Source of the DNA: Bacteroidales bacterium
GTDB taxonomy: Bacteria > Bacteroidota > Bacteroidia > Bacteroidales > UBA932
Length of the DNA: 64,000 nt
Assembly: GCA_017427385.1 (NCBI GenBank)
Contig: JAFRSW010000019.1
Span: 186,001-250,000, forward strand
Direction of reading: 5' to 3'
Of this stretch, positions 1 to 64,000 are shown in pieces. The position numbers and the translations under genes are program-made. The notes below the pieces were generated by a model. The model worked only from the letters and a program-made list of their open reading frames with translations. It did not search any database and was not told the origin of the DNA. The first letter of the stretch is position 1; each line of letters begins with the position of its first letter.

Positions 1-1019
1 GTGCGCGAAAGTACGATGTGGGCGTCGAATCCAAGTTCTTTGACAGCCGCCTCTCCGCCGACTTCGACTGGTTCTACGAGTACCGTAACAACATCCTCAC
101 CACCCTGGGCATCATCCCCGCCATCTACGGCGTGCCCCAGGCGGACGTGCCTCCGGCCAATGTGGGAGAAACCACCAACCGGGGTTATGAGCTGGTGCTG
201 GGATGGACCGACAAGATAGGCGATTTCATCTACACCCTCGGGGCGGACATCAGCTACTCCCGCAACAAGATCCTCTATATGGCGGAAGCGAACAACCCTT
301 ATCCCTGGATGAACAAGACCGGCCATATGATAGGCCAGCGCTACGGCCTGACCTCCGACGGCCTGTTCAATACCCAGGCAGAGCTGGACGCCCGCCCGTT
401 CAACACCTATACCGGCAACCAGGCCACCCTGGGCGACATCCGCTACAAGAGCCTGGACGGCAATGCGGTGATAGACCAGAACGACATCGGGCCCATAGGC
501 TTCCCGAACTACGCCCTCTATCACTTCAACTTCAAAGTGCAGCTGGGCTGGAAGGGCTTCGACCTCAAGATGCTCTTCACCGGCAGCAAGGACGGATCTT
601 ATTATCTGCCAAGCGGCTACACCATCCCGTTCTTCAAGAACGCCGGCAATGCCTGGAAGTGGCAGTACGACGGCCGCTGGACCGAGGAGAAATACCTCGC
701 CGGCGAGGAGATCACCTTCCCCCGCGCCACCTATAGCGCCACTCCCAGCCACAACAACTACCTCGTGAGCGATTACTGGATGAAGTCCAGCGATCACCTC
801 AAACTCAAGAATGTGGAACTCGGCTACACCTTCAACATAGGCACGGCCTCCCACAGCAACATCCTACAGGCTCTGCGCGTGTATGTGAACGCGAACAACG
901 TCTACACCTTCCGCAATGCTCTGACTCCTTACGGCATCGACCCGGAAACCACCGACGGAAGCACCTACGTGTATCCGCTCACCCGGGTATTCATGGCAGG
1001 CATCAGTTTCCGGTTCTAA
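1..1019 (+). CDS. SusC/RagA-family TonB-dependent outer-membrane transporter, C-terminal part (5' truncated by window)
   Basis: This is the C-terminal 339 or so codons of a SusC-type beta-barrel, which imports glycans or oligosaccharides across the outer membrane together with its SusD partner. The reading frame is open to the window edge, so the gene starts upstream; the first ATG at position 18 is internal. What is visible is typical of the barrel end of the family: a YKSLDGNAVIDQNDI segment, alternating amphipathic strands, an ELGYTF-like strand, and a terminal strand ending in GISFRF with the final aromatic residue expected for BAM-dependent insertion. A susD gene follows after 12 bases, which is the normal pairing. 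The plug and the N-terminal domain are outside the window. The substrate cannot be read from this part. Confidence 0.93.
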   Translation, partial: ARKYDVGVESKFFDSRLSADFDWFYEYRNNILTTLGIIPAIYGVPQADVPPANVGETTNRGYELVLGWTDKIGDFIYTLGADISYSRNKILYMAEANNPYPWMNKTGHMIGQRYGLTSDGLFNTQAELDARPFNTYTGNQATLGDIRYKSLDGNAVIDQNDIGPIGFPNYALYHFNFKVQLGWKGFDLKMLFTGSKDGSYYLPSGYTIPFFKNAGNAWKWQYDGRWTEEKYLAGEEITFPRATYSATPSHNNYLVSDYWMKSSDHLKLKNVELGYTFNIGTASHSNILQALRVYVNANNVYTFRNALTPYGIDPETTDGSTYVYPLTRVFMAGISFRF

Positions 1020-1031
1020 AGAGAAAGAGTT

Positions 1032-2858
1032 ATGAAAAAGATAATTTTCAGTTTCTTTGCAATCTGCATCCTTGGATCCTGCAGCCTCTTCCTCGAGAAG
1101 CCGGATACCACCGGCACCGTGGACCAGGACGATGTGTTCTCCACCACCAAAAATGCCGGCTCGGCGCTGATGAGCTGCTACCGCAACATCCTCAAGCACG
1201 GCTGGCCGGGCGGAATGGGCATAGGGCACAGCACCTACGGAGCGCTCAGCGGCGAGATAGGCCGCGGATACAGCTGGCACGGCAGTTACATAATCGCCCA
1301 GCAGGGGCTCTCGGTGAACGGTGTGGACGGATCCGATTCCGGCACCGACAGTTACGAGAAAAGCTGGAGCTACATCCGCCAGTGCTGGCTGGTGAACGAG
1401 AATATAGATAAAGTGGCGGATCTCTCCGAAGGCGACAAGGCCACCGTCAAGGCCGAAACCATGGGGCTGGTCGCCTACAGATATATGGGTATGCTCTACC
1501 GCTACGGCGGAGTGCCCATCGTGCGCAAATCCTTCCTCTCCACCGATGACCTCTCCGCTCCCCGCGCGAGCGTGAAGGATGTGGTGGACTACATCTGCGA
1601 GCTCTGCGATGCCGCTTATGCGGTGCTGCCCGTGAGCTGGCCGGCCGCCTACACCGGCCGCCTGACCAAGGGCGCCGTGCTCGCTATCAAGGCCAGGACA
1701 CTGCTCTTCGCGGCCAGGCCCCTCTTCAACAGCGCCACTCCATATCTCGACAACGGCGAGCATAACGACCTTATCTGCTTCGGCAACTACGATAAAGAAC
1801 GCTGGAAGGCGGCCATCGATGCCAATGAGGCCGTGCTTGCCTGGGCAGTGGATGCCGGAGTGGAACTCCTGAACACCGGCGGTGCCGGCAAGGGCAACCC
1901 CAATCCAAACGCCTTCGACGACTATGCCCAGGCTACTTCCGTGTTTGCCAATCCCGAGATAATCCTCGCCTACAAGCTCGGCAAGCAGGAGGGATGGGAG
2001 CCGATGGTGAACTATCTCTGCTGCTCCGCGCACCAGAACGTGAGCCGCTTCGATACGGATGCCAACGGAGTGCTGACCAACCACCTGGAGCAGTATTGGG
2101 CAGCCGATGGCACCGAAGTCAGCTGGCCCAAGGTAGGGGAGGCCCTGCCTCATCCCGGTGCCGAGTGGATAACCAAGGTCCTTTCGCTCGAACCCCGTGC
2201 CCACGCAGATATCAAGTTCGGAGGTTTCGACTCCGATAACAACCCCGGGGACTACTATTGGTCCAATGCGGGCTGGAACCGTGGCGGCTATGCTGCCGAG
2301 AAGAACAAGGCATCCTCGTTCCCGGATCCCATCAACGACGAGAAGGGCTGCGGCGAGCGCACCAAGTTCTTCTACCACGCGGGCAGCCGCACCTGGTGCG
2401 AACCTCCGCTCTTCCGTCTCGCAGAGACCTATATGAACCTGGCGGAGGCCTACAATGAATACGGCAACACCGCCAAGGCACTGGAGAACCTGAACATCGT
2501 GCACAACCGCGCAGGCCTGCCGGCCATCACGGAAACCGACCAGGCCAAGCTCCGTGCAATTATCCAGCGCGAAGACGCCATCGAGTTCTTCCAGGAGAAC
2601 CACCGCTACTTCGACGTCAAGCACTGGAAACTTCCCAACGTGGGCAACGGCATCTGCGGTGGCCCTATGCGTATGCTTCAGTTCAACATCAAGAACGATG
2701 AAGCCGCCACCTGGCCCTTCGCAGCCAAGTGGATAGAAACCTGGTGGGATTCAGTGGTATACAATGCATATTGGAGCGACGAGATGCTTCTTGAACCCTT
2801 CCCTCAACTGGAAGTGAACAAAGGCACGACCGTCCAGAATCCCGGTTACACTAAATAA
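1032..2858 (+). CDS. SusD/RagB-family nutrient-binding outer-membrane lipoprotein
   Basis: This is a 608-residue glycan-binding lipoprotein that forms the lid over the SusC barrel on the cell surface. The start gives an MKK signal peptide followed by a lipobox (LGSC, Cys at about residue 17), so it should be lipidated and exported. Family hallmarks visible are the N-terminal FLEKPDTTGTVDQDDVF segment, an AYRYMGMLYRYGGVPIV helix pair near residues 140-160, TKGAVLAIKARTLLFAARPLF near 215-235 (the TPR-like region), RLAETYMNLAEAYN near 465, and the C-terminal FFQENHRYFDVKHWK motif. At 608 residues it is slightly longer than the average of the family. It sits 12 bases after the upstream SusC tail and 12 bases before the next SusC, so it probably pairs with the upstream one. 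Confidence 0.93.
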   Translation: MKKIIFSFFAICILGSCSLFLEKPDTTGTVDQDDVFSTTKNAGSALMSCYRNILKHGWPGGMGIGHSTYGALSGEIGRGYSWHGSYIIAQQGLSVNGVDGSDSGTDSYEKSWSYIRQCWLVNENIDKVADLSEGDKATVKAETMGLVAYRYMGMLYRYGGVPIVRKSFLSTDDLSAPRASVKDVVDYICELCDAAYAVLPVSWPAAYTGRLTKGAVLAIKARTLLFAARPLFNSATPYLDNGEHNDLICFGNYDKERWKAAIDANEAVLAWAVDAGVELLNTGGAGKGNPNPNAFDDYAQATSVFANPEIILAYKLGKQEGWEPMVNYLCCSAHQNVSRFDTDANGVLTNHLEQYWAADGTEVSWPKVGEALPHPGAEWITKVLSLEPRAHADIKFGGFDSDNNPGDYYWSNAGWNRGGYAAEKNKASSFPDPINDEKGCGERTKFFYHAGSRTWCEPPLFRLAETYMNLAEAYNEYGNTAKALENLNIVHNRAGLPAITETDQAKLRAIIQREDAIEFFQENHRYFDVKHWKLPNVGNGICGGPMRMLQFNIKNDEAATWPFAAKWIETWWDSVVYNAYWSDEMLLEPFPQLEVNKGTTVQNPGYTK

Positions 2859-2864
2859 AGGAGG
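2858..2864 (+). promoter_or_regulatory. Strong Shine-Dalgarno (AAGGAGG) ahead of the second SusC
   Basis: AAGGAGG lies six bases before the ATG at 2871, overlapping the stop codon of the upstream SusD gene. Bacteroidota rarely rely on this sequence, so a full match is notable. A similar AAGGAGG at 32155-32161 precedes the glycosyltransferase start at 32169, and an AGGAGG is found before the response regulator start at 16033. Confidence 0.6.
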
Positions 2865-2870
2865 CGAGCC

Positions 2871-5636
2871 ATGAAAAGATTTATCAAAATGATTTCAGCA
2901 GCGGCCGCCCTCCTCATCGGACTGGGCGCCTACGCGCAGGATTACGGCACTGCCGCGGTCAGTACCGCCACCGGCGACGACCTCTACAAGCGCGTGGAGA
3001 CCAACCTCACCAACACTTTCACCGGGGCATTCACCGGGCTGACCGTACTCCACGGCACCGGGGAACCCGGCAGCAACACTGCGAGTTACCTCATCCGCGG
3101 AATGGGCAGCTACGGCCTCGGCACATGGAACCAGGCCCGACTGTTCGTGGACGGATTCGAGGTGAACATAGATTATCTCACGTCCATCTCCCCGGCCGAA
3201 ATCGAGACGGTCGAGGTGCTGAAGGATGCCGCAGCTCTCGCAATCTATGGCGAGAAGGGCGCCAACGGCGTCATCAGCATCACGACCCGCAGGGGAGTGG
3301 AGGGGAAGTCGAAGGTGAATGCCCGCGTCCGCTATGGAGTGCAGACCCCGGCCCTTCTGAACAAGCCCCTGGGCTCGTACGATTATGCCAATCTCTACAA
3401 CCAGGCGGTCTCCAACGACAAGGGGATGGTCTGGTCGCCGGTCTATAGCCAGGCGCAGCTGGATGCCTATCGCGATGGCAGCGGCACAAACACCGACTGG
3501 TATGCCCAGGCCCTGAAAGGCAGCGGCAGCTTCATGGATGCCGACATAATCCTTAATGGAGGATCCAAGGCCGCCCGCTACAACATCAACCTCGACTACC
3601 TTGGCAACAAGGGCCTGCTGAACGCGGCGGATACCGACAGCACCCGCAATCTCGGCTACCAGCGCTTCAACGTGAGGGCCAACCTCGACTTCAACGTGCT
3701 GAAGGTCTTCGAGGTGAAGATGGATATCGGCGGACGCATCGAGACCCTGCACCGCCCAAACTACAGCACGTCCTCGCTGTTCACCAACCTGGCCAAGTAT
3801 CCTTCCAACATATACGGAGTGTACGACGATGACGCCCACACGCACTACAGCGGCACTGGCGTCTATCCCAACAATCCCTACGCCTCGGTGAACGGCCTCG
3901 GCTGGTATTCGGTGAAGGCAAGGAGCCTGCAGACCAACCTTTCCGTGAAGGAGCGTCTGGATATGTTGACGGAAGGCCTCTGGCTGGAGCAGGCAGTGTC
4001 GTTCTACAGCTACACGCTGAGCACCTGGGCCAAGACGCGCAACTATGCGCGCTGGTTCGGCGGCGCCACCACGACCACCGACGAGACCACCTCCCTCACC
4101 GCCAGCGGATACGGCTCCGCCGGCATGCAGGACTGGAAACAGGGCCGCCTGACGGCGGGATACGACCGCAGCTTCGGCGAGCATCACCTGACCGCCCGCC
4201 TGAACTACGGCATCTCCGCCTATAAGGGCGACGGCTACTTCTCGTTCAAGTACAACACACTGAACCTGAACGGCCTGGTGCAGTACGACTATGCCAAGCG
4301 CTACATTGCGGAGCTGGGTTTCTCGGAGTTCGGCAACGATGCCTTCGCTCCCGGCCACCGCTGGCACTTCTATCCGGCCGTTTCGGCCGCCTGGATACTC
4401 TCCAACGAAGACTTCCTGAAGGGCTCCGGCCTGGTGCAGTTCCTCAAGCTGCGCGCATCCGCCGGCCTGACCGGCTTCTCGGAATCGAAGGCCACCAACA
4501 TCCTGAACGATTTCAACTCCAACGGCCGCTATCTCTATAAAGATTATTACACCTATAGCTACATCGGTGCCTTCTACATGGGCTCGCCTTCTGCCGAATG
4601 GCAGAACAGCCTGGTGCCCATGTTCACTCCCAACGAAGACATCGGCCCGGAAAAGAGCCTCAAGCTCAACATCGGCGTGGATGCCACCCTGTTCGGCGGC
4701 CTCAAGCTCACCGCGGATGCCTTCCTGGACCACCGCACCGACATCCTCACCCTGGACAAGTCCCTCATGGGCTACTACGGCAAGCAGTATTCCTTCTCCA
4801 ACATAGGAGAGATGCTGAGCCGCGGCTTCGAGCTGTCGGCAGATTATTCCGGCAAGGCCGGTGAGCTGCGCTACAGCGCCGGTGGATCCATCTCCTACGC
4901 CACCAACACTATCGTGAACATGGCGGAAGTGCCGCCGGCGAACGCCTTCAGCGCCTCCACCGGCAGGCCCTACGGCACCTTCATCGGCCTCGTGGCGGAC
5001 GGATTCTATCAGGTTCAGGACTTCGACGACGACGGCCGCCTGCTGCCCGGCCTGCCCACACCCGCATTCGGCGCGGTGCAGCCGGGAGACGTGAAATACC
5101 GCGACCTGGACGGCAATACCGTCATCGACCAGAACGACATCACCCGCATTGGCCGCAGCTGGATTCCGGAATGGAACTTCAGCTTCGGAGGCAAACTCGC
5201 CTGGCGCAAGTTCGACGCCGAAATCCTATTCCAGGGAGTGGCCGGAGTATCGGTCAATCTGCTGGACAACTGGAACCAGACGGTGGCGTTCATCGACAAC
5301 GGCAACGCCTATGCGATAGCCAAGGGCGCCTGGGCCTACTACCCGATGGAGGGTATAGACAACCGCGCCAACGCGACCTATCCGCGCCTGACTACCCAGG
5401 GCAACCAGAACAACTACCGCCTGAGCACACTGTGGCTCAAGGACGGATCCTTCATCAAACTCCGCAACCTGGAGTTCGGCTACACTTTCAAAGAAGGTAT
5501 GCGCTGCTTCATCAACGGGCAGAACCTTCTGACATTCAGTCCGCTGCAGAGCCAGTACAACATCGATCCGGAGAACGCCTCCGGGCTGTACCCCCAGCTC
5601 CGCAGCTTCAACGCAGGCATTTCGTTAACCTTCTAA
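2871..5636 (+). CDS. SusC/RagA-family TonB-dependent transporter, short form without N-terminal carboxypeptidase-like domain
   Basis: This is a 921-residue outer-membrane importer. A signal peptide (MKRFIKMISAAAALLIGLGAYAQ, cleaved after AYA or AQ) is followed almost at once by the plug domain: DDLYKRVETNLTNTFTGAF, then YLIRGMGSYG, LFVDGFEVN, and the classical VEVLKDAAALAIYGEKGANG with VISITTRRG near residues 115-140. The barrel runs to the end and closes on AGISLTF. Most SusC proteins carry an extra domain of about 80-90 residues (carboxypeptidase-regulatory-like) before the plug and are about 1,000-1,100 residues long; that domain is absent here. The start is supported by the strong ribosome binding site and the good signal peptide. 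A susD gene follows 12 bases later. Confidence 0.92.
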   Translation: MKRFIKMISAAAALLIGLGAYAQDYGTAAVSTATGDDLYKRVETNLTNTFTGAFTGLTVLHGTGEPGSNTASYLIRGMGSYGLGTWNQARLFVDGFEVNIDYLTSISPAEIETVEVLKDAAALAIYGEKGANGVISITTRRGVEGKSKVNARVRYGVQTPALLNKPLGSYDYANLYNQAVSNDKGMVWSPVYSQAQLDAYRDGSGTNTDWYAQALKGSGSFMDADIILNGGSKAARYNINLDYLGNKGLLNAADTDSTRNLGYQRFNVRANLDFNVLKVFEVKMDIGGRIETLHRPNYSTSSLFTNLAKYPSNIYGVYDDDAHTHYSGTGVYPNNPYASVNGLGWYSVKARSLQTNLSVKERLDMLTEGLWLEQAVSFYSYTLSTWAKTRNYARWFGGATTTTDETTSLTASGYGSAGMQDWKQGRLTAGYDRSFGEHHLTARLNYGISAYKGDGYFSFKYNTLNLNGLVQYDYAKRYIAELGFSEFGNDAFAPGHRWHFYPAVSAAWILSNEDFLKGSGLVQFLKLRASAGLTGFSESKATNILNDFNSNGRYLYKDYYTYSYIGAFYMGSPSAEWQNSLVPMFTPNEDIGPEKSLKLNIGVDATLFGGLKLTADAFLDHRTDILTLDKSLMGYYGKQYSFSNIGEMLSRGFELSADYSGKAGELRYSAGGSISYATNTIVNMAEVPPANAFSASTGRPYGTFIGLVADGFYQVQDFDDDGRLLPGLPTPAFGAVQPGDVKYRDLDGNTVIDQNDITRIGRSWIPEWNFSFGGKLAWRKFDAEILFQGVAGVSVNLLDNWNQTVAFIDNGNAYAIAKGAWAYYPMEGIDNRANATYPRLTTQGNQNNYRLSTLWLKDGSFIKLRNLEFGYTFKEGMRCFINGQNLLTFSPLQSQYNIDPENASGLYPQLRSFNAGISLTF

Positions 5637-5648
5637 GCCCCCGGAAAG

Positions 5649-7316
5649 ATGAAAAACAGAATCACTATTCTTCTTCTTGCGCTTGCGGCCCTGTCGGCCG
5701 TCTCCTGCAACGGCTTCCTCGACACGGGGCTGGACATAAAGGCCACTTCAGAGTCGCTCGCCACCAACCGCGGCAGCATCTGGAGCTTTGCGAACGCATT
5801 CTACACTCCGATGATTTCCGGTTATTCGGTGATAGACGGGAACCTCTTCGCTTCGGCTTCCGACGAGGCGGAGCAGACTTCCGCATCCAATACCGTCATC
5901 TACTTCAACAAAGGCATACTCAACAGCAGCGTGAATCCGCTCTGGACCTACTACAACAACTGCTACGAAGGCATACGTGCCGCAAACTACTTCCTCGACT
6001 ATGTGGCCGACGGAAAGGGAGTCGCCCTGCTGCAGAAGAACCGCAATCTCACCACGGATGCGGTAAATTATGCCCGCGACCTGGCATCGCTCAACTGGTA
6101 CATAGCCGAGGCCCACGTGGCCCGCGCCTACTACTACGCCGAGCTCATCAAGATGTATGGCGGAGTGCCTATAGTGGAGAAGACACAGGAGGCCTCCGGC
6201 GGCGCCATGGTGCCCCGTTCCAGCTACGAGGAGTGCGTGGAATACATAGTGAAGGAGATAGATGACTGGAAAGACCAGCTGTCCACTTCCTGGAAGGAGA
6301 ATGCGGGATATGAGGGCCGCCTCACCCGTGGAGCCGCCCTTGCCATCAAGGCCAGGGTACTGCTCTATGCGGCCAGCCCCCTGCACAATCCATCGCACGA
6401 CATCGCCAAGTGGCAGCGTGCCGCCAAGGCATCTGCCGACCTCATCTCAGACCCTGTGCTGAACTATGGCCTGGATCCGGATTATGCCGCCTACTTCCGC
6501 GGGAGCAATTCGCTGACTTCCAAGGAGTCCATCTATATAGTCCGCCGCGCGAACACCAACGATCTCGAGAAGAACAACTATCCCATTGCCACCTCCGGCG
6601 GCAAGAGCGGGGTATGCCCTACCGAGAACCTGGTCTCCGCCTACGAATACATCGGTGCGGTTAATCCTTCCGATCCGTATGCCAACCGCGATCCGCGCCT
6701 GCAGGCATCCGTGGTGGTGAACGGCAGCGAATGGAACGGCCGCACGATTGCCGAGGCGTCGGGGGAGACGGACGACATGGCGAACGCGAACGCCAGCAAG
6801 ACAGGATACTATCTGAAGAAGTTCCTCACCGACAACCTGAATCTCACCCTGGACCAAAAGGCCCAGCACAACTGGGTGGCCTACCGCTGGGGCGAGGTGC
6901 TGCTGAACTATGCCGAGGCGCTGAACGAAGCCTACGGGCCTTCCGTCGTGCCTCCGGGATACCCCATGAGCGCGAAGGCCGCCCTCCAGCAGGTGCGGGA
7001 CCGTGCCAGCATGAGCCTTCCTCCGATAGCCGCGGCGAGCATCGACTCCTTCCGCGAGGGAGTGAAGCACGAGCGCCGCGTGGAGCTTGCCTTCGAGGAT
7101 CACCGCTACTGGGACCTTCTCCGCTGGAAAGATGCCACTACGGTGCTGAACAAGCCCGTGCAGGGTGTGAAGATAAGCAAGACCGGTGCCAGCTACAGCT
7201 ACAAGGTGGTCGATGTGGCCACGCGCACTTTCAAGAACGAAAACTACTATCTGCCCTTCATGCGTTTCGAGATACAGAATTCCGGAGGCACGCTGGAGCA
7301 GAACCCGGGATATTAG
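5649..7316 (+). CDS. SusD/RagB-family nutrient-binding lipoprotein
   Basis: This is a 555-residue SusD-like surface lipoprotein. The N-terminal signal ends in a lipobox (AVSC) with the lipidated Cys near residue 20, followed by NGFLDTGLDIKATSES, a typical SusD opening. Visible family segments are AEAHVARAYYYAELIKMYGGVPIV near residues 155-178, TRGAALAIKARVLLYAASPLHN near 225-246, RWGEVLLNYAEALNEAYG near 415, and VELAFEDHRYWDLLRWK near 488. It sits 12 bases after the short SusC, its likely partner, and its stop codon is separated by only one base from the ATG of the GH2 enzyme. This indicates one transcript for the block. Confidence 0.93.
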   Translation: MKNRITILLLALAALSAVSCNGFLDTGLDIKATSESLATNRGSIWSFANAFYTPMISGYSVIDGNLFASASDEAEQTSASNTVIYFNKGILNSSVNPLWTYYNNCYEGIRAANYFLDYVADGKGVALLQKNRNLTTDAVNYARDLASLNWYIAEAHVARAYYYAELIKMYGGVPIVEKTQEASGGAMVPRSSYEECVEYIVKEIDDWKDQLSTSWKENAGYEGRLTRGAALAIKARVLLYAASPLHNPSHDIAKWQRAAKASADLISDPVLNYGLDPDYAAYFRGSNSLTSKESIYIVRRANTNDLEKNNYPIATSGGKSGVCPTENLVSAYEYIGAVNPSDPYANRDPRLQASVVVNGSEWNGRTIAEASGETDDMANANASKTGYYLKKFLTDNLNLTLDQKAQHNWVAYRWGEVLLNYAEALNEAYGPSVVPPGYPMSAKAALQQVRDRASMSLPPIAAASIDSFREGVKHERRVELAFEDHRYWDLLRWKDATTVLNKPVQGVKISKTGASYSYKVVDVATRTFKNENYYLPFMRFEIQNSGGTLEQNPGY

Positions 7317-7317
7317 T

Positions 7318-10002
7318 ATGAGACTGAGCCCTGCCATACTGCTGATGTTCCTGTCGCTGAGCCTTTCCGCTCAGCGGCACAGGCAGGAAACGCCTACTAA
7401 CTTCGGTATGACCGCCCCGCACGACGAGGCGGACCTGCCGCATTCCCGCGCTTCTTTCAGCGAACCGGTGAAGGCTTCTGAAAAGCCTGAAGGCGGATGG
7501 CAGCTTGCCCGCGAGGGCTCACCCGAATGGTATGACGCCACTGTGCCCGGAACGGTGCTCACTACGCTGGTGCAGCAGGGGGTTTATCCCGATCCGTACT
7601 ATGGCCTGAATAACATGGCCATTCCGGAAGAGCTGTGCCGCAGCAACTGGATTTACCTGAAGAAGCTTCGTCTGGATGCTTCCCAGCTTTCTGCAAAGAC
7701 TCTCGAGTTGCTTTTCAACGGCATCAATTACCGGGCAGAAGTCTTCTTCAACGGGAAGCCGTTAGGAAGAATAGACGGCGCTTTCACGCGCGGCCGCTTC
7801 GATATCACTGCTTTGGCAAAAAAGGATAACCTGCTGTTGGTAAAAATCCTTCCTCCGCCCAACCCCGGCATCCCCCACGAGCAGTCCGCCCGCACGGGAC
7901 GCGGCCCGAACGGGGGAGTCCTCTGCCTGGACGGCCCCACCTTCATCAGCTCCGAAGGCTGGGACTGGGTGCCCGGCGTGAGGGACCGCAACATAGGCAT
8001 TTGGCAGGACGTGGAACTGATTGCTACTGAAGGTCTTATCCTCGGCGATGCCCAGGTGGTCACCGACCTTCCTCTGCCGTCAACCGCATATGCCGACCTG
8101 ACGGTGAAGGTGCCGGTGCGGAATGCCTTCTCTGAGGACCGCACGGTGCGTCTGGAAGCTGAAACCGAAGGCGTGAAGATGCAGGGAGAGGTGTCCGTGA
8201 AGGCGGGTTCTACCGCCGTGGCGGTGCTTTCCGCCCGCATGGAGAATCCCCGTCTGTGGATGCCCGTGGGCTATGGCGAGCCCAACCTTTACGACCTGAA
8301 GCTGAGCTGCTTCTCCGACGGCAAGATGTCTGACAGCAAGACCATACGCTTCGGCGTGCGGGAGTTCTCTTACGAACTCACGGTGGATGCCCCCTGGCAG
8401 AAGGGGCTCCGCATAGAATATGATCCTTCGCAGGGCGCCATCTTCGACAATCTCCTGCTCCGCGGAGTGGGGCAGGGTGTGGAGGTGCCTTCCCTCAAGC
8501 CCGATGTGCCCCCGACGGCCGTGAAAGTGCTGGAAGACGACGGCATGTCGCCCTATCTGGTAATCCGTGTGAACGGCGTGCGCATCTTCTGCCGGGGCGG
8601 CAACTGGGGCATGGACGACATGTGCAAGCGCGTATCCCGCGAGCGGCTGGAGCCCTACTTCAAGCTGCACCGCGCCGCCGGATTCAACATGATACGCAAC
8701 TGGACGGGGGAGAGCACCGAAGAGGCCTTCTACTCCCTTGCGGACGAATACGGAATCCTGGTCTGGAACGACTTCTGGATCTCCACCGAAGGCTACAACC
8801 TGAACCCGCAGGACGAGCCGCTCTTCATGGCAAACGCCACCGACGTGGTGCGGCGCTTCCGCAACCATCCTTCCATCGCCATCTGGTGCCCTCGCAACGA
8901 GGGATATGCCCCCGAGAGCCTCGAGAAGGCCCTTTCGGAGATGATAGCTGCCGAAGATGGCACCCGCCACTATCATCCCAACTCCCGCTACTGCAACCTG
9001 CGCAGCAGCGGCCCCTGGCACTACATAAAGAAGGCATCCTGGTACTACACCGACCTGGCCGCAGGCTTCAATACCGAGCTCGGCTCGCCTTCTTTCCCTA
9101 CCGCCGAGTCCATGAAATCCTTCCTCCCGGAAGAGGACCGCTGGCCCATAGGCGATGCCTGGCACTATCACGATTTCCATCCGGAGGTGAAGGTCTTCGA
9201 GGATGCGCTGAACGAGATGTACGGTGATCCCGACGGGCTGGAGGATTTCTGCCGCAAGGCGCAGATGATGGGATACGACAGTTACCGGGCGATGTTCGAG
9301 AGCTGGAACAGCCGCATGTGGAACAATACTTCCGGCGTGCTGCTTTGGATGAGCCATCCTGCCTGGCCAAGCGTTGAGTGGCAGACCTATTCCTGGGACT
9401 GCGAGACCATGGGCTCCTGGTTCGGCGCCCGTAAGGCCTGTGAGCCCCTGCATATACAGATGAATCTCGACGACCGCAAGGTGGTCGTGCTAAATACTAC
9501 ATGTGAAAGCGTTGCCGGCTTGAGCGCCGTTGCCGAAGTGTACGACCTTCAGGGCAAGTGTCTGTGGCACAAGGATTTCGGCCGCTTCGCCGCCGCCGTT
9601 AACAGCCTGCATCCCCTGGAGGAAGTGAAAATTCCGTCCGGCAAGGGAGTGCGTCTTGTGCGCCTGCGCCTGCTGAAGGCCGGGCAGGTGGTGTCGTTCA
9701 ACGACTACCTGCTGCCTTCTTCCGGCAAGTTCCTGGAGCTGAATTCGCTCCCTGCAGCCACGTTGAGGCTTAAAGCCCTCGGTGCCGGCCGCTACGAGCT
9801 GCGAAACGTGTCCAAGACACCCGCGCTGGCTGTGAAACTTTCGCTCCGGAAAGACGGGGCCCGCGTGCTGCCCGCCATTTTCTCGGAAGGATACTTCAAT
9901 CTCCTTCCCGGAGAGAAGCGCACCGTGAGCGTGGAATGCGATGCGGCAGGGCCTTTCACTATTACTGCAGAAGCTTACAACGAATTGATAATCAATAAAT
10001 AA
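7318..10002 (+). CDS. Secreted glycoside hydrolase family 2 enzyme (exo-beta-glucosaminidase / beta-mannosidase-like)
   Basis: This is an 894-residue exported glycosidase. The start at 7318 gives a clean signal peptide (MRLSPAILLMFLSLSLSAQ); an in-frame ORF extends further upstream but lies inside the SusD gene. Domain order: GH2 sugar-binding jelly roll (about 50-190, with LFNGINYRAEVFFNGK), immunoglobulin-like domain (about 235-340), TIM barrel (about 350-620) and C-terminal beta domains. The likely acid/base is Glu528 in IWCPRNEG and the likely nucleophile is Glu587 in FNTELGSPSFP. The layout GWDWVPGVRDRNIGIW and the FNTE form recall exo-beta-D-glucosaminidases and beta-mannosidases rather than LacZ. 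The product would trim terminal sugars from the glycan captured by the neighbouring SusCD pair. The exact specificity is an inference and needs biochemical proof. Confidence 0.85.
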   Translation: MRLSPAILLMFLSLSLSAQRHRQETPTNFGMTAPHDEADLPHSRASFSEPVKASEKPEGGWQLAREGSPEWYDATVPGTVLTTLVQQGVYPDPYYGLNNMAIPEELCRSNWIYLKKLRLDASQLSAKTLELLFNGINYRAEVFFNGKPLGRIDGAFTRGRFDITALAKKDNLLLVKILPPPNPGIPHEQSARTGRGPNGGVLCLDGPTFISSEGWDWVPGVRDRNIGIWQDVELIATEGLILGDAQVVTDLPLPSTAYADLTVKVPVRNAFSEDRTVRLEAETEGVKMQGEVSVKAGSTAVAVLSARMENPRLWMPVGYGEPNLYDLKLSCFSDGKMSDSKTIRFGVREFSYELTVDAPWQKGLRIEYDPSQGAIFDNLLLRGVGQGVEVPSLKPDVPPTAVKVLEDDGMSPYLVIRVNGVRIFCRGGNWGMDDMCKRVSRERLEPYFKLHRAAGFNMIRNWTGESTEEAFYSLADEYGILVWNDFWISTEGYNLNPQDEPLFMANATDVVRRFRNHPSIAIWCPRNEGYAPESLEKALSEMIAAEDGTRHYHPNSRYCNLRSSGPWHYIKKASWYYTDLAAGFNTELGSPSFPTAESMKSFLPEEDRWPIGDAWHYHDFHPEVKVFEDALNEMYGDPDGLEDFCRKAQMMGYDSYRAMFESWNSRMWNNTSGVLLWMSHPAWPSVEWQTYSWDCETMGSWFGARKACEPLHIQMNLDDRKVVVLNTTCESVAGLSAVAEVYDLQGKCLWHKDFGRFAAAVNSLHPLEEVKIPSGKGVRLVRLRLLKAGQVVSFNDYLLPSSGKFLELNSLPAATLRLKALGAGRYELRNVSKTPALAVKLSLRKDGARVLPAIFSEGYFNLLPGEKRTVSVECDAAGPFTITAEAYNELIINK

Positions 10003-10010
10003 TAATGCGT

Positions 10011-12038
10011 ATGAAAAAGATTTTCAACATCATTTTCACGGTTATGGCGGCACTCGCAGTGCTGTCCTGCGGTTCCGAAGTGGAGATACCCGAGGAGCCC
10101 AATAACCCGAATCAGCCCGAACAGCCGAGTCAGCCCGAAGAACCCGAGGATCCCGGCTTCGGCGGCGATGTCACTTTCACCGCAACCATAGAGTCGCTTT
10201 CCGACGGCACCCAGCCTACATGGAAGAAGGGCGAAAGCATCTCCATCTTCGACGGCACTTCCACTGTCAAGTCCGCCAATACCGAGGCTGACGGCCCTGT
10301 GGCCAAGTTCCCCGCCACCATCCAGAAAGGCACGGAGAACATTTTCGCGCTCTATCCTGCCAACGACGGCGTGCGGCTGAACACCACCGGCGTGCTGCTC
10401 GACATCCCCACCGAACAGAGCACCGCGTCTCCCGCGTCTGCATACAGGGTGGCGAAGGGCAAGAGTGACCTGCTGTATTTCCGTAACCTGGTGGCCGTGC
10501 TCAACCTTTCCGTCGCTTTCGACGGCGTCACATCCGTGGTGATCAAGGCGGACGATGCCGCGAAGATAGCAGGCACCCTTTCCGTCGATTATTCCGGAGA
10601 GTCGCCCGTGGTAGCGGCGTCATCTTCCCAAATCGAGATCAAGGGAGAGTTCAAGAATGGTGAGGTCTACCCTGTTGTGCTGGCTCCTGCCAAGCTGACA
10701 GAATGTTCGGTTGAAGCTTATGTGGAAGATAAGATTGTTGCAAAGACTGATTTGAGCGGTGAAGAATTGAAACCGGGAACGGTATTCGATATGCCATCCA
10801 TGAAATCCGCGAATCCGGTGTACAAAATCACTCATCTATGGCTTTGGGGTGGCACCGGTCCGGAATGGGATGGCTCCAAGGTCATCGATTTGTTAACGAA
10901 AGACAGTTATTTCAACAATGATGATGGACGTGGAATTCGTGCGCTCCTTGACAATTTTCTTGTGTTCAACTCCGACGGCACATTCTGCAATTGGGCCGGA
11001 GCGGACAGCCGCAACTGGTGGCATGTCGGTAATAGCACTTTGAATCCTGCGAAAATCGACATTGACCTCAAAGGTTTCTATGAGTTGCTGCCACGCGCTA
11101 CAGGCACATACGTCATAGAAGACAATGTGGTTACTTTTACACGCGAAGATGCTACTTCAGTTAAAGCTGATTGGGTTTCGGCAGGAGAGTTTAAGATGCC
11201 GGTTCCAGAAACTAATGAAAAAGGAGAACCGCTGGCGCCCAGAATTATTACTATCACAACAGAAGCATTGAGGTTCGATATCAAGGGAGGGAATGATGAT
11301 TGGACAAACATTTATTCCGACTATGATGTAATCGCCCGTCGTCCCCGCCAGTTGTTTGTGGAACTCGAAAAGATGCCTGACGGGTTTACCGTGCCCGCCG
11401 AATCATGCACAACTGATACTGATTATGAGTTCGTTCCTCCGGTATATGAGTTTGACTATTCAAAACTCCCTGGCACATGGAATGTGTATGGTGAAAACAA
11501 ATCTCCATATGGCATTTGGGTAAATGGTGGTTTTGGCAGTGATCCGGCATTCGTCAGCCCCATAGATAAAAACTGGTGCTGGAATGATTCTGTCAATAAT
11601 GAGTCCGACAATACATTGACAATAACACTGACAGGACAGACTTCAACCGAAATTACCGGGACAATTGAATGGGGCGCCGGCGAAGATGGCAAATACTGGG
11701 ATTGTATATGGAATCGTCTCAGGGGAGTGGCTTCAGATGAGTTTTTTGGCCAGGATTTGTCGAATTATTTCAGTCCTATTCCAAAGGGAACCAGCAATGT
11801 CAGCGTCAACCTTGGTACAGGTGCAGGCAAGATAGGAACCGATAAAGATTTTACCTTCATCACTTCCGGGGTCCATTCGTTTACATGTGGAAAAACTTTG
11901 GAAATACCGAGCGGTTGTTTCGCTCTGGCGTTCCATATTCAGGACCAGAAACAGGCTCCTGAAGGTTATCAGTATTTGGATGTGGACCGTTTTGTGAAAT
12001 GTCCGCTGGATTACGTGATCATATTCGAGAAAAAGTAA
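10011..12038 (+). CDS. Surface lipoprotein with fimbrillin-like N-terminal domain, function unknown
   Basis: This is a lipoprotein of about 675 residues. MKKIFNIIFTVMAALAVLSC at 10011 gives a signal peptide and lipobox; an ATG two codons earlier (10005) is possible but less natural. The Cys is followed by a Pro/Glu/Asn/Gln-rich stalk of about 30 residues (PEEPNNPNQPEQP...). Residues of about 45-260 look like the fimbrillin-like (Mfa/FimA-type) fold: FTATIES, WKKGESISIFDG, IFALYPAND, LLYFRNLVAVLNLSV. The remaining two thirds hold two Trp/Gly-rich modules (HLWLWGGTGPEW near 280 and LPGTWNVYG near 490) that I do not recognise. It begins a few bases after the GH2 stop, so it may belong to the same locus as an accessory glycan-binding lipoprotein. 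Base use becomes visibly more AT-rich from about 10,640 onward. Confidence 0.75.
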   Translation: MKKIFNIIFTVMAALAVLSCGSEVEIPEEPNNPNQPEQPSQPEEPEDPGFGGDVTFTATIESLSDGTQPTWKKGESISIFDGTSTVKSANTEADGPVAKFPATIQKGTENIFALYPANDGVRLNTTGVLLDIPTEQSTASPASAYRVAKGKSDLLYFRNLVAVLNLSVAFDGVTSVVIKADDAAKIAGTLSVDYSGESPVVAASSSQIEIKGEFKNGEVYPVVLAPAKLTECSVEAYVEDKIVAKTDLSGEELKPGTVFDMPSMKSANPVYKITHLWLWGGTGPEWDGSKVIDLLTKDSYFNNDDGRGIRALLDNFLVFNSDGTFCNWAGADSRNWWHVGNSTLNPAKIDIDLKGFYELLPRATGTYVIEDNVVTFTREDATSVKADWVSAGEFKMPVPETNEKGEPLAPRIITITTEALRFDIKGGNDDWTNIYSDYDVIARRPRQLFVELEKMPDGFTVPAESCTTDTDYEFVPPVYEFDYSKLPGTWNVYGENKSPYGIWVNGGFGSDPAFVSPIDKNWCWNDSVNNESDNTLTITLTGQTSTEITGTIEWGAGEDGKYWDCIWNRLRGVASDEFFGQDLSNYFSPIPKGTSNVSVNLGTGAGKIGTDKDFTFITSGVHSFTCGKTLEIPSGCFALAFHIQDQKQAPEGYQYLDVDRFVKCPLDYVIIFEKK

Positions 12039-12059
12039 AACCTTAAATATTTTGAAAAA

Positions 12060-12647
12060 ATGAAAAAATTATTGATTGTTGTCCTCGCACTGGCAGCGCT
12101 GGTGCAGGCAAATGCACAGGTTGCACCTGGCATGAAGTACAAGGAGATCAAGGGCATGTACGATGCAAAGATGTATGTGCCTCAGTCCATCGATCCTTAC
12201 AACAAGACAGTTTCCGGCGTGGTATCTTTCTTCGTCCCCGGCGCTGCGCAGTTGTGCATGGGTGAAATAGGACGCGGAATTGCTTTCTTCGCAGGTGAGT
12301 GTGTGCTGTTGGAGATCGTACAGTCTGCAGGAGAAAAGTTTATCGCCAGTGTAATTACGGATGAGACCGGTAAGGTGACCGGATATAAGGATGAGCAGGC
12401 GGCAAAATCCAGTGCCAGAATATTAATCGGCGGTCTGGTAGCCGATCTCGCTCTCTGCATCTGGTCCAGCTGCGATGCTTCCAAGGTGGCCAAGATCAAG
12501 AATATGTATTATCAGGACCTGTATGGCCGCAGGGCGTCGCTGGACGTGAATTTCGAGCCTTACTTCGCTCTGACTCCTTCGGCGGCTACCGCAAGCGGAA
12601 GCACGTTCATGCCTACGGCAGGAATGTCGCTCAAGATGAACTTCTAG
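12060..12647 (+). CDS. Small exported protein with TM2-like motif, function unknown
   Basis: This is a 195-residue protein with an N-terminal signal (MKKLLIVVLALAALVQANAQ). Residues of about 52-78 (VVSFFVPGAAQLCMGEIGRG followed by a hydrophobic stretch) resemble the TM2/DUF5683-type pattern of a membrane helix, PG.GQ..G, then a second helix; another hydrophobic stretch (ILIGGLVADLALCIW) lies near 120-135. The C-terminus ends in MSLKMNF, an aromatic end that could be an outer-membrane strand but may be coincidence. It follows the lipoprotein after 21 bases with no convincing promoter, so it may be co-transcribed. Its stop codon overlaps that of the convergent gene. I do not recognise a function. 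Confidence 0.65.
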   Translation: MKKLLIVVLALAALVQANAQVAPGMKYKEIKGMYDAKMYVPQSIDPYNKTVSGVVSFFVPGAAQLCMGEIGRGIAFFAGECVLLEIVQSAGEKFIASVITDETGKVTGYKDEQAAKSSARILIGGLVADLALCIWSSCDASKVAKIKNMYYQDLYGRRASLDVNFEPYFALTPSAATASGSTFMPTAGMSLKMNF

Positions 12648-13315
12648 TTCTTCCTGCGTATACTGCGCAGTTCGTGAGTATCGGTGGTGATGACCATCTC
12701 GATCTTCCTGTTGGAAGACGATGAGGTTATCACCACCTTCGCGTTTGCGAAAGCGTCTCCCGCCAGAAAGGCGGCTATGGCCTCGTCCCTGTCGGTGTGG
12801 ACGGGGCCTATCGTTTTGGAACAGATGCCTTTGAGGCCCCTGTAGGCCACTTTTTCCGATTCCCTTGCCCGGGTGATGTATTCCTGCATTATGTCGATGT
12901 ATGCGGGAAGGTACACCAGTTCATCCCCTCCGGCCATGACCGCCGGGGCGATGGGGATGCGTACCACGTCGAAGCCCTGCTTGAGCTGGTTTTCGTTGTC
13001 GGGATCGCCGCCCTTGGTGAGGGTCATGTAGGTGAAATCGTTGTCGTAGGTGAAGCGGATGAAGTAGTAGAGATCCGTGTTGCGGTCTTTGTTGTAGTCG
13101 GCCACGGAGCAGAACTCGTAGGGCGAAGCCATCCAGCGGCTGGAAATCTCTTCCTTCAGCACTATGTCGAACATCTGCCCTCCGGTGAGCACCACGCGGG
13201 TGGTACGGGAAGGGAAATCCTCCAGGCGGGCCTTCCGGGTGTACACCCTGCCCTCGCCGTAGGCGCATATCTGGCAGACAGCCAGAATGGCAATCATCAA
13301 ATATTTTCTTATCAT
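12644..13315 (-). CDS. Secreted hypothetical protein
   Basis: This is a 223-residue protein beginning MIRKYLMIAILAVCQICAYG, a good signal peptide. A longer ORF reaches 13462, but that would place the start across the dnaX promoter and start, so 13315 is chosen. The mature part has mixed alpha/beta character: LTGGQMFDIVLKEEISSRW, YYFIRFTYDNDFTYMTLT, a helical EYITRARESEKVAYRGLKG segment, and a C-terminal stretch ending RRKN. Two Cys residues remain in the mature protein (CSVAD and ICSKTIG). There is no domain I can name. A minus-strand TAACTTTG element sits 15 bases upstream. The gene is divergent from dnaX and convergent with the gene at 12060. Confidence 0.7.
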   Translation of the reverse strand: MIRKYLMIAILAVCQICAYGEGRVYTRKARLEDFPSRTTRVVLTGGQMFDIVLKEEISSRWMASPYEFCSVADYNKDRNTDLYYFIRFTYDNDFTYMTLTKGGDPDNENQLKQGFDVVRIPIAPAVMAGGDELVYLPAYIDIMQEYITRARESEKVAYRGLKGICSKTIGPVHTDRDEAIAAFLAGDAFANAKVVITSSSSNRKIEMVITTDTHELRSIRRKN

Positions 13316-13329
13316 CGCTCTCACGGAGG

Positions 13330-13362
13330 CAAAGTTACACTTTATTTTATTATTTTTGTAAA
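13330..13362 (-). promoter_or_regulatory. Putative Bacteroidota promoter for the 12644-13315 gene
   Basis: Read on the minus strand, TAACTTTG at 13337-13330 matches the -7 consensus TAnnTTTG. A TTTA at 13362-13359 lies 21 bases further upstream as a weak -33 element. Transcription would begin about 10 bases before the ATG. Confidence 0.5.
13351..13358 (+). promoter_or_regulatory. dnaX: Putative -7 element for dnaX
   Basis: TATTTTTG matches the Bacteroidota TAnnTTTG element and ends six bases before the dnaX ATG. I see no good -33 TTTG. If it is used, the dnaX transcript would have almost no 5' leader. It interlocks with the divergent minus-strand promoter at 13330-13362. Confidence 0.45.
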
Positions 13363-13364
13363 CT

Positions 13365-15230
13365 ATGAGTGAGTATATAGTTTCTGCACGCAAGTACCGT
13401 CCGGATTCTTTCGAAACACTGATCGGACAGGACAATATAGCCAGGACGCTGAAGAATTCCATTCTCCGTGGCCAGCTGGCGCACGCCTATCTGTTCTGCG
13501 GCCCCCGGGGCGTCGGTAAGACCAGCACGGCACGTATCTTCGCCAAAACCATCAACTGCATGCATCCGTCTGCAAATATGGAGCCATGCGGCGAGTGCGA
13601 ATCCTGCGTGTCGTTCGCAGAAGGACGGTCCTACTGCATCTATGAGCTGGATGCAGCTTCCAACAACAGTGTCGAGGATATCAAGACCCTGATGGAGAAG
13701 GTGCAGATTCCTCCTCAGGTGGGCAACTACAGCGTCTACATCATCGACGAGGTTCACATGCTCAGCCAGGCGGCCTTCAACGCCTTCCTCAAAACCCTCG
13801 AGGAACCTCCGTCATACGCCATCTTCATCCTCTGCACCACCGAGAAGCACAAGGTGCTCCCCACCATCCTTTCCCGCTGCCAGACCTACGATTTCAACCG
13901 CATCGGCATCGCCGACATGGTGCGCAACCTGCGCGGCATCGCCGACAAAGAGGGAGTGAAAGTGGATGATGAATCCCTGCACGTGATAGCCCAGAAGGCG
14001 GACGGCGCCATGCGCGACGCCCTCACTATCTTCGACCAGACCGTGGCGTTCTGCGGCAACGACATACATTATGCCGACGTGATCCGCAACCTCGGCGTGC
14101 TGGACTACGACTACAGTTTCAAGTTGGTGGAGAACTTCCTTGCGAAGGATTATGCATCCGCCCTGCTCGGATTTGACGAGATACTCTCCAAGGGTTTCAA
14201 CGCCCTGCATTTCGTATCCGCCCTCGGCGAGCATTTCCGTAATCTGCTGGTTGCCCGCACGGGTGGTCTGGATTCTCTGCTGGACCTGCCGGATTCCTTC
14301 AAGAACCGCTACAAGGAGCAAGCTTCGAGGTGCAGCCTGAAGTTCATATACGAGGCCCTCGGCATTACCACCGCCTGCGAGGCCGGCTATAAGGCCAGCA
14401 CAAATCAGCGGCTGCATATTGAGTATGCGTTGATGAAGTTGGCGTTCCTCGGCGGCATGCCGGAATCGGCCACGGTTTCCGCTCCCGCTGCGGCTCCCTC
14501 TGTGGCAGCTAAACCGTTGAATACTAACGAGAAAGACACCTCCCTCCCCGCAGAAAACAAGGGGGAGGCAATGGCTCAAAGAGCTGATAATCAGCAAGAT
14601 AGCCGCCACGCGCCTGACGAGCCGATGGAGCTGCTGGAAATAGACGACATGGGAGCAGCGCCTCAAACTGTTGCAAAGCCGTCAGCAGAACCGGTTTCAG
14701 CGGTGGAACCTGCAGAAGCACCCGCTGCACCAAAGCGCAGCAGCCGTGCCAAGAAGGTTATGTCCGGCCTGCTGGCCGATGATGACGGGGAAGGGGTAGC
14801 CTCTACTTCCGTATCGCAGGGGGATTCAGCAGGGGCTGACTCCGCTCCGGAACAGCTCCCGTCTGACGATAAGATCCGCGAAAAATGGCCCGAACTGGTG
14901 AAGGAATGCGCTGAGGGTAAGCCGCGCCTGGAAAACGCCCTCGCGAATGCGGCCTTAAGTTTCGAAGAAAGCGACGGATTTAAGACCGTCAGTTTCGAAG
15001 TTACCAACGAGGCCCAGAAGAAATGGATAGAGAACGGCTTGCTCCGCACGATGGAGAACAGTTTCGCCCGCATACTCGGCAACGGCAAGGTGCGCCTGGT
15101 CATCACGGTCAAGCCATCGGAACAAATTGAGAAAAAAGTATACATGCCTGCCGAAAAGGCACAGGAATTGATGAATACCAACCCCGAAGTCCTGCACTTG
15201 GTGAAGGACCTCGGACTTGATGCAAATTAG
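13365..15230 (+). CDS. dnaX: DNA polymerase III subunits gamma/tau
   Basis: This is a 621-residue AAA+ clamp-loader subunit of the replicative polymerase. The N-terminal core is clear: [15 protein letters not shown], Walker [10 protein letters not shown] at residues 46-54, a zinc site with Cys65, Cys75, Cys78 and Cys81, Walker B IIDEVHML near 126, and sensor 1 [19 protein letters not shown] near 155-173. A low-complexity Ala/Pro/Ser/Glu linker runs from about 370 to 500, followed by a C-terminal domain corresponding to tau. The start [13 protein letters not shown] matches the usual beginning of the family. It is transcribed away from the secreted-protein gene and is followed eight bases later by lptB. 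No convincing internal frameshift signal for a gamma form was found. Confidence 0.96.
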
Positions 15231-15238
15231 TTGAGCAA

Positions 15239-16032
15239 ATGAAACTCCGCTGCGAAAATCTGGTAAAGAAATACGGCGTGCGCACCGTTGTGAAAGGTGT
15301 GTCGATGGAAGTGAACCAGGGCGAGATCGTCGGCTTCCTCGGCCCCAACGGTGCCGGTAAGACCACCAGCTTCTACATGATTACCGGGCAGATCGTTCCG
15401 AACGAGGGGCGCATCTTCATAGACGATGAAGAACTCACCGGCCTGCCGATGTACAAGCGCGCCCAGAAGGGCGTGGGCTATCTCCCGCAGGAGGCATCCG
15501 TCTTCCGCCGCATGACCGTGGAAGACAACATCCTGTCCGTCATGGAGATGACAGGCATGAGCAAGACCGCGCGCAAGGAAAGGATGGAGCAGCTGATCAG
15601 CGAATTCAACCTTAACAAGGTGCGCAAGAACCTTGGAATACAGCTTTCCGGAGGTGAGCGCCGCCGCTGTGAGATAGCGCGTGCACTGGCCATCGACCCC
15701 AAGTTCATCCTGCTGGACGAGCCGTTCGCAGGCGTCGATCCCATCGCCGTTGAGGACATCCAATACATCATCGCCAAGCTGAAATACCGCAACATCGGCG
15801 TCATCATCACCGACCACAACGTGGGCGAGACCCTCGCTATCACCGACCGTGCATACCTGCTCTACGAGGGAACCATCCTCCAGCAGGGCACTCCTGAGGC
15901 TCTGGCGGGCGATGAGGACGTGCGCACCAAGTATCTGGGCTCGGGCTTCGTGCTCAAGCGCTCCGTTTCGGTGGAGCGCGCTCAGAGGGAACATGCCGAG
16001 ATGCTTGCGGCACAGAAAAAGGAGGAAGAACA

Positions 16033-16036
<4 letters not shown>
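15239..16036 (+). CDS. lptB: LPS export ABC transporter ATP-binding protein LptB
   Basis: This is a 265-residue cytoplasmic ATPase that powers lipopolysaccharide extraction by LptFG. Visible motifs are Walker [10 protein letters not shown] (about 35-43), Q-loop [14 protein letters not shown], signature [15 protein letters not shown] (about 136-150), Walker [13 protein letters not shown], and H-loop TDHNVGETL. The sequence IMITGQI... [10 protein letters not shown] is typical of LptB rather than of amino-acid transporters. The C-terminal tail (about 25 residues, [21 protein letters not shown]-like and charged) is longer than in E. coli. The last four bases overlap the start of the sigma-54-type response regulator (ATGA). 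In Proteobacteria lptB precedes rpoN; here a sigma-54 activator follows instead. Confidence 0.95.
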
Positions 16037-17174
<1,138 letters not shown>

Positions 17175-17178
<4 letters not shown>

Positions 17179-17879
17179 TAGCTGTACCCGACATCATCAT
17201 CGCCGTGGACGGATGGTCCTCCACTGGCAAAAGCACCTTCGCCAAGCTTGTGGCAAAGAGTTTCGGTTTTCTTTATCTGGATTCCGGTGCAATGTACAGG
17301 GGAGTGACCCTGCTTGCCATGGAGAAGGGTCTGATCAGCCCCGAGGGCATCAATGAGCCCGAGCTCAAAAAGGCTCTGGAGGATGGATTCGACCTGCATT
17401 TCGAGCGCCCCGGCGACGGTGCCACCCGCCTTTTCAGCGGCAAGCGCGACATCGAGAAAGAAATCCGCACCATGGAAGTGTCTTCGTATGTGAGCCCCAT
17501 CTCGGCCGTACCTTTCGTGCGCAGCTGGGTGGATGAGCGCCTGCATGCGTTCAGCATCAAGGGCCGCGTAATCATGGACGGCCGCGATATCGGCACTACC
17601 GTTTTCCCTGCCGCGGAGTTGAAGATCTTCATGACCGCGAGTGATGAGGTGCGCGCTCAGCGCCGCTTCGACGAGCTCAAGGAGAAGGGGACGCCGGCTA
17701 CGATGGAGGAGGTGATGAAGAATCTGAAAGAGAGGGACTATATCGATTCTCACCGCGAGACTTCTCCTCTCCGCCGTGCGGATGATGCGTTCGAGCTGGA
17801 CAATTCGGACATGAACCTGCACGAGGAGCTTGTCTGGATACAGGGCCTGATGCAGGGCAAGTTCGGCATTCTTGGCTGA
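17175..17879 (+). CDS. cmk: Cytidylate kinase
   Basis: This is a 234-residue (d)CMP kinase that makes (d)CDP for nucleic acid and lipid synthesis. The P-loop is IAVDGWSSTGKST, the Bacteroidota form of the motif, followed by LYLDSGAMYRGVTLLAM. The NMP-binding insert includes EVSSYVSPISAVPFVR, and the VIMDGRDIGTTVFP motif and the LKIFMTAS...RAQRRFDEL segment are typical. The start overlaps the response regulator stop (ATGA), and the stop TGA shares one base with the ispH ATG. The order cmk-ispH is common in Bacteroidota. Confidence 0.96.
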
Positions 17880-18745
17880 TGACCGTAGAAATAGATAGGA
17901 ATTCCGGTTTCTGCAAGGGGGTGATCCGGGCCATTGACGGTGCGGAACGGCTGCTTGCAGAGGGCGGGGTTCTGTATTCTCTTGGGGCTATCGTGCACAA
18001 CGAAGCGGAGCTTGCGCGGCTTCGCAAAAAAGGCCTGATTACAGTTGAATCATTGGATGTGGCGCCTGCATCGCTGCTGATAAGAGCCCACGGCGAGCCG
18101 CCGGAGACGTACAGGCTGGCGCGGGAGAAAGGCTTCGAAGTGGTGGACTTTACATGCCCGGTGGTGCTGAACATTCAGAAGAGCATACGTGAGTCATGGC
18201 AGCAGGGGAGACCGGACGGGCAGATAGTCATCTTCGGAAAAATCGGCCATGCGGAAGTGCTGGGCCTTGTTGGGCAGGTGGACGGGAAGGCTACCGTCGT
18301 GGAAAACCTTCAGCAGTTGCAGGATGCCATCGCATCGGGTGCAATCGACCTTGCCCGTCGGGTAGACATCTTCTCGCAGACCACCAAAAGCCCGGTCGAA
18401 TACGAAGAACTCTGCGCATATCTTTCCGGCCGTATGGCCTCGGACGGGCTTCTGACCATCCATAATACTATATGCCGTCAGGTGGCATCCCGCCATAGGG
18501 AACTCTCCGATTTCGCCCGCAGGCATGATGTGATCGTGTTCGTGGCAGGGCGGGAGAGTTCGAACGGCAAGGTGCTGAGCGAGCTTTGCAAGAGCGAGAA
18601 TCCACGCACATACAATATTGGATCCGCTTCCGATCTGGATCCTTCCTGGTTCCGTGCAGAGGATTCTGTTGGCGTGTGCGGAGCTACGTCCACCCCCAAG
18701 TGGCTGCTGGAAGAAGTGGCGGTCGCAATCAAAAATTTGCATTAA
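17879..18745 (+). CDS. ispH: 4-hydroxy-3-methylbut-2-enyl diphosphate reductase
   Basis: This is a 288-residue [4Fe-4S] enzyme that performs the last step of the MEP isoprenoid pathway, giving IPP and DMAPP. The three iron-sulfur ligands are visible: Cys12 in GFCKGV, Cys93 in FTCPVV and Cys199 in TICRQVASR. Other family features are IVHNEAELARL (His40), IRAHGEPP, IFGKIGHAEV, IFSQTT and the C-terminal VGVCGATSTPKWLLEEV. The start codon shares one base with the cmk stop, so translation is probably coupled. No terminator was seen before the efp promoter. Confidence 0.96.
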   Translation: MTVEIDRNSGFCKGVIRAIDGAERLLAEGGVLYSLGAIVHNEAELARLRKKGLITVESLDVAPASLLIRAHGEPPETYRLAREKGFEVVDFTCPVVLNIQKSIRESWQQGRPDGQIVIFGKIGHAEVLGLVGQVDGKATVVENLQQLQDAIASGAIDLARRVDIFSQTTKSPVEYEELCAYLSGRMASDGLLTIHNTICRQVASRHRELSDFARRHDVIVFVAGRESSNGKVLSELCKSENPRTYNIGSASDLDPSWFRAEDSVGVCGATSTPKWLLEEVAVAIKNLH

Positions 18746-18767
18746 TCCGCCAGAATCCTTATTTTTG
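18736..18767 (+). promoter_or_regulatory. efp: efp promoter
   Basis: TTTG at 18736-18739, then exactly 20 bases, then TATTTTTG at 18760-18767: a full match to the Bacteroidota housekeeping promoter. The -33 element lies in the last codons of ispH. The transcript leader would be about 30 bases. Confidence 0.72.
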
Positions 18768-18802
18768 CACGTTATATTCGAAACTGATTAATAGATAATT
18801 AT

Positions 18803-19366
18803 ATGGCAACAACAGCTGATTTCAAAAACGGCCTCTACCTCAATTTCAACGGTAAGCCTTGCATGATCGTATGGTTCCAGCATGTTAAACCCGGCAAGGG
18901 CCCCGCTTTCGTGAAGACTAAACTCCGCAACCTCGAGAACGGCCGCATCCTCGAAAATACTTTCACCGCCGGTGCAAAGATCGAGACCATCAATGTCGAG
19001 CGTCGTCCCTATCAGTTCCTCTATGGCGATGAGGATGGCTTCAACTTCATGCACGAAGAGACATACGAGCAGATCCACCTCCCTCACGACGTTGTCGAGA
19101 ATTCCGACCTCATGAAGGAAGGCCAGCATGTGGAAATGATGTTCGTGGCAGACGAAGAGCGCTGCCTCACCTGCGAACTCCCCACCTATGTGACCCTCGA
19201 AGTCACCTATGCCGAGCCCGCAGTGAAGGGTAACACCGCATCCACCTCCGCACTCAAAGAGGTTACCCTCGAGACCGGAGCTAAGATCATGGTTCCCCTC
19301 TTCATCAACCAGGGAGACGTGATCACGGTGAACACCACCGACCGCAGCTACGGCCAGCGCGTATAA
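18803..19366 (+). CDS. efp: Elongation factor P
   Basis: This is a 187-residue three-domain translation factor that relieves ribosome stalling at polyproline. The N-terminal KOW-like domain carries Lys32 in the exposed loop KPGKGPAF, the position that is modified in some bacteria. I did not see a PoxA/EpmA partner gene here, so the modification state is unknown. The domain II and III segments LPTYVTLEVTYAEPAVKG and TLETGAKIMVPLFINQGDVI match the family, as does the final DRSYGQRV. It has its own promoter and stands as a single gene after ispH. Confidence 0.96.
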   Translation: MATTADFKNGLYLNFNGKPCMIVWFQHVKPGKGPAFVKTKLRNLENGRILENTFTAGAKIETINVERRPYQFLYGDEDGFNFMHEETYEQIHLPHDVVENSDLMKEGQHVEMMFVADEERCLTCELPTYVTLEVTYAEPAVKGNTASTSALKEVTLETGAKIMVPLFINQGDVITVNTTDRSYGQRV

Positions 19367-19408
19367 CTCCGCCGCTTTGGCTCAGATTTTGCAAAAATAA
19401 CGGGACGT

Positions 19409-19816
19409 ATGCAATTAAGGTTCAAGTCATTCATTGCTGCGTCCTGTTTTCTTTTGGCCACTTTCGGTGCTAAGGCCCAGAGTGGGAATTACGACGTGTT
19501 CGTGCCTATATCCAAGTATCTGGCACAGGGTAACGCAGAGGCTCTCTCGGCCTGGTTCTCCGACAATCTGGATATCACCGTACTGCAGAAGGGCGGCAAT
19601 TCCAGCAAGGTGCAGGCCAAGCAGATAGTGAACGGATTCTTCAATTCGCATACGCCCCGCTCTTTCGAAGTTACCTACACTGCCGGGCGCGCCAACATGA
19701 AATACGCGGTCGGCAACCTGAATGCCGGAGGCGAAACCTATCTTGTTACTATTTTTGTTTACTGCACGGAAGAAAAGAACCAGATCCAGCAGTTCAAGAT
19801 AGAACGTGTACAATAG
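19409..19816 (+). CDS. DUF4783-type secreted protein
   Basis: This is a 135-residue exported protein: signal peptide MQLRFKSFIAASCFLLATFGAKAQ, then an NTF2-like alpha/beta domain (VFVPISKYLAQGNAEALSAWF, TYTAGRANMKYAVGNL, YLVTIFVYCTEEKNQIQQFKIERV). It resembles the DUF4783 family, which is restricted to Bacteroidota as far as I know, and its molecular role is unknown. It is placed directly before rlmH with no spacing between stop and start, so the two are co-translated. No clear TAnnTTTG element precedes it; an imperfect AGATTTTG is present near 19385. Confidence 0.8.
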   Translation: MQLRFKSFIAASCFLLATFGAKAQSGNYDVFVPISKYLAQGNAEALSAWFSDNLDITVLQKGGNSSKVQAKQIVNGFFNSHTPRSFEVTYTAGRANMKYAVGNLNAGGETYLVTIFVYCTEEKNQIQQFKIERVQ

Positions 19817-20287
19817 ATGAAACTGATTCTCCTTACCGTCGGCAAGACGGATGTGCCATGGGTGCGGGAAGGGCTGCAGTTGTATGCGGCCCGTCTTCAG
19901 CATTATGCGCGCTTCATAATAAAGGAGATTCCGGAACTGAAGAACGCCGCAGCTCTCAGCGAAGAGCAGATAAAGGCAAAAGAGGGGGTGCTCATCCTGA
20001 AGGAAGCTGAAGGAACGGACATGATCCTTCTGGATGAACACGGCAAGGAGTACCGCTCGATGGAGTTCGCGGGAGAGCTTCAGAACCGTCTCAACCGGGG
20101 TGGGAAGGATATTTGTTTCGTTATCGGCGGGGCCTATGGCTTTTCGCCGGAAGTGTATGCGAAAGCGGCCGGAAAACTGTCGCTCAGCAGGATGACCTTC
20201 TCGCATCAGATGGTGAGGGCCGTCTTTGCCGAGCAGTTGTACCGGGCTTTCACAATTATTAAAGGAGAACCCTACCATCACGAATGA
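19817..20287 (+). CDS. rlmH: 23S rRNA (pseudouridine-1915-N3)-methyltransferase RlmH
   Basis: This is a 156-residue SPOUT-class methyltransferase that modifies helix 69 of 23S rRNA. Typical features are the start MKLILLTVGKT, LLDEHGKEYRSMEFA, the knotted SAM site ICFVIGGAYGFSPEV, and the C-terminal LSRMTFSHQMVRAVFAEQLYRAFTI with the final PYHHE. The length equals the usual 155-160. The stop overlaps the start of the large histidine kinase (ATGA). Confidence 0.96.
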   Translation: MKLILLTVGKTDVPWVREGLQLYAARLQHYARFIIKEIPELKNAAALSEEQIKAKEGVLILKEAEGTDMILLDEHGKEYRSMEFAGELQNRLNRGGKDICFVIGGAYGFSPEVYAKAAGKLSLSRMTFSHQMVRAVFAEQLYRAFTIIKGEPYHHE

Positions 20288-23200
20288 ATAGGCGTAACAT
20301 AAGGGATATCATTGCGGGCTGCCTGCTGGTGGTCAGTATAGTCCTTGCCGTGCTGTCCAGCCTGGGCAGCTATCCCGCACGCCGTTCGGAAGTGGCCGCA
20401 CGCAGGATCGAGAGATCGGTGAACAGGCGTATGGCAAAGCTGGACAGGTATGTGGCGAAAGCCTTGCAAGTCCCTCAGGATGAATGGCTTGAGCTGGAAG
20501 GCCTGCCGGACGACATGGTTATCTACCGCTATGTGAACGATTCGCTGCAGAGCTGGTGCAACCGTTTTCCGGTAATGAACGACGATGTGCGTTCAAGCAT
20601 GATGTTCGATGCCATCACCAATCCGCGCTCGCCCGGAAGGTCGCCGCTCGCTGGCATAGGAAAGGATGTGGGGTTCTGCAATCTCGGCCCCAAATGGTAT
20701 CTGGCCAAGGCGGTGGACAGCCTGAACGTGCGCATAGTGGCTGGCTTGGAAATCGTGAACACAAACAGCGAAGTCGCCAGGCCATACACGGTGCAGCCCA
20801 TATCCTACAGCGAAGGGAACGCTATCTCCATCAATGGCGAACCGAAGTTCAAGATTGCTTTCGAATCCACCGGTTCTTCCATCGCGGTTAACTCGGGCCT
20901 GCTCTTCATAGCGCTGATCCTGCTGGCCCTGAGTGGCTTCATCTTCCTGTTTACGAAACCCACGCTGGGGCGCTTCTGGGTAGTATTCATCCCCATTCTG
21001 CCCCTGATGGCGGTGCTGCAGTTCTGGGGCCGGGAGATAGGAAACGACATTCCTCTGTTCTCGCCCACGGTATATGCCGATTCGGGAGTGTTCTATTCCC
21101 TGGGTGCGCAGTTGAATTATCTGGTGGCCATACTGCTGTCCATCAGCTTCCTCTATATAGTCCGCCGGGACGTTTTCCGCCGCCTCCGAACCCGGAAACA
21201 ACGCATAATGTGGACGGTGTTCATCAGCATAGCCATAATCGTGGTGATCGCCTACACCGTGGCCGCCCTCAGGAGTATAGTGCTGAACTCGAACATCTCC
21301 CTGGAGCTCTACAAGCTGGAGAATTTCTCTGTGGTGAGCGCATTCATCATATTCTCCTACATCCTGCTGCTGACGGGAATGCTGATGCTGCTGCAGATGC
21401 TGACGCCGCTCGCGTCCAGACGCGCGGGAACCCGCATCCTGCTGTCGCTGGCGGGCAGCCTGCTCTTCGTGTTCATGACCGCCTCGCTCGGCCTGAAGAA
21501 GGAGGAGGCCAGTCTGGAGGTGTGGGCGCGCAGGCTTGCGGTCAGCAGGGACATCTCCCTGGAGATGCGCCTGCGCTCGGTCGAGGACCGCATCGCCGCA
21601 GACCCCATCATAGCATCGCTCTCCGTGCTGGAGAACGGCAGCACCAGTATCAGCAACCGCCTGGAAGAAAGCTACTTGCGTCGCATCATGCAAGACTACG
21701 ACGTGAAGGTCTCGCTCCGCCCGGAAGACATGGTGGTGATGAACTCCGCCGAGCCCATCTCGCCGGAATCCCACTTCTCGTTCATCGATACCGGCAATGG
21801 CTTCGTGCGCTATGTGGGAGTATTCTTCTACAGGATAAACAACTACGGCTATAGCCGTGTGATGATAAGCGTCGAGCAGAAGACGGACTGGAAATACAGC
21901 GGATACGCGAGCATAATCGGGCCCACCTTGCCCGGAGAGGTTCTGATTCCGGCCAAGTACTCATTCGCCCGCTACGACGATGGCAGGCTGCTAACCTTCA
22001 AGGGTAACTATGCCTACTCGGTGAGCATGCCATCGGACTGGTCGCAGGACTTTGCACGGGTGCAGCGCGGTGGCTGGCTGCATTTCATCTACAAGGTTAC
22101 GTCCACCGAGACCGTGGTCATCTCCCGCCCTGTCATCAAGGCGCTCAACTATGTGATTTCCATCATCTTCATCGGCCTGCTGTGCTTCGTGTTCTTCACG
22201 CTGGTGTCGATGCGCAAGGCGCGCCGCAGGGCTTTCGGACAGACCTACTTCCAGACCCGCATCCGCCTGGTTGTGCTGACCTCGCTGGTGGTGACTCTGG
22301 TGACCATGGCAGTGATGAGCGTAGCGTTCGTGTTCAACCGCAACGAGGTGAACCGAAACACTCTGATGAGCGAGAAGATAAACTCCATCCAGGCATCCAT
22401 CTCCGCGAGGACGAGGGGAGTGAAGACGGCATCGGAACTCCGCACCCCGGAAATGATGCGCCTGATTGGGGATGTGGGCAATTTCACCAATTCGGACATC
22501 ACCATCTACACTCCGGACGGGATGGTGCTGATGTCCACTGCGCCGGACGTGTTCTACCAGATGCTGGTGGAACCCAGGATGGATCCCGAGGCCTATGTGT
22601 CCATCGTGCGCAATACCAGCCGCTACTTCATCCACAAGGAGAGGATAGGCCGTCACACCTTCTACAGCATGTATGCCCCGCTCCTGGCGGATGACGGCTC
22701 GGTGCTGGCCATCATCTCGGCACCATACACCGATGCCAGCTACGACTTTGAATCCTATGTGGTAAACCATTCGCTGATGATCATTTCCCTGTTCATCTTC
22801 CTGCTGCTGGTGGCTACATTCATGGTTTCCAGGGTGCTGGCGCTGATGTTCAAGCCTCTGGTGGAGATGGGTACCAAGATGACTGCGGCCGGAGAGGGCG
22901 AGCTGGAGACCATCGAGTATCACAGTACCGACGAGATTTCCGGCCTTGTGAACGCCTACAACAGGATGGTGACTGAGCTGAAGGAGAGCACGCGCAAACT
23001 CGCCCAGGCGGAGCGCGACAAGGCCTGGAGCGGCATGGCCCGCCAGGTGGCCCACGAAATCAAGAATCCGCTCACGCCGATGAAACTTCAGATTCAGCGC
23101 CTTATCCGCCTCAAGAACAAGGGGGACGACAGCTGGCAGGAGAAGTTCGACGAGATAAGCAGGATACTGCTGGACCACATCGACATCCTGACCGATACCG

Positions 23201-23691
23201 CCAACGAGTTCTCTACGTTCGCAAAGCTTTATACCCAGGAACCGGACGAGATAAACCTTTCCCAGATGCTTCAGGAAGAGATCTCGATCTTCGACAACAG
23301 GGGGGATATCAAGTTCGAATACATAGGTCTGGAAGATGTGATGGTAATGGGCCCGAAGCCCCAGCTTACCCGCGTATTCGTGAATCTTATCAACAATTCC
23401 GTGCAGGCGATGACCGAGCGTGGCGACTCCGACGGCACCGTGCGGATCAGCCTCCGTAATTCCATCACCGAGGGCTTCTACGACATAGTTTTCGAGGACA
23501 GCGGTCCCGGCGTGGCGGACGAGAACATAGACAAACTGTTCACCCCGAATTTCACTACCAAGAACGGCGGCAGCGGCCTCGGGCTTGCCATATCCAGAAG
23601 TGTGTTGGAGCGCTGCGGGGCCAGTATCTCCTATAGCCGTTCCTTTGCTCTCGGAGGGGCCTGTTTCACTATTCTTTATCCAAAAGGATAA
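20284..23691 (+). CDS. Large NtrY-like membrane sensor histidine kinase
   Basis: This is a 1135-residue kinase. The N-terminal half is a complex membrane sensor: one helix near 8-28, an external segment of about 175 residues, a group of six or so helices between about 205 and 405, a second external segment, a helix near 620-640, another near 665-690, and a second external domain ending in a helix near 835-855. HAMP-like sequence follows (about 855-905, with PLVEMGTKMTAAGEGELETIEY). His924 in VAHEIKNPLTP is the phosphoacceptor. The ATP domain shows VNLINNSVQAM, FEDSGPGVADENI and GGSGLGLAIS. The H-box style PLTPMKLQIQRL is that of NtrY kinases. No partner regulator is adjacent; the sigma-54-type regulator at 16033 is the obvious candidate. 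It overlaps rlmH by ATGA. Confidence 0.93.
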   Translation: MNRRNIRDIIAGCLLVVSIVLAVLSSLGSYPARRSEVAARRIERSVNRRMAKLDRYVAKALQVPQDEWLELEGLPDDMVIYRYVNDSLQSWCNRFPVMNDDVRSSMMFDAITNPRSPGRSPLAGIGKDVGFCNLGPKWYLAKAVDSLNVRIVAGLEIVNTNSEVARPYTVQPISYSEGNAISINGEPKFKIAFESTGSSIAVNSGLLFIALILLALSGFIFLFTKPTLGRFWVVFIPILPLMAVLQFWGREIGNDIPLFSPTVYADSGVFYSLGAQLNYLVAILLSISFLYIVRRDVFRRLRTRKQRIMWTVFISIAIIVVIAYTVAALRSIVLNSNISLELYKLENFSVVSAFIIFSYILLLTGMLMLLQMLTPLASRRAGTRILLSLAGSLLFVFMTASLGLKKEEASLEVWARRLAVSRDISLEMRLRSVEDRIAADPIIASLSVLENGSTSISNRLEESYLRRIMQDYDVKVSLRPEDMVVMNSAEPISPESHFSFIDTGNGFVRYVGVFFYRINNYGYSRVMISVEQKTDWKYSGYASIIGPTLPGEVLIPAKYSFARYDDGRLLTFKGNYAYSVSMPSDWSQDFARVQRGGWLHFIYKVTSTETVVISRPVIKALNYVISIIFIGLLCFVFFTLVSMRKARRRAFGQTYFQTRIRLVVLTSLVVTLVTMAVMSVAFVFNRNEVNRNTLMSEKINSIQASISARTRGVKTASELRTPEMMRLIGDVGNFTNSDITIYTPDGMVLMSTAPDVFYQMLVEPRMDPEAYVSIVRNTSRYFIHKERIGRHTFYSMYAPLLADDGSVLAIISAPYTDASYDFESYVVNHSLMIISLFIFLLLVATFMVSRVLALMFKPLVEMGTKMTAAGEGELETIEYHSTDEISGLVNAYNRMVTELKESTRKLAQAERDKAWSGMARQVAHEIKNPLTPMKLQIQRLIRLKNKGDDSWQEKFDEISRILLDHIDILTDTANEFSTFAKLYTQEPDEINLSQMLQEEISIFDNRGDIKFEYIGLEDVMVMGPKPQLTRVFVNLINNSVQAMTERGDSDGTVRISLRNSITEGFYDIVFEDSGPGVADENIDKLFTPNFTTKNGGSGLGLAISRSVLERCGASISYSRSFALGGACFTILYPKG

Positions 23692-23707
23692 TTTTTGAAA
23701 ATCCCCG

Positions 23708-23737
23708 TTGATTTCTGCGTGCTTTTCGTTATATTTG
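23708..23737 (+). promoter_or_regulatory. engB: Putative engB promoter
   Basis: GTTG (TTG at 23708-23710), 19 bases, then TATATTTG at 23730-23737. The -7 element ends four bases before the ATG at 23742, so the transcript would be leaderless or nearly so. Confidence 0.55.
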
Positions 23738-23741
23738 TAGT

Positions 23742-24338
23742 ATGAAGATAACGGAAGCAAAATTCGCGGGCAGCAGCACGAGGGTTTCCAACGGCCCCAG
23801 GCGTCAACTGCCCGAATTCGCTTTCATAGGGCGCTCCAACGTGGGCAAGAGCTCGCTGATAAACATGCTGACGGGCCGCAGCCGCCTGGCGATGACATCC
23901 TCCACCCCCGGCAAGACCAAGGTCATCAACCACTTCATCATCAACGACAACTGGTATCTGGTGGACCTTCCGGGATATGGCTACGCGAAGTTGAGCCAGA
24001 AGGCCCGGGCGGATCTGCAGCAGATAATCAGGGGATACATCCTGGAATCCGGGAATCTTGTCTGCCTTTTCGTGCTGGTGGATTCACGCTTCGACATTAC
24101 GAAGTCAGACGTTGAATTTCTCGCCTGGCTGGGGGAGAACGGGGTGCCCTTCGCACTTATCTTCACCAAATGTGACAAGCAGAGCGCCGCGGCCACGGCC
24201 GCCCAGGTGGAGAAAGACAAGGCCATCCTGCTCGAACAGTGGGAGGAACTGCCGCCCATGTTCACCAGTTCTTCTGCAAAGAAGGCCGGCCGGGAAGAGA
24301 TTTTGGCTTACATCGAATCCTTATTATCAGATAAATAG
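23742..24338 (+). CDS. engB: Ribosome-biogenesis GTP-binding protein EngB/YsxC
   Basis: This is a 198-residue GTPase involved in large-subunit assembly. Motifs: G1 GRSNVGKSS (about 30-38), the switch Thr in STPGKTKVINHF, G3 DLPGYGYAK, G4 TKCDK, and G5-like TSSSAKKAG. The N-terminal MKITEAKFAGSS matches the usual start of the family and leaves no room for an alternative start despite the promoter's closeness. Two bases separate its stop from the prs start. Confidence 0.95.
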   Translation: MKITEAKFAGSSTRVSNGPRRQLPEFAFIGRSNVGKSSLINMLTGRSRLAMTSSTPGKTKVINHFIINDNWYLVDLPGYGYAKLSQKARADLQQIIRGYILESGNLVCLFVLVDSRFDITKSDVEFLAWLGENGVPFALIFTKCDKQSAAATAAQVEKDKAILLEQWEELPPMFTSSSAKKAGREEILAYIESLLSDK

Positions 24339-24340
24339 TT

Positions 24341-25330
24341 ATGCAACACGAACACAGAATGTTGGTTTTCAGCTGCAGGGCCTCCCAGGCTTTTGCAGAG
24401 CAGGTTGTAAAGTATCTTCAGGAAACAGGCGGGGCGGACGGTGAACCGGTCGAGCTTGGAGCTCTCGAGGTGGATCAGTTCAGCGACGGCGAGTTCCAGC
24501 CGTCCTTCAAGGACAGCGTCCGCGGCGCCACGGTGTTCCTCATCCAGAGCACCTTCCCTCCGACCGATCATCTGATGGAGCTTCTCCTCTGCATCGATGC
24601 CGCCAAGCGCGCATCGGCAGACAAGGTCATCGCCGTCATCCCTTATTTCGGCTGGGCCCGTCAAGACCGCAAGGACCGTCCCCGCGTGAGCATAGGCGCC
24701 AAGCTGGTGGCCAACCTGCTCCGTGCCGCCGGTGCCGACCGCGTGATGACCTGCGACCTCCATGCCGACCAGATCCAGGGCTTCTTCGACATCCCCGTGG
24801 ACCACATCTACGGCAGCAGCGTGTTCGTGAAGGCCATCTCCGAATCCACCAAGTTCAAGGATCTCGCCATCGCCGCTCCCGACATGGGCGGTGCAAAGCG
24901 CGCGAACGCCTATTCCAAGTTCTTCAGCAAGAGGAGGGACTGCCCCGTCATCATCTGCCACAAGACCCGCGAGAAGGCCAATGTGGTGGCCGAAATCAAG
25001 GCCATAGGCGAGGTGGAAGGCAAGGACGTGGTGATAATGGACGACATGATAGATACCGCCGGCACCCTCTGCAAGGCAGCCGACGTGCTCAAGAAGATGG
25101 GCGCCAAGACCGTGCGTGCATGTGCAACCCACGGAGTGCTTTCCGGTGGCGCGGCTCAGCGTATTGCAGATTCCGCCCTCGACGATGTGTTCATCACCGA
25201 CACCATCCCTCATCCCGAGCTCGCCAACGATCCCAAGATCAAGATACTGAGCATCGCGCCCGTGTTCGCGACCATCATGCGCCGCGTCTACATGTACGAG
25301 CCGGTGAGCACCGAATTCGAAATTAAGTAA
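24341..25330 (+). CDS. prs: Ribose-phosphate pyrophosphokinase
   Basis: This is a 329-residue enzyme that makes PRPP from ribose 5-phosphate and ATP for nucleotide, His and Trp synthesis. Visible motifs are FSDGEFQPSFKDSVRG, AVIPYFGWARQDRKDRPR (ATP loop), MTCDLHADQIQGFFDIPVDH (metal and ATP site), the catalytic KTREKANVV region, and the PRPP loop DVVIMDDMIDTAGTL. At 329 residues it is slightly longer than most bacterial forms (about 315). It is followed two bases later by a small membrane protein gene. Confidence 0.96.
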   Translation: MQHEHRMLVFSCRASQAFAEQVVKYLQETGGADGEPVELGALEVDQFSDGEFQPSFKDSVRGATVFLIQSTFPPTDHLMELLLCIDAAKRASADKVIAVIPYFGWARQDRKDRPRVSIGAKLVANLLRAAGADRVMTCDLHADQIQGFFDIPVDHIYGSSVFVKAISESTKFKDLAIAAPDMGGAKRANAYSKFFSKRRDCPVIICHKTREKANVVAEIKAIGEVEGKDVVIMDDMIDTAGTLCKAADVLKKMGAKTVRACATHGVLSGGAAQRIADSALDDVFITDTIPHPELANDPKIKILSIAPVFATIMRRVYMYEPVSTEFEIK

Positions 25331-25332
25331 AT

Positions 25333-25563
25333 ATGAAGGTTTTTCTTGCTGCTATAATACTGGTGGGGATATGCGTGCTGCTTTTGAGTGTGGGCATTCT
25401 GATGAAGCGCGGATTTCCCAAGTACGACGTTGGCAGCAACGAAAAACTCAAAGCCCGCGGAATCACCTGTTATAAAGATGAGGACGCGGCCCTGCACCGC
25501 CCAAAGGCCTGTTCCGGAAACTTTTCGGACGCCTGCAAGGATTGTAATTTGTATAAGCAATGA
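25333..25563 (+). CDS. Small membrane protein with four-cysteine C-terminal tail
   Basis: This is a 76-residue protein: one N-terminal membrane helix (about 4-24, [20 protein letters not shown]), then a soluble tail with [17 protein letters not shown] and a cluster of Cys at CYKDED, KACSG, DACKDC. Four tail cysteines could bind a metal or form disulfides. Short proteins of this kind with a GxNxxLKxKGITC-like motif occur in Bacteroidota, but I know of no function. It sits between prs and der, and its stop overlaps the der start by ATGA, which supports it being real. Confidence 0.75.
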
Positions 25564-26870
25564 ACGGATTAGTAGCAATAGTGGGTAGGCCGAATGTCGG
25601 CAAAAGCACCCTGTTCAACCGCCTGGTGGGAATGCGCCAGGCGATTGTGGACGATACGGCGGGCGTCACCCGCGACCGCCATTATGGAAAGAGCGACTGG
25701 AACGGCCGGGAATTCTCGGTCGTGGACACCGGCGGCTACACCACCAACTCGGACGACGTTTTCGAGAGCGCCATCCGCCGCCAGGTACAGATAGCCATCG
25801 ACGAGGCCGACGTGGTCCTCTTCATGGTTGAGGCCGCCACCGGCATCACCGACTACGACTCCGAGATCGCAGACGTGCTCCGCCGCTCCAAGAAGCCTGT
25901 CATCCTCTGCGTGAACAAAGTGGATTCCGGCGAGAAGATGTACGACGCCTACGAGTTCTACGGGCTCGGCCTGGGCGAGGTCTATTCCATCTCCGCGGCC
26001 AACGGCAGCGGCACCGGGGACCTGCTGGACGCCATCGTAAAGGCACTCCCTGCGGAAACCGATGCCGAGGATCCCTACGCCGGCCTTCCCCGCATCGCCA
26101 TCGTGGGTAAGCCCAACGTCGGCAAATCCTCCATAACCAACGCCCTGCTGGGCGAAGAACGCAACATCGTGACCCCGGTCGCCGGCACCACGCGGGACTC
26201 CATCGAGACCCACTACAACAAGTTCGGGCATGAGTTCATGCTGGTGGATACCGCCGGCATCCGCCGCAAGGGTAAGGTGAACGAAGACCTGGAGTTCTAC
26301 TCCGTGATGCGCTCCATCCGCGCCATTGAGCATAGCGACGTATGCGTGATGATGATTGATGCCACCACTGGCATGGAGGCACAGGACATGAACATCTTCA
26401 ACTTGATCATCCGCAACCGCAAGGCCTGCGTGCTTGTGGTGAACAAGTGGGACCTCTTTGTGAAGGATTCCAAGACGCTGAAGGAGTACACGGCTGCCCT
26501 GAAGTCCCGTCTTGCGCCGTTCGACGACGTACCCATCATATTCACTTCCGTGGTGAAGATGCAGCGCATCCAGGATGTGCTTGATGCCGTGGCTGAGGTG
26601 TATGCAAACTACTCGCAGAAGATCCCGACGGCCCGCCTGAATGAGGCGCTGCTGCCCATTATCGAAGAGACACCACCTCCGGCATGGAAGGGCAAGTACG
26701 TGAAAATCAAGTACATCACCCAGCTGCCTACCAAGTTCCCTTCATTCGCATTCTTCTGCAATCTGCCCCAGTACATCAAGGAGCCCTATAAGCGCTTCCT
26801 CGAGAATCAACTCCGCGCGAACTTCAATCTCACCGGCTGCCCGGTGCAGATATTCTGCAGACAGAAATAA
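25560..26870 (+). CDS. der: Ribosome-associated double GTPase Der/EngA
   Basis: This is a 436-residue protein needed for 50S maturation. There are two tandem G domains, G1 motifs GRPNVGKST (about 8-16) and GKPNVGKSS (about 181-189), each with DTAG/DTGG ([18 protein letters not shown]) and NKVD/NKWD motifs. A C-terminal KH-like domain follows ([20 protein letters not shown]). The length is normal. The start overlaps the small membrane gene by ATGA, and xseA begins three bases after the stop. Confidence 0.97.
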
Positions 26871-26873
26871 CTC

Positions 26874-27980
26874 ATGGACAGGCAGGAAATAACCCTCCTT
26901 GAACTCCAGGAAATGATCCGGGACGGCGTGGAGAGCGCAGTTCCGGATAAACTGTGGATAAAGGCTGAGGTTGCCGCCGTCCAGGCCAAGGGCAACGGGC
27001 ATTGCTATCTGGAACTCGCGCAGAGCGAGGACGGCCGCCTGCTTGCCAAGGCACGTGCCGTTATCTGGAAGAGCATCTGGTTCGCCTTGCGTAAATATTT
27101 CGAGGATGCGACGGGTAGTCAGCTCGCCGCCGGGATGCAGATCCTGGCACGGGTGCAGGCCAGCTACAGCGAACTCTATGGCCTCACTCTGGTGATAGAT
27201 GAACTCGAGCCCGAGTTCACCCTCGGTGCTGCCGAACTGGAGAAGCGGAAAACCATCGAACGCCTCGAAAAAGAGGGCCTCATCGACAGGCAGAAAGAAC
27301 TGTCGCTGCCGGACCTTCCTTATTCCCTGGCGGTGATTTCCGCCGCCGATGCCGCAGGGTTCGGTGATTTCTGCAAACATCTGGATGGGAATGAATTCGG
27401 CTTCAAGTTCCGTGTGGATCTTTTCCCTGCCACCATGCAGGGAGAATCCGCTCCGGAGAGCATAGTCGATGCCCTTCAGCAGGTCGAGGCAGATGGCGGC
27501 TACGACGCCGCGCTCATCCTGCGCGGGGGAGGCTCCCGTCTGGATCTTGCCTGCTTCGACGACTACGGCCTGGCGTTCGCGATAGCCAACTGCAGCATTC
27601 CCGTGTTTACTGCCATCGGCCACGACCGGGATTTCTCCGTGACGGACATGGTGGCCTTCGAATACGTGAAGACCCCGACTGCGCTCGCAGACTTCTTCAT
27701 CGACTGTTTCGCCGCCGAAGACGAGCGCATCAGCGCCTTCGGCAACCGCCTCCGCCTTGCCTTGTCCGGCAAGATATCCGCCATGGAAAACGCGCTGGCC
27801 CTGCTGGAACAGAGGATCAAGGCCGCGGATCCCCGGAGCATCCTCTCCCGCGGTTATTCCCTGGTGACCGACGAGGGCGGGGTTGTGGTCAACTCCGCCG
27901 CCGGCCTCCGCCCCGGGCAGCGCCTCAGCATCCTTTTCGCCGACGGTGCCGTCGATGCCCAGATAGTTGATACTCAATGA
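26874..27980 (+). CDS. xseA: Exodeoxyribonuclease VII large subunit
   Basis: This is a 368-residue nuclease subunit for single-stranded DNA degradation together with XseB. The N-terminal OB fold (about 1-100) shows LWIKAEVAAVQAKGNGHCYLEL. The catalytic region has LAVISAADAAGFGDF, PATMQGESAPESIVDAL, LILRGGGSRLDLACFDD, FTAIGHDRDFSVTDMVA and VKTPTALADFF. At 368 residues it is shorter than the E. coli enzyme (about 456), because the long coiled-coil stretch before the C-terminus is reduced; the short form is usual in Bacteroidota as far as I recall. It is separated from xseB by 68 bases with a hairpin. Confidence 0.94.
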   Translation: MDRQEITLLELQEMIRDGVESAVPDKLWIKAEVAAVQAKGNGHCYLELAQSEDGRLLAKARAVIWKSIWFALRKYFEDATGSQLAAGMQILARVQASYSELYGLTLVIDELEPEFTLGAAELEKRKTIERLEKEGLIDRQKELSLPDLPYSLAVISAADAAGFGDFCKHLDGNEFGFKFRVDLFPATMQGESAPESIVDALQQVEADGGYDAALILRGGGSRLDLACFDDYGLAFAIANCSIPVFTAIGHDRDFSVTDMVAFEYVKTPTALADFFIDCFAAEDERISAFGNRLRLALSGKISAMENALALLEQRIKAADPRSILSRGYSLVTDEGGVVVNSAAGLRPGQRLSILFADGAVDAQIVDTQ

Positions 27981-27990
27981 CTTACCGCAA

Positions 27991-28018
27991 GGCGTCTGGT
28001 ACATTTGCACCAGAGGCT
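27991..28018 (+). other. Hairpin with embedded -7-like element between xseA and xseB
   Basis: GTCTGGT and ACCAGA form a short stem around ACATTTGC, extended outward after a mismatch. TACATTTG at 28000-28007 inside it matches the TAnnTTTG element, without a clear -33. It could be a weak promoter for xseB or an RNA processing structure. There is no T-tract, so a terminator is unlikely. Confidence 0.35.
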
Positions 28019-28048
28019 TTCAAGTAATATGCTGATTTACAGGTAATT

Positions 28049-28231
28049 ATGGAAAACGGATTCGATTACAAGAAAGCGCTCGAAGAGCTGGAAGCCATCG
28101 CGAAGAAGGTGGAAGACCCGACCACCGCGCTGGGCGACATAGACAAGATGATTGCGCGCTCAGACGAACTGGTTGCCGCTTGCAGGGAGTACCTGCGATC
28201 GGCCAGGGAAAAAGCGGAGGGAATACAATGA
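28049..28231 (+). CDS. xseB: Exodeoxyribonuclease VII small subunit
   Basis: This is a 60-residue helical protein with the family pattern DYKKALEELEAIAKKVEDP, then a second helix SDELVAACREYLRSAREK. It binds XseA in several copies. The length is near the lower end of the family (about 60-80). It follows xseA after a 68-base spacer, and its stop overlaps the branching enzyme start by ATGA, so the glycogen operon may share a transcript with xseB. Confidence 0.9.
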   Translation: MENGFDYKKALEELEAIAKKVEDPTTALGDIDKMIARSDELVAACREYLRSAREKAEGIQ

Positions 28232-30225
28232 AGAAAATATACGATACCGACCCTTGGCTCGAACCCTTCAAGAGAGCCATAGACGCCCGCTCGAAACGGC
28301 TGGACGAGGAAATCGCCGGCATCCAAAAGAGTGCCCCCAGCCTTGCAGACGCCGTCAACAATCATCTATACTACGGCCTTCACAAGACTGCGGATGGATG
28401 GGTGCTCCGTGAGTGGGCTCCCAACGCCACACGCATCTGGCTCACGGGCGAGTTCAACAACTGGAAGAAGGCAGAAGCATGGGCCCTCAAACCCATAGGC
28501 AACGGCAATTGGGAGATAAACATCCCTGCCATGTTCCTTCGTCACAGCGAACTCTACAAACTCTTCGTAGAATGGCCCGGAGGAGGTGCGGAGCGCATCC
28601 CCGCCTATGCCACCAGGGTGGTTCAGGACCCGGAAACCAAGGTTTTCAGCGCTCAGGTTTGGGATGAAAAACCCTACGTTTGGAAGCACAAGAAGCCTGG
28701 AAAACGCCCCAATCCTCTCATCTACGAGTGCCACATAGGTATGAGTTCCGAAGAAGAGAAGGTGGCCTCCTTTGAAGATTTCCGCTCCAAGGTGCTGCCG
28801 AGGGTGCACAAGCTGGGCTATGACGTACTCCAGATAATGGCACTGCAGGAGCACCCATACTACGGCTCCTTCGGCTACCAGGTGAGCAATTTCTTCGCCC
28901 TCAGTTCCCGCTTCGGCACGCCCGGGCAGTTCAAGGAACTCGTGGACGATGCTCACGCCAGGGGAATCGCCGTCATCATGGACATAGTTCACTCCCACGC
29001 GGTTTCCAACGAGATAGAGGGCCTTGGCCGCTTCGACGGCCGCGAGGACCTCTACTTCTATCCCGGCGAGGCCGGCCATCATCCTGCCTGGGGCTCCCGC
29101 TGCTTCGACTACGGCAAGGATGCCGTCAAGTACTTCCTCCTCTCCAACTGCAAGTACTGGATGGAGGAGTATCACCTGGACGGCTTCCGCTTCGACGGCG
29201 TGACCTCCATGCTCTACTGGGACCACGGCCTGGGCACCGACTTCGGCGACTACGGCATCTACTTCGGTCCCGGTGTTGACGAGAATGCAGTGGCCTATCT
29301 CGGGCTGGCCAACCAGCTCGTCCATGAGATGAATCCGGATGCTATCACGATCGCAGAGGATGTGAGCGGAATGCCCGGTCTGGCCGCGCCCAGGGATGCC
29401 GGCGGCGTAGGTTTCGACTTCCGCATGGCCATGGGCATCGCCGACCACTGGATCAAGTGGATAAAAGAAAAGTCCGATGAGCAGTGGAGCCCCGGAGAGA
29501 TCTGGTACGAACTCACCAACAAGCGTGCGGACGAGAAGACCGTCAGCTACGCCGAATGCCATGACCAGGCCCTCGTGGGCGACAAGACCATCATCTTCCG
29601 CCTGATAGACAAAGAGATGTACTTCTCGATGGACAAAGGTAAGCAGAACCTGACAGTGGAACGCGGCGTGGCCCTTCATAAGATGATACGCCTCGTGACC
29701 GCCGCAACGGCAGGCAACGGCTACCTGAACTTCATGGGCAACGAATTCGGGCATCCGGAATGGATAGACTTCCCCCGCGAGGGGAATGCCTGGAGCTACG
29801 CCCATGCCCGGCGCCTCTGGTCCATCGCCGACGACGATACCCTCCTCTACAAGGGTCTCGAGGCGTTCGACCGTGAAATGGTGCATTTCATCCGGGAAAA
29901 CCGACTGTTGAGCGAGCCTCCCGTGCTGCTCACGGCAGATGAGGAGAAACAGATACTGGTTTTCCTACGGAAAAATTGTATCTTTGCACTGAATTTCAAT
30001 CCGACAGCCTCCTTTGGGGACTACGGTGTCGCGGCTCCCGCCGGCAAATACACGCTGGCCTTCAGTTCCGACGATGCCGAATACAACGGACAGGGCAGAC
30101 TCCAGGCCGGGGAAGTGCACTTCAGCATAGATCAGAAGTGCCCCAACGGCAATCAGGAGTTTGATCATACGTTGTATCTGTACCTCCCCAGCAGGTGCGC
30201 TGCCGTGCTGAAAATAACAAAATAG
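28228..30225 (+). CDS. glgB: 1,4-alpha-glucan branching enzyme (GH13)
   Basis: This is a 665-residue enzyme that introduces alpha-1,6 branches in glycogen. The start at 28228 (MKKIYDTDPWLEPFKRAID) is preferred over an upstream in-frame ATG at 28180 because that one lies inside xseB. A CBM48-like N-terminal domain (WVLREWAPNATRIWLTGEFNNW) is followed by the GH13 barrel: MDIVHSHAV, GFRFDGVTSM with nucleophile Asp323, TIAEDVSG with acid/base Glu377, and ECHDQALVGDKT. The NEFGHPEWIDFPREGN segment is typical of the eukaryote-like branching enzymes that Bacteroidota use. It is the first gene of the overlapping glycogen operon. Confidence 0.95.
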   Translation: MKKIYDTDPWLEPFKRAIDARSKRLDEEIAGIQKSAPSLADAVNNHLYYGLHKTADGWVLREWAPNATRIWLTGEFNNWKKAEAWALKPIGNGNWEINIPAMFLRHSELYKLFVEWPGGGAERIPAYATRVVQDPETKVFSAQVWDEKPYVWKHKKPGKRPNPLIYECHIGMSSEEEKVASFEDFRSKVLPRVHKLGYDVLQIMALQEHPYYGSFGYQVSNFFALSSRFGTPGQFKELVDDAHARGIAVIMDIVHSHAVSNEIEGLGRFDGREDLYFYPGEAGHHPAWGSRCFDYGKDAVKYFLLSNCKYWMEEYHLDGFRFDGVTSMLYWDHGLGTDFGDYGIYFGPGVDENAVAYLGLANQLVHEMNPDAITIAEDVSGMPGLAAPRDAGGVGFDFRMAMGIADHWIKWIKEKSDEQWSPGEIWYELTNKRADEKTVSYAECHDQALVGDKTIIFRLIDKEMYFSMDKGKQNLTVERGVALHKMIRLVTAATAGNGYLNFMGNEFGHPEWIDFPREGNAWSYAHARRLWSIADDDTLLYKGLEAFDREMVHFIRENRLLSEPPVLLTADEEKQILVFLRKNCIFALNFNPTASFGDYGVAAPAGKYTLAFSSDDAEYNGQGRLQAGEVHFSIDQKCPNGNQEFDHTLYLYLPSRCAAVLKITK

Positions 30226-30228
30226 CTT

Positions 30229-32172
30229 ATGGCGTTCTTAAAATTCAATAAAGCGGAGCTGGTGAACCTCTCTTATTCACTCAAGAGAGAAATCATCTGC
30301 GTAAACAAGACGGGTGCCTACTGCAACACAAGCATAGTCACCTGCAACACCCGCCGTTATCACGGGTTGCTCTCCGTCACGCTGGACCGTTTCGGAGGGG
30401 ACAAATACCTGCTGCTTTCCGCCATCGACGAATCCTTCATCGTGAACGGCAAGCAGTTCAACCTCGGCATCCACTGCTACGGGGACATCTACGAGCCCCG
30501 CGGGCACAAGTACGTGGTGGATTTCAGCGCGGACCCGAACCCTTCCATCACCTATAAGGTGGGGGACATAGTGTTCCGCAAATCCCTGATGCTGCATCCC
30601 GACAAAGACCAGCTCCTCATCAAGTATGAGTTGCTGGAATGCCCCGCGAAGGCGACGGTACGCCTGAAACCCTTCCTGGCATTCCGCAACATCCACGCCC
30701 TGACGCACGCCAATGACAATGCCGACCTGACTTATTCTCCTGTGAAGAATGGCGTCAAGTTCCGCATGTACCCCAACTTCCCGGACCTGGTGCTCCAGGT
30801 TTCCGATTCTGCGGCCGAGTACCGTCATAATCCTGAGTGGTATTACGGCATCACCTATTCCGACGAATACCGCCGCGGCTTCGACTGCAAGGAAGACCTC
30901 TTCGTGCCCGGATACTTCGAGGGCTCGATGAAGGCAGGGGAGTCGGTGGTGCTTTCCGCTTCGCTCAAGGAAGAGAATCCCACCACGCTCAAGCGCAACT
31001 ACAATACAGTAGTGGCGAACGCTCCCACCGTAACGGGCTACAGGGACCTCCTCGCCCGCTGGGCCAACCTGTTCATCTGCAACCACAACGGCCGCAAGCG
31101 CATTACCGCAGGCTTCTCATGGATGTACACCGGGCTTCTGCGCGAGACTCTCGTATCGCTGCCTGGCCTGACGCTGTATGCCAACGGCGACACCAAGACA
31201 TTCGAGGAGGTGCTGGACAACCTGATCGCGGACGAGCAGGAGAGACTGTTCCGCCGCACCACCCAGGTCGAGGCTCCTCTGCTGCTTGCATCCGTGCTGC
31301 AGGAGTATATTGATTTCGGCGCATCTCCCTCCAAGGTCTGGAAGAAGTACGGTGTCATAGTCCGTGGCGTTCTGGAGAGTTATCTCCCCGGACGCAGGCG
31401 CGAGGTTGCCATGCATCCCAACGGCCTCCTCTGGGCCCAGATGGAGAACGTGGCCCTGAGCTGGATGAACGCTTATGTGAACGGAGTGCCCGTGACCGAG
31501 CGTGCCGGCTACCAGGTGGAGACCAACGCCCTCTGGTACAACAGCATATGCTTCGCGGTGGAGATGGAGAGCAAGTACGGCACCGGCGCCAGCTTCGTCA
31601 AGGAGTGGGCGGCCATCCGGGATCTCGTGAAGAGCAACTACCAGAAGACCTTCTGGAACGAGAAGCGCGGATGCCTCGCCGATTATGTAGACAATAACGG
31701 GCAGAACCTGGACGTCCGCCCGAACCAGCTGATAGCAATCTGGGTGCCCAATTCACCCGTGGACGACGAACTTCATCCGTCCATCTTCAAGGTGGTGTCC
31801 GCCGAGCTTGAGACTTCGCGCGGCATACGCACGCTGTCGCCCCGCAACCCCAACTACAAGAACGTGTACGAGGGTTCGCAGGTGGACCGCGACCTTGCCT
31901 ACCACCAGGGTAGCACCCGTCCGTTCCTGCTTGAATACTATGTGGCCGCGGGCTACCGCATCGTGGGACCGAGCTTCCGCAAGAAGGCCGAATGGCTCTG
32001 CGAGGGCCTTTACGAAGACCTGAACAAGCATGGCGTGGTGGCATTCAGCGAACTTTACGACGGCGATCCGCCGCAGGAGCCGCACGGAGCAATCGCATCC
32101 GCGCTCAGCACCGCAGCCCTTCTGGCCGTCAACCATATTACGGACATCTATTCGAAGGAGGATCGCAAATGA
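30229..32172 (+). CDS. Glycogen debranching enzyme (amylo-alpha-1,6-glucosidase, GH133-type)
   Basis: This is a 647-residue archaeal/bacterial-type debranching enzyme. The N-terminal beta domain shows NKTGAYCNTSIVTCNTRRYHGLL. The C-terminal (alpha/alpha)6 barrel shows RITAGFSWMYTGLLRETLVS, PGLTLYANGDTKTF, VETNALWYNSI, and LSPRNPNYKNVYEGSQVDRDLAYHQGS. In many relatives the segment after the ITAG motif reads WGRDT or similar; here it is LLRET, a variant worth noting. The next gene overlaps by ATGA. Its role would be removal of branches during glycogen breakdown, in concert with the phosphorylase at 34624. Confidence 0.9.
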   Translation: MAFLKFNKAELVNLSYSLKREIICVNKTGAYCNTSIVTCNTRRYHGLLSVTLDRFGGDKYLLLSAIDESFIVNGKQFNLGIHCYGDIYEPRGHKYVVDFSADPNPSITYKVGDIVFRKSLMLHPDKDQLLIKYELLECPAKATVRLKPFLAFRNIHALTHANDNADLTYSPVKNGVKFRMYPNFPDLVLQVSDSAAEYRHNPEWYYGITYSDEYRRGFDCKEDLFVPGYFEGSMKAGESVVLSASLKEENPTTLKRNYNTVVANAPTVTGYRDLLARWANLFICNHNGRKRITAGFSWMYTGLLRETLVSLPGLTLYANGDTKTFEEVLDNLIADEQERLFRRTTQVEAPLLLASVLQEYIDFGASPSKVWKKYGVIVRGVLESYLPGRRREVAMHPNGLLWAQMENVALSWMNAYVNGVPVTERAGYQVETNALWYNSICFAVEMESKYGTGASFVKEWAAIRDLVKSNYQKTFWNEKRGCLADYVDNNGQNLDVRPNQLIAIWVPNSPVDDELHPSIFKVVSAELETSRGIRTLSPRNPNYKNVYEGSQVDRDLAYHQGSTRPFLLEYYVAAGYRIVGPSFRKKAEWLCEGLYEDLNKHGVVAFSELYDGDPPQEPHGAIASALSTAALLAVNHITDIYSKEDRK

Positions 32173-33461
32173 GAGTGCTGATGTTTGGATGGGAGTTTCC
32201 CCCGCACATCGCGGGAGGGCTCGGAACGGCCTGCGAAGGCATTGTCAAAGGTCTCGCATACAACGGAGTGGAAAGCATCTTCGTGATGCCTTCCGCCAGC
32301 GGCGATGAAGACGAAAGCGCCACCCGCATCATAAACGCGAGCGACGTGGCGGTAGATTATGTCACCGAGAGCGTGGATGAATTCCTCGACAAGGTAAAGT
32401 TCATCCACATCGACTCCAACCTTATCCCCTATGCCGATCCCGAGGAGTTCTCGAAGATCGTGGAGGATGAGCGCTCACGCCAGGTGAAGGACTTCCGCAT
32501 CAGCTTCGGGCAAAAATACAAGTTCTCCGGAAAGTACGGTGCGAACCTGCTTGAGGAGGTTGCCCGCTATGCTATGGTGGGTGGCACGATAGCCATGCAG
32601 CACAAGGATGAATTCGATATCATCCACGCCCATGACTGGCTGACGTATCTGGCTGGCATCGCCGCCAAGGAACTCACCGGCAAGCCGCTGGTGGTGCATG
32701 TGCATGCCACGTCCTTCGACCGCGGCACCGACGACATGGTAGATTCCCGCGTGTACTCCATCGAGCGCCGCGGCATGGAGGCTGCCGACCGCGTTGTCAC
32801 GGTCAGCGACCTCACCCGCAACATCGTAATCAACAAATACGGCATCGATCCCGACAAAGTCGTCACCTGCCATAATGCAGTAGACTTCAGCGGACGCGAA
32901 AACCTCGAAGTCGAGAGGGGAGTGAAAGACAAGGTAGTCACCTTCCTCGGCCGCATCACCTTCCAGAAAGGCCCCGAATACTTCATCGAAGCCGCCGCCA
33001 AGGTGCTCAAGCGCACCAAGGGAGTGCGTTTCGTGATGGCCGGAAGCGGAGATATGATGAACCGCTCCATCCGCATGGTGGCCCGTATGGGTATCTCCGA
33101 CCGTTTCCACTTCACCGGGTTCCTCCGCGGAGCGGATGTGCAGAAGATGTTCGCCCTGTCGGACGTATACATCATGCCTTCGGTGTCCGAACCCTTCGGA
33201 ATCTCGCCCCTCGAGGCCATGCGCACCGGGGTGCCTTCGATCATCTCCCACCAGAGCGGCGCGGCGGAAGTGCTCAAGTATGCCCTCAAGGTGGACTTCT
33301 GGGATGTGGATGCCATGGCAGACGACATCTATGCCCTTCTTACTTACCCTGCCCTTTCGCGCTTTGCGGCCGTGCAGGGATACGACGAGGTGAACGAGCT
33401 CAAGTGGAACAACGCCACCGCCAAGCTCAAGAAAGTATATGAATCAGTTTTAAACCAGTAG
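32169..33461 (+). CDS. Glycogen synthase-like glycosyltransferase (GT4/GT5 fold)
   Basis: This is a 430-residue GT-B transferase. The start MRVLMFGWEFPPHIAGGLGTA at 32169 overlaps the debranching gene stop by ATGA and is preceded by AAGGAGG, so the longer upstream ORF is rejected. The N-terminal GGLG loop, DIIHAHDWLTYLAG, VVHVHATSFDR and VVTVSDLT are seen. The C-terminal half has TFLGRITFQKGPEYFIEAA and the retaining E-x7-E motif in SEPFGISPLEAM. Context argues for alpha-1,4-glucan synthesis from a nucleotide sugar. No glgC is found in this operon, so the donor may be UDP-glucose or be made elsewhere. Confidence 0.85.
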   Translation: MRVLMFGWEFPPHIAGGLGTACEGIVKGLAYNGVESIFVMPSASGDEDESATRIINASDVAVDYVTESVDEFLDKVKFIHIDSNLIPYADPEEFSKIVEDERSRQVKDFRISFGQKYKFSGKYGANLLEEVARYAMVGGTIAMQHKDEFDIIHAHDWLTYLAGIAAKELTGKPLVVHVHATSFDRGTDDMVDSRVYSIERRGMEAADRVVTVSDLTRNIVINKYGIDPDKVVTCHNAVDFSGRENLEVERGVKDKVVTFLGRITFQKGPEYFIEAAAKVLKRTKGVRFVMAGSGDMMNRSIRMVARMGISDRFHFTGFLRGADVQKMFALSDVYIMPSVSEPFGISPLEAMRTGVPSIISHQSGAAEVLKYALKVDFWDVDAMADDIYALLTYPALSRFAAVQGYDEVNELKWNNATAKLKKVYESVLNQ

Positions 33462-33464
33462 CTT

Positions 33465-34640
33465 ATGAAAAAGCTTTGTTTCTATTTCCAGATACATCAG
33501 CCGGACCGTCTCCGCGTTTTCCGTTTCTTCGATATCGGTAAGGATTCGCATTATTACGACGATTTCGTGAATCGCACCATCCTGAGGCGCATAGCCCAGA
33601 AGTGCTATCTTCCGATGAATAAGCTGCTGCTCGAAGCCATCAAGGCGAATGACGGCAAGTTCAAGGTGGCCTTCTCCATCACCGGGAGCGCACTCGAGCA
33701 ATTCGAGCGCTATGCCCCCGAGGTCGTGGACAGCTTCCGCGAGCTCGCCGCAACAGGCGCCGTCGAGTTCCTTTGCGAGACCTGCAACCACTCTCTGTCA
33801 TCGCTCAAGAGCGAGAACGAGTTCAAGCATCAGGTTCTCAAGCACAAGGCGACCATAGAAAAGTATTTCGGAGTCACCCCCGTGACCTTCCGCAACACCG
33901 AGCTCATCTACTCCGATGCCATCGGCAAGCAGGTCTACGACATGGGATTCAAGACCGTTCTCACCGAGGGCGCACGCCATATCCTGGGATGGAAGAGTCC
34001 GAACTACCTGTATTCCAACGACTTGAAAAGCGCTCAGAAGTTGCTGCTCCGCAATTATATGCTCAGCGACGACATTGCTTTCCGCTTTGCGGGTTCCGGC
34101 CTCACGGCCGAGCAGTTCGTGGCCAAGGTGAATGCTGAAGAGGGCGACATCGTGAACCTCTTCATGGACTATGAGACCTTCGGAGAGCACCAGAGCGCCG
34201 AAACCGGCATCTTCGAATTCATGAAGGCCCTGCCCAAGGTGGCCCTCGCTGCCGGCATCAAGTTCGTTACCCCTGCGGAAGCCGCATCCAAACTCAAGGC
34301 GGTAGCGCCTCTCAGCGTCCCTCAGCCCATCTCCTGGGCCGATGAAGAGCGCGATGTGACCGCATGGCTCGGAAACGAGCTCCAGCAGGATGCGTTCAAC
34401 AAGCTTTACGCACTTGTGGAGAAACTTTCGATTATAGATAGCGCAGACCTGTGGGCGGACTTCGGACGTCTGCAGGAAAGCGACCATTTCTATTATATGT
34501 GCACCAAGTTCTTCTCGGACGGAGATGTGCACAAGTACTTTAACCCTTACGACACTCCGTACGAGGCATTTATCAACTATATGAACGTACTGAGTGATTT
34601 CATTATCAGAGTAAACGACAAATATGCAACCAAGAATTGA
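33465..34640 (+). CDS. Glycoside hydrolase family 57 alpha-glucanase
   Basis: This is a 391-residue GH57 enzyme. Conserved regions: YFQIHQPDRLR at the N-terminus, ITGSALEQF, FLCETCNHSL, nucleophile candidate Glu146 in FRNTELIYSD, acid candidate Asp235 in FMDYETFGEH. GH57 includes alpha-amylases, 4-alpha-glucanotransferases and branching enzymes; the short length and neighbours favour an intracellular alpha-amylase-like activity on glycogen. No signal peptide is present. It starts three bases after the glycosyltransferase stop, and its last 17 bases overlap the phosphorylase gene. Confidence 0.9.
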   Translation: MKKLCFYFQIHQPDRLRVFRFFDIGKDSHYYDDFVNRTILRRIAQKCYLPMNKLLLEAIKANDGKFKVAFSITGSALEQFERYAPEVVDSFRELAATGAVEFLCETCNHSLSSLKSENEFKHQVLKHKATIEKYFGVTPVTFRNTELIYSDAIGKQVYDMGFKTVLTEGARHILGWKSPNYLYSNDLKSAQKLLLRNYMLSDDIAFRFAGSGLTAEQFVAKVNAEEGDIVNLFMDYETFGEHQSAETGIFEFMKALPKVALAAGIKFVTPAEAASKLKAVAPLSVPQPISWADEERDVTAWLGNELQQDAFNKLYALVEKLSIIDSADLWADFGRLQESDHFYYMCTKFFSDGDVHKYFNPYDTPYEAFINYMNVLSDFIIRVNDKYATKN

Positions 34641-37182
34641 GATCAGCGGTCCCAGCTGGAACAGTGTGCGCGTGACGCGTCACCTGCCCGGTGAACTCGA
34701 GGGACTGGAACAATTGTGCAAGAACCTTTGGTGGTGCTGGAACGATAGCGCGAAAGCCCTTTTCCGCTATATCGATCCGGAAATATGGCATCGCTCCCGT
34801 CATAACCCGATGGTGATACTCGATACGGTATCCCTCAAACGTTACAAACAACTTTCAAAAGATGGTGAATTCATCGGAAGGCTCAATGCCGTGATGGATG
34901 AATTCAGGTCATACATGGCAGAAAAAGAGCGCCGTGGCAATCCTTCCATAGCCTATTTCTGCATGGAATACGGCCTGGACACCTCGCTCCAGATCTATTC
35001 CGGAGGTCTCGGCATCCTCGCCGGTGACTATCTCAAGGAAAGTAGCGACATGAACGTGAACATGGTCGCTGTCGGCCTTCTCTACCGCTATGGCTACTTT
35101 ACCCAGAAGATCACGCCCCAGGGTAATCAGGTGGCTGAATACAATGCCCAGGATTTCCTGAAGATTCCGGCAGAGCCCGTTACGGACGCTGAAGGCAAGT
35201 GGATTACAGTGAGTTGCCAGCTTCCCGGCCGTGAGCTTCACGCCCGCATCTGGAAGGTGCCCGTGGGCCGCACCGATCTTTATCTTCTCGACACTGACTT
35301 CGAAGACAATCTCCCCGAAGACCGCCAGGTGACCTATCAGCTCTACGGCGGAGACTGGGAGAACCGTCTGAAGCAGGAAATTCTTCTCGGCATCGGTGGC
35401 ATCCGCGCTCTGCGCGCAATCGGACTTCATCCGGCCATCTATCACTCCAACGAGGGCCATGCTGCGTTCATCGGCCTGGAACGCCTCCGCGAGTATATGT
35501 ATGAACAGAAGATGGATTACAGCGAAGCTATGGAACTCGTCCGCGCCAGCGGTCTTTTCACCACGCATACCCCGGTTCCCGCCGGCCACGATGCCTTTGA
35601 AGAGGAGATGATGTACCGTTACTTCGGCCATTATCCTTCCCGCTTCGGCATCAGTTGGGAGACCCTCCTTGGCCTTGGAAAGGTGAACGTGGACGACCAC
35701 GGCGAGCGCTTCAGCATGAGCGTTCTGGCAGCTAACTGCTCGCAGAACGTGAACGGTGTCTCCATGCTGCACGGCAAGGTGAGTCAGGATATTTTCGCCC
35801 GCATGTATAAGGGGTACCTGCCTGAGGAACTGCATGTCGGCTATGTTACCAACGGCGTGCATTATCCCACCTGGGCATCTAAGGAATGGCAAGCCGTCCA
35901 CGCAAAGGTTTTCGGCCCGGAATTCAAGACACATCACTACGACAAGCGCTGCTTCGAAGGCATTTTCAATGTGTCCGACGACGAGATATGGAATACCCGT
36001 AAGGCCCTCAAGAAGGAGCTGATCCGCCAAATCAACGATCGCCTGGCCAATCCTGAAACAAGCAGCCACTATTCCCCGAGCGAAATAGTCAAGATTAAGG
36101 AAAACCTCCGGGAGGATGTGCTGACCATAGGATTTGCCCGCCGCTTCGCGACATACAAGCGTGCCACCCTGCTGTTCTCCGACCTGGACCAGCTGGATGC
36201 CCTGGTGAACGATCCCAAGCATCCCGTCCAGTTCATCTTTGCCGGAAAGGCGCATCCCGCCGACGGTGCAGGACAGGACCTCATCAAGCACATCATAGAT
36301 ATTTCCAAGCAGGATCGCTTCCTTGGTAAGATAGTCTTTGTGCCCGGATATGATATCTCCCTCGCAAAGAGGCTGGTGCAGGGTGTGGACGTATGGCTCA
36401 ACAATCCGACCCGTCCCCTCGAAGCTTCCGGCACTTCCGGCGAGAAAGCTTCCATGAATGGCGTCATGCATTTCTCGGTGCTCGACGGCTGGTGGGTTGA
36501 GGGATATAAGGAAGGCTGCGGCTGGGCCCTGCCTCTCGAAAAGACCTACGACGACCAGAACTACCAGAACGAGCTGGATGCGGCCCGCATCTATGCCATC
36601 ATCGAGAACGAAATTGCTCCCGCTTATTATGCAAAGGATGCCCGCGGAATATCCGCCGACTGGCTCCGCTATATCCGCAATACCATAGCGTACGTGGCAT
36701 GCAACTTCACCACCAACAGGATGATGGAGGATTACTGCATCCAGTACTACCAGCCCCAGTACGACCGCTTCAACTTCCTTATGGCCAACAACTGTGCAAA
36801 GGCGCGCGAGATTGCTGCATGGAAGAAGAAAGTGGAGGAGTGCTGGCCGAACATCAAAGTGATCTCGCATTCTGCTCCGAACGCTGCGTATGTGCTCTCG
36901 CAGGACAATCCTCTACTTAGCGAAGTAGTGGTGGACCTTGCAGGTCTCAACCCCGAAGATATAGGTGTGGAGATGATCTTCGCCGTGGCGGACAAGAAAA
37001 ACGTGCTGCATATCCAGGAAAAGATTGAATATGATGTTGCTTCGTTCGAGAATGGAGTGGCAACGTACCATACCTCAGTTATTCCTGAGCGCACCGGTAT
37101 GTACCAAATAGGTGTCCGTCTCTATGCCAAGAACTCCCTCCTGCCTCACAGGATGGACTTCCCTCTGGTGAAATGGCTGTAA
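34624..37182 (+). CDS. glgP: Alpha-glucan (glycogen) phosphorylase, GT35
   Basis: This is an 852-residue PLP enzyme that releases glucose 1-phosphate from glycogen. Visible are the alpha-glucan phosphorylase N-terminus (LEQLCKNLWWCWNDSAKALF), IAYFCMEYGL, YSGGLGILAGDYLKESSD, YHSNEGHAAFIGLERL, TTHTPVPAGHDAF, and the PLP lysine Lys608 in EASGTSGEKASMNGV. C-terminal sequence after about 720 adds the immunoglobulin-like domain typical of the DUF3417-containing type. It overlaps the GH57 gene by 17 bases and ribF by 10 bases. The product glucose 1-phosphate could feed glycolysis or nucleotide-sugar synthesis. Confidence 0.93.
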   Translation: MQPRIEISGPSWNSVRVTRHLPGELEGLEQLCKNLWWCWNDSAKALFRYIDPEIWHRSRHNPMVILDTVSLKRYKQLSKDGEFIGRLNAVMDEFRSYMAEKERRGNPSIAYFCMEYGLDTSLQIYSGGLGILAGDYLKESSDMNVNMVAVGLLYRYGYFTQKITPQGNQVAEYNAQDFLKIPAEPVTDAEGKWITVSCQLPGRELHARIWKVPVGRTDLYLLDTDFEDNLPEDRQVTYQLYGGDWENRLKQEILLGIGGIRALRAIGLHPAIYHSNEGHAAFIGLERLREYMYEQKMDYSEAMELVRASGLFTTHTPVPAGHDAFEEEMMYRYFGHYPSRFGISWETLLGLGKVNVDDHGERFSMSVLAANCSQNVNGVSMLHGKVSQDIFARMYKGYLPEELHVGYVTNGVHYPTWASKEWQAVHAKVFGPEFKTHHYDKRCFEGIFNVSDDEIWNTRKALKKELIRQINDRLANPETSSHYSPSEIVKIKENLREDVLTIGFARRFATYKRATLLFSDLDQLDALVNDPKHPVQFIFAGKAHPADGAGQDLIKHIIDISKQDRFLGKIVFVPGYDISLAKRLVQGVDVWLNNPTRPLEASGTSGEKASMNGVMHFSVLDGWWVEGYKEGCGWALPLEKTYDDQNYQNELDAARIYAIIENEIAPAYYAKDARGISADWLRYIRNTIAYVACNFTTNRMMEDYCIQYYQPQYDRFNFLMANNCAKAREIAAWKKKVEECWPNIKVISHSAPNAAYVLSQDNPLLSEVVVDLAGLNPEDIGVEMIFAVADKKNVLHIQEKIEYDVASFENGVATYHTSVIPERTGMYQIGVRLYAKNSLLPHRMDFPLVKWL

Positions 37183-38036
37183 TCGCTACCGGCTTTTTCG
37201 ACGGTGTGCACATAGGCCACCGCCTCGTCATCGAGACCCTCGTATCCGAAGCGCGAAAGCGCGGAGAAGAGAGCCTTGTGCTGACCTTCTGGCCCCATCC
37301 GCGCATAGTCCTGCAGGATGAGGCCATGGGGCTCCGACTGCTGAACACGCCTTCCGAGAAGATGGCTCTCCTGAAGGGCCTCGGCATCGACAGGGTGGAG
37401 CAACTGGAGTTCAATAAGGAGTTCAGCGAGATGGGGACGGAACAATACCTGCGGGAGATAGTAATTGGCCGTTACGGCGGAACCGCCGTGCTGCTCGGAT
37501 ACGACAACCGCATCGGTCATGATTCCCTTACGCCCGTGCAGACCGCCGACCTGGCATACTCGCTCGGCCTGGACGTGATCCGTGCAGAGAAGGTGTCGGC
37601 CGTGGGTATTGCGGTGAGTTCCACCAAGATACGCAATGCACTGAAGGCGGGTGACGTGGAAACGGCATCCATCTACCTTTGCTACGACTATTGCCTTTCC
37701 GGTGTGGTCGTCCATGGCAAGAAACTTGGCCGGACCATAGGCTATCCCACCGCCAACCTCGAACTGGACGAGCCTCTTAAGCTGGTTCCGGCTACCGGGG
37801 TTTACCTTTCTCAGGTTCAGGTGGGAGGAAGGTCTTTCTACGGGATGACCAATGTGGGCCCTGCGTTGGAGACGCACATCTTCGATTTCGACGAAGAGAT
37901 TTACGGAGAAACCATTACAGTGAGTTTCATGAAGCGGGTCCGGGACGAAAACAGCTTTGAGTCCCTGACCGAGTTGCAGGCCCAGCTCCGCGACGACGAA
38001 CATTATTGTAAAAAAATGTTATCTTTGCATAAATAA
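37173..38036 (+). CDS. ribF: Bifunctional riboflavin kinase/FAD synthetase
   Basis: This is a 287-residue enzyme that converts riboflavin to FMN and then FAD. The FAD synthetase domain starts at once with VIATGFFDGVHIGHRLVI (nucleotidyltransferase HxGH site), followed by LTFWPHPR, LLGYDNRIGHD, and SSTKIRNALKAGDV. The kinase domain shows VVVHGKKLGRTIGYPTANL and TNVGPALETHIFDFDEEIYG. It lacks the roughly 10 to 15 residues that usually precede the first beta strand. Its start overlaps the glgP stop by 10 bases. The greA promoter -7 element lies inside its last codons. Confidence 0.93.
   Translation: MAVIATGFFDGVHIGHRLVIETLVSEARKRGEESLVLTFWPHPRIVLQDEAMGLRLLNTPSEKMALLKGLGIDRVEQLEFNKEFSEMGTEQYLREIVIGRYGGTAVLLGYDNRIGHDSLTPVQTADLAYSLGLDVIRAEKVSAVGIAVSSTKIRNALKAGDVETASIYLCYDYCLSGVVVHGKKLGRTIGYPTANLELDEPLKLVPATGVYLSQVQVGGRSFYGMTNVGPALETHIFDFDEEIYGETITVSFMKRVRDENSFESLTELQAQLRDDEHYCKKMLSLHK
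38020..38027 (+). promoter_or_regulatory. greA: Putative -7 element for greA
   Basis: TATCTTTG matches the Bacteroidota TAnnTTTG element and lies in the last codons of ribF. No good TTTG is seen 19-21 bases upstream. The leader would start near 38034. Confidence 0.5.
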
Positions 38037-38044
38037 CCAACCGA

Positions 38045-38075
38045 GGGTTCTGCTTCAAAGGCAGGACTCCTTTTA
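38045..38075 (+). terminator. Terminator-like hairpin in the greA leader
   Basis: GTTCTGC at 38047-38053 pairs with GCAGGAC at 38061-38067 (one G-T pair), extended by G-T and G-C pairs, with a 7-base loop. TTTT follows at 38071-38074. It lies only 10 bases before the greA ATG, so it can end transcription from ribF or act as an attenuator for greA. Confidence 0.6.
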
Positions 38076-38084
38076 TTAACCAAT

Positions 38085-38555
38085 ATGGCAGCAATACATT
38101 ACATGAGCCAGGAAGGGCTCGACAAACTGAAAAAGGAGCTGGCAGAAGCGTTGGCGCAGCGTCCTGTAATCTCCGCGGCAATCGCGGAGGCCCGGGAGAA
38201 GGGTGATCTCTCCGAGAATGCGGAATATGAATCGGCACGCGAGGCCCAGGGCCTGCTGGAGATGAAAATAGCCAATCTCCAGAACCAGGTGGCCAACGCC
38301 AAGGTGGTGGACGCCTCCCAGCTCGGCACCGACAAGGTGCAGATGCTCAACAAGGTGAAGGTTCAGAACCTTTCCGCAGGCATGACCATGGAATTTACCA
38401 TCGTAGGTGAAACCGAGGCCGATTTCTCCAAGGGCCGTCTCGCCGCCACCACTCCCATAGGAAAGGCCCTTATGGGCCATGGAAAAGGCGATGTGGTAGA
38501 GGCTCAGGTTCCTTCCGGCACAATAAAATTCAAGATACTCGAAATATCCCTCTGA
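38085..38555 (+). CDS. greA: Transcription elongation factor GreA
   Basis: This is a 156-residue factor that rescues backtracked RNA polymerase. The N-terminal coiled coil (about 8-75) includes the acidic tip EKGDLSENAEYESAREAQ, followed by the C-terminal FKBP-like domain with NKVKVQNL, EADFSKGRLAATTPIGKALMGHGKGDVV. The length is that of the family. The next gene (HIT protein) begins one base after the stop. Confidence 0.96.
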   Translation: MAAIHYMSQEGLDKLKKELAEALAQRPVISAAIAEAREKGDLSENAEYESAREAQGLLEMKIANLQNQVANAKVVDASQLGTDKVQMLNKVKVQNLSAGMTMEFTIVGETEADFSKGRLAATTPIGKALMGHGKGDVVEAQVPSGTIKFKILEISL

Positions 38556-38556
38556 T

Positions 38557-38961
38557 ATGGCAACCATTTTCACACGCATAGCCAACGGCGAGATTCCATC
38601 CTATAAAGTGGCGGAGAGCGAGGATTATTATGCATTTCTCGACATCAGCCCCCTTGCCGAAGGGCATACTCTGGTGATTCCCAAGAAGGTTGAGGACGAT
38701 TACATCTTCCACCTCGATCCCTCCGTTTACGAAGGCCTCTGGGCATTCGCCCGCAAGGTGGCCGTGGCCCTCAAGGCGGCAGTGCCCTGCAAGAGGGTAG
38801 GTGTGGCCGTTCTCGGCATGGAGGTTCCACACACCCATATCCATCTGGTTCCCCTCCAGACAGAAGGAGACCTGGACTTCCGCAAGAAGCGTCCCGAGGT
38901 GACTCCGGAGCGTATGGCGGAGATAGCTAAAGCGATACTTGCAGAATATGAAAAGCTTTAA
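38557..38961 (+). CDS. HIT-family protein (histidine triad nucleotide hydrolase)
   Basis: This is a 134-residue protein with the histidine triad H92-T-H94-I-H96 in VPHTHIHLVPL, and the N-terminal IFTRIANGEIPSYKVAE and DISPLAEGHTLVIPKKV. Members hydrolyse AMP-lysine and similar nucleotide conjugates. Cys residues near the N-terminus that bind zinc in some HinT proteins are absent. It follows greA closely, a conserved pairing in Bacteroidota, and its end overlaps the next gene by 14 bases. Confidence 0.94.
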   Translation: MATIFTRIANGEIPSYKVAESEDYYAFLDISPLAEGHTLVIPKKVEDDYIFHLDPSVYEGLWAFARKVAVALKAAVPCKRVGVAVLGMEVPHTHIHLVPLQTEGDLDFRKKRPEVTPERMAEIAKAILAEYEKL

Positions 38962-40054
38962 GATACTTGCTCTGGCCGCTTTCGTGATTGCTGCCGCCGC
39001 CTGCCAGGGAGGCAAGGCCACCGTGGATTGCACCGTGGCGGATGCACCTTCTACTGCACTGCTTCTCAAGCAGTTGAACGGCACTACACCCGTTACCTTG
39101 GACACTGTAAAGACCGATGCTGCCGGTCATTTCAGCTATAAGGTTAAGGTCGCAGAGGGCAATCCTGAATTCGTTTATGTCTACAATGGAGACACCCGCC
39201 TGGCTTCGCTCCTCCTGGAAAAGGGGGAGAAAGCTGTTGTAGAAGCAGATACCCTTGGCAACTACAGTGTGTCCGGTTCTGCCGGAAGCGCGCTTCTGAA
39301 AGAGGGAGATGATGCATTCCGTGCCTATGTGGGCAACCTGATAGCTCTCTCAGAGGCCGGTGCAGCCCCTTCGGAGATAGCCAAGGAATATGTGCGCCAT
39401 TATCGCGAAGCTGTCAGGTTCGTGGTGGTGAACAACAAGTCGTTGGCTGTCATTCCCGTGCTCTACGAGAATATCGGCGGCGGAACCGGTACTTTCTCCG
39501 GAGCAAGTGATGCACTCATTTTCCGCAGTGCCTGCGATTCGCTCAAAACCGTTTATCCTAACTCTAAGTATGTTAAGGGTCTGGAACAGGAAGCCCAGCG
39601 CCGCATCAATCTTTTCGAGCTTTCCAATCGCATGAAGACTGCCGAGGAGAGGGTCTATCCCAATGTGAAGATGCCTTCCGTGAACGGCACTGCTGCCGAG
39701 ATCGACAGCCTGGATGCCAAGGCGATCCTGGTTTATTTCTGGGACGACCGCGAAGCTACCCACAAGATTTTCAATCTGGATGTGCTGAAGCCTGTTTATG
39801 AAAAGTATCAGGCCCGCGGCCTCGAGATCTATGCAATCAGTGTGGATCCCGACAAGGCTGCCTGGGCACAGGTCGTAAAGTCTCAGGAACTGCCCTGGAT
39901 CAACGTAAACGACGGTCTCGGCACCGCCAGCCGTTCGCTCTATACCTTCAACGTCGCTGCCGTTCCCGCCATGATCCTCCTCACCGATTCCGGCATGGAC
40001 TTCATATCGGGTGAAAAGCAGCTGCGCGCTAAGATTGAAAAGGCGCTAAAATAG
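38948..40054 (+). CDS. Thioredoxin-like lipoprotein lacking the CXXC active site
   Basis: This is a 368-residue lipoprotein. MKSFKILALAAFVIAAAAC gives a signal and lipobox. An N-terminal DUF4369-like beta domain (about 25-115: AGHFSYKVKVAEGNPEFVYVY) is followed by a helical linker and a C-terminal TlpA/thioredoxin-like domain (from about 225). The position where TlpA proteins have FWASWCGPC reads YFWDDREATHK (about residues 262-272), so no catalytic Cys pair is present. The cis-Pro region (FNVAAVPAMILLTDSG) is kept. It may be a non-redox binding or scaffold protein on the periplasmic side. Its stop overlaps the tsaB stop region on the other strand by nine bases. Confidence 0.85.
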   Translation: MKSFKILALAAFVIAAAACQGGKATVDCTVADAPSTALLLKQLNGTTPVTLDTVKTDAAGHFSYKVKVAEGNPEFVYVYNGDTRLASLLLEKGEKAVVEADTLGNYSVSGSAGSALLKEGDDAFRAYVGNLIALSEAGAAPSEIAKEYVRHYREAVRFVVVNNKSLAVIPVLYENIGGGTGTFSGASDALIFRSACDSLKTVYPNSKYVKGLEQEAQRRINLFELSNRMKTAEERVYPNVKMPSVNGTAAEIDSLDAKAILVYFWDDREATHKIFNLDVLKPVYEKYQARGLEIYAISVDPDKAAWAQVVKSQELPWINVNDGLGTASRSLYTFNVAAVPAMILLTDSGMDFISGEKQLRAKIEKALK

Positions 40055-40765
40055 TTTTTTCGGAGTAGTTGCGATAAACTGCTTCAGATAGAAGGGTTCG
40101 AAGTACGCTACGTCTTCGAACTCTTTTTTTGCGTATTTAGCCATGGCCGGCGCCAGCATAGCAGTGGCTTCGGGGCATGTTTGGATGAAGGAGATTCCTT
40201 CGCTGCGCTCGGAATGACAGGTGGTGGGCTCGGAATGACAGTTCTTAAATTTTTCTGCCGCATCGCCGATGACGGCTACGGGGCCGGAGGCGAAGATGTC
40301 GGCGAAGCTGTTTTCGTCGAGGACGACGGGGGAGATATCCGTCTGTCGTTCGCCGGTAGGGGAGAATACCGCGGTATAGACCTCCATGCGGCGGGCATCC
40401 ACCATAGGGAGAATGGCTTTGCAGCCTTCGGGAATACCGGCCTCGATGGCCTGGTGGGCGAGGATCTCGAGGGTATCTACCGCTATCAGCGGCAGGTTTC
40501 CGCCGAAGCACAGGCCCTTGGCAGTGGAAACTCCCACGCGAAGCCCGGTGTAGGACCCGGGCCCCTTGCTCACGCATACGGCATCCAGGTCGCGTACCGT
40601 CCATCCGGCCTCATCCAGCATCTCCTTCACGAACACGGCTGTGAGCGATGCATGCGCACGAGGTTCGGAGCTCCTGCGGCTGCAGACTATTCGTCCGTCT
40701 TCCGCCAGGGCGGTGGAGCAGAGGGATGTGGAAGTCTCTATGAAGATGAGCCTAGACATTGGCAA
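40046..40765 (-). CDS. tsaB: tRNA threonylcarbamoyladenosine biosynthesis protein TsaB
   Basis: This is a 239-residue ASKHA-fold partner of TsaD, required for the t6A37 modification of ANN-decoding tRNAs. The start LIFIETSTSLCSTAL, the SKGPGSYTGLRVGVSTAKGLCFG segment and ILPMVDARRMEVYTAVF are diagnostic. The ATG at 40759 (MSRLIFIE) is an alternative start to 40765. Between about residues 175 and 200 it contains NCHSEPTTCHSERSEGISF, an insert encoded by one full and one partial copy of a repeat also found in ileS. The gene overlaps cvpA upstream by 14 bases, so the two are probably co-transcribed. Confidence 0.93.
   Translation of the reverse strand: MPMSRLIFIETSTSLCSTALAEDGRIVCSRRSSEPRAHASLTAVFVKEMLDEAGWTVRDLDAVCVSKGPGSYTGLRVGVSTAKGLCFGGNLPLIAVDTLEILAHQAIEAGIPEGCKAILPMVDARRMEVYTAVFSPTGERQTDISPVVLDENSFADIFASGPVAVIGDAAEKFKNCHSEPTTCHSERSEGISFIQTCPEATAMLAPAMAKYAKKEFEDVAYFEPFYLKQFIATTPKKLF
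40191..40219 (-). repeat. 29-base CHSERS-encoding repeat, full copy in tsaB
   Basis: Read on the minus strand it starts TGTCATTCCGAGCGCAGCG and ends AGGAATCTC. It matches the copy in ileS (43556-43584) at 27 of 29 positions. The ATTCC and GGAAT ends are complementary and could form a small hairpin. It is in frame with tsaB and adds CHSERSEGIS. Confidence 0.85.
40228..40240 (-). repeat. Partial copy of the CHSERS repeat in tsaB
   Basis: The minus strand reads TGTCATTCCGAGC, identical to the first 13 bases of the full repeat, eight bases upstream of it in the reading direction of tsaB. It encodes CHSEP in the same frame as the full copy, consistent with a tandem or nested insertion. Confidence 0.75.
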
Positions 40766-41246
40766 TCAATTCTTTGAGGAAGGGGAATACCTTCATCGAA
40801 AGACCATGAAGGAAGGAGTAAATCGCTGATGCGTCAAGCACTTCCGGCTTAACCAGATTTAATTTCGCGTTGATAGGGTCGAAAATAAAGATAAGCAGCC
40901 CGATTATCAAAGCAGCCTTGAGCAGGGCGAACACCAGCCCCAGCAGGCGGTTTGCCCAGCCCAGGGATGCCATCTTAAGGGTCTTGGTAATGAGTTTACC
41001 GATTAGATTCAGAATCAGAACGGTAAAGATAACCGTCAGCGCGAAAGCGCAGATATTTATAATTTTTGGATCTACCTGAAGGTATCCGTTCAGCCACTCG
41101 GCGAGGGTGGAAGAGAAGTGGAATGCGGCCCAGACGCCCACCAGAAGGGATGCCAGCGACACCAGTTGTTCCACCAGTCCTTTGCTTATGCCGGTAATGA
41201 TCGCCGGCACGAAACATACAAGGAGGATAATATCTAAAGTTTCCAA
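40752..41246 (-). CDS. cvpA: CvpA-family membrane protein (TTG start)
   Basis: This is a 164-residue inner-membrane protein with four predicted helices: DIILLVCFVPAIITGISKG, LVSLASLLVGVWAAFHF, INICAFALTVIFTVLILNLIG and LLGLVFALLKAALIIGLLIFIF. The LDIILL start and the GLVEQLVSLASLLVGVWAA segment are typical of the CvpA/colicin V production family. The only reasonable start codon is TTG at 41246; there is an in-frame stop about 25 codons or fewer upstream and no nearby ATG. It leads tsaB with a 14-base overlap. Function in this group is not clear. Confidence 0.85.
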   Translation of the reverse strand: METLDIILLVCFVPAIITGISKGLVEQLVSLASLLVGVWAAFHFSSTLAEWLNGYLQVDPKIINICAFALTVIFTVLILNLIGKLITKTLKMASLGWANRLLGLVFALLKAALIIGLLIFIFDPINAKLNLVKPEVLDASAIYSFLHGLSMKVFPFLKELIANV

Positions 41247-41255
41247 AGAATTGAT

Positions 41256-41263
41256 TATATTTG
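41256..41263 (+). promoter_or_regulatory. ileS: Putative -7 element for ileS
   Basis: TATATTTG matches TAnnTTTG and lies 36 bases before the ileS ATG. No good -33 TTTG is visible. It overlaps the divergent cvpA promoter region. Confidence 0.5.
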
Positions 41264-41281
41264 TAAACTATTTAACAAGCA

Positions 41282-41311
41282 CAAATTTAGCGAAAAATTA
41301 TGACATTCAAA
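41282..41311 (-). promoter_or_regulatory. Putative promoter for cvpA-tsaB
   Basis: On the minus strand TTTG (41311-41308), 18 bases, then TAAATTTG (41289-41282). The -33 element lies within the first codons of ileS. It gives a leader of about 30 bases before the TTG start at 41246. Confidence 0.5.
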
Positions 41312-44300
41312 GAATATAAGGGTCTGGACCTGGTAGCGACGGGAAACCGTGTGCTGGAGCGTTGGAAAGAGCACAAGGCCTTCGAGAAGAGCCTTGAACT
41401 TGCAGAAGGGGAGCCGGAGTACATTTTCTTTGAAGGTCCCCCGTCGGCAAACGGCATGCCCGGCATCCACCACGTGATGGCGCGTTCCATCAAGGATGCC
41501 ATCTGCCGCTACAAGAGCCAGACGGGTTGGAAGGTGCGCCGCCGCGCAGGATGGGATACCCACGGCCTTCCCGTGGAACTCGGCGTGGAGAAGAAACTCG
41601 GCATCACCAAGGCCGACATCGGCACCAAGATTTCGATAGAAGAATACAACAACACCTGCCGCAAGGAGGTGATGAAATACACGGCCGAATGGGAGAACCT
41701 GACGGAGCGCGTAGGTTACTGGGTGGATATGAACGATCCCTACATCACCTATGACAACCGCTACATCGAAACCCTTTGGTACCTTCTCAAGAAGATATAC
41801 GACAAGGGCCTCCTTTATAAGGGATACACCATTCAGCCTTACAGCCCCACCGACGGCACCGGCCTCAGCTCCCATGAGCTGAACCAGCCCGGATGCTACC
41901 GCGATGTGACCGATACGACCGCCACCGTGCAGTTTGAGGTCATCCGCGACGCTGCATCCGAAAAGCTTTTTGGCGAAGGCCCCGTCTATATCCTGGCATG
42001 GACCACCACCCCCTGGACCCTTCCTTCCAATACCGCGCTCTGCGTCGGCCCGAAGATAGAATACGTGAGGGTGAAATCCACCAACCAGTACACCGGCAAG
42101 GAGGCCGTTTACGTGCTGGCGAAGGAACTCGTGGGCGCCTGGTTCAACGATAAGATCGCCTACGAAGTTCTCCCTGGCACTCTCAAGGGCAGTGAACTCG
42201 TGGGCATACGCTACAAGCAGCTGATCCCCTGGTTCAAGCCGGACGGAAAGGCTTTCGAGGTCATCCCCGGAGACTATGTCACCACCGAAGACGGTACCGG
42301 CATAGTGCACATCGCACCTTCATTCGGTGCGGATGATAAGCGCGTGGCCGCCGCTGCAGGCATCGTGGGCATCATGCCCGTGGACCGCAACGGTAACTTG
42401 ATGGCCCAGGTGGATACCCAGGGCCGTTTCGTGCGTGTGGAGGATCTCGATCCGGCATACGCTGCCTCGAGCGTGGATGCATCCTACAATGAGTATGCAG
42501 GCAGGTATGTCAAGAACGCGATAGACGATTACTTCCGCAAGCTGCACGGTGAGGATCTCCTTCCGAAGGATGCTCCTGTGCTGGATGTGGACCTTTGCGT
42601 GATGATGAAGCAGGACGGCCGCCTCTTCCGCATGCAGAAGCATGTTCACAGCTATCCTCATAGCTGGCGCACCGACTGCCCCGTCATCTACTATCCCCTC
42701 GACTCCTGGTTCATCAAGACCACGGCCGTGAAGGATGAGATGGTGGCCCTGAATAAGCAGATCACCTGGAAGCCGGAATCCACCGGCACCGGCCGCTTCG
42801 GCGTGTGGCTCGAAAACATCCAGGACTGGAACCTCAGCCGCAGCCGCTTCTGGGGCACGCCGTTGCCTATCTGGCGCACCGAAGATGGCAAAGAAGAGAT
42901 ATGCATAGGCAGCGTGAAGGAACTCTATGCCGAGATAGAAAAGGCTGTGGCCGCAGGTGTCATGCCTTCCAATCCTCTGAAGGACAAGGGCTTCGACCCT
43001 GCCGACATGGGCAAGGCCAACTACGACCGCATCGATCTCCACAGACCCTATGTGGACAACATCTTCCTCGTCAGCCCTTCGGGCAGGAAGATGACCCGCG
43101 AGACCGACCTCATCGACGTCTGGTTCGATTCGGGTTCCATGCCTTACGCCCAGACAGGCCTCCGTGGCATCGACAGCCCTGATTTCGGCATCACCGCCGA
43201 CTTTATCGCCGAAGGTGTCGACCAGACCCGCGGATGGTTCTATACCCTGCACGCCGTCCACACCATGGTGAGCGGCACTCCCGCTTTCAAGCGCGTGATT
43301 TCCAACGGCCTGGTGCTCGACAAGGACGGCAACAAGATGAGCAAGCGCCTCGGCAATGCCGTGGATCCTTTCAAGGCCCTCGACACCTACGGCGCGGATG
43401 CCCTGCGCTGGTACATGCTCACGAACGCCCAGCCCTGGGACAACCTTCGTTTCGACGAGGGCGGCGTCGACGAGATACGGCGTAAGTTCTTCGGCACGCT
43501 CTATAATACTTATTCGTTCTTTGCTCTCTATGCCAACGTAGACGGTTGGACACCCTGTCATTCCGAGCGAAGCGTAGGAATCTCAGAAACAGATAAGTGG
43601 ATCATATCGCTGAAGAACAGCTTGATCCGCGACGTGCGCGCAGCATACGAAGACTACGACATCACCCTCGCAGGGCGCCTCATACAGACCTTCGTCTGCG
43701 ACCATCTCTCCAACTGGTACGTGCGCCTGAACCGCAAGCGCTTCTGGGGAGGCGGGCTCACGCCGGACAAGCAGGCGGCCTACCAGACCCTCTACGACGT
43801 GCTGAAGACCGTTACCCTTCTGGCAGCGCCGATCGCTCCATTCTACACCGACGAACTCTGGCTCGACCTGGTTCCGGGTGCCGAGTGCGTGCACTTCGAG
43901 AAGATGCCTGAGGCCGATGAATCCCTAATCGACCGCGACCTGGAGGAGCGCATGGAACTGGCCCAGAAGGCTACTTCGCTGGTGCTGGCACTCCGCCGCA
44001 AGGTGAACATCAAGGTCCGCCAGCCGCTGGCCAAGATGCTCATCCCTGTCATATCCGACAAGGTTCGCGAGCAGCTCGAAGGGGTGAAGAACCTGATACT
44101 TACCGAGGTGAATGTCAAGGAGGCCGAGTTCCTTTCGGACACCACCGGCATCATCACTAAGAAGATAAAACCCAATTTCCGTGTGCTCGGCAAGAAGTAC
44201 GGTGCGCAGATGAAGGAAATCGCCGCTGCGTTCGGCTCGCTGGACCAGGCAACCATCTCCGCCATCCAGGCGTCCGCCGAATACACACTGGCGCTGCCGT

Positions 44301-44686
44301 CCGGCCCTGTGGTGCTGACTCCGGAAGATTACGAAATAACCTCCGAGGACATGCCCGGATGGCTCGTGGCATCCGAAGGCCAGCTCACCATCGCCTTGGA
44401 TATCCAGCTGAGCGATGCGCTGGTACGTGAGGGTACGGCCCGCGAACTCATCAACCGCATCCAGAACCTCCGCAAGGACAGTGGCTTCGAGGTGACGGAC
44501 AAGATAGACGTGGAGATAGCTGCGGAAGGCGATGCCGCCGACGAGATTGCAGCTTCGCTTACTGATTATAAAGACTATATCGCTTCCCAGACCCTCGCAT
44601 TGTCGGTCGCGCTCGTACCCGGGTGCGACGGCGCTGCGGTGGAGTGGAACGACAGCACAATAAAGATAAAAGTAATACGAAAATAG
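41300..44686 (+). CDS. ileS: Isoleucyl-tRNA synthetase
   Basis: This is a 1128-residue class I aminoacyl-tRNA synthetase. The HIGH-type motif is PPSANGMPGIHH (about 50-61), with the long CP1 editing domain following (WTTTPWTLPSNTALCVGP, DGTGIVHIAPSFGADD), then IQDWNLSRSRFWGTPLPIW, and the KMSKS motif as KMSKRLGN near residue 681. The C-terminal part holds the anticodon-binding helices and a DUF5915-like tail. The residues PCHSERSVGISE in the linker between the catalytic core and the anticodon domain (about 753-764) are encoded by a repeat also present in tsaB. The length is close to other Bacteroidota enzymes. It is followed seven bases later by the dksA-like gene. Confidence 0.97.
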   Translation: MTFKEYKGLDLVATGNRVLERWKEHKAFEKSLELAEGEPEYIFFEGPPSANGMPGIHHVMARSIKDAICRYKSQTGWKVRRRAGWDTHGLPVELGVEKKLGITKADIGTKISIEEYNNTCRKEVMKYTAEWENLTERVGYWVDMNDPYITYDNRYIETLWYLLKKIYDKGLLYKGYTIQPYSPTDGTGLSSHELNQPGCYRDVTDTTATVQFEVIRDAASEKLFGEGPVYILAWTTTPWTLPSNTALCVGPKIEYVRVKSTNQYTGKEAVYVLAKELVGAWFNDKIAYEVLPGTLKGSELVGIRYKQLIPWFKPDGKAFEVIPGDYVTTEDGTGIVHIAPSFGADDKRVAAAAGIVGIMPVDRNGNLMAQVDTQGRFVRVEDLDPAYAASSVDASYNEYAGRYVKNAIDDYFRKLHGEDLLPKDAPVLDVDLCVMMKQDGRLFRMQKHVHSYPHSWRTDCPVIYYPLDSWFIKTTAVKDEMVALNKQITWKPESTGTGRFGVWLENIQDWNLSRSRFWGTPLPIWRTEDGKEEICIGSVKELYAEIEKAVAAGVMPSNPLKDKGFDPADMGKANYDRIDLHRPYVDNIFLVSPSGRKMTRETDLIDVWFDSGSMPYAQTGLRGIDSPDFGITADFIAEGVDQTRGWFYTLHAVHTMVSGTPAFKRVISNGLVLDKDGNKMSKRLGNAVDPFKALDTYGADALRWYMLTNAQPWDNLRFDEGGVDEIRRKFFGTLYNTYSFFALYANVDGWTPCHSERSVGISETDKWIISLKNSLIRDVRAAYEDYDITLAGRLIQTFVCDHLSNWYVRLNRKRFWGGGLTPDKQAAYQTLYDVLKTVTLLAAPIAPFYTDELWLDLVPGAECVHFEKMPEADESLIDRDLEERMELAQKATSLVLALRRKVNIKVRQPLAKMLIPVISDKVREQLEGVKNLILTEVNVKEAEFLSDTTGIITKKIKPNFRVLGKKYGAQMKEIAAAFGSLDQATISAIQASAEYTLALPSGPVVLTPEDYEITSEDMPGWLVASEGQLTIALDIQLSDALVREGTARELINRIQNLRKDSGFEVTDKIDVEIAAEGDAADEIAASLTDYKDYIASQTLALSVALVPGCDGAAVEWNDSTIKIKVIRK
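43556..43584 (+). repeat. 29-base CHSERS-encoding repeat in ileS
   Basis: It starts TGTCATTCCGAGCGAAGCG and ends AGGAATCTC, in frame with ileS, giving CHSERSVGIS. It matches the tsaB copy at 27 of 29 positions. It lies in a variable linker of the enzyme, where an insertion should be tolerated. Confidence 0.85.
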
Positions 44687-44693
44687 ATTGATT

Positions 44694-45095
44694 ATGGCAG
44701 AACAGGAAAAGACACGTTATTCCGATGAGGAGCTTGCCGAGTTTAAGCAAATCATCGAAGGAATGCTGGAAAAAGCCCGGGCTGAGTATAATACCCTTCG
44801 CGGTGTCGTGATGCATGGTGGCAACAACGACATCGAGGACACCTCGCCCACGTTCCGCACCGTTGAGGATGACGGAGCCAACCAGCTTACCAAGGAAGAA
44901 GCGAGCCAGCTCGCCCAGCGCCAGTACAAGTTCATCAAGAATCTTGAGGCTGCTCTGATCCGTATCGAGAACAAGACTTACGGCATCTGCCGTGTAACCG
45001 GCAAACTCATCCCCAAGGAAAGGCTCCGTCTGGTGCCTCATGCCACTCTGACGGTGGAAGCCAAGGAGATGCTTGCCAAACAGGGTAAGAACTGA
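44694..45095 (+). CDS. TraR/DksA-family transcription factor, single-cysteine form
   Basis: This is a 133-residue protein starting MAEQEKTRYSDEELAEF at 44694; a TTG two codons earlier is not favoured. A coiled-coil helical hairpin (about 10-85) with acidic tip residues is followed by the degenerate zinc-finger region TYGICRVTGKLIPKERLRLVPHAT. Only one Cys remains where DksA has four, so it probably folds without zinc or with an altered site. In Bacteroidota this gene is regularly found between ileS and lspA. It should bind the RNA polymerase secondary channel, but its response to ppGpp is not known from the sequence. The stop TGA shares one base with the lspA ATG. Confidence 0.9.
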   Translation: MAEQEKTRYSDEELAEFKQIIEGMLEKARAEYNTLRGVVMHGGNNDIEDTSPTFRTVEDDGANQLTKEEASQLAQRQYKFIKNLEAALIRIENKTYGICRVTGKLIPKERLRLVPHATLTVEAKEMLAKQGKN

Positions 45096-45637
45096 TGAAG
45101 GTTTCTCGCGGAGCAAGGCTGCTCATACTGGGTGTATTGTTGGTTGTCGTGGATCAGGTAATCAAATACCTGGTCAAGACCAACATGGGCCTCGGCGAGC
45201 AGATCCATGTAATAGGGAACTGGTTCCGCCTCTGCTTCGTGGAGAACGAGGGAATGGCCTTCGGGATGAAGTTCGGAGGCTCCGTGGGCAAGTTCCTGCT
45301 TTCCCTTTTCCGCATTGTGCTTTTCGGCCTGCTTTGCTGGTGGATCCATTCCCTGGATAAGGCACGCAAGGCCCCCACGGGCGTTCTGGTCGGGCTTACT
45401 TTGATTACCGCCGGCGCTATGGGCAATATAATCGATTGCCTGTTTTATGGGTTGATATGGGACTATGCTCCGTTTATGTTCGGACGTGTGGTGGACATGT
45501 TTTATTTTCCTCTTATCCACAATGCCGCCGGAGATGTCATTTTCTTCAGTCCCGTGTTCAATTTCGCGGATTCCTGCGTAACGGTTGGTGCGTTCTACCT
45601 GCTGCTGTTCCACTGGCGATTCTTCGTAAAAGAATAA
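45095..45637 (+). CDS. lspA: Lipoprotein signal peptidase (signal peptidase II)
   Basis: This is a 180-residue inner-membrane aspartyl protease that cleaves prolipoprotein signal peptides. Four membrane helices are visible. The catalytic Asp114 (GNIIDCLFYG) and Asp159 (FNFADSCVTVG) are both present, as is the N-terminal VVVDQVIKYLV. The loop between the two catalytic motifs (about 40 residues) is longer than in E. coli, as is usual in Bacteroidota. It processes the many lipoproteins seen in this window. Its start shares one base with the upstream stop, and a strong hairpin follows. Confidence 0.96.
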   Translation: MKVSRGARLLILGVLLVVVDQVIKYLVKTNMGLGEQIHVIGNWFRLCFVENEGMAFGMKFGGSVGKFLLSLFRIVLFGLLCWWIHSLDKARKAPTGVLVGLTLITAGAMGNIIDCLFYGLIWDYAPFMFGRVVDMFYFPLIHNAAGDVIFFSPVFNFADSCVTVGAFYLLLFHWRFFVKE

Positions 45638-45663
45638 AGGCTGTTGATAATCAAGCAATTAAG

Positions 45664-45700
45664 CAAAACCGTCTGGTACAAACGTACCAGACGGTTTTGT
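45664..45700. terminator. Bidirectional terminator between lspA and the beta-barrel gene
   Basis: A 16-base-pair perfect stem, 45664-45679 with 45684-45699, and an AAAC loop. The A-run and T-run at the base (AAAACCGTCTGG ... CCAGACGGTTTT) give a T-tract in both directions, ending lspA on the plus strand and the gene at 45728 on the minus strand. Confidence 0.85.
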
Positions 45701-45727
45701 GTAACTCCCTGATAATCAGGGGATGTT

Positions 45728-46321
45728 TTAGAACAGATATGCTACGCCGAAGTTGACACCGCTTGCCTTGAGGACTGCGTTGTCGCTGGTGTTACGGTCG
45801 AGGAGGCCGATGTTGTAGCCAACATAAGCACGGACCATATCCATTACGTCGAGAGCTACGCCGCCGCCAACGAGGATGTCGAAGGGTGCATAGGTGGAGT
45901 TGTCGCCGTAGAGGTTGACTTCACCGGTGCTGACGGTGATGCCGAATGCGGTTGCGCCGCCTGCAACAACACCGCTGATGCCATAGCTGAAGGTGGGGCC
46001 AAGATAAGGAACAAGCTTGATGCCGTCAACGAGCTCGATGCCGTAGTTGAACAGCACGGGAATTGCAATGTAATTCTCCTTGCGATAGTTGTTGTCGTCC
46101 TCCTTGTAGTTCTGCATTGCGAACTGGATACCGGGAGCGACTGCGAGGCCGTTCACGAGGGGAATGTTGTAGGTGGCGCCGAAAGTAAGGCCACCAAGGT
46201 TAGTGGTAGTGTTGTCACCTTTGAGGGTGGTGCTTGCATAACCGACCCCAACGCCGATCTGAGCATTTGCGCATACAGCTGCTACAGCTGCGAGTGCAAG
46301 GGTAAGGATAATCTTTTTCAT
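45728..46321 (-). CDS. Outer-membrane beta-barrel protein
   Basis: This is a 197-residue protein with signal peptide MKKIILTLALAAVAAVCANAQ and a small eight-stranded barrel pattern: alternating strands such as IGVGVGYASTTLKG, LGGLTFGATYNIPL, GLAVAPGIQFAMQNY, MVRAYVGYNIGLLDR, and the closing strand VNFGVAYLF with terminal Phe. It resembles the PorT/OmpX-like barrel families (PF13568 and similar), function unknown. It lies 45 bases downstream of the EF-hand membrane protein in the same direction and no promoter is visible between them. Confidence 0.88.
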   Translation of the reverse strand: MKKIILTLALAAVAAVCANAQIGVGVGYASTTLKGDNTTTNLGGLTFGATYNIPLVNGLAVAPGIQFAMQNYKEDDNNYRKENYIAIPVLFNYGIELVDGIKLVPYLGPTFSYGISGVVAGGATAFGITVSTGEVNLYGDNSTYAPFDILVGGGVALDVMDMVRAYVGYNIGLLDRNTSDNAVLKASGVNFGVAYLF

Positions 46322-46366
46322 TTTTTATAATAAATGGTTTAGTATTTTTTCCGTTCAATAAGATGC

Positions 46367-48589
46367 TTATTCTGCCGTCTCCGTTGCAACTTCTTCGGCC
46401 GGGACGGTTTCCGTTTCGGCGTTTTCTGTTGCATTTTCGTCGACAGCCTCTACTGCTGCAGCCTCTGCCTTGGCGGCCTTGCAGGCCTTATACTTGGGGT
46501 ATCCCCAGTAAACGCCACCGGCAATGAGCAGGATAACTATGGTCCAGATGATGCACTTGCGCCTGCGGACTTTCTTTGCTTCGGCAGGATCCACATCCTT
46601 GAGCTTGGGATACTTTACGATCTGGGTGAGGCTCTTGCCGAACTTCGGCTTCACATAGGCGGCGGCGTTGATTGCCCAGCCGTTTGCATTGAGCACGGGG
46701 CCAAGGTCGCGCCTGCGGAGCTTGCGCCAGGTGATGAACACTGAAGGCAGGGAGATGACTAGCATCAGCCCTATAATAATAAGGATAAGAGCCCACCACT
46801 TGATGGCAGCGATGCCCTTTACCAAAGATACCACAAACTGCCCGAGGAGGCCGAGGGCCATTCCTAAAGCTGCAAAGATGCCGGCGAACTTGGCAATGTC
46901 GAAACTGCTCTGGATAGCAGCACCTGGAGCGGCTCCGGAGGTTGCCTTATCGGCAGAAGCAGTCAGGCTTGCCGCCGATTTGCTTTCTTTCTCCGCAGCG
47001 GACTTGTCCACCTTGTCGGAAATCCACTTCGCAACCTTCTTATAAGGTGCCCAGAATGCCTGGCGCAGGGAGATGGGGTTATCAACGATACTGGTGACGG
47101 TGGCGTCGTACTGCACGCCGTCGCGGTCGTAGAAGATGGCGTTCTTGCCGGGGCGGAGGCCGTCAACGTCGCCGTCTGTGAGCACGGCTGCGATGGGGAA
47201 GCCCTTGCCGGTGACCTTGTTGATGCAGTTGCAGTAGAGGATATACATCCCGCTGAGGCTGGAGATATCCCCGGCCTTGCCGGCATCTATCACCTTCACG
47301 CAAAGGTCGGTGCTGCGCTGGTCGATGTAGAGGCGTCCGGCCTGGAAGATGGCTTTGTCTTTCTTGGAATAGAAATCTTCGAACACCACGTAGTTCTTGA
47401 GGAACTTGTAGAAGTCGCGCACGTAGTGGAGGAGTTTGTCCACCGCCTCGATGCTGAGGGCTTCGGGCTCGAGGGCCTTGTCTTTCTCGATGAGCTCGAG
47501 CAGGGCGGCCTTCTTGTCGGCCTTGAGGGTGGCGTTCACCACGTCGATGCCGAGGGATTCTACCTCAGCACCCTTCTTGGCTGCCTTCCATGCGATGTAG
47601 GCGTCGAACTTGGCGAGCACGCCGAGCCATTCCTCTTCGGTGATGGCGTCCTTCTTAGGGAACTCGACGTCGAATACGAGGGCCTTGAGGGTTGCGAATG
47701 CGCCCTTCCATGCAGGGTTGATGCCTCCCTTCAGAGGGAGTTTGCCATCCGCCACGGGGCGGGCGAGGGGATAGGTGGCAATCTGGTCGGCCGCTGCGGC
47801 AAGGTCGCCGTCGCTGATGGCGCCGACCTTATCTACCGAAACGTCCACCACGCCGGCAACAGCGTCGTTGAAGCTGATGAGCTTGCAGCGCATGAACCAG
47901 TCGGCAATCTTTTCCTTGAGTGCCTCGCAGGCGGCGAGTGCGGCCTCGGTATTCTCCCCGAACGGGCCCTTCTCTTCCGCTGCCTTCCATGCGCTGTAGT
48001 CCGCACAGGCGGTGTAGAAGGCCTCGATCTGATCGGCGTTTACGCCATCGGCACCGCTGCGGTCTTTGGATGCACCGACGGTGGCGATAATGTTCTTGAT
48101 GGTCTCCTTGAGGGCTTCGTCGTCGGCACTGGCCTCGGTGATGATGCCATCGCCGTTGAACTGGGTCTCCGCGAAGATCTTCTCGTTGTCGGAGGTTTCG
48201 GCCAGAGAGATGCCGTCAGCCTCGATCTTCAGGTTGGAGAGTATCTGGCGGGCGGATTTCTCGAGCTTGGCGCCTTCTTCGTTCTTGGTGTTGAAGTCGG
48301 AGAACTTGAGGGAATCCTGCCCTTTCAGGAGCAGGTCGGGGTTCTTGAGGACACCGGTGACCCACTGGGCCGCGGCTATCACCTCGTCTACGTGGATGCG
48401 TCCGTCGCCGTCGGCATCGAGGAGCTTGAGGGTCTTTTCATCGAACTCCAGCCCGGTGGTGGGACAGCTGAGCACCGTCCACTTCTTGCGGTCGAGCTCT
48501 CCGAGGTTGGCGATGTCCGCACCGCTCTCGAGCTTCACCCGCACGGAGCCTCCCACGGAGGCGTACTTCCAGTTGTAGTTTTCTTTCAT
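46367..48589 (-). CDS. Large membrane protein with EF-hand loop, function unknown
   Basis: This is a 740-residue protein without a signal peptide. A perfect EF-hand-type calcium loop is present at residues 58-69 (DADGDGRIHVDE). Two weaker loops follow: FNGDGIITEAS near 145 and DRSGADGVNADQ near 175. The middle is helix-rich, with Lys/Ala/Asp-rich stretches. Hydrophobic helices lie at about 568-591, 598-621 and 679-698, and the last 40 residues are rich in Ala, Glu and Thr. The N-terminal 560 residues would face one side as a large soluble domain, probably the cytoplasm given the lack of a signal. I do not recognise the family. It lies between the endonuclease-like gene and the beta-barrel gene on the same strand, spaced by 12 and 45 bases. 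Confidence 0.75.
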   Translation of the reverse strand: MKENYNWKYASVGGSVRVKLESGADIANLGELDRKKWTVLSCPTTGLEFDEKTLKLLDADGDGRIHVDEVIAAAQWVTGVLKNPDLLLKGQDSLKFSDFNTKNEEGAKLEKSARQILSNLKIEADGISLAETSDNEKIFAETQFNGDGIITEASADDEALKETIKNIIATVGASKDRSGADGVNADQIEAFYTACADYSAWKAAEEKGPFGENTEAALAACEALKEKIADWFMRCKLISFNDAVAGVVDVSVDKVGAISDGDLAAAADQIATYPLARPVADGKLPLKGGINPAWKGAFATLKALVFDVEFPKKDAITEEEWLGVLAKFDAYIAWKAAKKGAEVESLGIDVVNATLKADKKAALLELIEKDKALEPEALSIEAVDKLLHYVRDFYKFLKNYVVFEDFYSKKDKAIFQAGRLYIDQRSTDLCVKVIDAGKAGDISSLSGMYILYCNCINKVTGKGFPIAAVLTDGDVDGLRPGKNAIFYDRDGVQYDATVTSIVDNPISLRQAFWAPYKKVAKWISDKVDKSAAEKESKSAASLTASADKATSGAAPGAAIQSSFDIAKFAGIFAALGMALGLLGQFVVSLVKGIAAIKWWALILIIIGLMLVISLPSVFITWRKLRRRDLGPVLNANGWAINAAAYVKPKFGKSLTQIVKYPKLKDVDPAEAKKVRRRKCIIWTIVILLIAGGVYWGYPKYKACKAAKAEAAAVEAVDENATENAETETVPAEEVATETAE

Positions 48590-48601
48590 ATAAGGATTGA
48601 T

Positions 48602-49447
48602 TTAGAATACGAGGATGGCCGCGATGGGGTAGTGGTCGGAAATGTAGGGGATTTCCGCATAGGTCTTGGTGATGGTCTCGTAGGAAGGGGCTGCGCTGAA
48701 TCCGGACTCATATATATAGTCGATCACGCGGTTGCCGTACTCGCCGGTGCCGAAGCCCTGGAAGGTGTCCAGACTGTCGGTCTTGGGAGCGATGTCGCGC
48801 ACGGATTCCATGCGGCCTTCGAGAGACTTGAGGCAAGGGTCGCCCAGGTCTACGTTGAAGTCGCCGGTGAGGATCATGGGATATCCTTCGGGATTGATTT
48901 CGTCGATGCGGTCCACGATGAGCTTGAGGCCCTTTTCGCGGGCTTCGACTCCAACATGGTCGAGATGAGTGTTGACGTAGTAGTATTTCTTATTGTAGCG
49001 CTTGTCCTTGAGCAGGGCCCATGTGGCGGTGCGGAAGCACTTGGCATCCCATCCGAGGGAAGGCTCCTCTGGGGTTTCGCTGAGCCAGAAGTTGCCCCAT
49101 TTCAGGAGTTTCTGGGTCTTGGTGTTCCAGAAGATGGCCATGACTTCGCCCTTCTCCTTGCCGTCATCGCGGGGAATGCCCACGTGGTCGTAGTCCGGGC
49201 AGTTCTCTTCGAGATAGTCGAGCTGCATCTTGAGGGCTTCCTGCAGGCCGAAGATGTCCGGCTGCTGGTCTGCTATCATCGCGGGAGATGCGGGCTTGCG
49301 GAGGTCCCATTCGTTGGGGCCGTCTTTCGCCTTGCCTACGCGGATGTTGTAGGAGATGACTTTGAGGGTCTGGTCGCCTTTCTTGCAGCCCATGGTTGCA
49401 GGAATTATCGTGGCGATACTCAGGATGATAAGGATGACTTTCTTCAT
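48602..49447 (-). CDS. Endonuclease/exonuclease/phosphatase-family lipoprotein
   Basis: This is a 281-residue secreted phosphodiesterase-like protein. MKKVILIILSIATIIPATMGC gives a signal peptide with a lipobox Cys. The DNase I-like fold is clear: VISYNIRVG, PDIFGLQEAL (metal-binding Glu), YVNTHLDHVG, ILTGDFNVD and the C-terminal YISDHYPIAAIL. The family covers nucleases, sphingomyelinases and inositol phosphatases, so the substrate is not determined; being exported it may act on periplasmic or extracellular nucleic acids or phosphoesters. A consensus promoter precedes it and it leads the minus-strand group of three genes. Confidence 0.88.
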   Translation of the reverse strand: MKKVILIILSIATIIPATMGCKKGDQTLKVISYNIRVGKAKDGPNEWDLRKPASPAMIADQQPDIFGLQEALKMQLDYLEENCPDYDHVGIPRDDGKEKGEVMAIFWNTKTQKLLKWGNFWLSETPEEPSLGWDAKCFRTATWALLKDKRYNKKYYYVNTHLDHVGVEAREKGLKLIVDRIDEINPEGYPMILTGDFNVDLGDPCLKSLEGRMESVRDIAPKTDSLDTFQGFGTGEYGNRVIDYIYESGFSAAPSYETITKTYAEIPYISDHYPIAAILVF

Positions 49448-49470
49448 TTGGTTGGTGTTAGTATATCATA

Positions 49471-49501
49471 CAAATGTAGTTTTTTTCTTCCATTTGTCAA
49501 A
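49471..49501 (-). promoter_or_regulatory. Promoter for the 48602-49447 gene
   Basis: On the minus strand TTTG (49501-49498), 19 bases, then TACATTTG (49478-49471), a full consensus match. It is back to back with the tRNA-Ser promoter; the two -33 elements face each other around one base. Confidence 0.75.
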
Positions 49502-49524
49502 ATAAAAGAAAATCCATACCTTTG
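49493..49524 (+). promoter_or_regulatory. Promoter for tRNA-Ser
   Basis: TTTG at 49493-49496, 20 bases, then TACCTTTG at 49517-49524, a full consensus match. The transcript would carry about 65 bases of leader before the mature tRNA, with short hairpin potential such as TGCGAA/TTCGCG near 49533-49546. Confidence 0.75.
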
Positions 49525-49593
49525 CAGTCCTGTTTGCGAAAGGTTCGCGGCAGGCACGCCCTGCAGTCTGAAGCGCTGCATCGCGTTTAATAT

Positions 49594-49678
49594 GGAGGAA
49601 TGGCCGAGTGGTCGATGGCGGCAGTCTTGAAAACTGTTGTACGGCAACGTACCGGGGGTTCGAATCCCTCTTCCTCCG
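49594..49678 (+). tRNA. tRNA-Ser (anticodon TGA)
   Basis: This is an 85-base gene. Acceptor stem GGAGGAA pairs with TTCCTCC, discriminator G. The D arm begins TGGCCGAGTGG, and the anticodon stem GCAGT/ACTGT encloses loop CTTGAAA, with TGA at 49628-49630. A long variable arm (about 15 bases, TACGGCAACGTA) follows, and the T arm contains GGTTCGAATCC. The long variable arm and the UCA-reading anticodon identify serine. CCA is not encoded. Confidence 0.96.
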
Positions 49679-49693
49679 CTTCGCTCCGGAAGA

Positions 49694-49720
49694 GGCATTG
49701 GCGTGCGCCAATGCTCTTTT
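49694..49720 (+). terminator. Terminator after tRNA-Ser
   Basis: GCATTGGCG at 49695-49703 pairs with CGCCAATGC at 49706-49714, followed by TCTTTTG. It should end the tRNA transcript. Confidence 0.75.
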
Positions 49721-49780
49721 GTTTATTAGGGGCGCCGCCCCTAATGTACCCCGCGGCTCCCGGCCTTAGTCCTTCGGACC

Positions 49781-49809
49781 GGCCTCCGCCGTTCGCGCTG
49801 GTGCGCTCA
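49781..49809 (+). repeat. 29-base direct repeat, copy 1
   Basis: It begins GGCCTCCGCC and contains TTCGCGCTGGTGCGCTCA. It matches the copy at 49908-49936 in 27 of 29 bases. The 16-base core recurs at 50045-50060. Confidence 0.8.
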
Positions 49810-49907
49810 TTGCCAATCTTTGCCGTTCAGATCGGGACCGGCGGTTCGCCTGAAGGCTCAGCAAAGCCGTAATCCCTGAGTAAGAGGGATGTGCGCTGAC
49901 TTCCACT

Positions 49908-49936
49908 GGCCTCCGCTGTTCGCGCTGGGGCGCTCA
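49908..49936 (+). repeat. 29-base direct repeat, copy 2
   Basis: It begins GGCCTCCGCT and contains TTCGCGCTGGGGCGCTCA. It lies 127 bases downstream of copy 1, start to start. Confidence 0.8.
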
Positions 49937-49944
49937 GAGACCCA

Positions 49945-49974
49945 CGGGCAGGAAAACACGTCATATTCTGCCCG
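49945..49974 (+). repeat. 30-base inverted-repeat unit A
   Basis: CGGGCAG at 49945-49951 and CTGCCCG at 49968-49974 frame a 16-base loop beginning GAAAA. It has the same arms and length as unit B, 51 bases downstream. Confidence 0.75.
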
Positions 49975-49995
49975 GACATAGGAAAAACGGCTCTG

Positions 49996-50025
49996 CGGGC
50001 AGGAAAATGCCCAATAATCTGCCCG
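49996..50025 (+). repeat. 30-base inverted-repeat unit B
   Basis: CGGGCAG at 49996-50002 and CTGCCCG at 50019-50025 with a 16-base loop that again begins GAAAA; a further GGGCAG follows directly. Together with unit A it suggests a 51-base tandem period. Confidence 0.75.
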
Positions 50026-50044
50026 GGCAGTGGCATCGGGTTAT

Positions 50045-50060
50045 TTCGCGCTGGGGCGCT
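50045..50060 (+). repeat. 16-base core of the direct repeat, copy 3
   Basis: TTCGCGCTGGGGCGCT, identical to the core of copy 2. The flanks do not match. Confidence 0.7.
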
Positions 50061-50195
50061 AAAACTATTTACAAAAACAGGCTTCGGCGGCCGATTCTTG
50101 TAAAAATAGTGGCAAAAATTGGCGGTTATTTTACAAAATCATGCATTCCAGGCGGGTTTGTGTAAACACGTTTATAAACGTTTAACCATGAGTTA

Positions 50196-50225
50196 TTGTT
50201 TATTTTATAAACTTAACTATATTTG
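50196..50225 (+). promoter_or_regulatory. Promoter for the Ig-like lipoprotein
   Basis: ATTG (TTG at 50196-50198), 19 bases, then TATATTTG at 50218-50225. The leader to the ATG at 50261 would be about 30 bases. Confidence 0.6.
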
Positions 50226-50260
50226 TAAAAGTTTATGAAATGAACTTAAATTATATAGGT

Positions 50261-52138
50261 ATGAAACTGAAACATTTACTTCCTTTCCTTGCCATGGCGG
50301 CAGGAATTTTTGCGGGGTGTTCCGAGAAAGACGCAGAATTCTTGGATAAAGAAACCAAAGACGAACTTGCCGTCTCTCCTGCATCGCAGAAGATTGCCAA
50401 AGACGGTACGGCAAGCTTTACTTTCACTCTTACGCTGACTTCGCCCAGCGGAACAGTCTATAATCTCAAAGAGACGAATACCACGGCAACTGTCAGCTTC
50501 GAGGCAACCGGCGGCAGCGTGAGCCCTGCCAGTGCAACCACCGATGAAAACGGACAGGTTACCGTGACCTTCACCGCACCTGATCCGAAGACTTTTACCG
50601 GGGGAACGGTCAAGGGTGTCGTCAAAAATGTGAAGGGCGTTGTGGACCAGCAAGGAAACCTTGCCACCGCCACGGCGGAAGTGCTGCCTAGGGATGCATC
50701 GGATGACAAACCTATAGACAGGGCAGTGGACCTCAAAGATAATACCTATGCAATCGAAAAGGGTGGAGAGCTCATAGGAACATACCCTCTTTCCCAGACG
50801 GATTCCCGCTGGTACGTGGCTCGTGCTTCCATGGACAAGACCAAAGAGGCCCTCAAGATGGAACTGATGGATGAGGATCCAGTGCAGAGTACCATGGGAT
50901 GGGGCATGTGGGAACTCCCCACAGATCTCAATGGTCAGGTTACCAATATCGATGAGAGTTTCACAAGTAAGTATTCCTGGGCGGCAGGTAAGTTCGGCTC
51001 TTTCCGTTCTGGAAAACAATTGTCTGCGCACATGGGAAAAGGTGGCAATGTGAAGAGCGGTCAGATTCAGATCAAGACAAGGACCAAGGGCTATTCCGGA
51101 GAGTACCAGTTCCTGTTTATCCTCGTATTCGAGAATGAATCCTGGGACAGCGCTACCCAGACCAATATCCCCGATGGCGAATATACCATCTACGGCAACG
51201 CAATCGTGAATGAATACAAGCCCGTACTGAACAGCTTCATGATCTCGGCACCTGCCGACTGGGTGCAGGTGGGTAAGAGCATTACCGTGGATGCCGACTG
51301 GTGGGACGATGGTGCCGAGTTCGATTGGAGCAAAGTCAAGCTCATCGCTCAGGAGAAGGGCCAGAGCAGTAGCCAGGATGTGGATGAAGGCTACTTCCAG
51401 TGGAGCGCCTCCGACCACACCCTCAAGGCTGTCAAGAGTTCCAACGACGTGAACGTGTATCTCAAGTTCCAGTATGGCGACACGGATATGAAGACCACCT
51501 GTCAGATTGCCACCGGTCCGGGCTGGGATTACACTTCTTTCTCCTTCGAACCTGCCCGTCTTGTCATGGATAAGTACGACGCCATGTACCTGAACGTTGA
51601 CAAGTACGCACCTACTAATCTTACTTGGAACTGGGCTGCCATCGAAATCGATCCGGAAAGCGATCCCACGGAAGCCTTCTGGCTCGATAAGAATATCCAT
51701 AAGCTCTATAACTTCAGCGGAAAAGCAGGCCAGACCTACAATCTTCGCTTCCGCATAAGGAGCAATTATTCGGTGGGCGCTCCACTTGAGGTGTATGTGG
51801 TGGATCAGAAGCCTGATTCCTTCGAGATTACCTATCAGCAGAACGGCACTTATAAGCCGTGGGCCAACGGCTCTCCGGATGGGATCTGCAACTATGGTAT
51901 GGGTCTGTCTCTCGGTGTAGAAACCAAACCGGCAGACTGCTACTGGAACTGGGCCGACGTGGAACTCATGCCCGGTTATGACAATACTTTCTCCTTCTCA
52001 GGAGTTGGCGGCCGCGATGATCACCCGAAACTCATGCTTAAAACCAGCCATGACGGAACACATCCCGGTGTTCAGGTAGGGTTCCGCCTCAAGTATGACC
52101 ATAGCAAGACATCATACATCTACGTAACTCACAACTAA
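50261..52138 (+). CDS. Ig-like (bacterial Big-type) surface lipoprotein, function unknown
   Basis: This is a lipoprotein of about 625 residues. The start at 50261 (MKLKHLLPFLAMAAGIFAGC) gives a compact signal peptide and lipobox; the ATG at 50240 is in frame seven codons earlier and also possible. Residues of about 35-140 form a Big_1-like immunoglobulin domain: LAVSPASQKIAKDGTASFTF, ATVSFEATGGSVSPAS, TTDENGQVTVTFTAP. The remaining 480 residues are beta-rich with many Trp and Asp (for example WGMWELPTDLNG, YEYTSFSFEPARL-like strands) and no family I can name. It ends in a Thr/His/Asn tail after a strand KTSYIYVTHN. It stands alone between the repeat spacer and the next promoter. A surface or extracellular role is probable. 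Confidence 0.72.
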   Translation: MKLKHLLPFLAMAAGIFAGCSEKDAEFLDKETKDELAVSPASQKIAKDGTASFTFTLTLTSPSGTVYNLKETNTTATVSFEATGGSVSPASATTDENGQVTVTFTAPDPKTFTGGTVKGVVKNVKGVVDQQGNLATATAEVLPRDASDDKPIDRAVDLKDNTYAIEKGGELIGTYPLSQTDSRWYVARASMDKTKEALKMELMDEDPVQSTMGWGMWELPTDLNGQVTNIDESFTSKYSWAAGKFGSFRSGKQLSAHMGKGGNVKSGQIQIKTRTKGYSGEYQFLFILVFENESWDSATQTNIPDGEYTIYGNAIVNEYKPVLNSFMISAPADWVQVGKSITVDADWWDDGAEFDWSKVKLIAQEKGQSSSQDVDEGYFQWSASDHTLKAVKSSNDVNVYLKFQYGDTDMKTTCQIATGPGWDYTSFSFEPARLVMDKYDAMYLNVDKYAPTNLTWNWAAIEIDPESDPTEAFWLDKNIHKLYNFSGKAGQTYNLRFRIRSNYSVGAPLEVYVVDQKPDSFEITYQQNGTYKPWANGSPDGICNYGMGLSLGVETKPADCYWNWADVELMPGYDNTFSFSGVGGRDDHPKLMLKTSHDGTHPGVQVGFRLKYDHSKTSYIYVTHN

Positions 52139-52144
52139 ATTTAC

Positions 52145-52152
52145 TATCTTTG
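52145..52152 (+). promoter_or_regulatory. Putative -7 element before the 52161 gene
   Basis: TATCTTTG, ending eight bases before the ATG at 52161. The -33 element is weak. The leader would be only two or three bases. Confidence 0.45.
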
Positions 52153-52160
52153 CCCCTGTT

Positions 52161-52748
52161 ATGGAAGAAAACTTTGACGCACTCGAAGTGATAGCCCGTA
52201 CCAGGGGCAAAGTGGAAATGGACAGCACCCCCACAGGAAACTATCTGTTCATTCTGTGGGGCTTGCTGACCGCGTTTTTCTATCTGCTCGAATTCTTTCT
52301 TTTGAAAGCAGGGCAGACGTGGGCCGGCTGGCTTTGGGTTGGTATTCCGGTTATCGGTCTGCCTTTGATGTACATCATGCTCCGCAGGGGGCATGAGAGG
52401 GATCACAGACGCACCCGCGGGTCGAAGCTCGTGCTGGATTACTGGATATTTGCGGCCTGCGCCATAGGCATAGGGGGAACCCTGTTCGGATTCCTGGACA
52501 TCTATGAAATTGTAGAGAATCCATTGATTTGCCTTCTGGTAGGCATAGGGAGTTTCATTACTGGGGAAGTGTTGCGTTTCCGCACCATGATTATCTGTGG
52601 CCTGGCAGGTGCGGCCATTGGCATCGGGGCTTTCTGCTTGCAGGGAGACCTGTGGTTTTGGCAGACGCTTGCTATCGTAGTGGTGGCGCTGGTGGCACTG
52701 GTGCTCCCGGGAGTTTTATTCAATAAAAGCGTAAAAAGTGGAATTTAA
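52161..52748 (+). CDS. Multi-pass membrane protein, probable partner of the next regulator
   Basis: This is a 195-residue protein with a charged N-terminal helix (EENFDALEVIARTRGKVEM) followed by six hydrophobic segments in pairs: YLFILWGLLTAFFYLLEFFLL, WLWVGIPVIGLPLMYIML, YWIFAACAIGIGGTLFGFL, LICLLVGIGSFITGEVL, MIICGLAGAAIGIGAFCL and TLAIVVVALVALVLPGVLF. I do not recognise a function. Its last 11 bases overlap the GTG start of a small winged-helix regulator. Such pairs of membrane protein and small HTH protein recur in Bacteroidota, which suggests a shared regulatory unit. Confidence 0.75.
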   Translation: MEENFDALEVIARTRGKVEMDSTPTGNYLFILWGLLTAFFYLLEFFLLKAGQTWAGWLWVGIPVIGLPLMYIMLRRGHERDHRRTRGSKLVLDYWIFAACAIGIGGTLFGFLDIYEIVENPLICLLVGIGSFITGEVLRFRTMIICGLAGAAIGIGAFCLQGDLWFWQTLAIVVVALVALVLPGVLFNKSVKSGI

Positions 52749-53025
52749 AGACCTGGATCCCATACTGCACAACGAGTTGAGGCTGAAGATCATGGCGGCC
52801 CTGGACTCGCTGGACGACGCGGACTTCGTTTACCTGAAGGAACTTACGAAGGCCACGTCGGGGAATCTCAGTGTACAGCTTTCCAATCTGGAGGAAGCGG
52901 GTTACATAAAGGTCTCCCGCAGCGGTGAAGGCCGCGGATCCCATACGGTCTGCCGCATAACATCCAAGGGAACCCGGGCGCTGGGGGATTATCAGCGCGC
53001 CCTCTTGTCTTATTTTTCGAAATAG
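52738..53025 (+). CDS. Winged-helix transcriptional regulator (HTH_34-like), GTG start
   Basis: This is a 95-residue DNA-binding protein of the small PF13601-type: LDPILHNELRLKIMAALDSL (helix 1), DFVYLKELTKATSGNLSVQLSNLEEAGYIKV (recognition helix with the LSVQLSNLE pattern), and a wing with GRGSHTVCRITSKGTRAL. The start is GTG, overlapping the membrane gene by 11 bases. It may regulate its own operon; the hut operon starts 43 bases after its stop from a separate promoter. Confidence 0.82.
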   Translation: MEFKDLDPILHNELRLKIMAALDSLDDADFVYLKELTKATSGNLSVQLSNLEEAGYIKVSRSGEGRGSHTVCRITSKGTRALGDYQRALLSYFSK

Positions 53026-53042
53026 GTTATAGTTTTTTTCAC

Positions 53043-53050
53043 TATCTTTG
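53043..53050 (+). promoter_or_regulatory. Putative -7 element for the hut operon
   Basis: TATCTTTG, 17 bases before the ftcD ATG. I see no matching TTTG 19-21 bases upstream, so an activator might be involved. Confidence 0.5.
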
Positions 53051-53067
53051 AAAAAACTATTAACCAA

Positions 53068-54771
53068 ATGAGCAGAATCATAGAATGCGTTCCGAATTTC
53101 AGTGAGGGGCGCGACAAATCCATCATAGACGCCATCGTGGCTGCAATCGCCTCTGTAAAGGGCGTTAAGGTGCTTAACGTAGATCCGGGGGAGGCTACCA
53201 ACCGCACGGTAATCACCTTCGTGGGCTCTCCGGAAGATGTGGTCGAGGCCGCGTTCCAGGGTGCCGCCATGGCAAAGGAAAAGATAGACATGCGCCAGCA
53301 TCACGGGGCTCATCCCCGCAGCGGCGCCCTCGACGTGCTGCCTCTAATCCCCATCGCGGGAATCACTCTCGAGGAATGTGCCGAACTTGCCCGTAAACTG
53401 GCAGAACGTCTCTACAAGGAACTCGGCATCCCGTGCTACTGCTATGAGGCGGCGGCATTCAAGCCCGAACGCAAGAATCTGGCGGTGTGCCGTGCAGGAG
53501 AGTACGAGGCCCTGCCGGAGAAGATGGCGGATCCGGAGCGCAAGCCGGATTTCGGCGACGGATACAACGACACCGTTGCCCGGACCGGAGCCACCAACGT
53601 GGGCGCCCGCAACTTCCTCGTGGCGGTGAACTACAACCTGAATACCACCTCCACCCGCCGAGCTATGGCAATAGCCTTCGACGTGCGCGAGAAAGGCCGT
53701 AAGGCCAGAGAAGGTGGGAAGCTCACCGGCAAGTTGCTGAAGGATGAAAACGGCAACCAGATCTGGACGCCGGGCACCCTCAAGGGCTGCAAGGCAATTG
53801 GCTGGTACATAGATGAATACGGCATCGCGCAGGTGTCCATGAACATCACCGACATCGATGCCACCCCGCTCCACGTCGCATTCGAGGAAGTATCCCGCGC
53901 AGCAGCGGCCAGGGGCCTGCGTGTCACTGGTGCCGAGATAGTGGGCCTCGTGCCCAAGAAGGTGCTGGTAGAGGCCGGCAAGTTCTACCTCGAACGCCAG
54001 CAGCGTTCCCTCGGCATCCCCGAAGAAGAGATAATCAAAATAGCCGTCAAGAGCATGTCGCTGGATGACCTAAAGCCCTTCGACCCTCGAGAGAAGGTTA
54101 TCGAATACCTGATGGAGGATCCCGCCGAGATGGCTAAAAAAGAGCATCTGGTACGCCTCAGCGTGAAGGACTTCGCGAAGGAGACCGCATCCGAATCTCC
54201 CGCTCCCGGCGGCGGATCGGTATCCGCCTGCATGGGCGCTTTCGGCGCGGCCCTCGCCACCATGGTGGCCAATTTGTCCGCGCACAAGCGCGGATGGGAC
54301 GAGCGCTGGAAGGAGTTCTCGGACGTTGCTGAAAAGGGCCAGGCCATCATGAAGGAACTTATCGACCTTGTAGATGAAGACACTGCCGCGTTCAACAGGA
54401 TAATGGACGTATTCGCCATGCCCAAGGGCACTCCGGAAGAGAAGGCCGCCCGTGACAAAGCGATGGAGGAGGCTACCCTCTATGCCGCATCCGTGCCGCT
54501 GAAGACCATGGAAGCTTCGCTGAAGGCCCTTCCGCTGGCGCTGGAGATGGCCGAGAAGGGGAATCCCGCTTCCGCCTCCGATGCCGGAGTGGCTGCCCTG
54601 GCCGCGACCGCGGCCATCCGCGGAGCTGCGCTGAACGTGCGAATCAACGCCGCCGGCCTCACGGACAAAGCTCCTGCCGAGCCGCTGCTGAAGCGGGCGG
54701 AAGAGATCATCGCAGAAGCCGAAAAGTTGCAGGACAAAGTGTTGGAAGCCGTAAACAATAACATAGGATGA
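53068..54771 (+). CDS. ftcD: Glutamate formimidoyltransferase / formimidoyl-THF cyclodeaminase fusion
   Basis: This is a 567-residue bifunctional enzyme. The formiminotransferase part (about 1-325) shows IIECVPNFSEGRDKSIIDAI, DPGEATNRTVITFVG, MRQHHGAHPRSGALDVLPLIPI (active-site His) and YNLNTTSTRRAM. The cyclodeaminase part (about 365-560) shows FAKETASESPAPGGGSVSA, NLSAHKRGWDERW and DEDTAAFNRIMDVFAMP. It passes the formimino group of formiminoglutamate to tetrahydrofolate and releases ammonia and methenyl-THF. It is the first gene of the histidine breakdown operon; its stop overlaps the hutU start by ATGA. The same fusion is known from animals and from several bacteria. Confidence 0.95.
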   Translation: MSRIIECVPNFSEGRDKSIIDAIVAAIASVKGVKVLNVDPGEATNRTVITFVGSPEDVVEAAFQGAAMAKEKIDMRQHHGAHPRSGALDVLPLIPIAGITLEECAELARKLAERLYKELGIPCYCYEAAAFKPERKNLAVCRAGEYEALPEKMADPERKPDFGDGYNDTVARTGATNVGARNFLVAVNYNLNTTSTRRAMAIAFDVREKGRKAREGGKLTGKLLKDENGNQIWTPGTLKGCKAIGWYIDEYGIAQVSMNITDIDATPLHVAFEEVSRAAAARGLRVTGAEIVGLVPKKVLVEAGKFYLERQQRSLGIPEEEIIKIAVKSMSLDDLKPFDPREKVIEYLMEDPAEMAKKEHLVRLSVKDFAKETASESPAPGGGSVSACMGAFGAALATMVANLSAHKRGWDERWKEFSDVAEKGQAIMKELIDLVDEDTAAFNRIMDVFAMPKGTPEEKAARDKAMEEATLYAASVPLKTMEASLKALPLALEMAEKGNPASASDAGVAALAATAAIRGAALNVRINAAGLTDKAPAEPLLKRAEEIIAEAEKLQDKVLEAVNNNIG

Positions 54772-56738
54772 CCTTTCAAGAAGAAATACTGGCCGGAATT
54801 CCGGCGGGACTGCCGGAGCCTAAACCATACGACAAAGAAATAAACCACGCGCCCAAGCGCAAGGACATACTTACGGAAGAGCAGAAAGTGCTGGCGCTGA
54901 AGAACGCCCTGCGCTACTTCCCGGAGGTACTTCACGCAACGCTCGCACCCGAGTTCGCCGCGGAACTGAAGGCCTACGGTCGCATCTACATGTACCGCTA
55001 CCGTCCTTCCTATAAAATATATGCGCGCCCGATTGACGAGTATCCGGCAAAGAGCAGGCAGGCCGCGGCCATCATGGCCATGATCCAGAACAACCTTGAC
55101 GAACGCGTGGCCCAGCATCCCCACGAACTCATAATCTACGGCGGCAACGGGGCCATCTTCCAGAACTGGGCGCAGTATCGCCTGGTAATGCAGTATCTGG
55201 CAACGATGACCGACGAGCAGACGCTGGTGATGTATTCCGGGCATCCGCTCGGGCTCTTCCCCAGCCACAAGGATGCGCCCAGGGTCATCGTCACCAATGG
55301 CATGGTCATCCCCAACTACTCCAAACCGGACGACTGGGAACGTTTCAACGCCATGGGAGTGAGCCAGTACGGGCAGATGACTGCGGGGTCCTACATGTAC
55401 ATCGGCCCGCAGGGCATTGTGCACGGCACCACCATAACCGTCATGAATGCGGCGCGCAAACAAGGCGGAAGCCCGGCCGGCAAACTCTTCATCACCGCCG
55501 GCCTCGGCGGGATGTCCGGCGCACAGCCCAAGGCGGGCAACATCGCCGGAGTCGTCAGCGTAACCGCGGAAATCAACCCTAAGGCGGCCGAAAAGCGCTT
55601 CCAGCAGGGTTGGGTGGACGAACTCATCCCGCGCATCCGCGAGGCAGTGGCCGCCCGCAAACCGGTGTCCCTGGCTTACGTTGGCAACGTGGTGGATCTT
55701 TGGGAACGCCTGGCCAAAGAGGATATGCACGTGGATCTCGGATCCGACCAGACCTCCCTCCACAATCCATGGGCGGGGGGATACTATCCCGTGGGCTACA
55801 GCCTGGAGGAATCCAAGCGCATGATGGCGGAGGAACCCGCCAGGTTCAAGGAGGCCGTTCAGGCATCCCTCCGCAGGCACGTGGCGGCCATCAACAAGTT
55901 GGCTGCCAAGGGGATGTACTTTTTCGACTACGGCAATGCCTTCCTGCTGGAAAGCTCCCGCGCCGGCGCGGACATCCTCAAGAAAGACGGCAGCTTCCGC
56001 TATCCGTCCTACGTGCAGGACATCATGGGCCCCATGTACTTCGACTATGGGTTCGGCCCGTTCCGCTGGGTGTGCATGAGCGAGGATCCTGCCGACCTGG
56101 CCAAGAGCGATGCCCTCGCGGTGAAGGTGCTGGGTGAGATAGCCGCCACCGCTCCCGCGGAGATAGCCGGGCAGATGCGGGACAACATCCACTGGATAGA
56201 AGAGGCCGGCCGCAACCACCTCGTGGTGGGTTCCCAGGCCCGCATCCTCTATGCCGACTGCGAGGGCCGCACCAAGATAGCCCTCGCTTTCAACGAGGCC
56301 ATCCGCAAGGGTGAAATCACCGCCCCGATAGTGCTCGGACGCGACCATCACGACGTTTCCGGCACCGACAGCCCCTTCCGCGAAACCTCAAATATATACG
56401 ATGGGTCGCAGTTTACGGCCGACATGGCAGTGCAGAACGTGATAGGCGACGGTTTCCGCGGCGCCACCTGGGTGAGCATCCACAACGGAGGCGGCGTGGG
56501 CTGGGGAGAGGTGATCAACGGTGGATTCGGAATGGTGATAGACGGTTCCGAGGACTCCGCCCGCCATATACGGGAGATGCTCTTCTGGGATGTGAACAAC
56601 GGCATAGCCCGCCGCAGCTGGGCCCGGAACGAGGGCGCCCGCTTCGCCATCGAGCGCGAAATGAACCGTACACCGGGGCTGAAGGTCACGCTTCCGAACA
56701 TGGCAGACGACGACCTTGTACGCAGTGCTTTGAAATAA
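54768..56738 (+). CDS. hutU: Urocanate hydratase (urocanase)
   Basis: This is a 656-residue NAD-dependent enzyme that hydrates urocanate to imidazolonepropionate. Family segments visible are YRYRPSYKIYARPIDEYPAK, ELIIYGGNGAIFQNWAQY, MYSGHPLGLFPSH, KLFITAGLGGMSGAQPKAG (NAD-binding loop), and the C-terminal HNGGGVGWGEVINGGFGMVIDG. At 656 residues it is the longer form, as in eukaryotes and Bacteroidota, with about 100 residues more than the classical bacterial type. It overlaps ftcD by ATGA and is followed by hutH after nine bases. Confidence 0.96.
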   Translation: MTFQEEILAGIPAGLPEPKPYDKEINHAPKRKDILTEEQKVLALKNALRYFPEVLHATLAPEFAAELKAYGRIYMYRYRPSYKIYARPIDEYPAKSRQAAAIMAMIQNNLDERVAQHPHELIIYGGNGAIFQNWAQYRLVMQYLATMTDEQTLVMYSGHPLGLFPSHKDAPRVIVTNGMVIPNYSKPDDWERFNAMGVSQYGQMTAGSYMYIGPQGIVHGTTITVMNAARKQGGSPAGKLFITAGLGGMSGAQPKAGNIAGVVSVTAEINPKAAEKRFQQGWVDELIPRIREAVAARKPVSLAYVGNVVDLWERLAKEDMHVDLGSDQTSLHNPWAGGYYPVGYSLEESKRMMAEEPARFKEAVQASLRRHVAAINKLAAKGMYFFDYGNAFLLESSRAGADILKKDGSFRYPSYVQDIMGPMYFDYGFGPFRWVCMSEDPADLAKSDALAVKVLGEIAATAPAEIAGQMRDNIHWIEEAGRNHLVVGSQARILYADCEGRTKIALAFNEAIRKGEITAPIVLGRDHHDVSGTDSPFRETSNIYDGSQFTADMAVQNVIGDGFRGATWVSIHNGGGVGWGEVINGGFGMVIDGSEDSARHIREMLFWDVNNGIARRSWARNEGARFAIEREMNRTPGLKVTLPNMADDDLVRSALK

Positions 56739-56747
56739 CCTATAACC

Positions 56748-58238
56748 ATGAACCACATAATTTCCAACGAACGACTCACACTCGAACGCCTCAAGGCGAT
56801 AATCGACAATAACGAGAAACTTGTGCTCTCCGAGGCATCGGAAGGTGCCATAATCAAGTGCCGGGAGTACCTCGACCGCAAGATGGAAGACATCGACCGT
56901 CCCCTTTACGGTATCACCACCGGATTCGGATCCCTCTACAACGTAACCATCCCGAAGGACGAACTTTCGCAGTTACAGTACAATCTGGTAGTATCCCATG
57001 CCTGTGGCGCCGGGGAGCCGGTACGCCCGGAGATAGTCAAGCTCATGCTTTTCCTTAAGGTGCAGAATCTTGCCTACGGCCATTCCGGCGTACAGCTCAT
57101 CACGGTTCAGAGGCTGATGGACATGTTCAACGAGGATATCCTCCCCGTGGTCTATCAGCAGGGCTCCCTCGGTGCGTCCGGCGACCTCGCCCCTCTCGCG
57201 CACCTGAGCCTTCCGCTCATCGGCCTGGGAGAAGTCATGTACAAAGGCGAGATTCGCCCTTCCGCTGAAGTGTGGAAAGAAAAGGGATGGGAGCCCATCA
57301 AGCTGCAGTCCAAGGAAGGCCTTGCGCTGCTGAACGGCACCCAGTTCATGAGCGCGCACGCTGTCTGGTCCATCCTGAAGAGCATGCGCCTCTCGCGCTG
57401 GGCAGACCTCATCGGTGCCATGTCGCTCGATGCTTTCGACGGGCGAATAGAGCCCTTCCTTCCGCTGACGCATCAGCTGCGCCCGCATACCGGGCAGATA
57501 TCCACGGGCAAGCGCTTCATGTCCATCCTTGCCGGCAGCCAGCTGATAAGCCGTGCCAAGGAGCATGTGCAGGATCCCTACAGTTTCCGCTGCATCCCTC
57601 AGGTGCATGGTGCGGTGAAAGACAATATCATGTATGTCAAGTCGGTGATAGAGAACGAGATAAACTCCGCCACCGACAACCCCAACATCTTCCCGGATGA
57701 GGATATGATAATCTCCGCGGGCAACTTCCACGGCGAGCCCATCGCCATCCCGATGGACGCCCTGGCGATTGCGATGTCGGAGCTGGCATCCATCTCCGAA
57801 AGGCGCACATATCAGCTGATCCACGGCCTCCGTGGCCTGCCCAAATATCTGGTGGTCAATCCCGGACTGAACAGCGGATTTATGATCCCTCAATACACTG
57901 CGGCCTCGATCGTGAGCCAGAACAAGGGTCTCTGCTGGCCCGCATCCTGCGATTCCATTCCTTCATCGCAGGGCCAGGAGGACCATGTTTCCATGGGATC
58001 AAATGCGGCCACCAAGTTAGTACGCGTGGTGGACAACGCCGAAACCGTTCTGGCAATCGAGTTATTCAACGCCGCACAGGCCATGGAATTCCGCCGTCCA
58101 GCCAAGAGCTCTCCGCTGATCGAGAGAGTGCTGAAGCACTACCGTAAGGAGGTCCCGTTCATTACAGATGACGCATACATGCATCCTTTCATAGAAAAGT
58201 CCATAGAGTTTATCCGTAAGGAAAACCTCCCCATATGA
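56748..58238 (+). CDS. hutH: Histidine ammonia-lyase
   Basis: This is a 496-residue MIO enzyme that converts histidine to urocanate and ammonia. The catalytic triad Ala143-Ser144-Gly145 that forms the MIO cofactor lies in GASGDLAPLAHLSLPLIG. TTGFGSLYNV (catalytic Tyr region), NGTQFMSAHA, YSFRCIPQVHGAVKD and ISAGNFHGEPI match the family. The length is normal. Its stop overlaps the hutI start by ATGA. Confidence 0.96.
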   Translation: MNHIISNERLTLERLKAIIDNNEKLVLSEASEGAIIKCREYLDRKMEDIDRPLYGITTGFGSLYNVTIPKDELSQLQYNLVVSHACGAGEPVRPEIVKLMLFLKVQNLAYGHSGVQLITVQRLMDMFNEDILPVVYQQGSLGASGDLAPLAHLSLPLIGLGEVMYKGEIRPSAEVWKEKGWEPIKLQSKEGLALLNGTQFMSAHAVWSILKSMRLSRWADLIGAMSLDAFDGRIEPFLPLTHQLRPHTGQISTGKRFMSILAGSQLISRAKEHVQDPYSFRCIPQVHGAVKDNIMYVKSVIENEINSATDNPNIFPDEDMIISAGNFHGEPIAIPMDALAIAMSELASISERRTYQLIHGLRGLPKYLVVNPGLNSGFMIPQYTAASIVSQNKGLCWPASCDSIPSSQGQEDHVSMGSNAATKLVRVVDNAETVLAIELFNAAQAMEFRRPAKSSPLIERVLKHYRKEVPFITDDAYMHPFIEKSIEFIRKENLPI

Positions 58239-59443
58239 TTTTATTCAGGAACATAGGTGAACTCGCCGGCATAGCTCCGGAAGGCCTTCTGCGCAGGCAG
58301 GGAGCGGAGATGGCGGATGCCGGCATCCTTCACGATGCCTGGCTGGCAGTGGAAGATGGTAGAATTGTGGATTATGGGACCGGCCAGGCACCGGAGGCCG
58401 ATGAGGTCATCGACGCCCGTGGCGGCATGATCCTCCCCACCTTTTGCGACAGCCACACTCATCTGGTGTATGCCGGATGCCGCGATGGGGAGTTCCTCGA
58501 CAAGATAAACGGCCTGAGCTACGAGCAGATTGCTGCCCGTGGCGGTGGCATTCTGAACTCCTCCGACCTGCTGAATGCCACGTCGGAAGATGAACTGCTG
58601 GCGCAGTCGATAGAGCGTGTCCGAGAGGTGCTTGCGATGGGCACAGGTGCCCTTGAAATCAAGAGCGGCTACGGACTGAATCCGGAAGGGGAGATGAAGA
58701 TGCTGCGCGTAATCCGCCGCATCCGCGAGAGCGTGCCGGCAAGCGTCCGCGCCACCTTCCTTGGCGCCCACGCGGTGGGCAGAGGATACACCCAGGGCGA
58801 GTATGTGCAGGCGGTGATAGATATGATGCCGCAGGCAGCGGAACTCGCTGATTATGTGGATGTTTTCTGCGACGAAGGCTTCTTCACCCCAGCCGAAACC
58901 GAGCACATCCTAGAGGCCGGAGCGAAGCACGGCCTGCGCGGCAAGATACATGCGAACGAACTGGCAGTCAGCGGGGGAGTTCAGGTGGGAGTGAAGCATA
59001 ACGCCCTGTCGGTAGACCATCTCGAACGCACTACCGACACCGAGATCGAAGCCCTGCGCGGCGCCGAAACCATGCCGGTGATGCTCCCCGGCACATCCTT
59101 CTTCCTCGGCATCCCTTACGGCCGTGCGAAAGATTACATCAAGGCCGGCCTCGGTCTGGCCCTGGCATCCGACTACAATCCGGGTTCATCCCCTTCGGGA
59201 GATATGCGTTTCGTGATGGCCCTCGCCTGCATCCACATGCGCCTGACGCCGGCGGAAGCCCTGAACGCCGTCACCCTGAACGGCGCCTACGCCATGGGCG
59301 TAAGCGACATAACCGGATCCATCACCCGCGGCAAGCGGGCGGATTTCATCCTAACCCGGCCCGGCTGGACGCTCACCAAACTGCCTTATTTGCACCACAC
59401 TCCATACATCCGTTCGGTGTATCTGGAAGGGAAGGAGATTTAA
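58235..59443 (+). CDS. hutI: Imidazolonepropionase
   Basis: This is a 402-residue amidohydrolase that opens imidazolonepropionate to formiminoglutamate, the substrate of ftcD. Metal ligands and motifs are visible: HTH in FCDSHTHLVYAGCRDGEF, ALEIKSGYGLNPEGEMKML, ATFLGAHAVGRGY, KIHANEL, LSVDHLERT and LASDYNPGSSPS. The operon now holds every step from histidine to glutamate (hutH, hutU, hutI, ftcD). It ends the operon; no clear terminator was seen in the 60 bases before the next gene. Confidence 0.96.
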   Translation: MILFRNIGELAGIAPEGLLRRQGAEMADAGILHDAWLAVEDGRIVDYGTGQAPEADEVIDARGGMILPTFCDSHTHLVYAGCRDGEFLDKINGLSYEQIAARGGGILNSSDLLNATSEDELLAQSIERVREVLAMGTGALEIKSGYGLNPEGEMKMLRVIRRIRESVPASVRATFLGAHAVGRGYTQGEYVQAVIDMMPQAAELADYVDVFCDEGFFTPAETEHILEAGAKHGLRGKIHANELAVSGGVQVGVKHNALSVDHLERTTDTEIEALRGAETMPVMLPGTSFFLGIPYGRAKDYIKAGLGLALASDYNPGSSPSGDMRFVMALACIHMRLTPAEALNAVTLNGAYAMGVSDITGSITRGKRADFILTRPGWTLTKLPYLHHTPYIRSVYLEGKEI

Positions 59444-59503
59444 GTTTGGCACGGTTTTGGATTTTTGGTTAAGGTACCATAATGTACTAAATACCAAATT
59501 CTT

Positions 59504-61258
59504 ATGAAACGTTCCATTTTATTGCTTCTCTCATTCGTTGTAACAGCGTGGGGTTGCACACCGGAAAAACTGCCCGGTGAACAAGAAATAATAGAGCAGA
59601 ATACCGATGATGACGAGGGGACCGAAATCCCCATGGTCGGTGATCTCACCAACGATAGCGATGACAACATCGCCAATACTTCTTTCAAGAGCACGATAAC
59701 CATCACTTTCGCCGCCTCCGGCGCTTCAGTCGCGGGGGACGATGCCGGAATCGTGAAGATAAACGGCAACCAGGTTACCGCAACCAATACTGGATCCGAT
59801 GCCATCAAGTATGTGCTTACCGGCACTTCCGACAATGGCTTTTTCAAACTGTACAGCGGCAAGAAACAGGCGCTGGTGCTCAAGGACCTGAACCTGACCA
59901 ACCCGTCCGGCGCAGCCATCAACAACCAGAGCAAGAAACGCACTTTCGTGGTTCTGGAAGGCACCAACAAGCTGGCCGACGGCGCGACCTACACAATTTC
60001 CGGCACCGAAGACCAGAAAGCTGCTTTCTTCAGCGAAGCCCAGCTGATCTTCAGCGGCGACGGTTCCCTTACCGTGACCGCCACCGGCAAGGCCGGCATC
60101 TCTTCAGATGATTACATACGTTTCCTCGGAAAGCAGACGGTGAACGTTACTTCCTCCGCAGGCCATGGCATCCGCGGTAAGGATTATATCCGGGTGGATG
60201 ACGGCATAATCAATGTTGCGGTTTCCGCCGATATGAAGAAAGGTTTCAGCTCCGATTCCCTGGTGCGTATCACCGGCGGTACCACTGTCATGAAAATCAC
60301 CGGAAATGCGGCTTACGACGAAGAAGATCAGGATTACACATCTTCCGGCGGCATCAAGGCGGACAAAGTGTTCGAAATGACCGGCGGCAGCCTCTCCATC
60401 AACAACACCGGCAAGGGAGGAAAGGGCATACGCGTCGGCAGCAGCACAGTGATGGAAACTCTCGGCACAAGCTATGTCACCGGCGGTACTATCGACATTA
60501 CCACAAGCGGCCAGAAACTCTCCTATACGCTTAACGGAACCTCGGATGAAAAGAAATCCAAGGGCATAAAGATAGGCTGGGCGGTCAAGAAGGACGAGCA
60601 TTCATACTCTGATTTCTCCGGTGATTTCGTGGTCGCCGGTGGCAAGATTACAGTCAACTGCTCCAACGCAGAAGCCATCGAGGTGAAAAAGACGCTTACC
60701 ATCAAGGGAGGCGAGGTTTATGCATGGAGCAAGGCGGACGATGCAATCAACACTGCCAGCACCTTCACCATCGAAGACGGCCTGGTGTGCGGCATCTCCC
60801 AGGGCAATGACGGCCTGGACGCAAACGGCAATTTCTATGTCAAGGGCGGCGTTGTGTATGCCTGCGGCAAAGGCTCCCCGGAACTTGCCATCGACGCAAA
60901 TACGGAAGGCAGGTTCAAGCTCTATGTAACCGGTGGCACCATCTTCGCCCTCGGCGGCCTGGAATCCGGCGCCAGCCTCACCCAAGCCTGCTATCAGGCA
61001 TCGTCCTGGAGCACAAATAAGTACTATTCCATCACTGTAGGAGAGGATACTTACGTGTTCAAGACACCGTCCAGCGGCGGTACCAAGCTGGTGGTATCCG
61101 GAGCGTCCAAGCCCGAGGTCAAGTCCAACGTTACCGTGAGCGGCGGCACCGAAATATTCGGAGGTTACGGGGTGGTGAACGGCACCGTGAGCGGAGGATC
61201 TGCAGTCACCCTCAGCACCTACTCCAACAGCGGCGGCGGTCCGGGCGGTCGCTGGTAA
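59504..61258 (+). CDS. Cthe_2159-like carbohydrate-binding beta-helix lipoprotein
   Basis: This is a 584-residue lipoprotein: signal MKRSILLLLSFVVTAWGC with the Cys at residue 18, an acidic linker (EQNTDDDEGTE), then a repeated pattern of short beta strands: ITITFAASGASV, TFVVLEGTNKLAD, KAAFFSEAQLIFSGDGSL, KAGISSDDYIRF, GHGIRGKDYIRVDDG, GIKADKVFEMTGG and TVNCSNAEAIEVKK. This ladder with SGDGSLTVT and GIxSxxx repeats matches the Cthe_2159/DUF4353 family, beta-helix proteins that bind acidic polysaccharides such as polygalacturonate. It ends in a Gly-rich strand set (GGGPGGRW). No carbohydrate-active enzyme sits next to it, and the substrate is an inference from the family. Confidence 0.85.
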   Translation: MKRSILLLLSFVVTAWGCTPEKLPGEQEIIEQNTDDDEGTEIPMVGDLTNDSDDNIANTSFKSTITITFAASGASVAGDDAGIVKINGNQVTATNTGSDAIKYVLTGTSDNGFFKLYSGKKQALVLKDLNLTNPSGAAINNQSKKRTFVVLEGTNKLADGATYTISGTEDQKAAFFSEAQLIFSGDGSLTVTATGKAGISSDDYIRFLGKQTVNVTSSAGHGIRGKDYIRVDDGIINVAVSADMKKGFSSDSLVRITGGTTVMKITGNAAYDEEDQDYTSSGGIKADKVFEMTGGSLSINNTGKGGKGIRVGSSTVMETLGTSYVTGGTIDITTSGQKLSYTLNGTSDEKKSKGIKIGWAVKKDEHSYSDFSGDFVVAGGKITVNCSNAEAIEVKKTLTIKGGEVYAWSKADDAINTASTFTIEDGLVCGISQGNDGLDANGNFYVKGGVVYACGKGSPELAIDANTEGRFKLYVTGGTIFALGGLESGASLTQACYQASSWSTNKYYSITVGEDTYVFKTPSSGGTKLVVSGASKPEVKSNVTVSGGTEIFGGYGVVNGTVSGGSAVTLSTYSNSGGGPGGRW

Positions 61259-61270
61259 CTGAAAGTTATT

Positions 61271-61301
61271 TTTGTTATTAACAAAATAATTCCTATCTTT
61301 G
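61271..61301 (+). promoter_or_regulatory. rpsO: rpsO promoter
   Basis: TTTG at 61271-61274, 19 bases, then TATCTTTG at 61294-61301: a full consensus match. Transcription would start near 61308, giving a leader of about 100 bases. Confidence 0.78.
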
Positions 61302-61307
61302 CGCGCT

Positions 61308-61406
61308 TTTGTTCGAAGTGGCGAACAGCGATTTTACCACATCGGCAACAAGCCTTCCGGTTTTTCCGGGAGATTCCTGATTATTAACATATTAAAAACG
61401 CAAAAC
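61308..61406 (+). promoter_or_regulatory. Structured rpsO 5' leader
   Basis: The region has a GTTCG/CGAAC stem (61311-61315 with 61322-61326), then a CCGG/CCGG stem around TTTTT near 61359-61371, then an AT-rich stretch up to the ATG. In several bacteria S15 binds the rpsO leader and represses its own translation, so this leader may do the same; the sequence alone does not prove it. Confidence 0.45.
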
Positions 61407-61682
61407 ATGGCAGAGTATTTACAGCCGGCGAAAAAGCAGGAAGTTTTCGCAAAGTACGGGAAGTCCAACACCGATACCGGTTCTGCAGAGAGCCAGATCG
61501 CACTGTTCTCCTACCGTATCGCACACCTTACCGAACACGTGAAGGCAAACAAGAAGGACGTGGTTACCCGTCGCAGCCTTCTCCGTCTGGTCGGCAAGCG
61601 CCGTCAGCTCCTCGACTACCTCAAGGAAGTTGACATCGAAAGGTACCGTAATATCGTGAAGGAGCTCGGTCTCCGTCGATAA
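61407..61682 (+). CDS. rpsO: 30S ribosomal protein S15
   Basis: This is a 91-residue primary 16S rRNA-binding protein. The start at 61407 ([14 protein letters not shown]) is chosen because the longer upstream ORF would be translated leader. The core is clear: [67 protein letters not shown]. The gene is slightly longer at the N-terminus than the E. coli protein and carries the conserved rpsO-pnp order with a terminator-like hairpin between. Confidence 0.97.
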
Positions 61683-61693
61683 GAACGATGCTA

Positions 61694-61725
61694 AGGGATG
61701 GGCCCCGGCCCATCCCTTCATTTTG
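61694..61725 (+). terminator. Terminator or attenuator between rpsO and pnp
   Basis: A 12-base-pair perfect stem, 61694-61705 with 61708-61719 (AAGGGATGGGCC / GGCCCATCCCTT), then CATTTTG. No separate pnp promoter is visible afterwards, so read-through may supply pnp, as in the rpsO-pnp operon of E. coli. Confidence 0.7.
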
Positions 61726-61752
61726 ACGCAAACAAGACGCAATAAAGAAGTA

Positions 61753-64000
61753 ATGAACGTAATTAAGAAACAGATTGTATTGCCCGACGGTCGGGTAATC
61801 GAGATTGAGACCGGCAAACTCGCCAAGCAGGCGGCCGGCTCCGCAGTCGTGAAGATGGGTGGCACCATGTTGCTCGCCACCGTGACCGCAGCTGATGAAG
61901 TGAAAGAAGGAACGGATTTCCTTCCCCTTTCGGTAGACTACCGTGAAAAGTATTACTCCGCTGGGCGTTTCCCCGGAGGTTTTTTGAAAAGAGAGAGCAA
62001 ACCCTCAGACTATGAGGTGCTCATCGCCCGTCTGGTAGACCGTCCCATCCGCCCTCTGTGGCCCGAGGACTTTCACAATGAGATATTTGTCTATGTAAAC
62101 CTGATTTCTGCCGAGAAGGATGTGCAGCCCGATGCCCTCGCAGGCCTGGCAGCCTCCTGCGCCCTCGCAACCTCCGACCTGCCTTTCGGCGGTCCTATTT
62201 CCGAGGTCCGTGTGAGCCGCATCAACGGTGAGTGGGTCATCAACCCCAACTTCAGCCAGATGGCGAATGCCGATATCGAGCTGATGGTTGCCGCTACCGA
62301 AGAGAACATCATGATGGTCGAGGGTGAGATGAAAGAAGTCTCCGAGGCTGACATGCTCGAGGCTATCAAAGTCGCCCACGAAGAGATCAAGAAGCACTGC
62401 CGCGTGCAGAAAGAGCTCATGCACGAGCTCGGCACCGACGGCCCCAAGCGTGACTATCCCCACGATGTTGAGGATGAGGAGCTGAAGGCTGCCGTGCAGA
62501 AGTCCTGCTACGACCGCTGCTACGAGCTTGCCAAGTCCGCAAAGCCCAAGAAGGAGCGTGAGGCCGGCTTCAAGGCCATCAAGGAAGAATTCCTGGCCAC
62601 CATCCCCGAGGAGGAACTCGAGGAGAAGACCCCTATCGTGGAGCGCTACTATCACGAGGTCGAGAAGGAAGCCATGCGTAACCTTATCCTCGACGAAGGC
62701 AAGCGCCTCGACGGCCGTGCCTGCAACGAGGTCCGTCCTATCTGGTGCGAGGTGGATTACCTCCCCTGCGCCCATGGTTCTGCCATCTTCACCCGCGGTG
62801 AGACCCAGTCTCTTGCGACCGTCACCCTCGGCACCAAGATGGATATGAAGGAGATGGACGAAGTCCTGATCCAGGAAGACCAGCAGTTCGTGCTGCACTA
62901 CAACTTCCCTCCGTTCGCCACAGGTGAGGCCAAGCCCATCCGCGCTACCGGACGCCGCGAAATCGGCCACGGCAACCTCGCAATGCGTGCCCTCAAGCCC
63001 GTGGTTCCGCTCGCACCCGAGAATCCTTACGCAGTGCGCGTAGTTTCCGATATCCTCGAATCCAACGGTTCGTCTTCGATGGCTTCCGTCTGCGGCGGCT
63101 GCCTCGCACTGATGGATGCCGGCGTGAAGATCAAGAAGCCCGTCGCAGGTGTTGCAATGGGTCTGATCACCGATGCTGAGCGCCCCAACGACCGTTACGC
63201 CATCCTTACCGACATCCTCGGTGACGAGGATCACCTCGGCGACATGGACTTCAAGGTCACCGGCACCGCCGACGGCATCACCGCCACCCAGATGGATATC
63301 AAGGTCGACGGCCTCAGCTACGAGGTGCTCGCAAAGGCACTCGAGCAGGCCCGCCAGGGACGTATCCACATCATGGGCGAGATGCTCAAGACCATCGCCA
63401 AACCGCGCGAAGACTACAAGCCTTTCGTGCCTCGCATCGAGCAGATCCGCATCCCCGCGGAGTTCATCGGAGCAGTGATCGGAAAGGGCGGCGAGACCAT
63501 CCAGAAGATCCAGAAGGAGACCGGAGCTACCATCAACATCGAGGAAGTTCCCATCCCCGGTACCAACATTACCGAAGGTGTGGTTGATGTCGCCTCCGCC
63601 GATAAGGAAGCAATGCAGAAGGCTCTCGAGTGGATCAAGGGCATCTGCGCTGTTCCCGAGGCAGGACAGGTCTATCACGGAAAGGTGGTCAGCATCCTCG
63701 ATTTCGGTGCATTCGTGGAAATCCTTCCCGGCAAGGAAGGCCTGCTCCATGTGAGCGAGATCGCATGGACCAAGACCGAGAAGGTCGAGGACGTGCTGAG
63801 CGTCGGACAGGAAGTGGATGTAAAGCTTCTTGAGATCGATGCCAAGACCGGCAAGATGCGCCTTTCCATGCGCGCTCTTACCGAGAAGCCCGAAGGCTAT
63901 GTCGAGCCTAAGGGTGGCCGCGGACCTCGCCGTGAAGGCGGAAACGACCGTGGACCCCGCCGCGAAGGTGGCGAGCGCCGCGAACGTCGTGAAGGAGACC
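61753..64000 (+). CDS. pnp: Polyribonucleotide nucleotidyltransferase (PNPase), 3' end outside window
   Basis: This is an open frame of 749 codons running off the window. Two RNase PH-like halves are visible: [21 protein letters not shown] with [17 protein letters not shown] in the first, and [22 protein letters not shown] with [23 protein letters not shown] in the second. These are followed by a KH domain ([20 protein letters not shown]) and an S1 domain ([20 protein letters not shown]). The C-terminal tail is rich in Arg, Gly and Glu ([10 protein letters not shown] repeated) and continues past the edge. It degrades RNA phosphorolytically in the cytoplasm. Confidence 0.97.

Follow-up and report, generated by a model that had tools for sequence, protein, structure and literature searches.

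A short REP-type hairpin repeat probably read as a linker peptide in many housekeeping genes of a Bacteroidales bacterium

Results

The repeat in tsaB and ileS

The window (the whole 64,000-base stretch of Bacteroidales DNA that was analysed) includes tsaB (40046..40765, minus strand; NCBIfam equivalog TIGR03725) and ileS (41300..44686, plus strand; NCBIfam equivalog TIGR00392), both essential genes, each of which carries one full copy of a short repeat. The unit in tsaB (40191..40219, minus strand) reads TGTCATTCCGAGCGCAGCGAAGGAATCTC and that in ileS (43556..43584, plus strand) reads TGTCATTCCGAGCGAAGCGTAGGAATCTC; as a preliminary description of this DNA had stated, the two agree at 27 of 29 bases and share a frame (+0), giving CHSERSEGIS in TsaB and CHSERSVGIS in IleS. 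A head-only half-unit, TGTCATTCCGAGC, described earlier as a 13-base partial copy and found to be exact, lies on the minus strand at 40228..40240; its start is 21 bases upstream of that of the complete tsaB unit. Within the window, the 29-base pattern with up to three mismatches was matched twice, compared with 0 matches in 100 shuffles, and the lone 13-mer with up to two mismatches was found 3 times versus 2.33 expected, which is not above chance. The ileS unit sits in the stretch that joins two Pfam domains, the catalytic one, matched to residue 717, and the anticodon-binding one, which starts at residue 765. In TsaB, the CHSEPTTCHSERSEGIS codons (40190..40240, minus strand) include residues 178–186 (model numbering), for which pLDDT drops below 50 in an AlphaFold2 model with a mean pLDDT of 88.6. 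The peptide is modelled as if disordered, with low confidence, and the C-terminal residues 226–238 have equally low pLDDT; the low values at the peptide may stem in part from the aligned relatives, which are without it.

A dispersed family of hairpin units

The repeat is not confined to these two sites. In the source genome, a MAG-like assembly of 22 contigs and 78% completeness, the 29-mer with up to three mismatches was found in 40 copies (0 in the control), and a search with the 27-base core yielded 45. The units share a layout in which a TGTC head is accompanied by a stem (ATTCC/GGAAT plus GC/GC) with GA-rich mismatches between its two parts, a GAA triloop and a short tail (CTC, CTA, CTG, CTT, CCA, CCG, CCC or CGA). 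The head is present in 40 of 40 listed copies, as read with a search pattern that itself contained TGTC and allowed up to three mismatches, and it falls outside the covarying stem. The partial complementarity of the repeat ends, also noted earlier, is backed by compensatory changes at six of seven stem pairs. Specifically, 12 compensatory cells were counted versus 1.5 in shuffles, with none of 500 shuffles as high, and stem pairing is retained in 95.6% of cells (at most 58% in slid controls). At the outer end of the stem, A5–T26 is found in 47 of 58 cases (without compensatory change) and T6–A25 in 54 of 58. The loop comprises 3 bases, or 12 if the inner two pairs are unformed. Predicted single-strand fold energies were no more stable than those of shuffles (z-scores −0.8 to 0.4) and were dropped as evidence for the hairpin, leaving covariation alone. 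Judged from its sequence, the 29-mer is a REP-type hairpin unit.

Units also lie close to one another. Searching the 150 bases upstream of each of the 45 copies gave 7 direct head matches, whereas control stretches have 0.009 per 150 bases; six are spaced at 18–21 bases, and the one at 39 bases is part of a full unit. Neighbouring heads within 150 bases amount to 2 head-to-head, 0 tail-to-tail and 8 direct for the 45 copies of the source genome, and to 29, 1 and 37, respectively, for 54 copies of the repeat-rich congener G006 (2 of the 56 copies located there by the 27-mer search were not fetched). Partial units occur as lone heads and as lone tails in tandem. With respect to boundaries, C precedes TGTC in 33 of 45 copies of the source genome and T follows the final C of the 27-mer in 33 of 45, a tendency toward CT-bounded units. 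A pyrimidine-rich target site was nonetheless rejected, as the preference for C directly before the head is not shared by G006 (only 15 of 54 copies). No target-site duplication was readable, and no clean empty site was available. At a length of 27–29 bases and with no readable duplication, the earlier label of a MITE-like unit is not supported.

Distribution and candidate movers

The 14-base head occurs in exact form in 106 of 300 congeners, with 21–58 occurrences in each of eight, and the near relatives G192, G109, G145, G195 and G191 have 0–3 exact heads. With mismatches allowed, full-length copies number 18 in G069 and 8 in G109, and G076, with a completeness of 98%, holds 21 exact heads and 5 copies of full length. 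This patchy distribution suggests that the repeat moves. In terms of carriage by viruses or plasmids, viral contigs gave 0 exact matches, phage records one place at 93% and plasmids two records at 92%; nothing in the viral, phage or plasmid records suggests a vector. The source bacterium is related to rumen species.

A Y1/HUH (RAYT-type) transposase of the same genome could mobilise the repeat in trans, as is thought for GTAG REPs. The repeat does have the general REP layout of head, mismatched stem and tail, and the CT tendency of its units recalls E. coli TnpA-REP, which cleaves at CT 5′ or 3′ of the REP (PMC8266576). Transposase genes are also at hand: the source genome has three PF01797 (Y1_Tnp) matches, one of them below the Pfam cut-off, and G006 has six. 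Each of the three has a different repeat of its own on either side, however (palindromes at C4 and C18, and at C2 a direct repeat of 91 bases that forms a hairpin), and 3 of 5 genes examined in G006 and G003 (of eight found) are likewise flanked by their own repeat. The TGTC repeat was absent from the stretches fetched around the C4 and C18 genes and comes no closer than about 4 kb to the C2 gene; of the Y1_Tnp loci elsewhere, 30 from nine further congeners and 8 from more distant genomes, only 2 have a relaxed match (4 mismatches). The C before TGTC is not general, as G006 attests, and G076 holds repeat copies with no PF01797 match, although its value as proof of Y1 independence is weakened by its having only 5 full-length copies. 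For the genes examined in the source and related genomes, the RAYT link was rejected. PF01797 matches in the genus are weak (about 20–44 bits), such that a divergent member could escape. We regard mobilisation in trans by one of the Y1 transposases of the source genome as rather unlikely.

Occupancy and length of the linkers

Orthologue comparisons indicate that the peptide is nearly absent from other TsaB proteins, with a degenerate copy in 1 of 108 other rows and in 0 of 29 others in a second alignment. For IleS, 105 other distinct linker DNAs were compared, and 3 of them carry a relative of the repeat that differs from the window copy in sequence or frame. Degenerate copies are present in both tsaB and rsmF of G192, a related but separate genome, and the repeat sites of relatives are otherwise empty or hold other repeats. 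By its sequence, the IleS linker is a site of repeated occupation, by variants of the TGTC repeat and by an unrelated repeat. A search through the metG and rsmF genes of nine near relatives (one of the nine only partly covered per gene) found no two close strains of which one had a clean empty site and the other a filled one. The near relatives examined diverge by at least 10% in the queried genes (90 of 300 genomes were unscored in one comparison behind this figure), and their linkers are hypervariable.

The lengths of these linkers bear on whether the repeat arrives by classical insertion or spreads by copying over resident DNA, through template switching or single-strand annealing at the fork. 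Overwriting would fit IleS, in which the repeat-bearing linker has 18 residues, compared with 19 in 80 of the 106 distinct linkers (and 20 in another IleS that carries a variant unit), as well as a SpoU-type methyltransferase that aligns to PDB chain 9h1k with no gap across the repeat and no gain in length, and the partial units described above. Length has been gained elsewhere, specifically in TsaB (9 extra alignment columns; +6 to +12 versus five near relatives), in MetG (about +13) and around the unit in TruA (+14 versus 1dj0), and insertion followed by deletion, or slippage, would look alike. We hold overwriting to be improbable. About equally improbable is an extension of it, in which linkers are recurrent landing pads where one mobile hairpin is written over by the next, unrelated one, so that essential proteins would gain linkers by patch-wise copying without the usual transposase. 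The earlier proposal, that a palindromic repeat is mobile and can be tolerated as a peptide insert, is supported in substance by the many copies, the near absence of the peptide from orthologues and the paired ends, whereas "insert" cannot be taken literally in IleS, where the linker is not lengthened. The consequence of the repeat for TsaB and IleS is most likely neutral.

Copies inside genes

As hosts, tsaB and ileS are not special. At least 28 of the 45 copies in the source genome lie within 24 Pfam-recognised genes, including rpsB, metG, atpG, truA, polA and mutL, and many of the repeat-bearing genes serve translation, replication or cell-wall synthesis; in G006, 15 of 54 copies lie within 14 genes. 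Ten ORFs in one Pfam round were selected by eye, and the short G006 frames L242, L249 and L252 were left out of the Pfam search. Copies at L021 (source genome), L245 and L255 (G006), with no Pfam match, were not counted as genic, nor were L084 and L230, which have Pfam matches but whose unit precedes the likely start. The genic share of 62% in the source genome is below that of random landing (called genes take up 56,889 of the 64,000 bases of the window, or 89%), as expected if many insertions had been purged.

The 43 genic copies of the two genomes are distributed unevenly among frames (chi-square p ~2e-14): VIPSEAKES is read in 30, CHSERSE in 7, the reverse-strand DSFASLGMT in 5, SFRAKRRN in 1 and FLRFARND in 0. 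Only 5 of the 43 are antisense (p ~4e-5 against 0.4). The skew in frame would reflect selection on the peptide, and the proteins would be made with the repeat peptide. Intergenic copies between co-directional genes are also strand-biased (16 versus 4, with L010 and perhaps L021 of the 16 genic after all); as the co-directional bias thus apparently extends outside genes, peptide selection cannot account for that bias.

The identical frame of the two window copies, each giving CHSER, might instead be taken to mean that the peptide is a selected functional motif common to TsaB and IleS, such as a Cys-His metal or regulatory site. This is very improbable, as the same DNA gives VIPSEAKES, DSFASLGMT or SFRAKRRN in other genes, conservation is at the level of DNA rather than peptide (the compensatory stem changes), nearly all orthologues are without the peptide and the TsaB model is of low confidence there. 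That the metagenome bin is misassembled or chimaeric, as the MAG-like state of the genome might suggest, deserves almost no credence given that a sequencing read is longer than the repeat, the 45 copies differ in their flanks with many inside open frames of recognisable genes, and the separate genome G192 has its degenerate copies in tsaB and rsmF.

Discussion

The closest known system is the CGTC-tagged REP superfamily (Di Nocera et al. 2013, PMC3733652), which enters genes, comes without a linked transposase and is known in Bacteroidetes. Shared features are an unpaired head (often TGTC in CGTC REPs), a short unpaired tail, a stem that opens with two complementary A and T positions, neighbours arranged head-to-head (29 in G006), units within genes that include tRNA synthetases and pseudouridine synthases, and no associated transposase gene (here, only Y1_Tnp genes were tested). 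The 3-base tail of CGTC REPs is mostly CCA (PMC3733652), which is among the several tails listed above. There are also departures. CGTC REPs have a stem of 8–9 pairs and a loop of 4–5 bases (with exceptions noted; PMC3733652), compared with 5+2 pairs with mismatches and a loop of 3 bases here. Head-to-head dimers predominate among them, tail-to-tail dimers being rare and head-to-tail ones negligible (PMC3733652), whereas direct head neighbours are frequent here (8 in the source genome and 37 in G006). Most known REPs are intergenic (PMC3733652), in contrast to more than half of the TGTC copies of the source genome. Owing to its stem of 5+2 pairs with mismatches between, the repeat was placed in none of the four published CGTC families.

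Other systems offer partial parallels. Like Rickettsia palindromic elements (RPE), of which RPE-4 and RPE-6 are themselves CGTC REPs (PMC3733652), the TGTC repeat is palindromic, lies in frame within conserved protein genes and is, by sequence, tolerated; its 27–29 bases compare with the 105–146 bases and long stem-loop of the RPE described in PMC2229807, which also reports an RPE-bearing guanylate kinase to be translated and active. GTAG REPs and REPINs with RAYT (TnpA-REP) resemble it in their short mismatched hairpin, conserved head and lineage-specific amplification, but the head is TGTC instead of GTAG and no Y1 gene flanked by the repeat was found in an assembly with 22% of the genome missing. 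MITEs are similarly non-autonomous, dispersed and readable in frame, yet the unit is far below the roughly 100–200 bases given for them in PMC2229807, and no target duplication was seen. Our literature search for the peptide or DNA strings of the repeat found none, apart from two papers for an inner stretch of the repeat that looked unrelated.

Taken together, these observations make it very likely that the repeat is a non-autonomous REP-type unit amplified in this lineage, whose genic copies persist in flexible linkers or termini with mild polar frames. The element would have multiplied to about 45 copies in the lineage (putatively Ca. Cryptobacteroides), either through an unlinked enzyme that works on single-stranded DNA or through copying at the replication fork. 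Genic copies would persist only at a flexible linker or terminus of the host protein, and only with a mild polar reading, VIPSEAKES foremost, followed by CHSERSEGIS and, on the other strand, DSFASLGMT; the basic readings SFRAKRRN and FLRFARND would almost never be retained. In TsaB and IleS the unit would be read as part of the linker, and in many housekeeping genes the repeat probably yields a floppy linker that does no harm.

For annotation, CHSERSE, VIPSEAKES and DSFASLGMT stretches should be regarded as repeat DNA and not as conserved motifs. Protein-coding repeats are already known in the form of REPs and RPEs, and the repeat described here, with its heavy genic load, is a real variant of them. 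From the set of copies one can measure in which frames, and at which protein sites, a random insertion of 9–10 residues is tolerated, and some hundreds of sister species with differing repeat contents can be searched. The system also makes it possible to look for what moves REPs that have no transposase, a question raised but not answered in PMC3733652.

A REP-type hairpin dispersed through the genome

The two 29-base sequences were found where the preliminary description had placed them, at 40191-40219 (minus strand) in tsaB and at 43556-43584 (plus strand) in ileS, with 27 of 29 bases in common, and NCBIfam assigns the host genes to TIGR03725 (tsaB) and TIGR00392 (ileS). The proposed genome-wide search for the 29-mer returned 40 copies at ≤3 mismatches and none for the reversed control, and a 27-base core raised the count to 45 in this 1.93-Mb assembly (22 contigs, 77.75% complete). 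The flanks of these copies appear unrelated, partial units excepted, so the unit is ~27-29 bases long. The proposed stem (5-9/22-26 and 12-13/17-18) holds standard pairs in 95.6% of cells over 58 distinct units drawn from seven genomes, and pairing falls to ≤58% once the stem partner is slid. The partial complementarity of the ends noted earlier is thus borne out by two-sided changes in six of the seven stem pairs (12 cells versus 1.5 in shuffles, with 0 of 500 as high); kinship among unit sequences can inflate this shuffle control. The outermost pair has no two-sided change and is unpaired in 9 of the 58 units, and the predicted fold energy of the unit is not better than that of shuffled sequence.

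Partial units recur around the full ones. The 13-base partial copy reported beside the tsaB unit belongs to these recurrent head half-units. Upstream of the 45 copies in the genome containing the window (G000) are seven direct head matches at 18-39 bases, the 39-base one being part of a full unit; there are also one direct head downstream, two inverted heads and six copies with the tail repeated downstream. For its 54 copies, the repeat-rich congener G006 has 29 upstream heads in inverted orientation (a head-to-head arrangement), one tail-to-tail arrangement, and direct heads 20 times upstream and 17 times downstream; the control rate for neighbouring heads is 0.002-0.03 per 150 bases. A C precedes the head in 33 of 45 copies in G000 versus 15 of 54 in G006. 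A head spacing of 21 bases recurs both within called genes and outside them. We also observed in-frame arrays: 21-base heads in tandem in polA of G006 (locus L259; VIPTFPD repeated) and 18-base tails in tandem in the GH127 gene of G000 (L027, contig C2; SEAKES four times). At four G006 loci (L234, L264, L265 and L266), a second variant in inverted orientation comes before the in-gene unit, with DPFVADAPRDD or ISPRASLGRDD as its reading ahead of VIPSEAKES.

Distribution and relation to transposase genes

The exact 14-base head is present in 106 of 300 congeners, 1 to 58 times each; outside the genus there are two weak matches to the repeat, both in one of 24 genomes of the order. The nearest named TsaB records come from rumen Bacteroidales MAGs, and Candidatus Cryptobacteroides entries occur among 80 loci compared; one of these entries (L211) shares its TsaB linker with a congener of G000 (L052), so the genus is probably Candidatus Cryptobacteroides. 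The load is lineage-specific and, as such, probably recent. The unit shares the layout of the CGTC-tagged REP superfamily, with TGTC as its head, but since its stem and loop lengths fall outside the published families we class it as a variant that belongs to none of them.

The suggested search for a REP-associated transposase gave three Y1_Tnp (PF01797) matches in G000, one below the Pfam cut-off. Each of these genes has its own repeat on either side, and none of these repeats resembles the TGTC unit: they are palindromes on contigs C4 and C18, and a 91-base hairpin-forming direct repeat on C2. In G006 and a second relative, G003, five more Y1 genes were inspected; three have their own repeat on both flanks and two show only weak flank matches. 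These flanking repeats differ gene by gene and are mostly palindromic (L069, L071, L072, L074 and L079). The C18 palindrome (L070:2955-3047 and 4073-4154) has a 74-base copy at 45645-45718 of the window, just after lspA, and from these sequences the RAYT-type gene seems to have a cognate repeat of its own; a weaker piece of the palindrome lies at 27993-28020. CGTC REPs likewise occur without a linked transposase (PMC3733652).

Copies inside genes

Under a strict rule (one open frame and coding-like codon use on either side of the unit), 20 of 45 copies in G000 and 20 of 54 in G006 lie in genes; a second gene caller gave 25 and 30. Pfam recognises all 18 G000 ORFs from the strict rule; for G006, 16 of the 19 ORFs were submitted and 14 were recognised. 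Ten extra G000 ORFs picked by eye yielded nine Pfam matches, of which seven were counted. The Pfam-supported total for G000 is 28 of 45 copies inside 24 genes: tsaB, ileS, metG, mutL, aroB, truA, polA, an rsmF-like gene, a radical SAM gene and a ComEC-type gene; those for a SpoU-type methyltransferase, an SLT-LysM protein, a Porin_10 protein, a GHMP kinase, an MFS transporter and a second MFS-type transporter, a DUF3575 protein and the GH127 enzyme; rpsB, purD and atpF, with the unit near the C-terminus; atpG (two copies, the second among the extra in-gene copies); pbpC (two copies, taken as one gene from the L010/L025 overlap); and an OstA-like gene (three copies). Called genes occupy 89% of the window, so this in-gene share still falls short of the random expectation.

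Units also touch gene ends. Reading downward from L010:1551 (contig C1), the likely pbpC start codon is formed by an A and the TG of a half-unit, directly after a stop codon, with the repeat encoding the basic N-terminus ahead of a hydrophobic stretch. At L015, L022, L085 and L088 the tail TCTA appears to supply a TAG stop to the opposite-strand gene, and at L017, L018, L023, L029, L086 and L231 the unit starts 0-2 bases past a called stop and 2-25 bases short of the next gene.

Of the six consensus frames, five are open as read from the sequence. Across the 43 Pfam-supported copies of G000 and G006 their use is far from equal: VIPSEAKES 30, CHSERSE 7, SFRAKRRN 1 and, on the reverse strand, DSFASLGMT 5 and FLRFARND 0 (p ~2e-14 under equal use; the copies fall in 38 genes and are partly non-independent). 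Antisense copies number 5 of 43 (p ~4e-5 against 0.4). The lone SFRAKRRN copy lies at the very N-terminus of pbpC, before the hydrophobic stretch. We read this skew as selection that would act against basic or hydrophobic inserts. Peptide selection does not account for everything, since the gene direction is likewise favoured by copies called between co-directional genes, by 16 to 4, a preference that persists without L010 and perhaps L021.

Linkers occupied by different repeats

When TsaB homologues were aligned as proposed, the peptide appeared in one of 108 other rows, as a degenerate CHSGRSKG in the relative G192; some species are present twice, and the regular expression left three rows unextracted. 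The segment with the repeat is longer by nine alignment columns. In the TsaB model, residues 178-186 have pLDDT <50 against a mean of 88.6 (C-terminal residues 226-238 are also low), and the peptide is absent from the aligned relatives, in itself a cause of lower confidence at this point.

The corresponding comparison in IleS found relatives of the repeat in 4 of 106 distinct linker DNAs: our own; that of G062, which holds another variant; that of L223, where the unit is read in the frame VIPSAAKES and follows a half-unit; and that of L227, where two units stand head to head. A second repeat, unrelated to the first (SATGKGPVRVPQGEPGTGIA or similar), is present in 2 of 106, and the motifs used detect neither repeat in 100. 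Our ileS unit falls between the catalytic domain and the anticodon-binding domain and aligns, with a one-residue gap, with the linker of a solved IleRS (8c8w). This linker has 19 residues in 80 of 106 sequences and 18 in our own, so that here the repeat replaced linker residues without adding length; in the nearest relatives it ranges from 17 to 45.

The second repeat (peptide SATGKGPVRVPQGEPGTGIA) is itself dispersed, occurring at 51 places across 8 of 10 genomes, one of these places being in G000 (C18:262034-262067). It was seen in the same linkers of TsaB, IleS and MetG, with ends complementary by eye (L120, L134, L150, L278, L280, L283 and L286). Among eight near relatives read for metG, three lack an insert, the second repeat is present in four, and one retains only a short remnant; our own metG reads PSATGS and then the TGTC repeat. 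Eight relatives were also read for rsmF, and one has a degenerate TGTC copy at the same point. By eye, our atpG seems to carry a degenerate second-repeat copy adjoining the TGTC repeat.

Significance

That such inserts can be tolerated has been tested in Rickettsia, where a guanylate kinase containing an RPE is reported to be both translated and active, with altered affinity for its substrate (PMC2229807). We found no mention of the repeat's peptides or DNA head in open-access papers. The heavy load of this selfish hairpin in the genome is real and its kind is already known; what is new is the host group, the fraction of copies that lie in genes, the uneven use of the frames, and the finding that different repeats have repeatedly occupied the same linkers.
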